Positions 1 to 64,000 of a stretch of DNA of 64,000 nucleotides are shown here, piece by piece. The stretch spans positions 1-64,000 of the forward strand of contig JASANH010000830.1 in assembly GCA_030248295.1 (NCBI GenBank), in the 5' to 3' direction. This DNA comes from Mesodorylaimus sp. YZB2_4. Lineage: Eukaryota > Nematoda > Enoplea > Dorylaimida > Dorylaimidae. Each line of letters starts with the position of its first letter. Positions within the stretch are counted from its first letter, which is position 1. Below the pieces are notes generated by a model. It did not search any database. It was not told the DNA's origin and saw only the letters and a program-made list of their open reading frames with translations. The translations under genes and the position numbers were made by a program.

Positions 1-3000
1 ATCGAAGAGGAAAAACGGAAGCTGGAGACAGTGCGAACTCAGGCGATCCAGGCGCGGGTACAGGTAATAGCAGAAAAGAACCGTCTCTTTCAGGCTCAGC
101 AGGACCGAGGCCAGTGGCCCTCGCCAGTGGGAAGCCAGCAGACTGCGCTGCCCAGTGGGCCTCGCGATGACGAGTCTGACGCGGGGCTGGAAGACGAACT
201 GGATCGCCCGGTAAAGGTAACCACGGACAGTGCATGGTATCGATGGGAAGAATTTATGCTATCGAAAGACGTGGAATTCTGGCAGGCATTGGTTTCCCTG
301 TTGGCCCCGGGGGTATACCCTCAGGTGGGCGAGGAACTGACGATCGATGCGCTTCGGCAGACGGCACGAGTGGCGGCGGCAACCAAAGCCCAGCGGGAGG
401 CCTCTGCGGCATACGGCCCATTATCAGGTAATATGCAGTTTTATTTCACCCGAACAGTGCAGGAGATGAGCGGGGGCTTCCAGACAGTGTCAGTGACACC
501 ACCTAGGACGCTGTACGTGCGATACTTGGATCCGGACACGGGGGAGCCCTTGGCCAGGGACCCAACAACGAAGCGATTTTTGTTGCCCGAGGCCCAGCCA
601 CCACCGGACGAGTGGTGTCGGGAAGCAGTGGCTGAGGCCGCGGCGTCAGGGTCAGCAATGTCGGCCAGAATGGTAACGACCCGAGTGGCGGACCCGCCGT
701 TGATCGATTTGGGACCTGAGACGGGACCAGGCGGCGCACGAACGGCGAGCGGACGAGGTGGTGGAGGATTGGCGAACGGACCCACGGCAGGAGGGGGCAC
801 GGCACCTCAGCATGGCGAGTCTCCTCGACCCCAGAGTTCAGGGAACCCACGGGGGACAGGTAGCACTCGGAGGGTCACCTTCGGTCAGCAATTGGAAAGA
901 CAAAACGACGATGACGAGGACGTTCCCGTCGAGTATCGGAATTTGACCAAGCGGCAGCTGTGCGAAGAGATAGCGGCCTATCAGTATCAAGCGGACTTGG
1001 CCCAGACGGCGGTCCAGAAGCAAGCGGCCAGTGCGACAGCGCCAGGGGCGCCTGAGCGGACGAGGGATTCCGCGGAATTGGCCAACGCGTTGGCCAGTGT
1101 CATGGCCCCGGTCGCAGCGCAGTTGGCCCAGCTCGCGCCAGAAATCAAGCAGTTGGCCACGGAAGTGAAGTCTTTGGCGTCGCCGCCTAGCAGTAAGGAG
1201 CCCACGGATCAGGCAGGTGAGCGCGATACAGAGTCGGTTGCAGGGGAGGACTTGGTCGATTATGAGCGTCGGCAGGTGCTGAATGCAAAGGCGCCACCAC
1301 CAGGTAAGCTAACGGGTGTCCCGCCGCTCAACTGGAAAGGATCGTGCGTGCAGCTGGCTTTGGCCAAGGGCAAGGCGCCCCAACTGAACATCAAGCCCTA
1401 CTCGGCCGATGTGGACGCCCCCCCGTTAGACGAGTGGTTGAAGAATTTTCATACGAGAATGCGCAAGATGCAAGCGGCGACCGACTTGGAGTTGCTCACG
1501 GTGTTGCCCTTCTATTTGGAGGGGACTGCTAGTCAGTGGTTCGATCAGTACGAAACGGCGCACCCGGATCCGTCGGCCATGACGTGGACGAAAGTGGTGG
1601 ACGACATGTGCGCCCACTTTCAAACGCGGAATAAATCGTATCTGTATGCGGCGTTCCGGCAAACGAAGCCCATGCCAGGTGAGAATTTAAGGGGATACGC
1701 CAACAGGTTGGAGCGTGCGGCCCTGAAAGCGATGCCTGACTATAAGCCGCAGGATCGCGAGTGGCAGCTGGTAGACACGTTTCGAACGCACGTCCCGGCC
1801 GCTCTGCAGGAGGCGTTGAAGGTTCGCTTCACGGATGATGGAAATCCAGTCGTTTTCGAGCAAATCAAGACGTACGCAGCGAACTGGGAGCTGGATGTGT
1901 CATCGAAGGCCACGAGATCTGCGACAACGGCGAAGCCAGTGGCAGTCGCGGCTGCGGTCGCTGTCGAGGAAGACGGGGTATCAGGTATGGAATATAATGC
2001 AGACGTTCACGCGGTTTTAGGACGAGCCCCGACGCACCCGGTGCACTACGGATACCAAGGAGCACCCATGTCGGTCCCGCCAGCAACGCAGAACCCGCCG
2101 CTGGCACGGACGAACGTGGCCCAGTTCCAGGGGAACCGTGGGGGAGGACAACAAAGCGGTAACCAGGGCGCGGCCCGTGGACGGGGAAGGCCGTATGGAT
2201 CACAAGGGAATCTGCATCAGGCGACTTCGGGCAACAATGAACGACAGTATGGTGGCCAGCAGCTATCACAGGACGACGGTCAGTATACTGCAGCAAGGCC
2301 TAGGAGGCCACCGCCAACAGGCATCGGCATCCGTATCTACTCGTGTCCAACCACGGGATTCACGTACGATTCGGCGGTGCAGCCACGGCCGCATATCGAT
2401 TCAGAGAATATCACGTGTAACGAATGTAAGCAGATGGGTCATATCGCGGCGTTGTGTCCGGAGCGACCGCCGTGCGAGGTCATGGGATGCAAACGGACCC
2501 CGGGGCATGGGAATCTGCGGTGCCCCCTGCTGTACCTTAACGATCTGATTGATGCAGGAAACAATCGGCATTCGCAGCAAACGGCGCCGCCGGGGCCGCA
2601 GCCGCAGGAGCCGCGGCAACCTACGCCAGCAACGTATTACTCCAATCGGCAGCCAGCAGGCGCACTTATTCGGCAAGTGGTCATGGACCGGGTATCGACG
2701 CCAGGGGCGGATGAGCAGGTACCGGCTGGGGTACGAGAACATGTGGAGGCTGACGAGCGCGTCCCGTTCGAGCGGCAGCCCCACGAGATCCCGTCCGATG
2801 CGATCCGGCCCCAGTGGGCCTATGGAGACGAAGAGGAAAGACGGCATCACCTCCGTGATGTCGCGCAGGTAAGTCATATGATTTGCTTCCCAGAACGATT
2901 GACGTTAGTCCCTTTGGAGCGACACGCATCGCCAGAGGTGATCATTGGTGTAGACGGCCGAAGGGTGCAGGTGATCCTGGATTCGGGAGCGACAGTGTCG

Positions 3001-6000
3001 CTGGTATCGAGCAGTTTGCTCAAGCAGCTTCATCCCGATTGGACGGAAGAATCGTGTAAACCCTGCCCGGTCAAAGTGCGAACAGTGGATAACCCCAGCC
3101 CAAGGATCTTGGGCACAATGGACCTCGTACTGACCTTTGGTAAGTACTCCGTGTTGCACGAAATTATCGTTTTAAAGGATCCAGAGGGCCTATTGACCAT
3201 GTTGGTGGGGCAGGACCTGCTCCACGCCTATGAGGCCACTATATGCGCGAAAGAGAAGAAAGTTACGTTTCGTTTTGGCAAAACGCCCAACGTTGAAATC
3301 CCGTATGCGAACCATGGTCCAGCCGCACCGATTGGGAATGCCTCGGTGGTTGGTGGCAAAGTGGTGGTCCCGGCCCGCACCTCAAGGATGGTGGAAGTAG
3401 CAGTGGCATTCGCTGTGGCTGATGGCCCCAGGTACGTGGTTCTCGAGCAGAGCCCTCACACGATGGAAGGAATTGAGCTGGTTATTCCTAGGGGGCAGTG
3501 GAACCCGACTGACATGCCTGACGTGTTCAAGGTTCCGGTATACAACCTGGCGAATCAGGATAAGGAGATAGCGGGCATCGTCATGGATGCGTATGCAGCG
3601 GACGAATTCGTCTATAGGCCGGTCGAGCAGGTTGGAGTGTCGATGGTGGCGGGAGTGGCATTGGCGCCGGATGTGCAGGCGGCCGCAGCGGGATTGGAAC
3701 CCAGTGTTCAGAGTCCAGGTAAGACTGAAGCTGCAGGGCAGCCAAATCCAACGTCCAGGGGACCTATGCCAGCAGGGGTGGACTCGACGCCCCCGATCGG
3801 CTCTGCTGAGCATCGGGCTGGTGTTATGGAACGGGTGGTCATTGGAGACTCGTGGACGGAGGAAGAAAAGGCGATGTTGCGTACTACGATCGAACGGAAC
3901 GTAGACGTTTTTGCGTATAGTGATGCTCACCTGACGACTACAAATTTGGTACAGCATCGGATCAACACGGGGACGCACAAACCAGTCAAGCAACCCCATC
4001 GGCGCGTGGCTGCACCGTTGGTCCCATTGGTTAAGGAATGGCTCGAGAACTATCTCAAACTGAACATCATCGAGCCGTCTTATTCGCAGTACGCGTCGCC
4101 AGTGGTCATGGTGAAGAAAAAAGATGGTACGGTACGTTTTTGTATTGACTTTCGGGAGGTGAACAAGCAGACCGCCCAGGATATGTACCCTTTGCCTGTT
4201 ATCCGGGATGTCTTGGACACTCTAAAGGGATCGATGGTCTTTTCAACTTTGGACGCAGCCAGTGGCTACCACCAGATCGCGTTGGACCCGGAAACGGCTG
4301 ATCGGACGGCGTTTTGCACCCAGTTCGGGTTGTATCAATTTAAGACGATGCCCTATGGCGTCATCAACGGCCCCGCTTGTTTTCAGCGCCTGATGGAAAT
4401 GGTATTGAATGGTCTCACGTGGCAAATTTGCATGGCATACATCGATGACGTAATCGTGTTCAGCCCAACGGTGGCGGAGCACTGCAAACATTTAGCGGAA
4501 ATCTTTGATCGGTTTCGGCAGGCGAACCTGAAGCTGCAGGCAAAGAAGTGCTCGTTTGGCCTGGCCGAGGTGCACTACTTGGGGCATCGGGTCAGCAAGG
4601 GTGGTATCGCGCCATTGCCGTCCAAGATAGATGTCATACGTAAGTGGCCCATTCCCCAAACGGCGAAGCAGTTGCATAGCTTTCTAGGCCTAGTGGGCTA
4701 TTACAGGATGTTCATTCCAGCGTTTGCTAGGAGGGCCAAGCCGTTGTATGACCTGATGAATGATGGCCGTCCACCGGCCGAGAGGGAATACTGGGGTCAG
4801 GTGCATACACAAGCGTTTGAGCATTTGAAGCACCTGTTGATCACTGAACCTGTTTTGAGGTATCCCGATTTTCAATACGAATTTGCGGTCACTACGGATG
4901 CAAGTGGCCTCGCGATTGGAGCAGTGCTCGAGCAATACGACGTCAAGGACCCTAACGCACGATGGGTGATCGAATTTGCGTCACGGAAGCTAAAGGATCC
5001 CGAATTGAGGCTCAGTGTGCCGGCGCAGGAGGCACTGGCGATCGTGTGGGCAGTGAATCGATGGAGGCACTACTTGGCACCTGTCAAGTTTGTAGTGTAT
5101 ACGGACCATGCTCAGTTAGTGAAGTGGTTTACTAGGAAAATCAAGGAAGGGCCACTGGGTGAGTTGACGATGGCTTTGCAGAGTTACAATTTCGAGGTGG
5201 TGTACCGGCCCGGGCGAACGAATATCAACGCGGACGTGCTGAGTCGGATCCCGCATATGGATTGCCTCAATGACTTATGGGACGATGCCGGAGCGCAACA
5301 ACGTCTAGCTGATTATTTACGTACAGGTGAGTACACCCTGGGAGATGATGGGATCGTGTTGGACAAAGAGCCCCCGGAGATGGGTCTGCATTGCGAGGCC
5401 CCGATGCGAGAACTGGACCAACCAGTCCAGCCAGTGGCTCGTCGTATTGAAGTCGAGCAGGCCCCGCGGTCGATTCTACTACGTGATGGCCAACCATCGG
5501 CACATTATGGGGCGAAACCTCACTTTTGCGAGACGGTGCAGTGGACTGCGCAGCCCAAGTGGATCGTGTCGGAGAATCGGCTGGACGGCTCGGTGAATAA
5601 TCGATGGCCGCCAAGGACACGTGAGTATCATATCACGAAACTGCCAGGGGTAGTGCCCTTACTGGAGCAAACGTTCGGTGAGGTGTTGCGGCGAAGATAT
5701 CGTATTTCGAAAAAGTGTCCCGATCGTATTAGGCATCGGGTACCTAAGGCGAGCGTGCTATTGGAGTTGCGGGGTCTGGGGCCAACCCTGGACTCGGCTA
5801 CTACATCTGATCCCCACGTTTCAGTCAAACAGACGCGAACCCGTCAAACGGAACTATTGCCCATGGATGAACCGGATGTGCAGATATCGGGCCCAGTACA
5901 GGCACTGGCGGTGGAACCGGAAGGGTCAGGGGCCCCAGCGGAGCTGGAAGCAATCAACACCAGTGTGACTCAGCCCAGTGGTGAGGTATTTCATATTTTG

Positions 6001-7689
6001 CCCCCTGACTTCGATTACCGGGCGGGCATGGTAAGGGCGGGTGAATGTTCATGGCCGACCTCAGGACTGTACCTTGACTTCATGTTACTATTTCGGAATG
6101 CGACCCCACCACGGCGGGCTACGGCGGAAGCGGCGGGGTATGACTTGGCTAGTGCAGTAGACCGGATAATCGAACCTGGCGGCATGGCGGTGTGCAGGAC
6201 TGATTTGCAGCTGCGGTTTCCGAAGGGCTGCTACAGTCGTATTGCCCCTCGCTCGGGACTGGCGGTGCAGCACATGATCTCAGTGGGGGCTGGGGTAATC
6301 GACCCTGACTATCGAGGCGACGTGCGGGTGGTGCTGTTCACTCATGGGGTGGACACCGTCCAGATTACTCGGGGAATGCGAATAGCGCAGTTGATTTTGG
6401 AGCGCCATATGGTGCCCGAGGCACGACAGGTCTGGCAGCAAGATCCCACCGCGCGCGGACACGATGGCTTTGGATCAACGGGAATCTTTCAAGTACAGAC
6501 CAATTTTCTAGATACGTACGTTCCCCCGCAGTCGCAGAATGGCGAGGTAGTCCCCATTTCGGTGGTGGACGCCTCAGTCGCAGTTGCTAAGGTGCGGGCA
6601 TTGTTCCAAGACGATGACGATTTATTTTCGACAAATGGACTGGCAGCGCCCGATTGCGTGTGCATTCGGCAGCAGCATCAGAACCTGGACTTGGCCCCGT
6701 TGCCCCCTATGGTCGACTGGGGACTGGACGCAGCGGTTGTGGCCAGTGTGCAAGGATACGAATCGGTAAGTGAATTTGACTTTGGCGTCCATGCCCCACA
6801 GCAGGACGATCTGCTTTCGCCCGGCGAGTTGCTCCCGAATCGTTCGCAGCTCAAGGAGGCGCAGTACGCCCAGCCGGGATTACGAAGTATTATCGATAAG
6901 TTGCAGGGCAACTTCCCTTTGGCCACGGTATGGGGGCGCTCTAAACGGTTTTTGGAAAGATGGTATGAGTTAGATGGGGACGGGGTGCTCATGAAAATAC
7001 GGCGGTTGCGTAACCCCAGGCGAGATGTGTTGGTGACAGTCGTCCCCGCGCCGTATCGAAAGCTAATTTTCATCGCCCACCATTCCCCTGCGGACCGTAT
7101 TTCAGACCACCCAGGTGCTCACCGTACGTTGGCTGCGTTGGCCGACCACTATTTTTGGGACACGATGGTGCAGGACGTTCAACGTTGGTGCGCAGCCTGC
7201 TTGAAGTGTAAGTTACGCAAGCCAGATCGTGTTAATCGGGTCCCGGCCTTGACGCCAATGCCAGTCCCCGATGGGCCATTTACGCACTGGGCAGTGGATT
7301 CGATGGGACCACTCAAAGAAACCAAGCACGGAAATCGGTATCTGGTCAACTTCATCGACCTGTTTACCAAGTATGTTTATCTGTGTCCAGTCCCAGATAT
7401 CAGGGCGCGTACTGTGGCGAAGACGTTTTTCAACACTGTGTATTTGAAGCACCCGCAAGCGGCATGGTTGCTCTCGGATTGTGGCCCGGAATATCGAAAC
7501 AACATGCTCAAGCATCTGTGCTCGGAGTTGAAGGTAACGAAGAAATTTACGACCCCATGGCACCCGCAGGGTAACGGACAAGTCGAGCGGCTAAACCAAA
7601 AGGTGGGTGATGTCATTGCTTCCCATTTGGATGATGGGGTGGAGGACTGGGATGAAGTAGCCCCACTAGCACAGTGTGCCATTAACTAA
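1..7689 (+). CDS. Gag-Pol polyprotein of the retrotransposon (5' partial; stops inside integrase)
   Basis: The frame is open from base 1; the first ATG is at 31 but the true start is probably upstream. Visible domains: a retrotransposon-Gag region near 1400-1720; a CCHC knuckle at 2416-2457 (C-x2-C-x4-H-x4-C); an aspartic protease with DSGAT at 2980-2994; RT with YIDD at 4438-4449; RNase H with its first aspartate at 4897; a dUTPase with all five motifs between 6136 and 6483; an integrase zinc-binding region near 7060-7210; and a catalytic core with D at 7297, D at 7477 and E at 7585 (DD35E). It ends at TAA 7687-7689, in the core-to-C-terminal region of integrase, and the same frame continues just beyond. 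The polyprotein would make and insert the cDNA copy. As it stands, integrase lacks its C-terminal part. Confidence 0.93.
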   Translation: MEEEKRKLETVRTQAIQARVQVIAEKNRLFQAQQDRGQWPSPVGSQQTALPSGPRDDESDAGLEDELDRPVKVTTDSAWYRWEEFMLSKDVEFWQALVSLLAPGVYPQVGEELTIDALRQTARVAAATKAQREASAAYGPLSGNMQFYFTRTVQEMSGGFQTVSVTPPRTLYVRYLDPDTGEPLARDPTTKRFLLPEAQPPPDEWCREAVAEAAASGSAMSARMVTTRVADPPLIDLGPETGPGGARTASGRGGGGLANGPTAGGGTAPQHGESPRPQSSGNPRGTGSTRRVTFGQQLERQNDDDEDVPVEYRNLTKRQLCEEIAAYQYQADLAQTAVQKQAASATAPGAPERTRDSAELANALASVMAPVAAQLAQLAPEIKQLATEVKSLASPPSSKEPTDQAGERDTESVAGEDLVDYERRQVLNAKAPPPGKLTGVPPLNWKGSCVQLALAKGKAPQLNIKPYSADVDAPPLDEWLKNFHTRMRKMQAATDLELLTVLPFYLEGTASQWFDQYETAHPDPSAMTWTKVVDDMCAHFQTRNKSYLYAAFRQTKPMPGENLRGYANRLERAALKAMPDYKPQDREWQLVDTFRTHVPAALQEALKVRFTDDGNPVVFEQIKTYAANWELDVSSKATRSATTAKPVAVAAAVAVEEDGVSGMEYNADVHAVLGRAPTHPVHYGYQGAPMSVPPATQNPPLARTNVAQFQGNRGGGQQSGNQGAARGRGRPYGSQGNLHQATSGNNERQYGGQQLSQDDGQYTAARPRRPPPTGIGIRIYSCPTTGFTYDSAVQPRPHIDSENITCNECKQMGHIAALCPERPPCEVMGCKRTPGHGNLRCPLLYLNDLIDAGNNRHSQQTAPPGPQPQEPRQPTPATYYSNRQPAGALIRQVVMDRVSTPGADEQVPAGVREHVEADERVPFERQPHEIPSDAIRPQWAYGDEEERRHHLRDVAQVSHMICFPERLTLVPLERHASPEVIIGVDGRRVQVILDSGATVSLVSSSLLKQLHPDWTEESCKPCPVKVRTVDNPSPRILGTMDLVLTFGKYSVLHEIIVLKDPEGLLTMLVGQDLLHAYEATICAKEKKVTFRFGKTPNVEIPYANHGPAAPIGNASVVGGKVVVPARTSRMVEVAVAFAVADGPRYVVLEQSPHTMEGIELVIPRGQWNPTDMPDVFKVPVYNLANQDKEIAGIVMDAYAADEFVYRPVEQVGVSMVAGVALAPDVQAAAAGLEPSVQSPGKTEAAGQPNPTSRGPMPAGVDSTPPIGSAEHRAGVMERVVIGDSWTEEEKAMLRTTIERNVDVFAYSDAHLTTTNLVQHRINTGTHKPVKQPHRRVAAPLVPLVKEWLENYLKLNIIEPSYSQYASPVVMVKKKDGTVRFCIDFREVNKQTAQDMYPLPVIRDVLDTLKGSMVFSTLDAASGYHQIALDPETADRTAFCTQFGLYQFKTMPYGVINGPACFQRLMEMVLNGLTWQICMAYIDDVIVFSPTVAEHCKHLAEIFDRFRQANLKLQAKKCSFGLAEVHYLGHRVSKGGIAPLPSKIDVIRKWPIPQTAKQLHSFLGLVGYYRMFIPAFARRAKPLYDLMNDGRPPAEREYWGQVHTQAFEHLKHLLITEPVLRYPDFQYEFAVTTDASGLAIGAVLEQYDVKDPNARWVIEFASRKLKDPELRLSVPAQEALAIVWAVNRWRHYLAPVKFVVYTDHAQLVKWFTRKIKEGPLGELTMALQSYNFEVVYRPGRTNINADVLSRIPHMDCLNDLWDDAGAQQRLADYLRTGEYTLGDDGIVLDKEPPEMGLHCEAPMRELDQPVQPVARRIEVEQAPRSILLRDGQPSAHYGAKPHFCETVQWTAQPKWIVSENRLDGSVNNRWPPRTREYHITKLPGVVPLLEQTFGEVLRRRYRISKKCPDRIRHRVPKASVLLELRGLGPTLDSATTSDPHVSVKQTRTRQTELLPMDEPDVQISGPVQALAVEPEGSGAPAELEAINTSVTQPSGEVFHILPPDFDYRAGMVRAGECSWPTSGLYLDFMLLFRNATPPRRATAEAAGYDLASAVDRIIEPGGMAVCRTDLQLRFPKGCYSRIAPRSGLAVQHMISVGAGVIDPDYRGDVRVVLFTHGVDTVQITRGMRIAQLILERHMVPEARQVWQQDPTARGHDGFGSTGIFQVQTNFLDTYVPPQSQNGEVVPISVVDASVAVAKVRALFQDDDDLFSTNGLAAPDCVCIRQQHQNLDLAPLPPMVDWGLDAAVVASVQGYESVSEFDFGVHAPQQDDLLSPGELLPNRSQLKEAQYAQPGLRSIIDKLQGNFPLATVWGRSKRFLERWYELDGDGVLMKIRRLRNPRRDVLVTVVPAPYRKLIFIAHHSPADRISDHPGAHRTLAALADHYFWDTMVQDVQRWCAACLKCKLRKPDRVNRVPALTPMPVPDGPFTHWAVDSMGPLKETKHGNRYLVNFIDLFTKYVYLCPVPDIRARTVAKTFFNTVYLKHPQAAWLLSDCGPEYRNNMLKHLCSELKVTKKFTTPWHPQGNGQVERLNQKVGDVIASHLDDGVEDWDEVAPLAQCAIN

Positions 7690-9510
7690 GCGTATTCGGA
7701 GCCTTTGGGCATGTCCCCGTACGAAGCCGCGTTTGGAGTAAAACCGACGAAGGAATTGGATGAACTGCTGGGGCAGCCAATCACGCCCGCGCGGCAGACC
7801 AAAGGCACAACGGAAGCTAAGGCATTTTTGGAAGAGCGGAGGCAGCGATTGGAACAAGTTCGTATCAAACTACGGGAACGCCTGAAAAAGGCCAAAGCTA
7901 AAATGGCCGCGGACCACAACAGGTATCGCGCGGGTAAGTTCCGATTTGCAGTGGGCGATTTCGTGGTCCGAAGGAATCATTCTAAGGACCTCAACAAATT
8001 TCGTAACCGTTTTGTGGGCCTTTACAGAATCGTGCAGGTTGTGGATTCATCATCTGTGGCGTTCATCGTCCCTTGTGTGTCACCAGGGGACGCGCCTAAG
8101 CCAGTCAATTTTGCGGATTTAGCAATCTATCACCCGGAAGTATCGACGGGGGCGGATAATGAAAATGAAGTACTGGATCAGTTTCAGTTCGCCGACAGTC
8201 AGGAGCAAGACGGGGCCGAGCAGCAACCGAATGATGAGTATGACGGGGTGACCCAGCGTCGAGGGCCAGGGGCCTTAGACCCAGTCCAGGAGCCAGCGGA
8301 ACCGCAATCGACGCAGCCGCAATCGGAGATCACCACATGTTCGGACAGCGTGCAGCAGGCAGAGCGGTTCTTGGTCAATCCCCCCGAATCAATTCGCAAT
8401 GGTATCGACGAGCAATGGGCCGAGAAGTATGAACGGGGACGGGTCCTGGGCCAGCAGCTGGGTATGCAGCTGTGCCCCTTCAATGGGTCCTATCATGGGC
8501 CCCTGCAGGATGGAAGGTGCCCACGGCATGATGTGCCCTTGTTACAGGTACCGCCGCTAGACAAGGATCCGCCAAAGCACTCGACCAATCCGCTGAACCA
8601 GCTCCCTTTCGCTCCTCCGCAGTCGGAACGGAAGCCTGCCACCAATGGTAGCACGGCGTGGCCAAAGGAGGCTGAAACACTGCCGTTCGCGGGTGTGGAG
8701 CATTCGGACACCACCCCCTCGCAAAAAATCACGACCGATTTTGGAACTGGAGAAACGACACTATCAGGTCCAGAGGGCCCTCAACTGGATACGGTGGCCA
8801 GGGGCCCAATGAGGACGAATGGAGCCGAAACTGTCGATCGATCATCAACTCAAGGAGTCTCGGGCGAGCGGTCGTCTCAGGGAGCGGCCTCGGATGTGGA
8901 TTCTGATGGGCAAACCTGGGACTCGGCATCGGAGTCGGGGGCAAGCATTCAAGGACTAAGGCGTAGTGCGCGTCTGAAAGAGAAGGTGGCCCGCGCGCAT
9001 CGGCCGGAATCGGATACTATTTCGCGACGAAGTTCGACGGTGCCCTCAAGGGTATCAACCAAGCGACACGGCACTGAGCTCATGGTGGGGCAGAAAGTGC
9101 ATTGGAAACGGGCTCGAGCCAGCGCGACATGTCTCACGGAGGAAGAAGCCACGCCGGGACGGCTGGTTTGGGCATTCTATAACCAGCACAAACCGTCGTG
9201 GCCGGCCATGATCCTGGACCCAGACGATCAAAGGGCGCAAGTTTTCAAGTTGCGTGCTATCGGCATGCCCGCATTTCAACGCCCGGTCGTCTTCTTCGCA
9301 GACAATGAACGGGTGGCCGCCCTGTATCTGCGCAACTTGTACGACTACGAACGGTATCGTAACCAATTCGAGACGAACACGAAAGGCGTCCAGCGGGCAA
9401 TCACGGAAGCGGACAAGAAATTGGCGCACCGTCGGGCTAGCGCAGCAGACCCGAATTTGGAGTCGTCGGCCCCATCCACGGTGACCGACGATGTGGTGTC
9501 GCAAGAGTAA
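7690..9510 (+). pseudogene. Continuation of Pol after the in-frame stop: integrase C-terminus, linker and PWWP-like domain
   Basis: This segment is in the same frame as the upstream polyprotein and runs without a stop from 7690 to TAA 9508-9510; the first ATG inside it is at 7711. It opens with the end of the integrase core. At about 7930-8145 there is a GPY/F-like integrase C-terminal region (VGDFVVRR, then FVGLYRIVQVV). A long low-complexity linker rich in Gln, Ser and Pro follows (about 8150-9080). The last part, about 9154-9425, matches the PWWP layout: GRLVWAFY, then PSWPAMIL, then a VVFF strand, NLYDYERY, and a helix with QRAITEADKK. PWWP domains read methylated histone H3 tails and bind DNA. 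Whether this part is translated (readthrough, or from an undamaged sister copy) cannot be seen here. Confidence 0.75.
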
Positions 9511-9547
9511 CACGGTAACGTACGGATGGGGAGGCCAAGGGGGCCCA

Positions 9548-9559
9548 ATGGGGGGGAAG
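9548..9559 (+). other. Polypurine tract (plus-strand primer site)
   Basis: A purine run with seven consecutive Gs lies directly before the TG that starts the probable 3' LTR and 38 bases after the Pol stop codon. That is the usual place for an LTR-retrotransposon polypurine tract, where plus-strand DNA synthesis starts. The call rests on position and composition. Confidence 0.65.
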
Positions 9560-11519
9560 TGTGTTATTTCTTTTGCTTTTTCTTTTCTTTCTTTTGTTAT
9601 GATAGATTGACTGCGTATCTAAACTTGTGTCGATGCCGTATGCGTGTAGTGTTTGTGTCATATAGCATAATGCGTGCGTGTGTTTTGTTGGCAAGGGGGA
9701 GGAGTAGAGTAACGTGTGGCGAGGTAGTGGGAGGCGGAGCGGCTAGGACAGACGTTCGCATTCTTTGTTAGTGACTGAACCAATGGTTGGTAGGCCAAGG
9801 TGGCCCTCGCGCTTGTAGCCCATCCGTCTCTATGCAGTGGAACGAAGAAAAAGTGGTATATTGGCGTCCGTGTCTTTGTTGAAAGCCTGGTTTTGCCAGC
9901 CGATGTTATCGTGCTTTGCATATTGGAGTCGATGGCTCAGGCCTGGCCGTCGCGCTCTGGTCGGTATGGATAGCCCGACATCTGCGCGCTGGAGAAGCAA
10001 AGGCGTATGTTCGTCCGCGTCTACGTGATCAAATGGTCGAGGGCAATGGGCAGGAATGAGAAGGGACGGAACCTGGGGTCTCACCTGCTGAACGGATGAG
10101 GGGTTATGTGGTCGAGGGATTAAGGTGTGGGAATCTATGTTGATGTGCGCACATCCATGTTGTCCGTCTCTTCTTATGGTAATGGGGATATTTGGTATTC
10201 AATGGGGGGGATGGAGTGGATGGAATGGGCGCGAGTGGTCCACCTTTTGGCCGGTTCGCCAGTAGCTGGTTGGCCTCGACTTTGGTCAGTTCACATTGGA
10301 AAACTCGGCTCGCCATGGCCTTGTGTTACGGGCTTTTTGTGCAGGGCACCTCCGACAAGGAATTATAGTGCGAATGAGGCCATCGCCATTAGCGGTGGTG
10401 GCCACGATGATGCGTATGGTGAAACAAGGCCCTCCGCCGGGAGGGCATGGGTCATTTGGTCACTCTTGGAAACTACAGGTCCTCTGTTTCAGACAGTTTC
10501 GAGGAACGGTTTATCAAACGACTAGTACGATGCCACAGCCTAAACAGAAAAAGCGATGGTCCCGACATCGGTCCAGATCATCAAGCACGACCCGATCGGA
10601 GCGGTCAACTTCTTTCAAACGGCGCCGGCAACGGTCCCGGTCGCCAGGACGACGGCAAAGGAACACCAGCCAGCTGACGAACCGATGGATACGCAACAAG
10701 GTACCTCGTTGGTCAGTGCTGAAACTCTGGTGGCTGAGACAGTCGAGGATCCGGATCTATTGGGGACCATCGATATGTCCATGGAAGAGGACCTGTTGGG
10801 CCTGGCACAAGAGCCGCCCCCGAAGTACAAGCAGTGAGTGACTGGCCAGTGGTCCATAGGTGGAGACGGGTGAGAATTGGTATTTCGTGAGTGTGTGTGC
10901 TTATTTTCTTTTCTTTTCCTGCATTTTTCTTTTCGTGTTTGAGTGAGATGATATATTGCGCGGGGAAGCCGGGTTGGTTAGGTCCGCTGGGGGCTCAGCC
11001 AGACTCGGTATTCATTTATTCCCTTACTGGGTGGACCGACTATGAGACTGATTATGAGGTATATGCACCATTGCACTTAGTAGGGCAGGGCCCCACGACG
11101 GCACGACGAGAGGCAGGGCCTCCGCAGCGGGCAGTGGAAGCCCGCGAAGGGTGGGCGAGGTAGTGATGTAACGGGTTGGATATGACTGGAATACGGTAAC
11201 CGCTGTGTAGCGAGGCGCCAACGATGCTCAGGCCTGATGCTCAGGTGCAGTGATGCTCAGGTGCTAAACCCGAAACCATATTTTACCATCGGGATCCATG
11301 CTAATGAACTAAGCCTAGGGTTGGGTCGACCTGAGTGCCATGATGTATGCCCATGGCCTTTGTCCTCGACTGCCTAAGGTGCGGCCCAGCCACTTCCTGT
11401 CTGTCTGGTGTTGTTGTGCCAGTGTGTCTCGTTGTGTTCGTTAGTGTGTGGCTGCTTCCAGTAAACGCACTTGTGGATATCGGTTTCTTGTTTTGGGTCG
11501 GGCCCTAGCCCTTACAACA
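9560..11519 (+). repeat. Probable 3' LTR (about 1.96 kb)
   Basis: It begins TGTGTTA right after the polypurine tract. The best end I can find is TTACAACA at 11512-11519, which roughly inverts the start and gives the usual TG...CA ends. With no 5' LTR in the window, the boundary cannot be confirmed by comparing the two LTRs. The inside is non-coding by appearance except for an open frame at 10556-10837. The length is long for a Ty3/gypsy LTR but not without precedent. Confidence 0.5.
10556..10837 (+). CDS. Small ORF inside the LTR, possible spliced N-terminal Gag exon
   Basis: The ATG at 10556 opens a 93-residue frame ending at TGA 10835-10837; an upstream TAA at 10541-10543 bounds it. The product is acidic toward its C-terminus (MSMEEDLLG, then PPPKYKQ). 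The stop overlaps a strong splice-donor match, GTGAGTG, starting at 10834. In the 5' LTR copy this would let the reading frame be spliced to a downstream Gag exon, whose visible start (IEEEKRKLE) is a charged helix-like segment already open at base 1 of the window. No homology is recognised, and two other frames are also open over this region, so it may be chance. Confidence 0.25.
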   Translation: MVPTSVQIIKHDPIGAVNFFQTAPATVPVARTTAKEHQPADEPMDTQQGTSLVSAETLVAETVEDPDLLGTIDMSMEEDLLGLAQEPPPKYKQ

Positions 11520-11889
11520 TGGTCAATAACCGTGACCGTAATGAAAGTTTCGAGAAGGAACCATCTCTTGTGCGGCCACTGTCGGGACTCTCACTTCTCA
11601 CTTCTGGTGAAATATTTCCCACCAGAAGTGAGAATTTAAAATTTCCCCACATACCACACTTGAGCGAATTGCTCAAGACCAAAAATCTGTACCCCCGTCC
11701 CCTAAAAACTTTACCATATGTCCTCCTTGGTACCCGTTTTCACACAAAATAGGCATGCTATATACTTTGTCTTTATATATTTAGGGTCGAAATCGCAAAA
11801 ACGGCACGCACTGCTATGATTCAGCTATGGTTTTATTTCAGGTTCTGCCGTTATCGATCGCAGGCTGGAATCGACACCAGACATAACCC

Positions 11890-12172
11890 ATCTTGTAGAG
11901 CAGAAAAATGCTACAAAATGAGTCCTTCGGTATATTTAGGTCTCACACAAAAACTGCGTGGACGGAGTGGATTTCTAAAAAGTGAGACGCGTCCGCGATA
12001 TTTTTTTAGGGTCTGCAACCGCGCATACGCTCTCGTTGCAGTCGCAAACAGTCACAGGCGCGTCGCACTGTGAAAGGGACATTTTCGAAATACACGTCCT
12101 GGTGGCGATTCTATGTGACACCTGAACATACAGAAAGACTCATTTTGTAGCATTCTTCCTGCTCTACAAGAT
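11890..12172. mobile_element. MITE-like element, left-arm copy (283 bp)
   Basis: The element is bounded by inverted ends: ATCTTGTAGAGCAG at 11890 and CTGCTCTACAAGAT ending at 12172. The similarity runs about 45 bases inward (ATGCTACAAAATGAGTC against GACTCATTTTGTAGCAT). It has no convincing ORF of its own. The same 283-bp element sits at the mirrored place in the right arm, so it was present before the duplication. I saw no clear target-site duplication. Confidence 0.7.
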
Positions 12173-12587
12173 AGGCAATGAAGCTGCCGCGAGAGCTGGC
12201 CACCCTTATCCCTTATAGAGCCTCGCTTCATGACTGCTCAGCGGCTGTAGGCAAAACGGGTTGGAAGTCCCGTGGGGAGCTGGGCGGCACGGAACCCAAA
12301 AAATTTAAAAAAAGAAAAAAGATGGTACTAGCTTGATAACGGGCGATCTTTCCGCAAAATAATTGAACTGTTTAATAACTTTGATTCGATGGAATCACGT
12401 TGAGTAGAACGTTTATTTCCATGGATTGTGTACATGCAATATGTCAGTTTCGCTTGTACAGCCCAACTCAAATGACGCACGAAGCCCAAAGATGGAATCA
12501 TATGATCGGCCGATCCTACATAAGGTCGCTCCGTGGACCGTACCCTGGTCTCGAGCGAACCAGACTCGGTCTAGCTGAGCAGTCGAC

Positions 12588-12991
12588 ATGTTCTCCATGA
12601 GCGGTTTGGTCGTAATCATTTCTCTGGCGTTGATCGCATACAGCTATGCGGCTCCTGCTGCAAGTCTGAAAGAGGTTGCACCAACGGCTCCTATCAGATA
12701 CCCAGCGGCGCGCTTTGCTGGAACATCTCGGTAAGTGAAACCAAGTTTCTTAGGTGATTCGAACTACTGTACATAATTCATTTTTTCAGAATTTCTGAAC
12801 TCGAAAAGCGAGCGACTATTCGCACTGGCAATGGATCGGGTCCGAAACGACTCCTGATCCTAACAGGCGGTCTCCGGCTGCAAAAGCCGCAAAGAGTCGA
12901 TTCGGCGATGGCGGCTGCCGGAAGGTACAGCACAGACCCGTGTCATTTCTCGCTCGCCCACTGTTTTTCGAGAATATCGCGTCGACGATAA
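12588..12991 (+). CDS. Secreted peptide precursor, allatostatin-C/somatostatin-like motif (left copy)
   Basis: Exons are 12588-12730 and 12790-12991, with a 59-bp GTAAGT...TTTTTTCAG intron; the product is 114 residues. A signal peptide is clear at residues 1-21 (hydrophobic core LVVIISLALIAYSYA, then APA). Dibasic sites KR54-55 and KR67-68 lie in the propeptide, and RRR ends the protein. The last segment contains C99 and C106 in C-HFSLAH-C-F, the C-x6-C-F spacing of the disulfide ring in arthropod allatostatin C. That similarity is in spacing and the aromatic/Phe positions only. Expected role: a neuropeptide or hormone released by secretory neurons or gland cells. A TATA-like TACATAAGG lies about 70 bp upstream. 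Alternative: another class of small secreted cyclic peptide. Confidence 0.7.
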
Positions 12992-14173
12992 AAAAGACGA
13001 AATTCGGAATGGCTTTGGTTCAGTGAGGAACAGACAAGCTTCTTGGATACTTTTTGATTGATGTAAGCAGATAAGCATAAATGTGACTGTACAAGGATAT
13101 ACATACTGTAAAAATCGATAATACATCAGACAGCCTCATGGAATCCCGAATCTGCTCACGATCTAGCCTAATCTGAGCATTTGCTCATTCGCGGAGAATC
13201 GCTGAAAGTGCTGTTTATGTGTCAGACAGCAGAAACAGTTTTGCTTGTGTAAATAGACGAGACAGTGTTGCGCGATCAATTTCGAAGAAGGGACTTTTGA
13301 TCTTGCTGTTCGACCAAATTGAGAGCACCGCGCTGTACTGCACCTGTATTTGAGCTCGCGCGTATGGCTCCACTAAACTTGAGGCTTTGAGACCTGGCGC
13401 AAGAAATGACACCGACCATCTTGTATACAATTATGCAACGAGCGAAACAGTCACCGATTTAACCCTTACCTTTTACAATACGTGCAGGAGGGCTAGGGTC
13501 TGAGAGTGGCTCGAAGATCCTGTTAGTCACTCACTCTTGGCTCCTATTCATCTCCTAGCAAGCACCACATGACCGGAATTGACGACCAACCAGTGCGATC
13601 GGTCATTTGTTTCTCAGTTGGTGCATCACCCGCGATCATGTGCTCGAGCAGCATTCTTCCTGTTTTTCAGTCCATTCACTGCCAATTAAAGACCTTATTT
13701 AGACCTAGTAATTTTCTGTCAGATGCTACTTCGCAGGATAAGCACAGCATCTTACTTTATCTTTGCTTCAATATGCCAGTGTATGCTTTGATAGGTATGC
13801 TTCCTTGGCCAAATATTTAATGGCCATGTTTTTAAAGAACTGATATCATTTCACGCATGTAATCGGTGGGCGGGGCTTCGGACGTCGGCCATAGCGTATG
13901 ACAAACGGGGACATCAGATGACATCTTGTCTTCGACGTCCTTTATCACGGGACTGTTTTTGTTCCGGCTGGGTGCTGCCAGCACCATCGTCCTAGCATGG
14001 CATCAGGGAATTAATCAGGGCCACCCATGACTCTGCACTATCTGATTGTGGTCATACAAAAGGTATCTCCTTGTCGTTGAAAGTGTCAGAATAGGACAGA
14101 ATACAGAATTCACTTAATAGTTCATGATGGATTCCAGAATGACAGTCAGAAACAGATCAATTTATCAGAGAAC

Positions 14174-15460
14174 GCGGGGGTTGATTTGGCGCCTTATTAT
14201 CGGGGGTTTATTTTGCGAATCAGGATCCCTGCGAGCAACACTATGCAGGACACGCAGGATAGCCTTCCCATCATGCTTGAGCTATAGAAAAAATTGGACC
14301 GCTTGCTTATAAGATCAGACCGAATACGCTGTGAGCGAAAAATACTGCACGTCACGACAGAATGGCCATTAGAGTCAGACCCTATTAAAGCCACATATGT
14401 CCCCTTTTTTCAAATCTTGGCCTGACATTCAAACCGTTCTGGCTATGATTCTCAAATTCAAAGTCTGAACTAGAGCCATTGCAAAAATTTGAACGGCAAG
14501 GAACATTTTTTAATGCGCAATCAGCAACAAAAGAGCAGACCATCAGTAGCATAGATTGCCTGGCCTGGTCCTGCATAATGTTAGACTAACCTTGACGGGT
14601 AAGTCATGTTTTGAGTGGTGCCGTGTTGGAATGATGTGCTGCAATAGCAGCATCAGAGGTTGAGCGGAAATGCTCTCATATCGATCATGCACCAAGTCCG
14701 ACGTCTGCCTCCTTCACTTAGAAGAAAAAAATTTAAAATCGAAAAATTTTCAGCAAAATAATACAATCACTCTAACTAGTGAAATAACTTTCTAATAATC
14801 TAAATTAAATTAAAACCCAAAAAAAATTTTATTAATAATTAATAATTAATAATTATTCAACACACAATAACAAAATACAAAATAAATTATAATAACACCA
14901 TACCCCACATTTCTGCTAAAAAAAATAATTTCCTTAACAAACATAACCCTAACCACACATATATATATCTTTCCTTCTCTTTCTTTTCTAAAAATGTTGT
15001 GGGTGGCGGGGGGGGGGGGCCGGGTGGTTGGCGGGGTTGTTGGCCGTGGTTGTGCTCTGATAAGATACGATAAGACATCGCACGAAAAATTGCGCATATA
15101 GCATGAGTTACAGTACTATCAGCCATGCAAAACAGTCAAGTCTACAGCAAAGTGCGATGTAGCCGAGGTCATGGCAGGAGAACTAGGAGAAGGACTCTAA
15201 CGGAGCTGGACAGCCAGAAAAGAGAACAAAATGACACACAGATTGGCCCGATCAAGACACCGCTATATCACGCTGTGCGACTGTAGAATGCTGACATACC
15301 TAAAATCAGTGCAGTGACTTACACACTTCCACCTTCCCCAGTAGTACCACGCGGCATGGCCAGCATAATTCTTCATCCTAACAAAACCGCACTATGCGTA
15401 CAACTCTGTGGAAGTTCTGGCTGGCCCAAACTCAGGCTGAGATGCTTACATTCAGCTGGT
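14174..15460. other. Spacer between the inverted-repeat arms
   Basis: About 1.3 kb with no gene that I can support. It has a very AT-rich stretch (about 14720-14900, with repeated TTAATAATTAATAATT) and a run of 12 Gs at 15008-15019. Confidence 0.6.
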
Positions 15461-16711
15461 GTTCTCTGATAAATTGATCTGTTTCTGACTGTCATTCTGA
15501 AATCCATCATGAACTATGAAGTGTATTCTGTATTCTGTGCTGTTCTGACACTTTAAAGTCAAGGATATACCCTATGTATGACCACAATCAGATAGTGCGG
15601 AGTCATGGGTGGCCCTGATGACCTCCCTGATGGGACCGCTGACGTTGATGAGGCCAGAGTTCGGCTCTGGGCGCAAACGATGCCATGCTAGGACGATGGT
15701 GCTGGCAGCACCCGGCCGGAACGAAAACGATCTCGTGATAAAGGACGTCGAAGACAAGAGGTCATCTGATGTCCCCGTTTGTCATGCGCTATGGCCGACG
15801 TCAGAAGCCCCGCCCACCGATTACATGCGTGAAATGATATCATTTCTTTAAAAACATGGCCATTAGATATTTGGCCAAGCAAGCATACCTATCAAACCAT
15901 GCACTGGCACATTGAAGCAAAGATAAAGTAAGATGCTGTGCTTATCCTGCGAAGTAGCATCTGACAGAAAATTACTAGGTCTAAATAAGGTCTTTGATTG
16001 GCAGTGAATAGTCTGAAAAACAGGAAGAATGCTGCTCGAGCACATGATCGCGGGTGATGCCATAACTGAGAAACAAATGACCGATCGCACTAATTTGTCG
16101 TCAATTCCGGTCATGTGGTGCTCACTAGGACGTGAATAGAAGCCAAGAGTGAGTGACTAACAGGATGCTCGAGCCACTCCCACATCCTAGCCGTACTGCT
16201 CGTATTGTTAAAGGTAAGGGTTAAATCGGTGACTGTTTCGCTCGTTACGTGAACAACACGATCGACAAGATACAAGATACAAGATGGTCGGTGTCATTTC
16301 TTGCGGCAGGTCTCAAAGCCTCAAGTTTAGTGGAGCCATACGCACGAGCTTGAATACAGGTGCAGCAAAGCGCGGTGCTCTCGTTTTGGTCGAACAGCAA
16401 GATCAAAAGTCCCTTCTTCGAAATTGATCGCGCAACACTGTCTCGTCTATTTGTACAAGCAAAACTGTTTCAGCTGTCTGACACATAAATAGCACTTTGA
16501 GCGATTCTCCGCGAATGAGCAAGTGCTCAGATCGGGCTAGATGGTGAGCAGATTCGGGATTCCATGAGGCTGTCTGATGTATTATCAATTTTTACAGTAT
16601 GTATATCCTCGTCCAGTCACATTTATGCTTATCTGCTTACATCAATCAAAAAGTATCCAAGAAGCTTGTCTGCTCCTCACTAAACCAAAGCCATCCCGGA
16701 TTTCGTCTTTT

Positions 16712-17110
16712 TTATCGTCGACGCGATATTCTCGAAAAACAGTGGGCGAGCGAGAAATGACACGGGTCTGTGCTGTACCTTCCGGCACCCGCCATCGCCG
16801 AATCGACTCTTCGCGGCTTTTGCAGTCGTAGACCGCCTGTTAGGATCAGGAGTCGTTTTGGACCCGATCCATTGCCAGTGCGAATTGTCGCTGGCTTTTC
16901 GAGTTCGGAAATTCTGAAACAATGAATCATGTATTTCGAATCACCTAAGAAACTTGGTTTCACTTACCGAGATGTTCCAGCAAAGCGCGCCGCTGGGTAT
17001 CTGATAGGAGCCGTTGGTGCAACCTCTTTCAGACTTGCAGCAGGAGCCGCATAGCTGTATGCGATCAACGCCAGAGAAATGATTACGACCAAACCGCTCA
17101 TGGAGAACAT
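16712..17110 (-). CDS. Secreted peptide precursor, allatostatin-C/somatostatin-like motif (right copy)
   Basis: Exons are 17110-16968 and 16913-16712, with a 54-bp intron; the product is 114 residues. Exon 1 (143 nt, signal peptide) is identical to the left copy. Exon 2 differs at eight bases by eye: five synonymous and three replacements (R55P, Q82R, A91G). R55P removes the first dibasic site, and Q82R creates a new RR pair before the final segment. The last 23 codons, with the C-HFSLAH-C-F ring, are identical in sequence. The reading frame and splice sites are intact, so this is a probable functional paralogue. It faces the left gene (tail to tail across the spacer). Confidence 0.7.
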
Positions 17111-17518
17111 GTCGACTGCTCAGCTAGACCGAGTCTGGTTCGCTCGAGACCAGGGTACGGTCCACGGAGCGACCTTATGTAGGATCGGCCGATCATATGA
17201 TTACATCTTTGTGCGTCATTTGGGTTGGGCGGGACAAGCGAAACTGACATATTGCATGTACACAATCCATGGAAATAAACGTTCTACTCAACGTGATTCC
17301 ATCGAATCAAAGTTATTAAACAGTTCAATTATTTTGCGGAAAGATCGCCCGTTATGAAGCTAGTGCCATCTTTTTTCTTTTTTTAAATTTTTTGGGTTCC
17401 GTGCCGCCCAGCTCCCCACGGGACTTCCAACCCGTTTTGCCTACAGCCGCTGAGCAGTCATGAAGCGAGGCTCTATAAGGGATAAGGGTGGCCAGCTCTC
17501 GCGGCAGCTTCATTGCCT

Positions 17519-17801
17519 ATCTTGTAGAGCAGGAAGAATGCTACAAAATGAGTCTTTCTGTATGTTCAGGTGTCACATAGAATCGCCACCAGGACGTGTA
17601 TTTCGAAAATGTCCCTTTCACAGTGCGACGCGCCTGTGACTGTTTGCGACTGCAACGAGAGCGTATGCGCGGTTGCAGACCCTAAAAAAATATCGCGGAC
17701 GCGTCTCACTTTTTAGAAATCCACTCCGTCCACGCAGTTTTTGTGTGAGACCTAAATATACCGAAGGACTCATTTTGTAGCATTTTTCTGCTCTACAAGA
17801 T
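17519..17801. mobile_element. MITE-like element, right-arm copy (283 bp)
   Basis: This is the mirror partner of 11890-12172 with the same length and the same inverted ends (ATCTTGTAGAGCAG and CTGCTCTACAAGAT). It is non-coding. Confidence 0.7.
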
Positions 17802-18094
17802 GGGTTATGTCTGGTGTCGATTCCAGCCTGCGATCGATAACGGCAGAACCTGAAATAAAACCATAGCTGAATCATAGCAGTGCGTGCCGTTTTTGCGATT
17901 TTGACCCTAAAGATATAAAGGCAAAGTATATAGCATGCCTTTATTTCGTTAAAGCGGGTACCAAGGAGGACATATGGTGAAATTTTTAGGGGAGGGGGGA
18001 CTGTCGGTCTCGAGTAATTCGCTCAAGTACGGTATGAGGGGAAAATTTTAAATTCTCACTTCTGGCGGGAAATATCTCACGAACGGTGAGATCT

Positions 18095-18260
18095 AGGAAA
18101 ATGTGTAAAAAAGCATTCGAAAGCTCAATATCTTGCGATCATTTTGGTATATCTTAGATATGGGGGATATTGGCGATATCGCCCGAGCAACACGTTTTTA
18201 CGTGTATTTCCATAGGGAAGGGGCGAAAACCATTTTCGACTTTTTCCATCACCAGACACT
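18095..18260. repeat. Dispersed repeat, copy 1
   Basis: Read in reverse complement, this stretch resembles 48768-48975. Shared landmarks in order are TATGGAAATACAC, a GTTGCT-CGG-CGATAT block, GAGCT...ATCGAATT-like sequence, CCTAG(A/G)TC and TTCGTGAGAT...CCCGCCAGAAGT(A/G)AGAA. It directly abuts the outer edge of the right inverted-repeat arm. Family unknown. Confidence 0.55.
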
Positions 18261-18269
18261 CATGGGATA

Positions 18270-19580
18270 CAAACTTCTAAGCACAAAAAAGTTATAGCGT
18301 CAAAATTTACTCGGGAATGTCTCGGTCGACCCTCACAGAAACCCTCCTCGTTTGTTTGTTAAACTGCCCAATGTCCTTGGGAAATTTTTCGAGGTATTTC
18401 TGATGCAAACGTGGCTCAAACAGCTGATCACGGGCACTGATGACATATATGTACTGTGTGACTGATAAAATCCCTGACCCCATTATACTGACCCCAATTT
18501 CGACTTTGAAATTTCGGACCATTGACCGTCATGAAACTATCATCGAGAAGAAAGTATGGTATTACTCCCTGTCCAAACACTTACTGTACAATCAGTAGTG
18601 CACTGAGCAGCAGTAAAGTATTTCGAGCAGAGCCACAACCAGGCTAGCACAAAGTCGGGGGTACACCCTTTTTGATCTGATCATCTGATAATGAGTCATG
18701 AACCTCGGCATGGACGTCCTACTAAAATGTGTAATTCTAGCTGGGGCAATTATTTTCAGGACGATGGTGCCGTCAAAGCAGCATCAGCGCTTCCATACTG
18801 AACGCGTCGAGGAAAGCTCCCTTTTGATGGCCAGCATAGCATGAGTTCTGGTTGACCATGAAGGCAAAAGCGACGCACGAGTGTGATACTGGAAGGAACG
18901 AAACTGCTTGAAAGAACTGTATCTTCTGGGCATTCATTGAATTGCAGAGCTCTTATCACTCATGACATATTTTACCTGAACATGTACCTTGGTACAAATT
19001 GAAACATACACGCAGGACATATTTTGCAGAAGTCAGAAAAATCTTTACAAAGGACCTGTGTAGAACACGGATTAAACAACTTTCATTTCACCAAAGACTA
19101 AGAGCCCCGCTGCGAAATGGGTGTGCTTTTTACTTGTCAGGAGCAAATGTACAGTATGTGCATTCAACGGCCAGAGCTCCAAAGCCAACAAGATATATGT
19201 ACATTCCATGTTCAAAGGTGTTTACATGCGGATATGTGCTGACAAGAATGCACTTGTCAAGAAGACATGAACTGAAGGCTGAAAATGAGAGCATACGAAG
19301 ATTGCTTGTACCTCATCTTGACCTCCTTTTAAAACTAGCTTGTCCACGCTCGGCTTAACTTTAAAAAAAGGCGCGTGAGAAAACATGGAAACAGCTACTA
19401 ATTTATTACCAGCTCCGACTGGTACAAACAGACAGTATACTCGGTGACTACAAGGTAACTTCAGTTGCGTCATGTATTACTAATAATATTATCAGAACAT
19501 GGCAGTAACACTACAAAGCTTAACTGAAGGAAGCACATGGATTATTGTATGGAGAGTGAGTTTGGTTATTGTTTGAATAT
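18270..19580. other. Intergenic, no gene seen
   Basis: I found no supported gene or element. The stretch lies downstream of the collagen stop and probably includes its 3' UTR. Confidence 0.5.
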
Positions 19581-20541
19581 TTATCGTGAATATGGGCAGT
19601 ATTTGGGGCAAACACCGGGATCTCCGCGCGCTCCATCTTGACCAGGAAAACCCTTGTCTCCTGGGGATCCGTCAGGCCCGGATGGTCCTGGCGGCCCGGG
19701 TGGGCCCTTGAGTCCAGCAGGTCCAGGTGCTCCGTCCAATCCAGGAGCTCCGTTTTGTCCCGCTGGTCCGGGTAGTCCATCGTCTCCAGCAGGGCCAGGA
19801 TCGCCAGCCTCGCCTGGTGCCGAGTAGGCGGGGTTTCCTGGAGGACCTTCCTGTCCTGGATTTCCGGGCTGACCTGGCGAGCCCGCGGGACCTGGCAAAC
19901 CAGCGGGTCCTGGAAGCCCATCCTTGCCTGGGGCGCCTGGATTGCCATTCGGTCCAGGGTTGCCAGCTGGTCCTGGAGGGCCGGCTTGGCCTGGCGCTCC
20001 TGGAGGGCATGGCCTGCACGGCGGCGGCGGGGGTGAATAGCAAATATCCTGCGGTGGGCGGCCGGGGAATCCTGGGGCACCAGGCAGTCCGTGGCGACCG
20101 GGGCGACCATGTCTGCCTGGACGCCCAGGACCGCCAGGCGCACCGGGCAAACAGCAACCTGAAAAGTCGTCCATGGATCCACGTCCTTTCCTTCGAAATT
20201 CATATCTGCTTACTCTCGCAACCAGCTTGCCTCTTGACAATAGTTCGGTTGTCGAAATGCGGCAGATCGACAATTTTGAACCCGTCCACTTCGGTCCTCA
20301 CCTGTTGGACGGTGATTTTACAGTTTCTCGCCTCTTTGTCAATCCTGTCGTGCAGGTGGTTGATGTAGTTGCTGATCATTGGCAGGGTGACACATACGCC
20401 CATGATAGCCACCAGGCTAAAGTGAGGGAAAGGTGGCAATAAGGCCGCAGTTACGAGAAAAACATGTCAGATACCTTACCTAAACGTGGCCGCGGTAAAG
20501 GCCACAAATTTGTAGGCTTTTTCCCTGCTATCGCTCTCCAT
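19581..20541 (-). CDS. Nematode cuticle collagen
   Basis: Exons are 20541-20480, 20416-20214 and 20158-19581 (introns 63 and 55 bp, GT-AG), giving 280 residues. The N-terminus is the classic cuticle-collagen segment: [15 protein letters not shown] spanning exons 1-2, then a hydrophobic stretch ([14 protein letters not shown]) acting as a type II anchor. A basic site (TIVKR) then fits subtilisin-like processing. A CESCC cluster follows, then Gly-X-Y blocks interrupted by a proline-rich [12 protein letters not shown] segment, and a C-terminal CPKYCPYSR. The paired cysteines would cross-link trimers. The protein is secreted by the hypodermis and built into the cuticle. Length and layout match the col/dpy/rol families; I do not assign a subfamily. 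Confidence 0.96.
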
Positions 20542-20616
20542 CCTCCGTTACGTACAGAATTAGGACACCCGCCGCTACAAGAGAACGGTGTGATCTGCTC
20601 TTTGTTTCGTCACCGC

Positions 20617-20623
20617 ATTTATA
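20617..20623 (-). promoter_or_regulatory. TATA box of the collagen gene
   Basis: TATAAAT on the minus strand lies about 76 bases upstream of the collagen ATG at 20541, which is a normal distance for a core promoter with a short 5' UTR. Confidence 0.55.
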
Positions 20624-21509
20624 GCAGCATGACAACCTGTACGCCTAACTGGTACGTGCGAGACGAGCCATCCAAGTGTAGCAACCCAGCCAGCTATACG
20701 TTCGAAATACACTGTGTGACATAACCTGTTTCAGTGGCAGCGCATCGTCCTAGCTCAAAAATCTTTTCGCTAATAGCGTCAGTGAACCGTTTAGACAAAA
20801 AGTATCGCAAGTTTCTAAGTTTTGATTAGTATGCTCGAATAACTCAACGATGTACTAATGCATCAATACTTCTTTTCGCTCACGCACGCTAGTGAGGACA
20901 CCCTTTTCGATATTCATCGCAGTTGATTAAACCAGTTTCAAGCAAACTTTTTGTTCTCTATCGAAAAGAAGCACCGCGTCGATTCCCGAGTACATGCTTG
21001 GCGACAGCTGCAATCTGGCCGTTCTCCCGGCGCCGAGCTGTAGTACAAAGTAGGTCATATCGTCTGCCTGAAAAAGACAGAAAGAAAATTTGTCAAATGG
21101 AATAAATTGCGCAGGACAGTCCGATTAGTTTTGTTCGTTTCACAAAAGTAGAGCGTGTCGTCGACTTGATACGTGACCTAAAAAGAGGTCAAGCGAACAG
21201 AAAAATGTGTGTAATGGATGCAAACAATTTTTTGAAATATTGTATGCCAACGTGTGGCAGATAAAAAAGGACTGGGCTAATTTTAAATTCCTGCGGCAGG
21301 GTAGGGTAAACGTACAGCGATGTTGCGGTCAAGTCGCCTTCGCTCAGGCCCAGAATCGTTCCACATGCTGACTCTACTGTAACCTAAAATAGACAAGTCA
21401 TCAATTGATCTGGCGCGGCCAGTCGGATTTACCAAGCGATAAAGATGGACTGGAGTCCAGATAGTATAAATAGTTACAAGTTGTGTTCATCCGTATTATT
21501 AACCACAGT

Positions 21510-22830
21510 TAGACCTCGGATCGGGTCAGGTAGTTTCGGGTCGGGTCGGGTCGGGTCAGCTAAATTTCGGGTGGGGTCGGGCCTCTTTTTTGAAAGATCG
21601 GGTCAGACGGGTAAAAAATACTGCAATTTTGCAAGTTTATACTTTTAGCAGTCACAGAAACCTCTTCGCATCTGTTCGACTGCAGTGTATGCAAAATTTG
21701 CTTTTGTAGAGCAACTTTTGCGAGAATAAAAAAGGAAAATTGCAAAGCTTTATAAAAGTGCATAAAAGCCTTGCACTCCCAGGTTTATTCTGAGTAACTT
21801 CCAAGTTTCAGGCAGGTCAGATGTGAGTATGACCAAATTTTCTGATCAGTTTCTGCGTAAGGGTTAATATTTCAGTAAGCTCTTATTAACAGCTCTTAGC
21901 AACTCTGATAAATGGGTGGTACTATAGTCTAAGCAAGACTACAGTATGCCTCTAACAGGTCTTCTCAGAAGTAAAGTCACATTTTATTCCTGAACATGAA
22001 CAAGTATGATAAGTTCTAGGGTATACCTAGTCGGAAATGCTTGGCATTTACTCTGTGCCTAACTTCCTTGGCTCATTGACTCCTTGACCATTTTACATTG
22101 CAAAACAGTTTTAGCTGTGTTCAAAAGTCATAGACACCCTAAGAACCTTCACTCACCTTCACCAGAAGAAATGTGACTGGAACTTGTTTCCAGCACAATA
22201 TGACCTTGTAAGCATTATCTTTTGTAAAAGCTAGATGCGTACTCTTGCATAGCTCGATATATATTTGGGTATTCTTAGTGCAGCCTGTTTTTAGCTCCAA
22301 ACTTAAGCAACTAGTCTCTATTACGCAAGCCTTTAAGACTGGTTAAATCTTGCTAAAGACTATAATCTGTTTCCTTTGAGAATATGCACGCCCTCCACGT
22401 TTCGCGTAGTGCCGCGTGTACATTTCCGAAGAGAACACAGTAGCGCAAACTCATACTCCTAGCTTACTCGAACGTAAACGGGAATGCGCCCCTGAAGGTA
22501 AGAGACACGACCATTAAACCAATACAGACCCTAGTCGCTTTTAGACCCACTACGCTTTCTAAGTTATTAGACCGCTATTGTGGGAAATAGGAACAAATGC
22601 TGTTTTGAAAGGACTTTGAGGATTACCGGGAAATAACTAAAGAAGAAAATTCAGGTGCGTAAAATAAGGTGTCTACATCGAAATATCTTAACACCTTTAC
22701 ATTAAAGTCACCACATGTTGGGAGGATTTATGCGAAGTTTTTATCTCAAGGAGCTTCAGCTGCTTATAACAAATTTCGGGTCAAGGACTTTCGAGTCGGG
22801 TCGGGTCGGGTCGACCTGATCCGGTGTCTA
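21510..22830. mobile_element. Non-autonomous hAT-like element with GGGTC subterminal repeats
   Basis: The left end TAGACCTCGGATCGGGTC at 21510 and the right end, read in reverse complement, TAGACACCGGATCAGGTC ending at 22830, form imperfect terminal inverted repeats. The flanks are ACCACAGT (21502-21509) and GCCACAGT (22831-22838), an 8-bp target duplication with one mismatch, as made by hAT transposases. Both ends carry tandem GGGTC units (21538-21558 and 22798-22814). No transposase ORF is visible in the 1.3 kb. Confidence 0.65.
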
Positions 22831-22838
22831 GCCACAGT

Positions 22839-25377
22839 GAGACCCCTCTCAGGTCAAATTTGCGACCCCATGTTCTACAGCACAGGGTCCACACTTTTGA
22901 ATTCATTTTTGATCGATATCTTCCGAAACTGTCAAGCATTTTGCGAAAATATAGTAAGGTCCTCCGAACTCTATTTCGAATATTAGGTCAAAAATTATCG
23001 AAATCCATCACGCGGTTATCAAAAGGGCCCCGCCCCCGGCTTCGTTTTAAACTTTTTAAGTGTTATAATTTTTGCTTAGGCGAAGAACTTTTTTTCGAGC
23101 ACAGGCATCGTACAGTTCCTACCAGGGCGACCAGGGGAATCTTGCGGTCGCGCACACGCTTCTTTAGGCGACCAGCACCACCCTCTACCTGTCTGCTATT
23201 TGTTGGGGAGACACTGGGAAAACAGCCGCATCGCTTGCGCCTGATGCCCCTTAGATTGTCCCTCAACCTCGGGCCCAATGGGATCTTACAGTAGTGAAAG
23301 GGTCTTTTTTTGATTAAGGTTGGAACCGTGGCCTAGCCTAGCCTAGCCTAGGCCTAGCTGCAGGGACACACCCGCTCATTAGATTTCGTATATGAAGGAT
23401 TTCTTGCCAGCTTTCTGGAGCAAATGGAAGACATTTAGGATTTTGCTCAGTGGGCTGTACAGCTTGATTAAAGCTGGTCAAACGGCTTACTCAGATCCAT
23501 TTCGCAAAGTTCAATCCCTATAAACGACTTTCCCCGCCTGGACCCAGCTGACATTTTATCGCACTCTTGGAGAGACTTTCGAATAAACACGGCAGGAGAC
23601 TCGCAATGTGGCTCGAACAAGAGGGACAGCTAACATATTCAACAGCCCTTGAAAAGCCCTTTATCGTACCGTGCGAACCTGGCTTCTTTTGTTCAAAGTT
23701 ACTGTAATCTCTTTTTCCCTCCAATTAGAAATATACTGTAAACCATGCATTTTTTCCAATGACATCGCACAACTGAAAGAACTCATTTCAGAAGCACAGT
23801 TTTTAAGTTTGGCGAGAACGTATCACAATCCACGAACTGATTTACAGGCTGCGAGTCGAACACATGCGTGCCCAGCCTGAGAGTAAGGGGTCTAATCCAC
23901 GACCAGAAGCTGGGTAACTCAAATATGGTTCCTGGAGTCGCGATATCCTTGCGGCTTTCTCTCCCAATCTGCTGACGTGTCACGGTGATAAATAATTAAA
24001 AAACGGAACAGTTACAGAGCAAACACCTTTTTTATCACACATGTGCGTCTGGCGACCATGATCCTATACAGCAGCAGGCGTATATTCATGGGACGTATGC
24101 AACAGGAAATTGTGCTCTTACACTGTATTCGTGTCTCTGGGTAACCGGTTGGCAGCTGGATTTTTATGCCCCCCTCTCGAGTGGGCAGTCCTACTGTAGT
24201 GTCCTCGCGTCATCTCTGTTCGTACGCCTAATGCTCACAGGCGTCGCTGATGTTGTTTGGCATGTCCTTTTGTCTGAGGTACTGGGGGGAGAAAAATATT
24301 TTGACCAAACAACGATTAGTGCAAAAAATTGAACTTCAGGTACGTCAGGTGCGCATTTTGAAGTCCTTTCATTAGCGAACGAAAACAAAGTTTTCACTTA
24401 GAGTACGAAGAGGATAGAAACACACAATGGCGGGAACACACACTTATGTTTGTCCTATGACGGCAACATTGTTTTTCCACGTGCCATATTCCATATTCCA
24501 TTATCAACGTAAAAAGAATACTCCTGCCAGATAATTTTAATACAAGAAATACTCGTGCGAACACAGTGCACGCGAAACAAACAAGCACTACAGTACTTTA
24601 TGCCTGACCAGCTCGAAATATCTTACAGGGCAATATGCTGAGAACAGTTTGAGCAACCACGGGTTGTTGATAGCCCACTCAAAGATGAGGGATCGAATGC
24701 TGTATGAGCCAAGTCACCTTAATTGGCGCGTATATTTTACGCAGTCGTTTCGACCAGAAGCGTTGCATCGCACGCTCATTTGACGCACCACGTCAACCCA
24801 CACTTCTACCACCCTAAGCTACTGTAATCTTTTGCTAGAGGCCATATTTGAACGAATGCACGAAAGCAACAAGCACATTTCGCCGAAGCACAGGAAGAAA
24901 TTTGCAAGTGTGCAAATTCGCCAAGATGAAGCGCATCCTTTAAGTTTAGGGCGAAGAAGCGTGTGGGAGTGCTCTACATATCGAGCAGCTGTAGTCTTCG
25001 AGTAGAAGTCAAGTTAGATGCGATGCATCAAGCAAGCAAGCGATGGGAAAGTTTTTAAACTATTTTTAAAATGCTGAAGTATCGCATCGAACTGTACTTC
25101 GGGCTTTCACTGTGCTAGAGGCTCGCATGACTTTAGAAAAAAAGAATTTTGCGACCTTATGAACTGTGGCCGAGTTGATAGCCTCATTTATACTCACCCC
25201 GAAGTATTCATGAACTTGGCTAGTGAGACCTCACTATCCTGTGAGGTCTTTTATCGCAGTGCAGTGGGGTGCATTGAAGTGCAAGGACAACTTTACCTAC
25301 AGTAGGACACATTGAAAGAGAAATCACAGAGACAAGATCTGCTGTATCCTTTTCTTACTGGGCCGCTTCCAGATTCT
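22839..25377. other. Intergenic, no gene seen
   Basis: I found no supported coding region. A short CCTAG tandem repeat lies at about 23330-23356, and a hairpin-capable GACCTCAC...GTGAGGTC pair lies near 25226-25247. Confidence 0.5.
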
Positions 25378-26343
25378 CTAATCGGAAAAGCCTGGGAAAC
25401 AAATTCGCATCATGATAGCCCAGGATTCTTCCATTTTTTCGTTCCTTAAATCAAGCGGTTCTCTTTTCATGATCATATTCTCACTATTATGGTTGTGGTC
25501 GATATGTAGTCTCACTTTGGCCACTTCAGTATGCGCGTACGGGCAATAGGGACAGTGGAATTGTTTCAATTTCGAATGGCGTCGAGCGTGATTTTGTAAA
25601 TTAGCTAATCGATTAGTCATGATTTGATTTTGACATAATCGACATCTGACTCGGTCGCCCCACTGAGAGTGATTTTTGGTACGGCCACGCTGTCGTAATT
25701 TCAATGAATAATCGGCGGTTGAACTAGAAATAAGAGCCGCCTGACTGGTCATGGCTGCGGGATTGTAATGATAGAGATGGTGCTCCTTCTCGGGACGCAG
25801 GCCTATCATCGACTGGGGTGGAATAGGATGGAACAAATGGTCGATTGGTGATTCCGCAGTGGGAGTCTTTCCTGCACCTATCGCTTCACTAGGCTCACGA
25901 TCAGATTCAGGACTGATTGGAAAAGTGGTGGAATGGCACAGTTCTGCCGGTACAGTGGGAAGTTGGAGATGAGCACGACCGAGGCCTGAAGCAGAGGATG
26001 CGAAGGCGGATGCTGGCAACATCGACGTTGTGGATGAGGGGGCGTTGTCTTTCGATGATAGCATTATGTTGTAGAGGATATTTTGGTAATGTTGGTAAAA
26101 TATGCTGTCAATGGCCAGTTTCTTGGTTGCTAACTGTTTTCGGTCCTGCGTTGGTCGATATGATGGTGACGACGAGACTGAGGAGCCGTTTGAATGGTCG
26201 CTTGAGCCAGCTGGCGACAATGAACTGGCGGGGATGAACATAGGAGCTCTATCGTTATTGCAGCTCTTATCAGTGAGCGATGGTGGCAAGTATTTTTGAT
26301 GAGAATTGTGATACAAAAAAGCTGGCGCGAGGCCACTCATCAT
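25378..26343 (-). CDS. C2H2 zinc-finger protein, nematode-type two-finger family (paralogue 1)
   Basis: A 321-residue frame starts at ATG 26343. An acceptor-like TACTTTAG sits six bases upstream, so an upstream exon or trans-splice site is possible. Residues 1-220 are Ser/Pro-rich and low in complexity. An LRQRGR block precedes two C2H2 fingers: residues 234-256 (CRLC...HARRH, 14 residues between C and H) and 264-285 (CPYC...HIDHNH). A conserved tail follows (PLDLRNEKMEESW, then CFPGF at the end). The same LRQRGR-two finger-tail block occurs in the protein at 30004-31287. It is probably a nuclear DNA- or RNA-binding regulator. I do not recognise the exact orthologue. Four GATA-type sites lie within 720 bases upstream. 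Confidence 0.85.
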   Translation of the reverse strand: MMSGLAPAFLYHNSHQKYLPPSLTDKSCNNDRAPMFIPASSLSPAGSSDHSNGSSVSSSPSYRPTQDRKQLATKKLAIDSIFYQHYQNILYNIMLSSKDNAPSSTTSMLPASAFASSASGLGRAHLQLPTVPAELCHSTTFPISPESDREPSEAIGAGKTPTAESPIDHLFHPIPPQSMIGLRPEKEHHLYHYNPAAMTSQAALISSSTADYSLKLRQRGRTKNHSQWGDRVRCRLCQNQIMTNRLANLQNHARRHSKLKQFHCPYCPYAHTEVAKVRLHIDHNHNSENMIMKREPLDLRNEKMEESWAIMMRICFPGFSD

Positions 26344-26649
26344 AGCGTCTAAAGTAAGATACTGTATATTAGTGAATTAATATCGAATAGATAAGGTGTA
26401 AAAAACCGTAAACGCAGGTAACTATGGAGAAACAAAGGGAGCTATTACTAATAGGGAGTGGGGTTATTTTTTTTCGATACAGCTACATACATTATCAAGT
26501 ATTTATGAGAGCATAAGGATAAAATCTTTAAATCGACTTTCCTGAACTTTGCCGCTTGCTTCCCTGATCAGTGACAAATGAATCTCACACCACCAATGTC
26601 TCTCAGGTGCTTTCACCAATAAAGATGCATACTTGCGGATATAATAAGC

Positions 26650-27065
26650 ACTGATAAAGACAGACACCTTTTCTATTTGAAGACTACACTATCATCGGAA
26701 GAGTAGACTACCAGCAAAAGCGGCAGCAATCATTTGACAAAAAATCTAGAACAAAGATAGGCTTGTGTACCGAAAAGTCTGTCTCCATAATCTGCTGATA
26801 GATTTGCGGGCAAACAGAAATATCAAGAGTGGTTCAAGAGCAGCTCGATAAGCAGAGCAAGACATTACAGGTAGTCTGAAAACTTAAAAAAAGAGACACA
26901 TTGTCCTAACATGAAAATCACAGCTAGTTTCCAAGAAAGATAGATGTGAAAAAATCATGGAAAATGTGAGATCACTCACTGATAACAGCGGTAACAGAAA
27001 ATATGTCTTATCAGTCAGGACAAATGGTCGATATCATTAAATGAGAAGGGTACATTCTTATCAGT
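26650..27065. promoter_or_regulatory. Cluster of four ACTGATAA GATA-type sites upstream of the first zinc-finger gene
   Basis: Exact ACTGATAA or its complement TTATCAGT occurs at 26650-26657, 26978-26985, 27008-27015 and 27058-27065; a fifth copy is at 26267-26274 inside the coding region. In C. elegans, ACTGATAA is the extended GATA motif of intestinal genes bound by ELT-2/ELT-7. An enhancer role here is inferred from the clustering. Confidence 0.45.
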
Positions 27066-30003
27066 CAGTCTCATCCTTAGCTTATCACGGGTCTTCGCTA
27101 GTCGATCACAAGCTTTTGTCCCTGACAAAACTATATTTTCCACTAATCAGCAAGAGCCCATGATCCCTTCATTCTCATATTGAAATCTGCCACAGAAAAT
27201 TGGAATCGCTTACCTAGCATTGACAATGAGTAAGCGCTTGGGAAGTCGAGTCAGACAAGCACTCAATAGCGAGCCACCATCTCAGGTGCACAAACTTCAA
27301 GACTAATGACGCCAGAGTGTATTATCGACTGGTCGTGAGGGGATGATAGTCAGCTCATCAACACGCACGTTCTTCAAGTTTACATAAAATGCAATTTTCT
27401 CAAGCTCCCTTCTCTTTCACGTCCTCACGTATGTTCAAGATGGTACGATACGATAGTGTTACACGTATGTACGTTCAAGGCACACGTTGGACTGGCCCCT
27501 ATTACTCTTTTTCTTATTCTTCGAAAAGACGTCTGCTACGACTTATCGCTAGGCTCTTGTGGGGGCGCAGGGCACACGCACCGGTCGCCCCGTTAGTAAT
27601 AAGCTCACTCTCTTTTACTTCCTTGTCGCAAGGTCCCTTCGTCATCATTGTTAGCCGCAGAGACAGCGGAACCAGCAGCCCGTGCGCACAGTAGACGCAC
27701 CTAAGCCGGTGCACGAGAGAATGTGATAGATAGTTCGATTTGAAACCAAGCAAAGCTCTGTTTTCATCCCACAACGCGGCCTAATATTGAGCTATTCTAG
27801 AATAAAGCGTATCACAACCATCCACGCCCAAATGCCCAATCACCTGCCCTCGCGTAAGCCCAATTAGAACACGTACTGTATACTCATGCGAAGTTTAGCA
27901 TTCAAGCATCGCAATAGAGTTGCAAAAAAATAGAATGGACTCATTGATCAGAAATTTCTAAAAGGTAAAAAACCAGGGAGCATGGTGTGCCTATAAATGC
28001 TCAAATAATTGCGTTTGCCAGCAGACGGCGCAAAAAATACATCTCTGTCTTTTATCAGACCTTTACACAGAATATGTGAAGAAGTTCCTGATAACCATAT
28101 TTGTCTTCTGCTATAGCTGATACCCTCCATCAGCAAAAACGCTTATTGCACTTTGCAGCCTCGGATGCACGCCATGCCTAGTACACACCGTGTTTGTATA
28201 TTAGGCATGCATGGGTGTTTGTGAAGGCAAAAGTATACGAGCGTGGCATGAAATTTAAAAAGTGGGCACGCACTTAAGACATTTTAAAAAAGCCCCACAT
28301 ACACTTATGCTTTCTTTTAAAGGCAGGAAAATAAAAAAAGATGCGAGGCATAAAAATTTATGGCACAAGAATGGGCAGTAGGCATAAAACTTTGACTGTA
28401 GATATGGAGTCATGCGTTCTATAAAACCTTTAATTGTCACAAATAAACCTACAGTTCAGAAAGTATGAAAAAGAACTTAAAAAACAAAAACTACGGCTAG
28501 CTGCGCTAGAATACAAAACAGCGGATAGGCATTATCAAAAATTTAAAATCTGGACAACAGAATTCCTTTAAAAAATAGAGGAAGCACCCAAATCTGAGCT
28601 TTATATTCAAAAACCTATTATTGTTTTCTCCGAATCATATCTTGCCTTTTTAACTTGAGCCAAGCAGCAAAGAAATGAACACGGCTACAGTAGGTTGTCT
28701 CGATTCGTCACGTCAAATCCATGTTAGCATGTGCGCCCACGACTCGTTTTCTCCTTCCCTCACGTTACGCACCAAACGCACTTCCGCGTCTTCTGGACTG
28801 CACCAGCGGGTACGTCCTATCGATTACAATATGGGCCGCTACTGTAGTCAGTGACCATCCATTTGGCAGGAAACGTGCCAAATGGACTCTTATTCGAGAA
28901 CGAGCGAGACTTGTTTTGCTCGAACTTTCATGCCTCGGATTTAATTGGGGAAGCTAAAATGAGTAAGGCGGTAATTAGTGCGGGACTCGTCAACCGGGCA
29001 GGCACGTAGTACAGAGGTCACGTGAGGCCTCTGATACAGTAATCATGCTCTTCATATCACTATGTTGGGACTGGGTGTGATAGGCCGTGTTTTCCGTGCT
29101 GATTGTTCGAAGTAACATGAAGCTGTAGGTGTTTTGATGATCACACGTTTGACCTTGTCCTCAAGCAGGACAGCTGGAAGGGATTTCTCAAAAACAACAA
29201 GGACTCGAGGTGATAAAAGTGGGTGGCCAGTATACTGTAGCTGTGCGATGATGAAGATCATCTCGTGTCCCATCACCCTCGAGTTAGGTGATGGCAAAAT
29301 ATGATCATAAAGGATGACCTGTAGAATAGAGCAAAGCCCAGCGGACATAAATGACATTAGAATATGTCCTGTTACCGCTTATCACAGCGACCATAATGAA
29401 ATCGGGCAGATATGGAAAATGCGTGAAAGATTTTCCCAGTGCGAACCCGAAGACATAATGCTGTGATTTACATTTCACACAGAAATTACAAGGCATTGCG
29501 GCTTATGAGCTTTGGCAAATCACTATGGTTACGAGCTATCACTAGAGCTGATGTGCCTCTTCCTTCCAAGCAACCACCAGGACCCTCATTCAATGTACTT
29601 CCTCATTTTCGGCCTACTGTAGGTTTTCCGTGCTGGTAATTTCATGATCTAGAACCTGGTCTTTTTATCATACACGCACTCTCCCTGAATGCACAACATA
29701 CTGTAGTTACACACAATACACGCAATACGAGTACCCATATCGATGTCACATGTAAGCGTAAACCTTTGGGCTAAAATTTATCACCTCATCACAAGTTTAT
29801 CATTATGTCGACTCAGCCACCAGGTATCTAATACTCGATGTACTCAATACCAGTATATCGAAAGAACGGCGCGATCAGGGACGCGAACTACGATTGACTG
29901 GGCCAGGATTTGTGCCAGTCAGACTTTGGAGTCCTTATCACTCGACCAGGCGCATTGATACAATGGAAAGCTCTAACTGTCATTCTTAGTCACCAGTGAT
30001 AAC
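27066..30003. other. Intergenic between the zinc-finger genes, no gene seen
   Basis: I found no supported gene. There is a perfect hairpin at 28859-28885 (10-bp arms, 7-base loop) and several TACTGTAG octamers. An open minus-strand stretch at 29052-29357 looks mildly protein-like but has no recognised domain, so it is not called. Confidence 0.5.
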
Positions 30004-31287
30004 TCACGCATATCCGGGAAAGCATTCCCGCATAAGCATGGACCACGCGGCTTCCATATCGTCGTTGCGTTTGTCTAGCGGTTGACTGCGATCATCTTTG
30101 TGGTTGTGCAGCATATGAAGGCGTACTTTGGCCACCTCGGTATGCGCGTACGAACAATAGCAACAGTGGAATTGTTTCAGGACAGCGTGTCGTCGTACGT
30201 GATTGTGTAAATTCGATAACCGATTGGCCAAGATTCGATTGCGGCACAAGCGACAAGACGCGTACGCATTCGAGTCGCGCTCGTGTCGTCGCAGTTGGCG
30301 ACCACGTTGTCGCAACTTCGCCCCCGTTATCAAACAGTTGGATTCAGATACGTTGTTTCCCGTTGATGCGGCTGCCATGCCACGCGGCGTGGCTGGTGGA
30401 GTATCCAACAATTGGGACGGGTGATGCTGATGACGCGACCAAATGGCTGCGGCTATCGCATCAGCGGTCGCAGGGAAGTAAGCACTGCTGTCAGCCGGCT
30501 TGAGGGCGTTGATTATGGCCGAGTGATCGCTTTGGTGGTGGGCGGATGGAGGGGCCGTTGTTGTGGGGAGATACTGTAGAAGTGGATTGACAGCGGCTGA
30601 CAAAAACGGATTGTATGGAAATGATGCGGTGGGGAGTTTGGGTTGTGCGTTGGTGGTCGCAGTCGCAGTCGCATTAGCGCCCCAAAGGACGGTGGGCAAA
30701 GTGAGCGATGAAAATTCGATTGGTGGTGATGGTGGATCGAGTTTTGTGATCGCTCGTATTTGACCTTGTTGTAATTTCAGCTGTTCCAAAAATTTTCTTT
30801 GCTGCGCTTCTAAAATCGATCCCAAATCTTGATCCGTCGGTGTGGTTGGAGATACGGTTTTGGGGGAATAGAAACTTGCCAAAAATTCTTTCTCTTTCTC
30901 TTTGATTATTTCATCGTTTCGATTCTCTTTGACGATCGCCTCCACATCCAGATCCGTGTCGTCTACAGTCACGTCGACATCTTCATCAGCTTCTAACAGT
31001 TCCTCGCTGTCCACGCGTCCGTCCTCTTCTTCCTCGTCGTCTCCTTCGCCGTCACTTCCTGCCGCCTTGATTATTATGCCCCGATCACGACGATCGATTG
31101 ACTGTTTTTGATCAATGTGATCCTCATCATCGATCAGTTTGACCATTTCTCCTTTGGCATTTGTGAAGGATACATTGGTGTACCCGTTCTCGAAAAGGAC
31201 TCTGAGCAATTTCGTCTCCATACCAGGCCTCATTTGCACAACAGCAAATGATTGGCTATTGGCCAAATCGGTTCCTTGGACGTCCAT
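30004..31287 (-). CDS. C2H2 zinc-finger protein, nematode-type two-finger family (paralogue 2)
   Basis: A 427-residue single open frame. The N-terminus has no recognised fold. Residues about 75-115 are strongly acidic (a run of Glu/Asp such as GDDEEEEDG). A Q-rich helix-like segment (LEAQQRKFLEQLKLQQGQ) and an Ala/Pro/Thr-rich region follow. An LRQRGR block precedes two C2H2 fingers from residue 345 (CRLC...HVRRH and CYC...HMLHNH) and a tail with PLDKRNDDMEAAW and CFPGYA. The fingers, their linker HAVLKQFHC and the tail match the gene at 25378-26343, so the two arose by duplication; the N-termini are unrelated in sequence and length. It is probably a nuclear regulator. The start at 31287 is the first ATG; no upstream exon was identified. 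Confidence 0.87.
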   Translation of the reverse strand: MDVQGTDLANSQSFAVVQMRPGMETKLLRVLFENGYTNVSFTNAKGEMVKLIDDEDHIDQKQSIDRRDRGIIIKAAGSDGEGDDEEEEDGRVDSEELLEADEDVDVTVDDTDLDVEAIVKENRNDEIIKEKEKEFLASFYSPKTVSPTTPTDQDLGSILEAQQRKFLEQLKLQQGQIRAITKLDPPSPPIEFSSLTLPTVLWGANATATATTNAQPKLPTASFPYNPFLSAAVNPLLQYLPTTTAPPSAHHQSDHSAIINALKPADSSAYFPATADAIAAAIWSRHQHHPSQLLDTPPATPRGMAAASTGNNVSESNCLITGAKLRQRGRQLRRHERDSNAYASCRLCRNRILANRLSNLHNHVRRHAVLKQFHCCYCSYAHTEVAKVRLHMLHNHKDDRSQPLDKRNDDMEAAWSMLMRECFPGYA

Positions 31288-34200
31288 GATCGATTGATTC
31301 CACTTTTACACTGGACAGTATACCAGTTACAGTATGAGAGTACTGTATCGGCACGAGTGTCCAATTGACAGTGCAGACGATGACAATAGTTCTAAGACAA
31401 GGAAGTAGAAAGGAATTTAGATTCTTCAACTGCAAGCCTTCTTTCGAGCTAGCTTGTCGTCGAAAGAATCTCCTATTACTCGGTTTGTCTTATAAATAAA
31501 ATTTTCAGAGGCCACTAGCGAATGGCGAAAGACCCGCTCTTGACCGCGCAACTCTCTCGCTCGCTCACTCACCGGCTGCCGCCTTGGAGACGTGTCAAAA
31601 GGAAAGCGAGTGCGCGGATGCAAAATTACTTCCTCGTTCGAAAACGAATCGTTGTTACCACGCTCGCTCGCGTCACCCCCTCCCCCCCTTGAGCTGGTTG
31701 GAATAGTACATATCGTGGAGGCTGCTTGAGCTCTCTTCTCTCGCTCGGCTTGCAGCGACTGATGGCAATCGCCTCGTGCTCCCCCTTCAACATCTATTGA
31801 CATAGACGGCCTAGTTTTTATCAATTTCCTTTCCTACTGTTCATTCCCAAACTCTACCACGGGCACGTCGACTACGCACCAATCCGCTCTCTGTCATCCA
31901 TATTTGGAACGGGTCGTGCGGGAAATGGGCTGCGCACGTGAACAAGGTTGCACCCAATGCACCCATGGGCTCGTTTCTGCACGTACCTAAACATCAAAGC
32001 CGAGCCAATAACGATTTTTATAAAAACTTCTCAACAACATCGAACACGGAAGTAAAAACGGGTTCTCCCCCGAGCCTATGAACGAAGGGGTAGGGGCCGG
32101 GCATGTGAACAATACCCACGGGAGACACGGGGCCAACACGTGGATGACAAATGTAACTGTACTAGGCACCATTCTTTTGTCTCCAAAAAAGTTCTTCTTG
32201 TTTAGTTTTGAATTATAAATTGTTTGATTCTGTTGCGAAGAAACTTGCCAGCAAAAAGGGGCCTAGACGAATCGTGTTCGTATGAGGTCGACCGGTCAAG
32301 CGAAAATTGACTTGGATTTTATTGTTAGAACAAAGTTTTTAAAATGGTATCAGGTTTTGAGTGGGTTGAAACTAGACGCAATAAATTTCATTACCGGTTT
32401 GTTGTTATTAGAAGTGATGAGTCTTCAGGCTCGTGGCACCTTATTCGTTCGGATCAGTACAATTTTTCGATGCCTCTCTCATCCCGCCCCCGCCGTCTGC
32501 CCTTTCTTTAGCGATTAGGCAGGAAAGTTTTTTTTGGTGGTGACACCAGCGTGACATTTCCCACCCCCATCTTTCAAAAATTCTTGCACAGCCGAGGTTA
32601 AATTTCATCTTCCCTTTGAAAAATTCTGCTGTTTTAATGATCTCGTGTTGCCTATCATTTGCTCTATGTAAACATGCTGACATTACGCAGCCGCAGTCTC
32701 GTGATTTTTCGTATGTTCATGTTTCACCACATCACTGACCGCTTATGCGCACTCGGGGGGGGGGGGGGGGGGTTCGTATGTCCATAAAAGGAACGGGTTC
32801 ACCAACGAAATAGACTATTCGAGAAATCGGGGGGGTGATGACGCATGTTGATGGCATCACGGATCTACGATCAACTATTCACTCCTTTCACAACGAACAA
32901 CGGGCGCTGAAGACATTGACGCAATGCGTCTATCGAATTAGTTTTTGCAGACGTGCAAATCGAGCAAATGGAGCTTATTGCCACAACATTATCTATTCAC
33001 AGCTTCTCGTTCCTGCCCACCTCCCGCATAGCCTGCCTGTTATCGATGTTGACAAGGAAGTAAAAGAAGACGAACGACGGCGGCGAGCGTCAATGGGCTC
33101 CGTCGTGTAGCTTTCCAGGGGTGCTCCTTCACACGGGCAGGGAACAGGATGCAAGGGAAAGGACGAGTGAATACATAGCGAATTCTCTATTTTCAGTACA
33201 ATCGTACTTTCTGGCATCGAAGCAAGTCGATAAAAACGACCTCGCCAAACTAGAAACCCACGTATTCCCTTGCGACAATCTTATTCCAATCAGCTGCGAC
33301 TAGTCGCGTCGCCTGGTCGCGGAGATAGAATTAGAGAAAATAACGTACACCTACGTGAGAAAAAGACAGATGGAATTTGTCCAGTTCGCCAATCTAGGCT
33401 GGCTGTCGAGGACAGAAAGGATGTGTCGACGTGGCAATTGTGCAGAACCACAATCCAACGGGCCAGTGAAGAATCGACGAGAACTGAACGGGTGCGCCAA
33501 GATAGTGGGTTCAAGTAGTTTAACGCCGAAAAACTGGCTGATATGAAAAGAGAGCAGGTCTAAACATAGAGGGCAAAGAACAATTCAGAATCAACATCGC
33601 TGTCAAGCCAAATTAGAATTATCCTAAGATCACTGGTTCGTTTCGTTTGTGAGGCAGCTCTTTGTGGAACCAGAAGTTAATTCTAGCCAGATAAGGTCGT
33701 CAGAAATACCTTACATAGGTTTCAGCTGATATCAACACAAATATAGCCGTAACCCCATCCCCTGGGTCATGTTGACTAAAGTTTGCAATTCAGGCAAACA
33801 GAAAAATAACAAATAACCCATTTCCAACTTTGCGATGAAAACTGGTTATAAACTGATTTATCTCGACTGAGCTATCCTTGCTTGGCAAAAACGGTCACCT
33901 ACCTAAAATAAGGTAACGTTTTACTCGTTTTTCTGAGACCACAGGAAACGATAACTTTCTTCTGATAGTGAAGTTTCTAAAATCTATGGTCCAGTATGTC
34001 AGGGTTCAAATCCCGCAAAGAGCAACAGTTTTTGAAATACACTTTCTGAGAACCTACTGATTTTTTTTAGCAAATTCTATTCTAAATTTACCAGAAAAGT
34101 ATTTTGCTGTATCTTTATTTGGAAATTCAATTCACAGAACGCCAGTTGATGATATGTACCTTTTGTAGATAAAAAATCCTGCCCCTCTGAGAAAAGTTGA

Positions 34201-34531
34201 ACCCTTTCGGCATGTACTCACTTTTGTATTTGCAGGTTAATACCTCTACAAAAGTTTGAAGCCTGAAAATCTGCCAAAGTTTCTATCACTATAACTTTTG
34301 TTAGCCTCAAAAAAAGAAAAATTAAGCATTTCCTACCAGACAAATCAAAATGTAAATTTTGAATCAATGAGAACTCAAGCTAAGTGATATCAAAAACGTA
34401 AACGATAAATGGTCTATCAATAATCAATGTGATCAAAAATCTAAATCAATACCCAGCACCCGCTATCGCATAGTCCAAGGCACCCATCACCAATCCATCA
34501 TGTTAACCCCTGACCTATCCGTCACTGCTTT
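31288..34531. other. Intergenic, no gene seen
   Basis: I found no supported gene. The minus-strand frame at 31426-31824 is low-complexity and lies just upstream of the zinc-finger gene, so it is more likely promoter or 5' UTR sequence. An 18-base G run is at 32755-32772. Confidence 0.5.
32755..32772 (+). repeat. Poly-G tract (18 G)
   Basis: Eighteen consecutive Gs, able to form a G-quadruplex. Confidence 0.95.
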
Positions 34532-37500
34532 TCAAAACAAACCGTGTATTTCTTCCGTTTCTGGATCCAAATCGATATCGAAGAAACAGGGACGCGTGGG
34601 CAAGCCTGGGATGGTGGGCATTTCTCCCACCAGCGGGTACAAGAAACCAGCTCCAATACTGGCCCGTACATCGCGTATGGGCACTACGAACCCGCTCGGC
34701 GCCCCTTTCAGTGACGGATCGTGCGATAGGGACAAATGCGTTTTTGCCATACAAATCGGCAACTTGGCGAAGCCTTGGCGCGTGTATCGTTCGACCTTAG
34801 CTCGCGCTTCGGGGGACAGCTCGATCGCATCGGCACCATACATTTCCTAAAAAAGGAAGAGAAGTGAGAACAATGAGCCCCGTACATACTCGTAAGTCAA
34901 GTGTGTGACCTGCGGTAGCGTTCGGGTTGGGATTAGGGTGTAGCCCCTGCATCATCATGATCTCAGGACCGACACACCAAATATGAGACCATGCATTGTG
35001 GGTAAGGTAATGGCACAACGGGTAGAGGAGGTACTGCAGCGTAAGGAACATACCGCGTAACCGCAAGTGTACGTCCCCTTATCGTCAGCGGGAGATGATA
35101 TTTATTCATTAGGCAAGTGTGTGACCAGCGAGCGGGAGGGGGACCCAGGCAGGTGGTACCAGACAGCCTTTGTTGAGGCCCCGAGACCACGTTCCCTTGG
35201 ATGATATGGGACACATGCTCGTCTAACAGTAAGCCATCTGGAACCAGCCCTTGAGCTTCGGAGCAGCTTCATAATACATGACTTTTCTCATTCTGCTCCT
35301 CCTACCTCCCAGTTTCTAGGACATATTCTTTAGATGCATCACAGTCTAGCGCAGGTTTCAGATCATCAAGGAAAAAGTCCCACAAGCAACAGATTCAAAC
35401 ACGGAAGCGGATAACTTTACACAGCGAGTACATCTCTTATGTAATCGTTGTGTAGAGTCCCTGTGCCCCCACGTTAAACATGGCGCTAACTACTACCATT
35501 TCTGTGATAAGTTATCGATATAACCATGTGGGGCCGCCAGCATGCACATCCTGACTCCAACCACACCCCTACCCACCCACCGCTCACCTTGGCAATTATC
35601 TCCATCTTCTCCTCGATCGGCAATTCCAAATCGTACAAAAATCTAAAGTGAGCCGTCTTTTCTCCATCATCGCAAGCTTCCAACACTCGTTCGGCCAGCT
35701 GCCTCGCTCCGCGCCCCCCATCGGCCCAATGCGTGCATACGACTGCATCGAAGGCACCCGCTTGCTTGGCCTCTCTCAGCACAGCTCCTACTTCACTTTC
35801 TGCATCGCTCGAAAATCGATTCAAAGCAACAACCACTGGAATTCCAAATTTCTTTGCATTCTCGATTTGTTTCCTCAAATTCGTACGACATCCCTGCGTG
35901 ACCAAATCTACGTTCTCCTCCGTATACGCCGCTGGCAATGGTACACCGGCGGTGACTGGAGGCCCTCCGCCGTGCATTTTCAGAGCGCGAACAGTAGCCA
36001 CCAGCACGACCGCGTTTGGACGCAATCCAGAATAGCGACACTAAAAACGAAAAATGATGTTTCAGGGATCAGAGGAAAAATATAACAAGATTTTCTCAAG
36101 AGCGTTATTCTGCTGCCAGATACTGTCCTCATACGCGCATTAGGCACCATGACATACCAGCCACACCACAAGGCCTGTTACCATGCGCGTGGGGCTGATA
36201 AGCCAGCACCAGCCCATATATCGGCCGGCCGATACCTATAATTGCCTAATCGGTTGGACATGGAGTAAGGTCTACATAGATGCTAGAAGGAAGGATAATT
36301 TGCGAAATCTTCGCCACTATAAAATTTGCTTGAAAAATAACCATTTAATACATTTTGCTTCAAAAATTAGGTCTTCATATTCCACTAAAAGCTTTTGATA
36401 ACGGCACCTGCTACAGATAACTTTCTGACATTTATCTTCTCTCACACACAGCGAAGGGTTGATGTGCACGCTCACATAGCCAAATCTCCACATTCCCGGC
36501 CTACCTTGATATCGAAGAACTTCTCCATTCCGATATCGGCTCCAAAGCCAGCCTCCGTCACAACCACGCCTTGCTCGCCGACCAACTTCAGGGCGATCTG
36601 ATCAGCCACGATCGAACTGTTTCCATGAGCGATATTGGCGAACGGACCAGCGTGTACGAAAACAGGCGTTCCTTGCAGAGTCTGCATCAAATTGGGGCGA
36701 ATAGCATCTCGCATCAACACGGTCAGGGCGCCCGTCACGCCCAAATCGTCAGCAGTCACTGGACGGCCATTGGTGTCGCTGGCGATGACCATCCGGCTAG
36801 AATGAGACGAGGATGCATTATTGCAAGAGCGATCTAGAAATACAAAATTATCGAGTCGATTACTGATCGCAATCGATCGATAACACAGTAAACTCAGTTT
36901 AATTAGTCAATACAGCAAGTGCTTTGACGATGCTATCCATAAACAGATTTGATCCATCTGGCCAAACTGATCAATCAATACTTTGATACGTTCAGATAGA
37001 ATGATTAGTTTGATCAATTGCTAAAATTCCAGATAGGTCCTGTCAGCTTTTAATTTTAAACCAAGGATTAGTGCGATCTAATCACACTAATACTAGACTT
37101 ATTAGCTAACAAACCCTGCAATCGATGTCAGGTAACTCCAGCAATCACACCTCGCCTGCCACACCCCTGTGCACTTACCCAAATCGTTCCCTCATGTCTG
37201 CCATGCTCGTGGTCAGTGCCAAAATAGCCATAATCTCGCTAGCCACGGTTATATCAAACTGGCACACTCGCTCGTGCCCTTTCTCAGTGGCCGATTGCCC
37301 GATCGTAATCTTTCTTAAAAATCGATCATTCGTATCCAGCACACGCTGCCACGTGATCGTCGACTGATCGATATCCAGTCTCGAAAATCGTCGTTTTTCA
37401 TCATCGTCCAATTCCTCGGGTCTCGTCTTTTGAATGCCCAAACGTTGTAATCGTCGCAATTGGATCGGGGAAAATTCACGCTGACCATTTTTCTTCTTCG

Positions 37501-40500
37501 GTACCAATCGATCGAACAAAGCCGCGTCTTTTTGCGTCGATTCGTGGAACATACGGGCGTCGATGGCGGCAGCGAGCAAATTATTTGCAGCCGTAATGGC
37601 GTGAATGTCACCCGTCAGATGAAGATTGAATTCCTCCATTGGAATAACCTAAAACAATGCAGACTGGGATTATCGATTGATTTCTCAAGCTGCTTCACAA
37701 ACGATCTTCAGAATAGATTTCTAACCGATTCTTTAGTTTTATCAATTCAATCGACACAGATCTATTGATCGCATGTCTATGTAATTGAGTAATTGTCACA
37801 AAACTGTCATGAATGACTGATCGATTGATCATACACGGGCATCAATCGATCGATGGGAACAGCAATCGATTTCCTCACCTGTGCATACCCACCGCCTGCA
37901 GCACCGCCCTTGATGCCGAACGTTGGTCCCTGGGATGGTTGACGAACACATGCGAATGAATTGCGTCCCAGTTCTGCCCCCAATGCTTGGGCCAAACCGA
38001 TGGTTGTCGTAGATTTGCCTTCGCCCAACGGAGTCGGCGTGATACCCGTCACCACTACGTAACGGCCATCCTTCACATGCGATAGACGTTTGGAGACGGC
38101 CAGAGAGACCTGAAACAGTTTAGGGGTAGTTTTAGGAAAAGAAGAAATCGATAAACATGAGAGATAATCAAATACAAATGGTGAAACCTTGAGTATGGTT
38201 TTCAAGCCAAATACTGTAGTTGAACTCAAGAGCGATCACACAATATTCAGCTGATCAATCATGAATTCAACCACAATTACTCAATAATAATGATATCAAA
38301 TTATCGATTACTCCTTGATCTATCAACCATATCAATGATTCAGAACTGAATCATCGATTAATCAATGTTTATCCTAAACTGACCATTCTTGAGTAGCATC
38401 AGTAATGAGTTACCAACAAACATGTTTCACACACCATACAAGTATGTCTAATCCATGTCTAATCCTAATGTCTAATCCCTATGATTATCGGATCGATCGT
38501 CAATGATCAGTTGATGATCAACCAATCTATCGATCGATTGATCATAGACGATTTTCACACGACATAGAAGATAAGCTATTCATCGTCAAAATGTGATCAT
38601 CCTGAAATTATCCACCTCGTCTAATCCCCAAGCTCACCTTGGCTTTCGTACTCCCAAATAAATCCAACTCCGACTGCAACAATCCAATTTCCGCTGCCAA
38701 ATCGCCGATGAACTTGGGCGTCTGTCCTCTGGATATGTCAACATCAGCACCGACTGGTGTCTTCGGATGCAGGGACAATGGTCGCAGATTCCACTTGACA
38801 CTGGCTCCCGATCGAGTCCATCGTCTTTGCACGGCTTGATCGAACGTGTTCCTCATCAGCATGGCCACCGTCATCGGACCCACACCGCCCGGAACTGGGG
38901 TTACGTACGAAGCGACCGCCTTGGCTTCATCGAACGCCACATCACCAACGATTTTATTCTTGCCATTTGGTCCTTGACCCGACAACACATTGATTCCACA
39001 ATCGATTACGATGGCGCCAGGTTTGATCCAATCCCCTGCAAAAAAAGATTCAATTCAGATATTCATCGAACCATCGCGAAAACCAAAAATGCGGCCAGAA
39101 AATAAGAAAAGTTTGACATCAGTCAGAAAAAAATTTGTTCTGTTGCCCCTTTCTTTCTCATATCGACCTGACACTAAACAAATAAAAAAACGATAGTAGA
39201 AGAAATATGCACGCTAATTAGGACTTCGGCCAATCCAGAAGGACTGATCACTCAATTCTGTCCCAACAGAAAGCGCAGATTTCATAAATCGCACGGCTAG
39301 CATACTGTCGAATCCATTCAAGGCACAGGACAAAGGAGGACGTGCGTTGAACAATTGAAAGCCACCTACGCTTACTCGTATATTGCAAGCCTTACCTTTT
39401 ATCATTTCTGCCTTGCCGATCGCCACCAACAAGATATCGGCTGTGCGACACAATCCTGGCAAATCGACTGTACGCGAATGGCATACGGTTACAGTAGCGT
39501 GATTCCATAAAAATAAATCAGCGGCTGGTTTTCCAACGATTTTACTTCGACCAACCACAACCACGCGTTTCCCCTTTATTTCCACGCCTGAAATAATAGA
39601 AATCATAATTAAGAACACCGTGATCAGCATGATCAAATCAAAATACTGATAGAGATCGATGTGGAAAAAATTAACGATTCCTAAGTCTGAACAAAGAAAT
39701 TTCGGTAAGAATCGACAAAATTTAACTTTCGGTTTATACTGTATTATTATGATGCGACAGACAGAAACGAAATTGCGCAAGTACCTGCAGTTCGTGATAT
39801 GCGCACTACCCGCCCAGTTTGCACAACCGTATCATCCCTGTTATGTTTCATTGCATAAATATAAAAAATGTATTGTGTAGTTGCATGATACTGAAAACGA
39901 TCGACTAGAATAGCTGAAAAGTATGCTTGTCTCGAACAAACAGTGTTTGACAAAGTGTTCGCGGACTTGACTATAAATAGTTGGGTGTGCTTTCACTAGC
40001 CAGGTCCGACCGATATATCGGTTGACCGATAATATCGGCCGATACCGATAATTTGTGCTGCCGATAATGTAGATCTCCCCATCAATAAGAGTTTAGGGCG
40101 AGCGTACGGCCTGTTGATAGTGATTATGACGAGGAGCAGGGAGCTACGGATTCTCGATCAAAGAGGTGCCCAAGAACAGTCTGGAGCTAAGTCACGACAA
40201 GTCACGATCACCATGATCATGACTTTTCTTACAGGGATGCCCGCAATGGCACCAAAGCAGTTAGCACTAAAAGTAGTTGGTTGTCTGTGTGTTGCATAGG
40301 CTAAGGTTGTGGGAAGGAGGTAGGGCTAGCCCTGCCTTGTTACTTGCATGCTTCTCAACGACGGCGACCTCTTTGCCTCGTGTCGTATTGTTATTGTATT
40401 GTACACTCAGAAACAAGAGTCCTTCCCAGGCCCCCGCGGCACAATAAATTACAGGCTAGTCTGACTCAAAAAAGGGGCTATGACTACAAATTATCGCTGT

Positions 40501-42038
40501 AGTCGTAGCATTCACCCTTGAGAGAGATTTTGGGGATAAGGTTAGTCTTTCCCCATTTGGAGTCCGGGACAGGAATGGTGATGGCCTTCAGGGTCTTCTG
40601 GGGTTGGAGATAACCCTCACGGGGCTGGGATAGAAAAAAGCTTTCTGGCTGTTTAAGTCCGTCTATCTCTTCACTTCTTTTCTTGACATGTTCTAAAAAC
40701 TTCATGAAGTTCGCCCTGCATCAAAACTATTTTTCATGAGTATAAACATCTCAGTCATCTCACAACATTGCTCATATGAATGCTGATACTATGTTTCGTG
40801 GGTATTTTCGTTTATCTGGACGTGGTAAAATGTTTGAGGGTGAATCTCCGATGCATGTTCTTTGGGATGGGGATCAGGGTCAGGACCCCAGTCGAACACT
40901 AGAGCCCTCAAAAAGTTGTGAAGGGATCTGCTTTGCATATTTCACTCATTATCCCTACCTAGAGTCTAACAAAATGAGTTTTAGACGGTTCTGGGTTTCA
41001 TTCAAGTTTCCAGGGTGTGCATGTGCACATAATGTACCTCTGCCTCTAAGATAGAAGCAACAAAATCCAGTTTATATTCCAATTTTAATAAAGGGAGCTC
41101 TGCTGTTTCATGAGTAACTTCCTTTTACTCAAGCATCCAGACCCTGTCCTGACAGTGTCACACGGCTGGTCCCAGAGGTGTCATGCTTTGCCTCAAGTGT
41201 ATGTCATCTGCGAAGAGGAGTTTTTAGTTGGTATATTGCAACTTACATAGTCTTCGGTCTCGAGATTTTGGGCTACCAGATTGATTCAAATTGGTCTTCA
41301 AAGGAAGCCTAGCATGCGAAATTAAAAAATTGCATGTTTTAAGGATGGAGATCTGACCAAAATTTAAATTTCCCGCCATAAAACTTGAATTTTTAAAGTT
41401 TTCAAAAATTATCGGTATTATCGGTTTTATCGGCCGATACCGATAATTGCCTTATCGGTCGGACCTGGTTCACTAGGTACCTGTGTTCCAAGCGCTGCCG
41501 CAGAAACCGTGTGCAAACCGAACCAAAATCAGATTGGAAACTGCTGATTCTTACCAGTTTTCTCCACCAAATAATAGCATCCTCTCGGCGTACATGGAAT
41601 GACAGTTCCTTCTAATTCTCCTCTCGCCAATCGGCCTGCATTGATCAACGTTAATCCATCCACATCCTTGGCCGGATCAATTCGATTTAAGCATTTCTCA
41701 GTATCGATTTCATTATCCGATTCCAAAGGTAATTGTACAATTATTCCATCCACTGTATCATCGCCGTTTAAACGATCTAATTCGGCCAATAATGACGATT
41801 CGGTAGTATCTTGACCCAATTTTACGTGTTGAGCATAAATACCAATTTTTTCAGCCGCTTGTAATTTATTTCTTATATAAACATTTGAGTCGGCGCGATT
41901 CCCGACTTGAACTATTGCCAAACCGGGACGCCGGATTTGATTTTGATCGTTGAATTTCTCATGAATTTCTAAACGCAGTTGATCCAACAACTGATCAGCG
42001 GTCGCCTTGCCATTAATCAATTGAGCAGGAGTGGTCAT
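34532..42038 (-). CDS. MTHFD1: C1-tetrahydrofolate synthase, trifunctional cytosolic type
   Basis: Eight exons join in frame: 42038-41555, 39587-39396, 39035-38638, 38109-37879, 37648-37179, 36796-36505, 36040-35588 and 34846-34532. The product is 944 residues, close to the usual 935 or so. Residues 1 to about 300 form the NADP-dependent methylene-THF dehydrogenase/cyclohydrolase, with the YIRNK motif (Y54, K58), [11 protein letters not shown] and [11 protein letters not shown]. Residues from about 330 to 944 form formate-THF ligase, with the ATP loop TPLGEGKST (384-392), [25 protein letters not shown] and the ending DIDLDPETE. It interconverts formate, 10-formyl-, methenyl- and methylene-THF for purine and thymidylate synthesis. 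An in-frame ATG at 42086 could add 16 residues, but the ATG at 42038 (MTTPAQ) fits the cytosolic form. Intron 1 hosts a hAT-like element. Confidence 0.97.
36209..36263. mobile_element. 55-bp miniature relative of the intron-1 hAT-like element
   Basis: In intron 6 of the folate gene, CCAG...ATATATCGG is joined directly to GGCCGATACC...ATAATTGCCTAATCGGTTGGACATGG. The last 26 bases match the right end of the 40000-41468 element with three mismatches, and the first part resembles its left end. It looks like an extreme internal-deletion copy. No target duplication is visible. Confidence 0.5.
40000..41468. mobile_element. Non-autonomous hAT-like element in intron 1 of the folate gene
   Basis: Terminal inverted repeats start CCAGGTCCGACCGATA at 40000 and end with the complement TATCGGTCGGACCTGG at 41468. 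A perfect 8-bp target duplication, TTCACTAG, flanks them (39992-39999 and 41469-41476). Both ends carry repeated TATCGG/CCGATA units in inverted orientation. The 1469-bp interior has no transposase ORF. The perfect target duplication suggests a fairly recent insertion. It lies between well-formed splice sites and should be removed with the intron. Confidence 0.82.
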
Positions 42039-43136
42039 TTTGGTCCTTGACGAAGAAATACAGCAATAATAAATTGTGACGAACAAATAGTTATGTATTG
42101 CAAATGCAAACTAAAAGCAACGGGCTTCACGTTTTTGACGTCACTGTTCCGCTCCAACGACTCGCCTGGCAAAACATGCTGCTCTCCCAGATACATAAAT
42201 CACAGCAGTCGCGGTTTTAGCAGACAGTCACCCGATAAATCAGGCTTGAACCGGGAAATTCAACGAAGTCTCTGGTTTTGAATACAATATTTTCATCTTG
42301 CAATGAATTAGTTAAAAAAGGTGGCAAGCGGGTGAAACTATTAAAAGTCCAGCCAATCAGACGCAAGAGTAATAATACTTGTATCATGCGCTCATAAATC
42401 ACCGTTTTGGCATGAGTGCAGCATCCTGGTGAAAAGTAGTCTGCTCCAATGAATTATGCAGAAACACAGAAAGGTTAAAGCAGACTAGTTCTTACGCGAC
42501 CGGAAAAAGTTTTCACGAAATGAAACGATGCACGTGGCAGTGGAGAAGAGAACCTTCCTCTGGCTGCCTGTGGGAGAGTGGAGTGTAATTTGCGCTAATT
42601 GCCCTGCTTGTTCTTCAGTGGACTGTTTTTTTAAGGAAAACATGGTTTCCAGGCAAAAAATGCAGGGACGGAAATGTTATCGATACCTATTCGCTTTTGG
42701 CTGAATCCATCATAGGAATAGCTGTATACATGCTTTTTCACCAGACTCCATTGGGTAGGGTCTTCTTCAAACGGGGTCCCAAGGCTAGGGGGGGAGAGAG
42801 GATGATCAAACATGCAGCTGGCCCACCGGATAACATCCTAAAATACCCGGCTTATGAGTTATAATTATAATTTTCTGCACTTGGTTAGTCATCACCCGCA
42901 AAAAATTATGTAGAAGCAATACAATGCATCTGAACACCCAAAAAATCACCCCACATCAATCATATTGACTTGGATTTGGTATGTTTCTAGAGGCATGGCA
43001 AGTTGTTCAAACCAATGGGTTTTCAACTTCCTCTTCACAATTTCTTTCTTCCCTTGTGATTTGATCACTTATCTAAAAAACTATGGGCAGTTAGTGCTGC
43101 TTTTTCACTGTACAGTAGGGGATATTTTCTAACCTT
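42039..43136. other. Gap between the folate gene and the decarboxylase gene
   Basis: About 1.1 kb, holding the folate-gene promoter/5' UTR and the decarboxylase 3' end. No other gene seen. The spacing is too wide for a typical nematode operon. Confidence 0.5.
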
Positions 43137-46100
43137 TCAGGCCATTCTAAAAACATGTGTTCCACTCGACTTTGTTTGCCGTCCTTCGCCGAACGGATAT
43201 GCCATGGATGTGTCATAAGCTCCGGTATCAGTGAAAGCCAAGTAATCGCCCACTTTCAAGTCGCTAGGCAGTCGAACACCCGACGCAAGGATGTCGAATT
43301 CCATGCAGATACGACCTAGGACAGCATCTTCACCTCCGTCTTCCACGCGTTTCCAACCTTCCGATCCGTCTGATGCCGACAGTGAATACAAGCTGTGATG
43401 ATGGTTTTGGATCAGGGGCATCTCTGCTAGGCACGCATCCACAATCACGGCCCCTGGTGTAGGGCTCTCCTCCTCTTCGTCCTTGTCTTTCTGCTCAGCA
43501 ATCTTACTTTGCCGCAATATCGACTCCCGAATGGCCACCACCCTCGTAATCAATGAAACTGCCTTCTGGGACACCGCTTTGCCAGGCTCAAAGACCACGT
43601 GACTCACTCCGGGTAACTGGTCATTGACCACGGCCAGTAAGTCGGCTAGGCCGGCTCGGAATTGTTCCCGCAATTGATCAGTGATTGGGACGAACCCACC
43701 GCCGAAATCAAGAAGGGCCAAAGGTGGGGCAGACTCGCTGGCAGCCATGATCGATCGACAAGTGGACACAAAAGCACGACACAGACCAAACCACGATTTT
43801 AGTCCTAGAACCGACGAAGCGTAGTGAAAATGAAATCCCAATTGTACGCCAGCGGGCAATCTCTGGATGCATTTCAAAAGTCGTTCCACCGCGTCTACAT
43901 CGGACGCATCGAAACCGAATCGACTGGATGTCCCTGGCACAGCAACTCGAACACCCACAATCGTAGCTTTGTTACTTCTATTTTGGGACAACTTTTCTGC
44001 CAGACTTTCCAACTCCGTGACTGAATCAGCGAAAATTGCCATAGCCTTATTCTTTGGTTCATCGCCTCCGATGCTACCTCGCCGCCAATACTTAGCCGGG
44101 CCATTCATAATAATTCGATCCGCTTCAAAGCCAGCTCTTTGAGCCAAATCGAATTCGGCCATGGAAATCGTCTCGGCTACGAAGCCACATTTGAGCGCTT
44201 CTTGCAAGATTTGCAAATCCGGTTGAGTCTTGATGGACAAAGCGACCAATGGTTGGATCCTGCCTCCACAAGCTTCGACCGCAGCGTCTTCAACAATCTC
44301 TTTGAAATTGAGCATAGAATCGGTCAAAACGGTGACATTCATGTAACGATAAGGAGTCGATCGGATTCGGCGCGTTTCCTCAACCGTTGGCAAGCTACGT
44401 TCATGAGTCAACGGGTTTTCAAGGCGCTTGCTTCGGTTTTTATATTTCGCGCTCTCTTTATCCATATACTTTTGCAAATGTGCGGCCATGGTGGTATTTC
44501 GCGAAGGATGTTGCAAGCAGCGGGTATTCGCTTCTTTTGCAGCAGTCATCGCCGCGTTTTGTTGGCCCCCGTTGAAAATGCTGACGGCTATAAATTCTGG
44601 ACCTCGTAACAGCAAAGGCTGAACTTTTGGCGACCACGGGATTTCGGCCACAGTTCGAACAAATCCTCGTTTCCCACTTCGAATAGGTGGCAAGTCGAAA
44701 GGCAACTGAAACGCAAAAATTCTTTCAAACGCCATTTTGACCAATGTTGCTGGCAAATTCGATGTTTCCAACGATGCACCATGGACCCACGCTGGGAATC
44801 GAGGATTCCAATCGAAAACGTAATTTTGTCCATACAATGTGCGAACAAATTCAATTTCGCCGCCACCAGTCCAACGCAAATTGGCTATGCTCGCCTTGAG
44901 TTGTTCATACAAGCCGGATGGAAGATCAGTTGTTATCTGAGCGGCCCAAGTCTTACTCAGAGGAGTTGTCAATGTTTTACGCATGTGCACTGTGCCAGGC
45001 ACCAAATGACCTTCGAAAGCAGCGAATAAGATACTTTCCTCAAATCCCAGACTCGATTCTTGAATAAAAACTGGCCGATTCCAGATAGCTCGAAGACGTT
45101 TAACGGCTTCATCGACTTCGCGGAAGTTATTCACCGAAATTGCATCATAGTGAAGGCTCTTAACAAATGCGGGAAATGAGCAGCTGTGCAAAAACCCTTG
45201 AGCTCCTTCAAGAAATTCCTTTTCTGGATCATTGATCGATTGTTCCAGAAATGGCGCCACTTTAAAAAAGGGTAGATGACCAGCGATTACAGGAATTGCT
45301 GGCTTGGCGATATCGTCGATAGCTAAGGTAGACGGTATAAGAATGCGGCGAGCAGAAGGTATTTCATTTTCAGATAGCATTTGAGCCAAAAGACGCACTT
45401 CAACGTCCAATGTTGACAGATAGACCGATCTGGGGTACTCATCCAGCAATCGACACACACTGTCAAAGTGATGGCGCGCGGATTGTGCCATCGGACTCGA
45501 AAGGATGATGATGTCGTCGAAAACGGGATCGTGCAGCCCAGCGCTGTCAGGCGAGTTTTCCACGGCAATGATTCGAATATTGTTGGAGAGGGCGCGACGC
45601 AACGATTTTGACACCCCCAGGCCAGGACTGGGGTTGTCACCATTGGCTGATGTGCCCGATACAAATACTGTTGGAAAATTGTGGACCCTAGCTGTGTCGA
45701 TTGATTTACTAAAAGTGGATGGCCCAGCTACTTGGGTCATTCGACTAGCTTGGAGTAATTTCTCTGGTTTAGCCTGCACTGGCGCATTGAGCAAAGACCC
45801 ATTGAGTGGCACTGTCCCAAACCACTGGTTTCTGAAAGATACAGGGATTTCTATTCCGTCAAATTCCACATCCTGATCTGCATCCACACGCCACCCCAGG
45901 ATTCCTCCTTCTCTCGCAATCGTTTCTCCGTTACCAGTCATCAACCAGTGGTCATAGTTCCAAATCGACAAGGCCCCAGTCGCTGTGGACACGATCCCCA
46001 AACATTCATGGTAGTAAACAGAATCGTGAATCCAATCGTGACATTCCCGATTTCGAGTTTCAAAAAGTTCCCGCCAAATTTGTCTTTCATCTTTCGCGGA

Positions 46101-46942
46101 TAGAGCCAAAAAGCTGACCGAAATCGGTTTGAGAGCGCCATCTATCACAGATTGACAATACGAAAGAAGACGCCTGGACATGGCTGACATGGCGCCGCAA
46201 TCCAGTTCTGTGCGCCGTTCAAGAGCTTCGCACAAAAATATGACCCTTTGTGGACCCCATCTGAGAAAGCACTGGATTGTTTTGAGGACGCCTGGAAGTA
46301 AAACGTTAGCACTGTCCGAAAATGTTGACATGAGACTGGTCATCAACGCCTGCCCGCCTGCACCTGCCTGCCACCCTCTCACAAGCACCTCTGATTTCTT
46401 TTCGTAATCTTTGCCAAATCTTTGCAGAAAGGTGACATCTTCCTTAGTTCACTGGTTCTGCCTCTTCACAGTTTTGGTTTGTCTTGTGGAAGTATGAGGC
46501 AACGAGCCGCAGGAAAAAGTCATTCATTCACGAGGCCCCAAAGTTGCCCTGGCAAAAAAGGTGCACTGCTTCCCTCTCACAACCCAAAGATGCATACGTA
46601 CAATTAGTCCCCTTTACCCCACCAATGGACTACACTATCGCAGTAATAGTTTCCCTGCACAGTACTATCCTTATCCAGCTCGCCTATTCCACCCGCTTCA
46701 CACTACATAATATCACCACCTCATTGCTTACCTTCAACTCCACTCCTGGCATCAGCAGCTTTTGCGAGGACTTCCAACTGAATTGCAGCGGCTTCGCAAC
46801 ATGGCATAATATGTCCTGTCTCCAAGTCGCGGTGCTCAATCAAAGATGATGGTGGAGCCAATTTGTCGATCCACGGCAGTAAGTCATTGGTCGACTGGCC
46901 TTGTTCGATTAGATCGTTTAGTGGAATTGGTCGGGTTGACAT
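43137..46942 (-). CDS. ATP-grasp / PLP-dependent decarboxylase fusion enzyme
   Basis: Exons are 46942-46732 and 46291-43137 (GTAAGC...TTACTTCCAG intron), giving 1121 residues. Residues 1 to about 290 match nothing I know. A central ATP-grasp region follows (roughly 290-620): FPAFVKSL near 439, FIQESSLGFEES, and DWNPRFPAW at 564, resembling CarB/PylC-type ligases. The C-terminal half is a fold-III ornithine/diaminopimelate/arginine decarboxylase: Schiff-base lysine K758 in LSIKTQP, GFHFHYASS, glycine loop GGG 934-936, phosphate-binding EPGK 972-975, C1066 in GRICMEFD, and GAYDTSMAYPFGEG. All key barrel residues are present. It could ligate an amino acid and decarboxylate the same or another substrate; the real reaction is unknown. 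The 3.2-kb intronless exon contrasts with the neighbouring eight-exon gene, and a bacterial origin is possible. Confidence 0.85.
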
Positions 46943-48729
46943 CGTTTCAGTTAAATATCACAACGTCGGCTGGTACAGACTTGGATGTCTTCTTCAAAAT
47001 ACTGACAGCTAATTCGAGCAGCCTTTGTCGTCGTAAAGAATGAAAACTTCTCAATGAAGAAACAAAGTGACTGCACTGTACTTCTTGGGACCTTTATATA
47101 TTCGTAAATCTAGAGCACTTGGCATCATACTTACTAGTCCCTTCGAAGAAGACAGTAACGCAGGGAACAAGCATCTTACGCATAATTGCACCATGTCCGG
47201 TACAGTCTCACCAACTCACACCCACCCGCCACCAGCTCCCATTGAACTCATTACACTACACTTGTCATCAAATAATTTTAAATTTCACGCCAAGAATTAT
47301 GACGCATTCTTATCTAAAGTTAACATCCTGTACACTGCGAGTAAGTTACAAAGATGCTAAGATTGGAAGTGTCACTGCGCTTGTAAGAATGACGAATTGC
47401 AGATTACTATGCTGTCCATGTTACGGAAGTGAGTACTATTTGGTGTGTCACGTTACGAGAATGGCTCAGTTGACTTCGAGCCACAATACTTGCAAGTTCA
47501 CAAGAATACCTGAACGTAACTATGTCACTACGGCATTCTTCAGCTTCCATTGTTACGTGAACATCAATGTCATTGTTGCGACAGCTGGTTCGAACGAGCA
47601 GGCTGCCATTGATGAAGCAAGTCTTATCGTCAGCAGATCGACAACGCGAGGGCGGTAGCGTAGGTTGTACTGGTACTACCAGCAGGCACTGCTTCCTCAG
47701 TGAACCAAATGCGCTGCTTGTCGATTTGAGGGTGCATAGGAACCAGAGATGCTGGCACGAAAGAAGGACTTGTCACTCCCTCAAGACAGCCAGAACCGCA
47801 GAGGAAATGACTAAAGCTTGAGCTAAAGAAATGACTCTACAGGTGTAGATTGGCGCTCGTAATATCATGTAGGCGAGGGAGTTTCACAGTTAGTCCCGAT
47901 CCCGCCATTGGTGATGAGGCCGCCATTTCACAGCAGGCGGGCAGAGAAACTGGCGGGCACATGGCCGCACAGACCGATTTTGGCGATTACGTGCCCGCCT
48001 CGAAAAAACCAACTTATACTTTACTGGCAGTCGCTCACTGCTTTTACCCGCCTGGCGGGAACACCGGAATTCCGATTTATACTAGGCGGGCACGTGACCG
48101 CCTCCAAGCGGGATCGTGCTCAACTGCCCGCCAGTTCTTAACCACGTAGGTATAGTGCCACCAGGGTTGCCAGACGCTCAAAGCGAATCCCGTCGCACGC
48201 ATTCCTTGACCCCGTTATGATTAGTTTTACTCGACATGAGCTGTTTATTTTCTTTCGTTTATGTGTCCTTCTGCTTTATCAGTGCACGATCTGTGCTTCG
48301 CAGTCGAAGTCATACAATACAATACAATACGTGACTCTAAAAACCTTCACAAAACCTTCATCACTTATCCAAAAGCTGTCAATAATTCCCTCACAAAAAA
48401 ATGCTTGCGGTATCAACGAGCTGGAGTCACAACGAGGCCAGATAAAGGAAGCATCAAGCTTTCACTGAACGGCGCCTCGCTAGCTGAAACATGTCTTCGA
48501 TAAAATCTAATGGCTCATAAGCACCCTCAAAAACCAGATTAGTACCTCCAGCTTCTTCAACCTCATAATCAGTAGCGTCTATCTCAGAATTAAATATTTT
48601 CCATTTTCAATAAGGGGGCTGAGCACCAGGAACTTTTCATTCGAACCTTGAGAACACAGAATCTACATACTGCGTCACACATGAGTCCATGACGCGTTTT
48701 TAATAAAGACCAACAGAAGTAAGTAGTAC
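46943..48729. other. Intergenic, no gene seen
   Basis: I found no supported gene. Around 47936-48137 there are many GGCGGGC/GCCCGCC units, with an inverted ACTGGCGGGCA pair near 47954 and 48123 that may bound a small degraded element. Confidence 0.45.
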
Positions 48730-48767
48730 CCCCTAAGTGTATGGTGAAGCAAAAGTCAAGAATATGT

Positions 48768-48975
48768 TTTCAACCCCCATCCATATGGAAATACACATAA
48801 AACCTTGTTGCTTCGGCGATATGGCCCATATCTCCCCGACCCTTGGTCCTGGAATGATCCAAGAAATATCACAATGATCCCGAGCTGATGAGCTATCGAA
48901 TTTTCTTTTTAAAGTTCTCCTAGGTCCCATCATTCGTGAGATCCCGCCAGAAGTAAGAACTCAGATTCCTTCACA
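48768..48975. repeat. Dispersed repeat, copy 2
   Basis: It resembles the reverse complement of 18095-18260, with matching landmarks in the same order. The end TTCGTGAGATCCCGCCAGAA is close to the outer edge sequence of the 11590-18092 inverted repeat. Non-coding by appearance. Confidence 0.55.
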
Positions 48976-51900
48976 AAAAACTTGGGCTTATACTTGAAAA
49001 AGGAAGAACAAACCTCACATGATAATTTCACCACAGATGCTCCTTGGTGTGCAGATGCTACAATATGCATATGCTGTATGCATCAATGCATCTGGAGAAG
49101 ACGATTGCAAGGATCTAAAATTTTCAACATCTTTTTTGGGCCATGCTCGCCTAATGAGCTGGATCCTCTTATAGGATCCCTTATTTCCCCCCTACTATTT
49201 TTGTCATACAGAAAAAGTGGCTAGTTGTGGCCACGCAATAGATTCGTAAAGGTCATTCAGGCACAAAAGCGTGTATTAAAAAAAAAATTATGTCACCTAA
49301 TTCTTACTAGTGATCTCACCATTAGAGTTTGGATATATTGATTCGTCCCCTTTATAACAGGTGTGTATACAAAGAAAAAAGCTTGCATTCAGGAGAAAAA
49401 GCCGTGCACTTAAAAAAAAATTGGGACCAATAACGGGCAGCGGATCGATTTGGTGCTTTTTTTGCCTAGTGTAAAAGTTGTTTAGGAAAATCCCCTCATA
49501 CCTCCACAAAATGGCAAAAACCTCCACTGACCAGTCCCCTCCACAAAAACCTCCACTAAGCCAAAATCCCGTCAAAAATGACGGGAAACCTTCACATCTG
49601 GTTACCCTGGCCGCCAGCGCGCGCGGCGGGCACATGGCCCCCCCCCCCCCCCCCGAGGTATAAACCTGGCTTTACACTCCTCCCACACGTGGGCAAGAGC
49701 CTCTCGTGCCCGGTGTTTAAAAACCGGATGGGGGGGAACCCTTATCAAGAGATGGGACTCTGCGCTCACTGACTTTACACTCACTGCTGCTCTTGCCTGC
49801 GATGATGATGATACAGAAGCCAGCCCCTGTTTTATTGTGAGATCTGTGACCTACAGGAGTCATTCGGGGCCATTTCGGACGTTTTCTCCCTACTGCGCTA
49901 CAATCATTATCGAATATCTAACCAAAAAATCCATGAAACCTGTAATTCAATGCATCAGTGGAATGCTAAGATGTTGAAGAATCGAAATACTGCGTGAAAA
50001 ATCTTTTTGAGTGCACCTGGAACAAGTTTTTTGTCAAAAACTGCTGGCATCCGAAATTACCCAAGGATGGGGCTATTTCGGATGACCTATGCTAGACGAA
50101 GCGCACTCGTGAATCGATGTCGGGATACTGAAAAAAAGTGAAATAGTTAGGTTCAGCACTCGCACTTTGAGAAAAAAAACCCAAATTTTGTTACCTTTAG
50201 CACCTAATTATGAAAGCGAAAATTCTTGATTTCAAAGGGGGGACCCTTGGCAAATAAAAATTTCGCCTCTCAAATTATTGACATAGGGCTATCTGGAGAA
50301 GGTAGGCCAGAAAGATAAGAAAGCCAAGCAACTTAGGAGGAGAGACTGTCAAAAACCCAATTTCATCTATCACATTCATCTGTAGCCCAAACGCGAGAAA
50401 AAGTTTGCAGCCAGAAAATTCCCTGAAATTTTTATAGGTGAGAATAATTGTGTTTTCTTACTGTATCTGACTTTTAGGCGGCGCACAGCGCTCGGTTTTG
50501 ATAAAATAGAGTTTTAGCTACAGAATGGCATGTAAAACGACCAAGCTCTGCGGTGACACTCTCTGTCGGGGTACTGTCAAAGGCTACTTGCAACTCTTTT
50601 CCGACATTGCCCCGCTGGTCCGAAATAGCCCCGGATGCCTGCACTTTCCTTCCTTTTCGCTATTCGTAAATGACTGATGGGGCAGGGTGGCTTTGGGGCT
50701 TTTAGGATTCATATGCACACATGGTGAGCTTGAAGGTTCATTCCAGAGAGCATTGGTGATATCCATACATTTTATACACAACCCACTTGGAGCACTGAGC
50801 AGCCCGGTGGGATATACTGGAGTATGGGAAACTATATGGCTAGCTGGGGCATTTCTAAAATATAGCCCATCTGCAATTAATGCCTTGCTTCTACAACAGT
50901 CACCCACCTCTCGTGGATGATCGTGGCACGGCCCCTACAACCTCTGCTAGACGCTCTACTGTACCTTACGCAAAAAATGCAGTTGCCTGAGTTCCGAGAC
51001 CAGCTGCGCAAGGGGACAATTTTTTTTCTTATATTTTCTCCTCCCTGGTGATTTAGTGTTTTATTTAGGACCAAGTTTAGCACAGTGCAATGAGCATTCT
51101 GTTGTTTGAGCGTTTGACCATGTACAAATATAAGTGAACTGGGCTCAGCTCAAAACATTCTGCACTTAGATACTTTGCTTCTCGGATGAACGGAGTCCTC
51201 AGGGGACTCTGAAAAAGTGAATTCAATTATCACTTTCAGCCAGACGATTAAAAACCAAATTCTGCTGGTTCGCCTTACCTGAGCTCTGGGAAGATGTGTA
51301 TAGTTGTGTTTCGAATTCGAACTGAAACCATCTTCAATTATATTGGGAGGATTCGCCTTATTGGTTCCGATTGCAATTATAGCTGCTCGTGGCCACGATT
51401 ACGAACACCATACTGGACCCGTGGTAATTTCTATGAATATACGCTTGCGGTAACTAAAACTCATGCCATTATCACTGAGGGAGGAAACAAAAATCAAATC
51501 AAAACGATTTCCTGAGACTGGACATGAGAAGTTCAGAGGTAAGAGTTGAGGTTGAGAGTGTGTCCTCACGTCCTCAATTGTGTCATCCCTTTGAAATCTT
51601 ATACCCTTCATGCATCACTCAACGTAAAATTGCTTTAACTGGAGCCATCACTAAAACTTCTGGACAGTTCTAGTGGTTGATCTAATGTGACTCACACGTT
51701 GCAAAGTGACATCTACGACTCGATAGTGTAATGTATTAATGTACCTAACGTTGTTGTTCGAGCAAACGTGACAGATCTTCTTCGCGCTCGTACCGGCGGG
51801 TTCGGGCTGATCTTACAAGCGGGTGGTCCAAGGTCTTCAATAGCCCAAGCCTGGTAGAAAGGCTTATTCCTGCAGAGTATCGATCACTGAGACCCAGACT

Positions 51901-54896
51901 CCTCAACAACTCCCTCAGGCGTGCTCGCCGTGCCTCCCAATGGTGCGTGCAACTGCTCTGTGCAATGATACACTAGCCTGGCTGCTGGTCGAATGCACCC
52001 GGTCCTAAGATGCCTGCGATGACGAACAGTTCCACAGTCGGTGGCGCAGTAAAGACTTCAGTCAACATCAGAAGATCCTTTACGAAGCACAACAATGCAC
52101 GACGATGTCTCAACGGTCATAGATCTTACCCACAGACAAATCCGCAGACAAACCAAGTACCTGCCCCGGAGTCAACTCCTGGACTCTTCCAGTATGAACC
52201 GAAGAAGACGACGACCGCAGAGGCCCTTTGAGAGTATGCTAATCGAAGTCCCTGGCTGGCGCCTGGCCTGCCCCAAAGTTCTGCCGATGGGGTGGACAAC
52301 ACAAGGGGTGGCTTCCCACAAATCCAGAACAAAACAGATGGAACCGAATCGAGCGAAAACAAGCAAGGAAGAGCCCTGATCTCTCCCGGCGGCCTGCTCT
52401 TATACCGCCCTGGCTCCTCCTCACCGAGCCAACTGCCCAAGCCACACCAACTGCACAAGAATTACAGGCGCCCCCCAGCGGCAATGGCCACAACAATAGC
52501 ACGATCGCCCGAATCATGTCCTGTGGCAAGCCAAGTCCAAATACGGGGTTTACATGCCAGTATGACCTGGCGCCAAGTTTAAGAGGGGATGAACAGAAGT
52601 CAAAAAGCTACGATCGGCACTCCAAAATTTAAACCAAGGTGAGTAAGAACCATGAATATAGCATTTCCTTAAGAGTTCCTGCATGTGTCTGCTAGCAAAG
52701 ACTGTGAGTATAATTTATAAACATTTTATGTGTACTAGCCATGCCTTATTCCCGAGAAAGTCGCTGCACGAACATGAGTGTAGCTGCATGTTGCATATTG
52801 CATATATGCATGCTGTATATATACTGCATGGGCACGCATGATAAGACAACACAACCAGGAAAAGTATTTCAGTGGGTGATAAATCTTTTGATAATGTAGC
52901 TAAATCGCAGATCCCTACGACATACCAAAACCGAAACATGAAACCAGGCAGACGAGGTATCATAGCCTCAGCTGCACTGTCTCAGTGGTCTCAGTTCGCA
53001 AACACTACGTTTCCATTGCTTTATTGCTACTTTGGTGGTACTGGCGATACTAAAGATGTCAAGATCTGCTTGTTTAGTCATCATTCCAGTATCATGCCAT
53101 TGAGGAAAGATAGCCCTTGGGGATGCCAATTGCGCTTTCAGTTAAGAAACATGTTTTACACTAATCGCAAATCCCTATTTCGGAGAAAACAGCTTGTTTC
53201 AACTCCCTTCCCCACGCTCAAAACCTTTTGCCTTAAAAAAGAAAGTAAATCGACAGTTAGCTTTTGCTTTGACGTAGATTTGACAAACGATGAGTGTACT
53301 CTCTTGACGCAAAATCAGCAGGTAGCACCAGCAGTATGTCCTCCGATGACGCACGCTATGAACACCCTGCCGTTCTGTGGAGGAGGGTGAGGAAAAAAAC
53401 ACGCTTCACGTCAGGAGGCCGCGCAGCATGTTCTTTCGCCTGGCATGATAACTATCGATCAACTTCGCCCCTTCTCATTATTGAAGGTGTCAGTGTGCTT
53501 GGTCTATCGCGTATGCTGCTGACAACACAGTAGATGTAGTCTAACAATAAGAAGTCTGCCTCTTATTGTGTACTGTACCTTTTATTCGTGAAAAAAGTCA
53601 GAGATCCCTCTGTTTGCTTGGGAAAACAGCATCATGCATTAAAACTATTTTTGTCGAAGCGAATGCAAGATGCTACTGCCAAAAGCAGGAGGACATATCG
53701 AAATGCATACTGCAGCAGATGTACTGTATGGCAGCACTTCACCTCGTGCCCCTCAGACGCACCTGCGATAGGTTTTTGAAGAAATGAAAGTCCAGCAGGC
53801 TTACCATGACTGCTGACCGCAATAGAGTCGTTGCCTCATGGGCTTCATCACAATCACAACTTATGTTACTTGTTATAACTAGTCTGATAAGGTAGCCTTT
53901 GAATTCAACGCCTACGCACATAGTTAATTATTTTTGCATTTGACCACCAAAGAGCTATCAGGGCTGGAAAAGGAAGAATTGAGGTACTGTCCAACCAGAT
54001 TTTCCTCCATTTAGCGCGCTTTCATTTCAGGCTTTACAAGCGCCTCCCCCCCCTCCGGGTACAGCGACGCATGAAACCAGATTCTTCGAAGTTTCTGGGC
54101 TGCTCGACTGTTTTTTACTTTTTCTCAAGTGCATCAATATCTCAAATATTTTTTACTGACCGATTTTTTGCTTTCTTTCAGAAGTGATGCATTTTAGCAC
54201 ATGATGGCGGCTTCTGAATTAAACTCACTCCAAGAACCAATGGGCATTTCGCGGTTGCTTATAAATGTCCATCGGGTAGTCCCATGAATCCCGTGCATGA
54301 GGGTCAGATGCACTAGGGCGGACTGTTGGAAAACCGACCAGAGTTTCATGCTAAACTTTTATGTGAAACACCAAAAAGTAAAAGTCCGGCTCTTGACAAT
54401 GCCGACAACGAGCTACCTTTTTTGTCTGCCTACTTCAACAAACTGACATCATAGTTGTCAATGTTGTACACACAGGATGTTATGCACAACAGCATCACAG
54501 CTAATGGACAAAATAGGGTAGGGGCTGTCAGAGAGTCTCATCGCTTGGTGCTGCGGGCTCGTTTCTTCTCCTCGATGTTGGAACTCTTGGAACTAAACGC
54601 AGCTGGCCGTGACAGTAGATGAGCGACCACTTCCTGTACGGTCGAGGTGGTCCCAAACAAGCAGACTTGCTTGACATACAGCACAAGTACGCATGGCGTG
54701 ATACTAGAGAGTTGTGAACTCGCAAGGAATACTGAAGCATGCTTGGCAATGTCAACACAATAAAAATAATAAGTATGAAATAATATTGGTTCCAAAAATA
54801 TTATGCAATCAAAAAATACTGACGCACAAAATTCCAAAAATATATTGTAACAGCAGCAAAAAATATATTTTTTTAGGTGACTAGCTATTTCACCTT
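48976..54896. other. Long intergenic region, no gene seen
   Basis: About 5.9 kb without a recognisable gene. Open frames such as 52872-53390 (plus) have no known domain and no coding-like composition. A 17-base C run is at 49638-49654. Confidence 0.45.
49638..49654 (+). repeat. Poly-C tract (17 C)
   Basis: Seventeen consecutive Cs; the minus strand could form a G-quadruplex. Confidence 0.95.
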
Positions 54897-57062
54897 TTAC
54901 ATGTGTTTATTATCGCTGAAGGTGTTTCCAAATACTAGCTGATTCTGGTATCCTGCTAACACGACATTGTGTGAGCTCAGAGTCGATATCTTTCGATAGG
55001 TGACCCTATACTTGGCTTGATCATGAGTGGACCATATGCCAGTGCTGTGGCGGAATGTGGTGAGCTGCACGGCCGAGGACGACACCGAGGGAGTGAGGGT
55101 CGGCTTGTTTCGTTGTATGCGTCTGATCATTCGAGCCAGGGTTTCTCTCATTCGCTGGGTAAGAAGGGTGTACAGAATCGGATTGGCTACAGTATTGCCG
55201 TAATACAAGTAGCCTAAAACGTGAGAGAAATTGCTAATTTTGGAACTACTGTACATGTTCAAATTTCGGTCTTAGCATACCTGACACGTAAAACAACAAT
55301 GATATCAAGCTTTGTACTTGAACATTCTGACTTTCTGACGCACCATGTACGGCCAGCAAGCGTTGCAAATGAAAAGGAAGCCAGCAAATAAAAAAGCTTG
55401 TGGTCACCGCTACTAAAAAGCCCAGATTTGCGATGTGATTACTTTACACTAGCTCCTATAACTTACTAGCCATGTTGACAGCCGACTTACGCTTGGAGAT
55501 TTCGAGGTGTCCTTGTGTGTAGGACTCGCTCAAAGCGAGAGCGCTGCGTCGAATACTGACAGCGATGCGAACGTACAGGATGGAGATCAAGAGAAGAGGA
55601 AGTAAGAAAGAGATCCAGAGACTGAAGTGAACATAAATCGTGGCCACTGCGGGTTTCGTTTCATCAAAGTAGCAATAGTCGCTGCCTGGCAATGCTACGC
55701 GGCTTACGTTTCCGTCTGCGGAAAGATCATACGTGAATTCTGTATCTCCGAACATGTGTAAGGGCTCATGCTCGAACTCCCATAGATAATTAATTTTGAT
55801 AAAGAACAGACTGGGTGAGGCGGCGAGGAAGCCCGCCACCCAGACGGACCCAACAATGTAAGCGGTGCGACGAATCGGGTTTGTGAACGATCGCGCCTTC
55901 AGAGGGTAGCAAATAGCTATGAACCGTTGTACGGAGAATGCGGCCAGGGTCAGAGCCGATATGTTGTTGGTCATCTCGCTCAGGAATGCCCGGCTTGGGC
56001 ACACGAATTTTGGATACGGATATGGGTACCATGTTGTACTGGCGTCACGCAACTCGAATGGAAGCCCTATGTAAAGAAATATATTGATGCAAAACGTATT
56101 ATGCATAGCACTAGCAAGAATAGGTACTCCTTTTGCCAGTGTAGTAGGCGTGTTTGGCCTGTGGAGAAGGTAGTGTATCTGGTTGCCTTAACTGGCCGCC
56201 AACACAGCACCACCCCCCCCCCGCCCCACCCCCACCAACCCCCCCCCCCCCCCCCCACAGAATAGAACAGGCTTGTGGCTGGTCCGTTCTCGCTTTGCTT
56301 TCAAGCGCCTCTGCCCACTTTTTGGGGAATAAGCTCTCTGTACCTAGCATTTTAAAGATTTTGACAAGCCGCATTTGTCGTAATTAGACCTACAGTGCTT
56401 GTGGCAAACGGAACAAACGATTGTACACACATTCGGCTTACGATCAGCGCTTTTCTTTTCTGAGCGTACTCTAGCGCCAGCCAGGGGGCCCCAGTATCTC
56501 AGTGGTGCAGAAGTCGATTAGGAAGCCACGTTGCGCAATAAACGTTCGCGCATCGTGTTTTTGCACACAGATCAGACTGGTGTCAGACGAACGCATGAGC
56601 AAATGAAGTTTCATTTGACAGTGGATACTCTGCCCGGAGCCGGCAGCTAAGAACGTTACCCAACCTGGCTGATGTTTCAGCCATGGAACAACTCGGAAAA
56701 CTTGGTTGGCTGCCCTGAGTTCTTGGCCACTCTAAAAGCAATACCAGACTCCTATGACAAGACGATACATGCTCAACCTTACCTAGTAGTAATAAGATCA
56801 GATCAGAGACTGCTAAACTTAGCAGGTACCATTCGGATATGGACATGCGATTGGCGTGGACCATACTGGCAACTATTACAAATGTATTGCTCGCCAAGCC
56901 GAAAAGCAAAATCAGCGAATAGACGATGACTGTTGTGATATAAACATGAAGAGGGGGCCATCGCGGTCCGAGCGTGATTTCAATCAACTTTTGTACTTCT
57001 TCGCCTCTTATCATGATCCGGGTGAAGCCAGACCCGCCAGAGTCCTCGACTAACAGCAACAT
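54897..57062 (-). CDS. Rhodopsin-type neuropeptide GPCR, neuromedin-U/PRXamide-receptor-like
   Basis: Four exons join in frame: 57062-56783, 56066-55467, 55412-55281 and 55213-54897, giving 442 residues, all with phase-1 junctions. TM1 contains LILLFGLASN, and TM2 contains LLSLAVSDLILLLLG followed by GLPFEL across the first junction. TM3 has C116 and reads SVQRFIAICYPL, where the usual E/D of the DRY box is Q140 while R141 is kept. TM4 (YIVGSVWVAGFLAASPSLF) and TM5 (WISFLLPLLLISILYVRI) follow; exon 3 gives TM6 with FFICWLPFHLQR; exon 4 gives TM7 with NPILY. GLPFEL after TM2 is typical of neuromedin-U, pyrokinin and related receptors, so a peptide ligand is likely. The subfamily is tentative. 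Intron 1 holds poly-C tracts. Confidence 0.9.
56213..56256 (+). repeat. C-rich tract in GPCR intron 1
   Basis: Several C runs, the longest 18 bases at 56239-56256, in the intron between TM2 and TM3 exons. The minus (transcribed) strand is G-rich and could form quadruplexes in the pre-mRNA. Confidence 0.9.
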
Positions 57063-58559
57063 GAATTCTTCCTCAAAAGATGTCTTTCTTTTTTACTGTC
57101 CGTCAAAACAATTATACAACGTGTATTAGCTTTGTCAGTCTGAGAAAAAAGTTTCTGCCTCTTTTGTAAAAGTCGCCGCTGGGCATGCCGGTAGTCTACA
57201 TCGCCCACTACTGTCCCTCTAATTGATGCCATTTTTCGACATTATCTCTGGACTTAGGACCACCCTGGAAGCCAGTTGCTTGAAACCACGCATTTTAACA
57301 GTCATACCACGGAGCTGCTCGACGCTGCCGCTGCCTGCCAGCTGCCCCTGCTGGTAAGAGAAGATAGAGAAATTAGTTACATCAAAATCACGAATTTTTT
57401 GCTCGAGCTGTGTCCTGCTGTCGGCGATGTTCCTCGTGCTTCATAAAGTTTCGTCATAACTTATATTTGGTGAGAGATTTTTGAAAATTCTGCATCCGGG
57501 TATCTTGAGTAAAGAGAATGCGTGTGGTGGAAGATGTCTGAAACTACAGTATGTTTCATTTAGTTGTTTTTTATGTCTCTAGATAGAATTTCATACCCAC
57601 GCTCACAATGCTATCTCGTTTATTAACTCTTTTCTCGCTGCAACATCTTTTCTTACTGCCAACTACCTCACATTCGTATCTTGAGAAGCCTTCTGATCAC
57701 TTTGCAGCATACATAAAACAGTTCAACCAGTTCTGATCACAACCTGCATGGCCGCTCATGTTGTCCGACGTCATCCCACTACGGGTCGTCGCATCATGAA
57801 TCCTTTGTACCATTGCCTAAAAATCATTGGCGTAACTGACCAAATCACTGCATACAGAAGAGAGTCGAACTGTCAATCCTCTGCACAGAAGAGGCTGGGA
57901 ACATGATTCGCCATGTGTCAGCAGGCTGTGCAAAGGGCTGTGTATAAATATCAAACTGCTGGTACATATCGCCCAGGTAGAGTCCGATGCGATGTGACGC
58001 TTTCGGACAAACTAACTGTGTGCAGTCTGCGCGGAGCCGTATTCACTTCTCTATGTTGACCCTGTCAAAAATACCATGCTTGCTAATTTAACGGATCGGA
58101 TCGAGCTGCACTTTCACCCTTATTAATCGTGTCTTCTTTGGTTTAGGCCCTACAGGTACCCATCGGCAGGATGAAAGATAAAAGTAGAACCGTACAAGTC
58201 CGAAACAGAGAGGGTGAAAACCTAGAACACAGCAGCTGTGAACTTCCAAATTTTTGCTCGGTTAACAAGCGCGCTATATCGAGACCTTTAGTGCCACTTT
58301 CAGGAAGACACAAGCAGTCGTTGCAATATTTAGCTTTTAAAACCGCTGACTTTGACGTAGATTAGACCCTGACTATCGCTGACCACGGAGGCGATTGCGC
58401 GTGAAACTTATCCAAAGTGCGCTCCATCGGTGCCCTCTATATTTCCATTTTGCATATTTCAGGTCCTGGTACATATCAGATGCAGTTGCACGTGATCGTT
58501 AAGACACTTCGAGCAGTCGTGCAAAATAAAACTAGTAAAGTTTTCAAGAATTTCTAGCG
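57063..58559. other. Upstream of the GPCR gene, no gene seen
   Basis: No supported gene. It probably includes the GPCR promoter and 5' UTR. Confidence 0.45.
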
Positions 58560-59170
58560 GTCCCATCTCAGTTCAGCCAGCGACCCGTTACGGCCGGCGC
58601 CCCGTTTGAACCAGAGTCCCCTTGGCCAGCGTCTCATTTCAGCCATTGTTTCGCTCAGGCCATTGTCCCTTTACAGCCAGTCGCGACTGGGCAAGCGTTC
58701 CTTCACAACCAGTCTGCCTGGCCAGCCAACCGTTGAGTCGAGCTTGGCAAAAGCAAAAATTGTGATATGTTCCCAGGTGCAAAGGAAAGCTCTGTGCAAA
58801 ATATTACAAGGTGTCTGGGCAACTAGCCAGCAGAGCTTTCTTTTGTAACTAGGAACAAATTGCAATTTTTGGTTTTGTCAAGTTCGACTTGATGGTTGGA
58901 GATGTTCCCTTGTTCGGCAACCATAACGGAGAACGGAAAGCTTGAATTACTGTACGAAACAGGAAAATTGTTACTGTTAACAAGTTGTCACTTATTGACT
59001 TTGTGACTTGAAGTGTCTTCCTCACTTGCCGTTTCTTTCGCAACTATCTAAACCTGGCTTGAACGAGACTGGCCGAATCGGCATTCTGGCTGAACTGGGA
59101 CTGGCTAGAAGGGGACTCTGGCTAAAAGGGGACCATGGCTGAAACAGGGAAAAACCATTCTGGCAGAAAA
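58560..59170. repeat. Foldback (imperfect palindrome) with CAGCC-type tandem units
   Basis: The left side (58560-58810) and right side (58825-59170) are imperfect inverted copies around a centre near 58815. Inner arms pair AAAGGAAAGCTCTG with CAGAGCTTTCTTTT, and CTTGGCAAAAGCAAAAATTG with CAATTTTTGGTTTTGTCAAG. Outer arms are degenerate units of about 20 bases built on TTTCAGCCA...CCCCTT and its complement. The right side carries about 140 extra bases (about 58920-59060). Confidence 0.6.
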
Positions 59171-60932
59171 TCCCTAAATGAATAGTGTATGCGTTCGAAA
59201 AGGCATGTATGTCATGAACGTGTGCAAAAGGAGTTTGGGAAAGGAAAGTGGCATTTTGATCTTGAGGCAATGACAATTAAAGTTCCTTGGCCAAGTACAA
59301 TCTTGAAAACTTGGCATGTCTATGGGTGAATGTATGCAGCAAGCAGTAAGGTGCATACCTACTCGCATCGTGTTTTGTGGTGAGCTCCAGCAAGACAAGG
59401 CTCAGATGTTCTGTTGGAAATTACAGAAAAGAAATGTTACAGGTGTAGCTGGTGTGATAGGAATCTCCAATATAACCCTTCTGTGTGCTCTGTCGCCTTT
59501 TAGCGTGGACTTGCTCACAGTCAGGACTGAAAGAAGATCGCATTGCTGGATACCAGAATTGCTATGAGAGCGAGGACGATAGCTTACTTGTCGGATTCAT
59601 TCGGTTTGTCTTGCTTGTCGGTGATCACTGTTTGACATTTCTTACTTGCCCACGGCAAGCTGCACACAGTCAGTGTTTTGCTTGCCACATTCGTCGTATT
59701 CAAGACGCAAATAGAAAGAATAGCCAGCAAAACGGTTTTTGCGATCATTGTAGCGAGCGTTGTTTGTTCTCACAGTATGACTGGTTGGCAGAACGATGAA
59801 TACCCATAGTTGTGACAGTATATATGGTACCCGCATCTAATTATGATCGCAGCTGTGATGCAAAGCTTTAAAGAGCCAACTGCGATAAGAGATATAACAC
59901 CTACGCTGTGATCTGTAAGGCTACTATCATTTCCTCAGCTTTATCACACAATCCCTGTGGAGAAACGCACTTTTTAGATTTCACTCCCGCATAAGCATCA
60001 GCTTAATTCACTTTTGAATAAATAGTGAGCAACTAAATAATGCTTCAAGATTTAAAAACCTGTTTAGGCGTGCTGCTCATCCTCTTCCTCTACACAGCAC
60101 GAGATCCTCTTCACAGCACGAATCGCTGCGTTTATTGACGCAATTTCAAGACAATTTAAGGTAAATCTTCTTTGACTGGACCAAATCGTCAGGCACTCCT
60201 TACATGTCGCGTAATATGAAAAACTTCACTTTTCTCCCTCCCGCACAACAAACTTCCCTCGTCTACTAACATTAGCCTAGCAACCCTTATCCTAGTTGGT
60301 CCAGCTATTTGCAGCATCGAGGCAACTGACAATCCTGCTAGAAGATGCTTTCCTGTGTACGATTTATGTTTCTAGCAGTTATTTTTTTTATGGGGGTTTT
60401 TGGGGCGCCATTTGAGATGTGCCTGATAGATTCTGATAATATTTCGTGCTAGCATGTGTTACGTAAGGATTTTGCATAATGAGGGTATCACATGACACGA
60501 CACTACTGACTGACTTCTTGCTTATCTGTCTAAGTTCCTATCAAAACAGCGACAAATATTTAAGAAAACATTAATAAAATGATGCTATAAAAGCTGGAGT
60601 TAAGTGGAAATTTATCTGGGAGATAAAACTACAGTACAGAGCATCTTCAATTAAAAAATTGAAACAAGGTGAAAGAAAAGATGAATGAGTTCTTCTGAGC
60701 TTCTAATAGGGGGCTGAGGGAAAATAAGGGTGCGGTGCAAGGAGTCCATACTAGTATATGACAGATATGCACCAGTGCAGCAACCCTGACCCTTTGCAGG
60801 ATCCTAGTCACTTTCACTCTTCTGTCAGCTGGTCCTTGGATCAGGACAGCAATGTCGCTTTGAAGCAGGATATGACTTTCTTGTATGCATGTACGGCGAC
60901 TCACGATCAGACACGTCTCATCTAATTGTGAA
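59171..60932. other. Intergenic, no gene seen
   Basis: No supported coding region or element. Confidence 0.45.
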
Positions 60933-61065
60933 CCTGGGACCAGTTTCACAATCAGCTGGGACATGTCCTAAAGTTAGGACGATCAAATCGCAATGATGTA
61001 AGATAGGACTTACGGTGTCCTAATATTTAAGACATGTCCTAGGCGATTGTGAAACTGGACCCAGG
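60933..61065. mobile_element. 133-bp palindromic MITE
   Basis: Ends CCTGGGACCAGTTTCACAATC (60933) and GATTGTGAAACTGGACCCAGG (61065) are near-perfect inverted repeats. Inner pairs GGGACATGTCCTAAAGTTAGGAC and GTCC...GACATGTCC extend the palindrome, so almost the whole element can fold. No ORF. The family name is not assigned. Confidence 0.7.
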
Positions 61066-61159
61066 CTCCTGCACACAAACTAACTTGTTTTATAGTAGTA
61101 CAGCTGCAATAGTTGTTGTTGACCTCTGCATACAAGCTATACTAGCGCGTTTGGTAGCA

Positions 61160-61586
61160 GCCCATAGCCGGCCAGCAGTCATGATATGATAAGCAAAATA
61201 AATAGAATAAAATATAATAAAATAAAAAAAAATAATAAAATATTAAAAAAAAAAAATAAAATAAAATAAAACGAAAAATATAAAAAGAAAAGAAAAAGAA
61301 AGAAAAGAAAAAGAAAAAGAAAAAGAAAAGAACATTTTTAAAAAGGCACTCAAAAAATTGATCAAATGGTAAACTTTACATGGTTCTCTCTCTTTTATAT
61401 GTATGTGATATTTTGTGTAATTGGTGTGCGTGTGAGATTAGGGCCATGATCGGTGCCAGGTCCAGCTGCCAACATGACTAAAAAGGACAGGAGAAAGACT
61501 TAAGATAAAAGATAAAAGATCAATAAGACCAATAATCAACCTATCTTTTGCCCATAGCCGGCCAGCAGTCATGATATGATAAGCAA
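61160..61586. repeat. 37-bp direct repeat flanking an A-rich insert
   Basis: An identical 37-bp sequence (starting GCCCATAGCCGGCC, ending GATAAGCAA) occurs at 61160-61196 and 61550-61586. Between them is an A-rich low-complexity stretch (about 61197-61340) and about 200 bases of unassigned sequence. The second copy is the tail of the SINE called below. Confidence 0.8.
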
Positions 61587-61945
61587 GGCCGTGAGGTAAG
61601 AGCTCTCACGGTAGCGTCTCTCTGCGTGTCTCCACTAGGAGCACCTCCACGCGAGGGCATCCTGGACCAGGCACCGACTTCATCGAACGATGGCGGGCGG
61701 GCTGTGAGCCCCGTCGGTGTTCGACAGCCGAGACTGTCTCCTCGTTCGGCTTCATTCTCTCCAATCGGAAGACCTCGGCGGTACCCGGTCAGTCACCCAC
61801 GGCCTGGCGTGCAAGGTCAGCGAGGGTTTATGGTTCGCAAACCGACCTCCATCACCGGGGATCGAACCCGGGACGAGTCCAGCCACTCGCTCCCAAGCAA
61901 TATGGAGAAACGAATGCCGAACCGCTGCACCACCGCGTCCGCCGA
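61550..61945 (-). mobile_element. tRNA-derived SINE
   Basis: Read on the minus strand, it starts with a tRNA-like head: an A-box-like GGTGGTGCAGCGGTTCGG at 61934-61917 and a B box GGGTTCGATCCC at 61869-61858. These are RNA polymerase III internal promoter elements. The spacing is larger than in an ordinary tRNA, and no clean cloverleaf forms. About 270 bases of unrelated body follow, then the 37-bp sequence that is also present at 61160-61196, then T/A-rich ATCTTTTATC repeats. Confidence 0.55.
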
Positions 61946-62261
61946 CATGAATGCAGTTTCATTCAGAGTTTTAGATTGCCAGGTTGTTGTCAGCTTTTGG
62001 CTTTCAAGTTTAAAGTGAGACGTTTTTTCCCAAAGGAACAAGAAAACCAATGCATCATTTAAAAAAGACGTTATTCAGGCTTTTAACGCTAAAGCATTTG
62101 GCTAAGATTACTGCTCTCAGAAAGTCTTTTGTCTTGCGATAGTGAATAAACTTTTGCATGAAAATTGAACGAGTCTCGTTGAAAACTCTGGTTTTCTGTA
62201 ATTATTTTCATGAATTGATTGCTTTTCTTTTTTCATACTCTATTAGAACATTTATCGAAAA

Positions 62262-62351
62262 ACTGGGTACGGGTACGGGTATGGGTACATTTTTTGGAAA
62301 ATTACGGGTACGGGTATGGGTACGATTTTCATACCCGTGCAGGACCCTGCG
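62262..62351 (+). repeat. Tandem GGGTAC repeat with possible hAT-type end
   Basis: Two blocks of ACGGGTACGGGTATGGGTAC are followed by TACCCGTGCAGGACCCTG, which resembles the right terminus of a hAT element with GGGTAC subterminal repeats. I did not find a matching left end in the window. Confidence 0.4.
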
Positions 62352-62457
62352 GTAGCTAATAGGCTTCACTTCCTGCAATTCTTAAAATTAGCTAGCATTA
62401 ATTAATGGTCCGAAGAACTTGGCGTCATGCTAGACAATTATTTCCCGGAGCTCTTTT

Positions 62458-62710
62458 TTAATTTTTACTAGATGGGATGGAAGGATGCGATAGGTAGAAT
62501 GAGGGTATCTGTACTATCTCTGGGTCCAGTTGGCGGATGACGAAGAACAAGAAGTCAAGAAAATATGGAGGATCGCGAAGAAAATCGATGGTGCCACCCT
62601 CGCCCTCGGCTACTTTCAAAGACAAAATGCAATGAGCCCCCATCAGTTCATCCGTTGGTGTCAGTCCAATATTTGCACCGCTGTACTCTGCCGGTTGTAG
62701 AGCATCATAC
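62458..62710 (-). CDS. Possible terminal exon of an unrecognised gene
   Basis: A frame following an acceptor-like TTTTCTAAG encodes about 83 residues to a stop at 62458. The sequence has ordinary protein composition (LTPTDELMGAHCILSLKVA, then GTIDFLRDPPYFLDFLFF and VIRQLDPE). An alternative donor, GTAAAA, lies next to the end. I recognise no family and could not link it to an upstream exon in 62711-64000. Short length means chance is not excluded. Confidence 0.3.
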
Positions 62711-64000
62711 AATGCTTAGAAAATTTGGAGTTTTTGAAAATTGCAGTCTATTCGCTTCCATGGCGAACAGAACACCGTCTAACAATTTTTGCCTGGATTA
62801 CTAGAAGCTAGTTGTGCATTTCTTGAACCTCCAAAGGCACTCATTTCAACAGGATTACTTTCAGCTTTAATTTTCTCAAAAAGCTGAAAAGCTTTCCAAA
62901 AGGCATGTGCTTCGATTAGTGAAGCTTGAAGCTGTTCATAAGATCAAACTGGGCGCTGCTGACTGACTTGGGGGAGTGGCCGAAGGCGATCGACCAGTTG
63001 AAATAGGGGTCGTAGTTGTTTTCTACTTTCTCCATTTGCCAGTTGACGGCATTAGATGGGTGACTGAAGGGATAGAAGTGGATTTAGGAACCACAGTCGT
63101 GAAACTTCTGGGCACAGACGGCTGTCGTGCATGCGTTTGCGGCAATAACAACATAGTTTGAAAAGTTTAAAGCCTATTGTTTTATTATCAGTGCCCAAAC
63201 AATTCTGGCAGAGTCCTGGGATCTGGGCCTGCAAATCGCCGGCTATTTTTGCTTTGACAGTTGGTGGAGAAAATAGTCAAGAAGTTGAAATTGGAAATTT
63301 GATATCAAAACTGGGAGTCTGGTATGGACTTTAAGCACGTTTTGCTAACATGTACCGCAGCGGATTTGTGGCAGAAATAAATTGGGACCTGACTTTTCTC
63401 TTGCATGTGTAGTAGGCTTGGATATAATCAGCACCCACCAGTGCGCTTGTTCAGAGAACTGGTCGCTCTCCGGGGTCAGGGCCAGACTCGAAGGCCCAGA
63501 GCTCGCTCGAGGCCGAGTGACTTTTGGTTTGCAGGTATTGGGCGGTAGCTGGTGTCGAGCTCGTGGTCTGATTTGCATTAGTTGGTCTATTTCTTGGCTC
63601 CACAGACCCAACTACGGCGGTTAGAACAAAGACCAGTTCTTATCGTTAGACGTTGAAGGTGAACTTAAAACCGGTTTTCACAAGGAAAAGATGCACACGG
63701 CTAACCTGTTTCCACACGGACCAGCTAAGGGTAATTTGGTAGGTAATTTGGGTCCTGGACCATTAGAGCCTTCTTCACGATCGCCACGTGCGGCTGCTCT
63801 CTGAATTGTGAGTCTACAAGGCCCGCCTTTATGGTTGACAAATAAATTGTATACTCGAGGTGTCGTGGACTGCGAAGGCTCGACCTTTCCGATTTTTTTT
63901 CCCTGGCCGAGACTGGAACAGATCAGCAGTCTTCATCTATTAGAGTACTGTACGTGCTAGCTAAGATGGCTTGTCTCCATCCCATCTATAAGTCGTCTAA
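62711..64000. other. Right end of the window, no gene seen
   Basis: No supported coding region. It might contain the rest of the gene to which the exon at 62458-62710 belongs, but no joining exon was found. Confidence 0.4.

Follow-up and report, generated by a model that had tools for sequence, protein, structure and literature searches.

A Ty3/gypsy element cut off at a contig start

The stretch of DNA analysed here (the window, 64,000 nucleotides from the nematode Mesodorylaimus sp. YZB2_4) starts at base 1 of contig C108 and opens with what its sequence identifies as the 3' part of a Ty3/gypsy LTR retrotransposon, the integrase of which ends in a PWWP domain. Because the window begins at contig base 1, inside gag, the element lacks its 5' LTR and the beginning of gag. 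The Pol frame, already open before base 31, is stopped by a TAA at 7687-7689, and the same frame resumes on the plus strand from 7690 to 9510 as an open stretch of 606 aa (P0001). As this TAA follows the integrase core and precedes the GPY/F region, the window integrase is broken. The element reads as follows:

1504..1734, plus strand: Gag capsid-like domain (Retrotrans_gag, PF03732, E 7.1e-7), in an element truncated upstream at window base 1
2947..3225, plus strand: aspartic protease region (PF13975, E 6.8e-5, under the curated cut-off)
4111..4593, plus strand: reverse transcriptase (PF00078, E 2.9e-30)
4867..5187, plus strand: RNase H (PF17917, E 2.9e-26)
6100..6483, plus strand: dUTPase, between RNase H and integrase (PF00692, E 3.1e-35)
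7042..7224, plus strand: integrase zinc-binding domain (PF17921, E 1.1e-12)
7273..7566, plus strand: integrase catalytic core (PF00665, E 2.7e-9)
7687..7689, plus strand: in-frame TAA interrupting Pol
7936..8064, plus strand: GPY/F-like region, GLY in the window and GPF in P0006 (BLASTP of P0001 aa 7-125 against P0006, E 7e-6)
8140..9153, plus strand: linker of ~340 aa (from the translation; no Pfam family inside)
9157..9420, plus strand: PWWP domain (PF00855, E 6.6e-8; 37.1 bits in the genome search)
9508..9510, plus strand: stop codon ending the Pol frame
9511..11166, plus strand: long 3' region between Pol and LTR, without an assigned gene (by exclusion)
11167..11516, plus strand: 3' LTR, 350 bp, TGTAA...TTACA (from genome matches)

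The Pfam order in the window, Gag followed by protease, reverse transcriptase, RNase H and integrase, is that of Ty3/gypsy elements, with the dUTPase as an extra, and the integrase core is followed by a GPY/F module, in which the GLY variant of the window aligns with the GPF of the database element P0006. A dUTPase within Pol is also found in Ty3/gypsy elements of bdelloid rotifers and fungi; in the bdelloid elements, however, it lies between protease and reverse transcriptase (PMC5408684), whereas that of the window lies between RNase H and integrase. The same source reports no chromodomain after GPY/F in the bdelloid elements. In the lineage of the window, dUTPase-like sequence was seen upstream of the integrase in six of seven loci (L003-L009).

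The LTR has 41 matches in the genome, itself included, and 38 of them cover at least 340 of its 350 bp. TG...CA ends and a short target duplication are features of Ty3/gypsy LTRs. This LTR has such ends, and a 4-bp duplication is present in four of the five sister LTRs that lack flanking element sequence (L042, L044, L045 and L049, not L047); in two others, L043 and L048, the primer-site-like TTGGTGCGTCGG follows the LTR. A first guess, which had placed the LTR at 9560-11519, was ruled out by these genome matches. On another contig, at C37:545290-551813, two same-strand LTRs (L041 and L043) stand 6.2 kb apart and are identical at 349 of 354 bases; this marks a young copy, which falls short of the >11.5 kb that the window implies.

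Several other observations were made along the window. The linker contains a less repetitive island (P0001 aa 225-290, window ~8362-8559), in which the Cys/His spacing C-x6-H-x7-C-x2-H, noticed by eye, resembles a possible zinc site, with no Pfam match. The G+C fraction is 0.54-0.59 in window 1-11516 and 0.43-0.47 in the remaining window, and a large inverted repeat adjoins the element (window 11692-17999), with arms of 793 bp (98%) and several others. Rfam gave no match in the window at gathering thresholds. A collagen gene was recognised (PF01391, E 2.1e-25), with a C-terminal CPKYC-type motif characteristic of cuticle collagens in nematodes, and ttttcag-like intron ends were seen by eye; both point to a nematode host. 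A search for SL1 RNA gave no match, either in this genome or in the control genomes.

Profile evidence for the PWWP domain

The first-pass annotation had placed a PWWP-like domain at 9154-9425, at the C-terminus of the integrase, behind a GPY/F-like region and a long linker. All three parts of this reading were recovered. The comparison that it had proposed, of the 7690-9510 translation with PF00855, returned a match over the curated cut-off (33.4 bits against 25.6, E 6.6e-8) at P0001 aa 490-577. The 136-aa tail alone scored 36.6 bits (E 6.5e-9), and in the genome-wide PWWP search the E-value of the window domain was 4.8e-7.

Comparison with solved structures gave a graded picture. With phmmer, the tail had only weak matches, 17 up to E 1 with the best at E 0.019, headed by HDGFL3 and NSD2 (E 0.019-0.17) and followed by acetyltransferases at 0.18-0.2. 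A two-sequence profile built from the tails of the window and P0006 performed better: the 32 top distinct sequences, reaching E 0.19, are, judging by their names, PWWP-carrying proteins, and the first other protein is the Arc repressor at E 0.21. An AlphaFold model of the window domain from a two-row alignment was poor (pLDDT 47.3); in Foldseek, all of the best 50 of its 441 matches were PWWP entries, at weak E-values of 1.2e-3 to 1.1e-2 and TM scores of 0.28-0.34. The model of the P0006 domain was likewise poor (pLDDT 51.6), with ranks 2-16 titled PWWP (E 0.049-0.62) and unrelated entries thereafter. The assignment to the PWWP family is therefore carried by the profile comparisons, to which the structure models add little. 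In the three window proteins no chromodomain was matched by Pfam at E ≤10, and a chromodomain misread as PWWP was considered and rejected.

A probable PWWP-tailed lineage and its relatives

A search of the 145 Mb genome (1067 contigs) with the 606-aa tail piece gave 74 matches; 36 of them, the window's own among these, fall on the integrase/GPY side and the other 38 on the tail side. The Pfam PWWP profile gave 146 matches over cut-off, the best with an E-value of 6.0e-15. On the same strand, an integrase lies ≤3.5 kb upstream of at least 99 of these 146 (window included; median gap 595 bp) and downstream of none; one is near on the other strand in three cases. Counted from the integrase side, a PWWP lies downstream of at least 100 of 199 integrase positions, which were pooled by hand from the genome searches and include 14 of the 36 integrase-side matches of the tail piece; among the 99 that lack a PWWP are cut fragments and members of other lineages. 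Both counts are lower bounds, since the genome searches score best candidates only, and two of the 47 PWWP matches without an integrase in the pooled list (L019 and L024) have one by other means.

Among the 30 best-scoring PWWP loci (L010-L039), 29 show similarity to the integrase core or GPY/F ≤1.5 kb upstream, and the other, L023, lies at a contig end. Core and PWWP occupy one frame at 15 of 18 further loci chosen for long frames or a match to the window tail, the exceptions being L050, L066 and L067. Where a near-complete core is followed by PWWP (38 loci), the two share a frame in 35, stops disregarded, and are 167-498 aa apart, with the longest distance in the window. We selected 17 representative integrases, no pair of which is >90% identical in the core and which form 15 groups by single linkage. 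A PWWP is visible behind 16 of them; the contigs of L005 and two near copies end just after GPY/F, hence their lack of a visible PWWP. The integrase-half contigs L005-L007 end at one common point of the linker and the PWWP-half contigs L070-L073 start nearly there, a pattern that reflects an assembly break at a fixed place.

The earlier suggestion to look for the domain in other copies of the family is thus answered by its recurrence both in other copies and in other families, where it holds the place at the integrase C-terminus that the chromodomain holds in chromoviruses, as had also been proposed. This recurrence bears on the thought that the similarity is due to chance, or that a host PWWP exon was joined to one dead copy by fusion or by an assembly error. 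The window copy is indeed broken, its contig starts within the element, and some sister contigs break in the linker; but the window match exceeds the curated cut-off and sister families reach down to E 6.0e-15, and the same order is found at many loci as well as in P0006 from another source. We regard such an origin as extremely improbable, and for the lineage it is refuted by the genome-wide PWWP matches with an upstream integrase.

Three loci, L066 (C141), L067 (C122) and C7:931216-931857, have frames of 1590-1616 aa. In the parts read of L066 and L067, Gag, NC and protease are joined to PWWP while reverse transcriptase, RNase H and integrase are missing, with a dUTPase remnant in L066; these are probably non-autonomous derivatives that kept the PWWP. 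Such frames lend some weight to the idea that the domain works with Gag or the particle, in nuclear retention or particle docking, and not with integrase. Against it, at least 99 of the 146 PWWP matches have integrase upstream, and the derivatives may be mere deletions that use integrase in trans, so that we consider a Gag-centred function quite improbable.

A close relative is P0006, a database element of 1417 aa (source lgn), in which one intact frame runs from protease through reverse transcriptase, RNase H, integrase and GPF to PWWP. It shares this domain order with the window and is 44% identical to it over 466 aa of RT-RNase H, but differs in its short linker, in its complete aromatic cage (F-W-F) and in having no significant dUTPase (13.4 bits, cut-off 22). 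In the RT-RNase H tree, for which 94 proteins matched, seven shorter ones were dropped and 87 rows were kept, the two are sisters (100/99). A quick 50-row integrase tree, which left out the other copies of the genome, did not place the two together. When 17 own representatives were combined with 48 database rows, all 17 fell with P0006 on one side of a branch in the best integrase tree (support 46/86); the starred 12-row subclade (97/95) holds both the window and P0006, and P0006 is nested within the genome's set, next to L058 (97/87). A single capture of PWWP is the simplest reading of this placement, though not proven, support for one clade being weak (46/86). Taken together with the spread over families, an old and diversified lineage with PWWP at the chromodomain place of chromoviruses is likely.

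PF00855 was present only in P0006 among 95 database Pol proteins, and the profile of the window and P0006 tails found no further PWWP in 97 proteins or in L001, a contaminant contig without PWWP that was the single find of the prokaryote-genome scan. The homologue search with P0001 scored 7994 candidates with none at E ≤10, the search with the P0006 tail returned only P0006 itself among 1130 candidates, and the viral-contig scans yielded no relative.

Chromatin readers in Pol are already known in kind, in chromodomain-tailed elements and in one PHD-tailed element. Like the window element, chromoviruses follow the Ty3/gypsy gene order and have, C-terminal to GPY/F, a small domain of methyl-reader type that belongs to the 'Royal family' fold group, with a proposed role in targeting. 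They differ in carrying a chromodomain where the window carries PWWP, and in the RT-RNase H tree the window pairs with P0006 and not with a chromodomain-bearing row. The database hits P0007 and P0029 have a chromodomain in the same C-terminal place. P0055, also Ty3/gypsy, likewise ends its Pol in a chromatin reader, but of another type, a PHD (aa 2300-2344 of 2358) instead of a PWWP, and the element sits on a separate branch of the RT-RNase H tree; it also has a DNA methylase match. A further Ty3/gypsy Pol, P0051, has a PHD finger between RNase H and integrase and also a Dam match.

Aromatic cage, selection and a proposed chromatin tether

Of 15 PWWP pairs compared for dN/dS, two had unsaturated dS: L051/L052 (dN 0.016, dS 0.107, ratio 0.15, from very few changes) and L034/L055 (dN 0.117, dS 0.718, ratio 0.16). 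In the remaining 13, dS was ≥1.9 or infinite. PWWP codons are apparently under purifying selection. The sequences themselves show the domain and its position, its occurrence across families and this constraint on its codons.

The aromatic cage was compared in 17 rows, one of them P0006 and the other 16 own representatives. The first-pass annotation, noting that PWWP domains bind H3K36-methylated nucleosomes, had proposed that the element uses its PWWP to choose insertion sites, perhaps in transcribed chromatin, and had named the cage as a point to check. A reading of H3K36 methylation by this copy is unsupported as stated: where HDGFL3 has Y-W-F the window has K-W-F, an incomplete three-residue cage; the first aromatic is also, by eye, absent from the window-lineage rows L003, L004, L009 and L065-L067 (the last three lacking the W too), and a complete cage is found in four of the 17 rows (L034, L055, L057 and P0006). 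An aromatic residue fills the first position in six rows, and I, V, L, H, K, G, Q or R takes its place in the others; the central W is kept in 13 and the third position is aromatic in 16. On account of these residues, canonical H3K36-methyl reading is plausible for one sub-lineage and doubtful for that of the window, and in the window copy itself, broken and with its cage altered, it is unlikely. AWS domains, which are typical of H3K36 methyltransferases, gave two partial matches over cut-off in the genome.

With a first cage position that is non-aromatic in 11 of 17 rows, the PWWP might instead be a general aid to nucleosome or DNA binding, or bind some other partner, methyl reading having been lost in most families including that of the window, so that integrase would be concentrated on chromatin with no state chosen. 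PWWP domains are described as binding DNA through a basic surface as well (PMC4176367, PMC6877644). The window domain, however, is only mildly basic (16 K+R, 12 D+E), the third aromatic and the W are widely kept, and in some rows an aromatic residue one place earlier might stand in for the first. We consider this reading unlikely, though it deserves more weight than a function with Gag.

We think it probable that the window element belongs to a numerous PWWP-tailed lineage whose Pol regularly includes the domain, apparently under selection, and that the domain most likely serves as a built-in chromatin tether. Through its PWWP end the integrase would dock the integration complex on nucleosomes, contacting DNA and, where the cage is intact, methylated H3, and this docking would bias the site of cDNA insertion. 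One Pol protein would then provide by itself the link for which lentiviral integrase relies on the host factor LEDGF/p75. The PWWP of LEDGF/p75 is described as the key determinant of its chromatin association, and HIV-1 integration was retargeted when the chromatin-binding part of LEDGF was swapped (PMC4176367). If the proposed tether holds, both systems link integrase to chromatin through a PWWP; the difference is that in LEDGF/p75 it resides in a host protein that binds integrase via its IBD (PMC4176367), whereas here it is encoded in Pol. In JASPer, the preference for H3K36me3 depends on the cage (PMC6877644). The chromovirus chromodomain offers a second analogy (PMC2774666), and since the 'Royal family' unites the Tudor, chromo, PWWP, MBT and Agenet domains (PMC12147562), an exchange between chromodomain and PWWP is one between related folds. 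By analogy with these systems, we infer tethering, a histone ligand and a target bias for the PWWP-tailed integrase.

Three points count against a tether: the cage is incomplete in 13 of 17 rows, the window's included; the linker between core and PWWP is long and might be cut by the protease; and some derivatives have PWWP fused to Gag-protease without integrase. A wider scheme, which we put forward as possible but tentative, would see 'PWWP viruses' as a parallel to chromoviruses: PWWP captured once, its cage then diversified, and co-resident families reading different chromatin states and partitioning sites among themselves, some having lost methyl reading and others having kept it.

The standard example of a transposon with a chromatin reader of its own is the chromodomain integrase. 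In the open-access literature, to which the search was confined and which was judged mostly by titles and opening lines of abstracts, no description of a PWWP-tailed retrotransposon was found. A second reader type at the chromodomain place, in many families of one animal genome, would provide a natural comparison, in which integrase scaffold and host are the same while readers and cages differ. The PWWP-tailed integrase would be the one-protein counterpart of LEDGF-guided lentiviral integration, and the rule that the reader decides the site would become testable by insertion counts.
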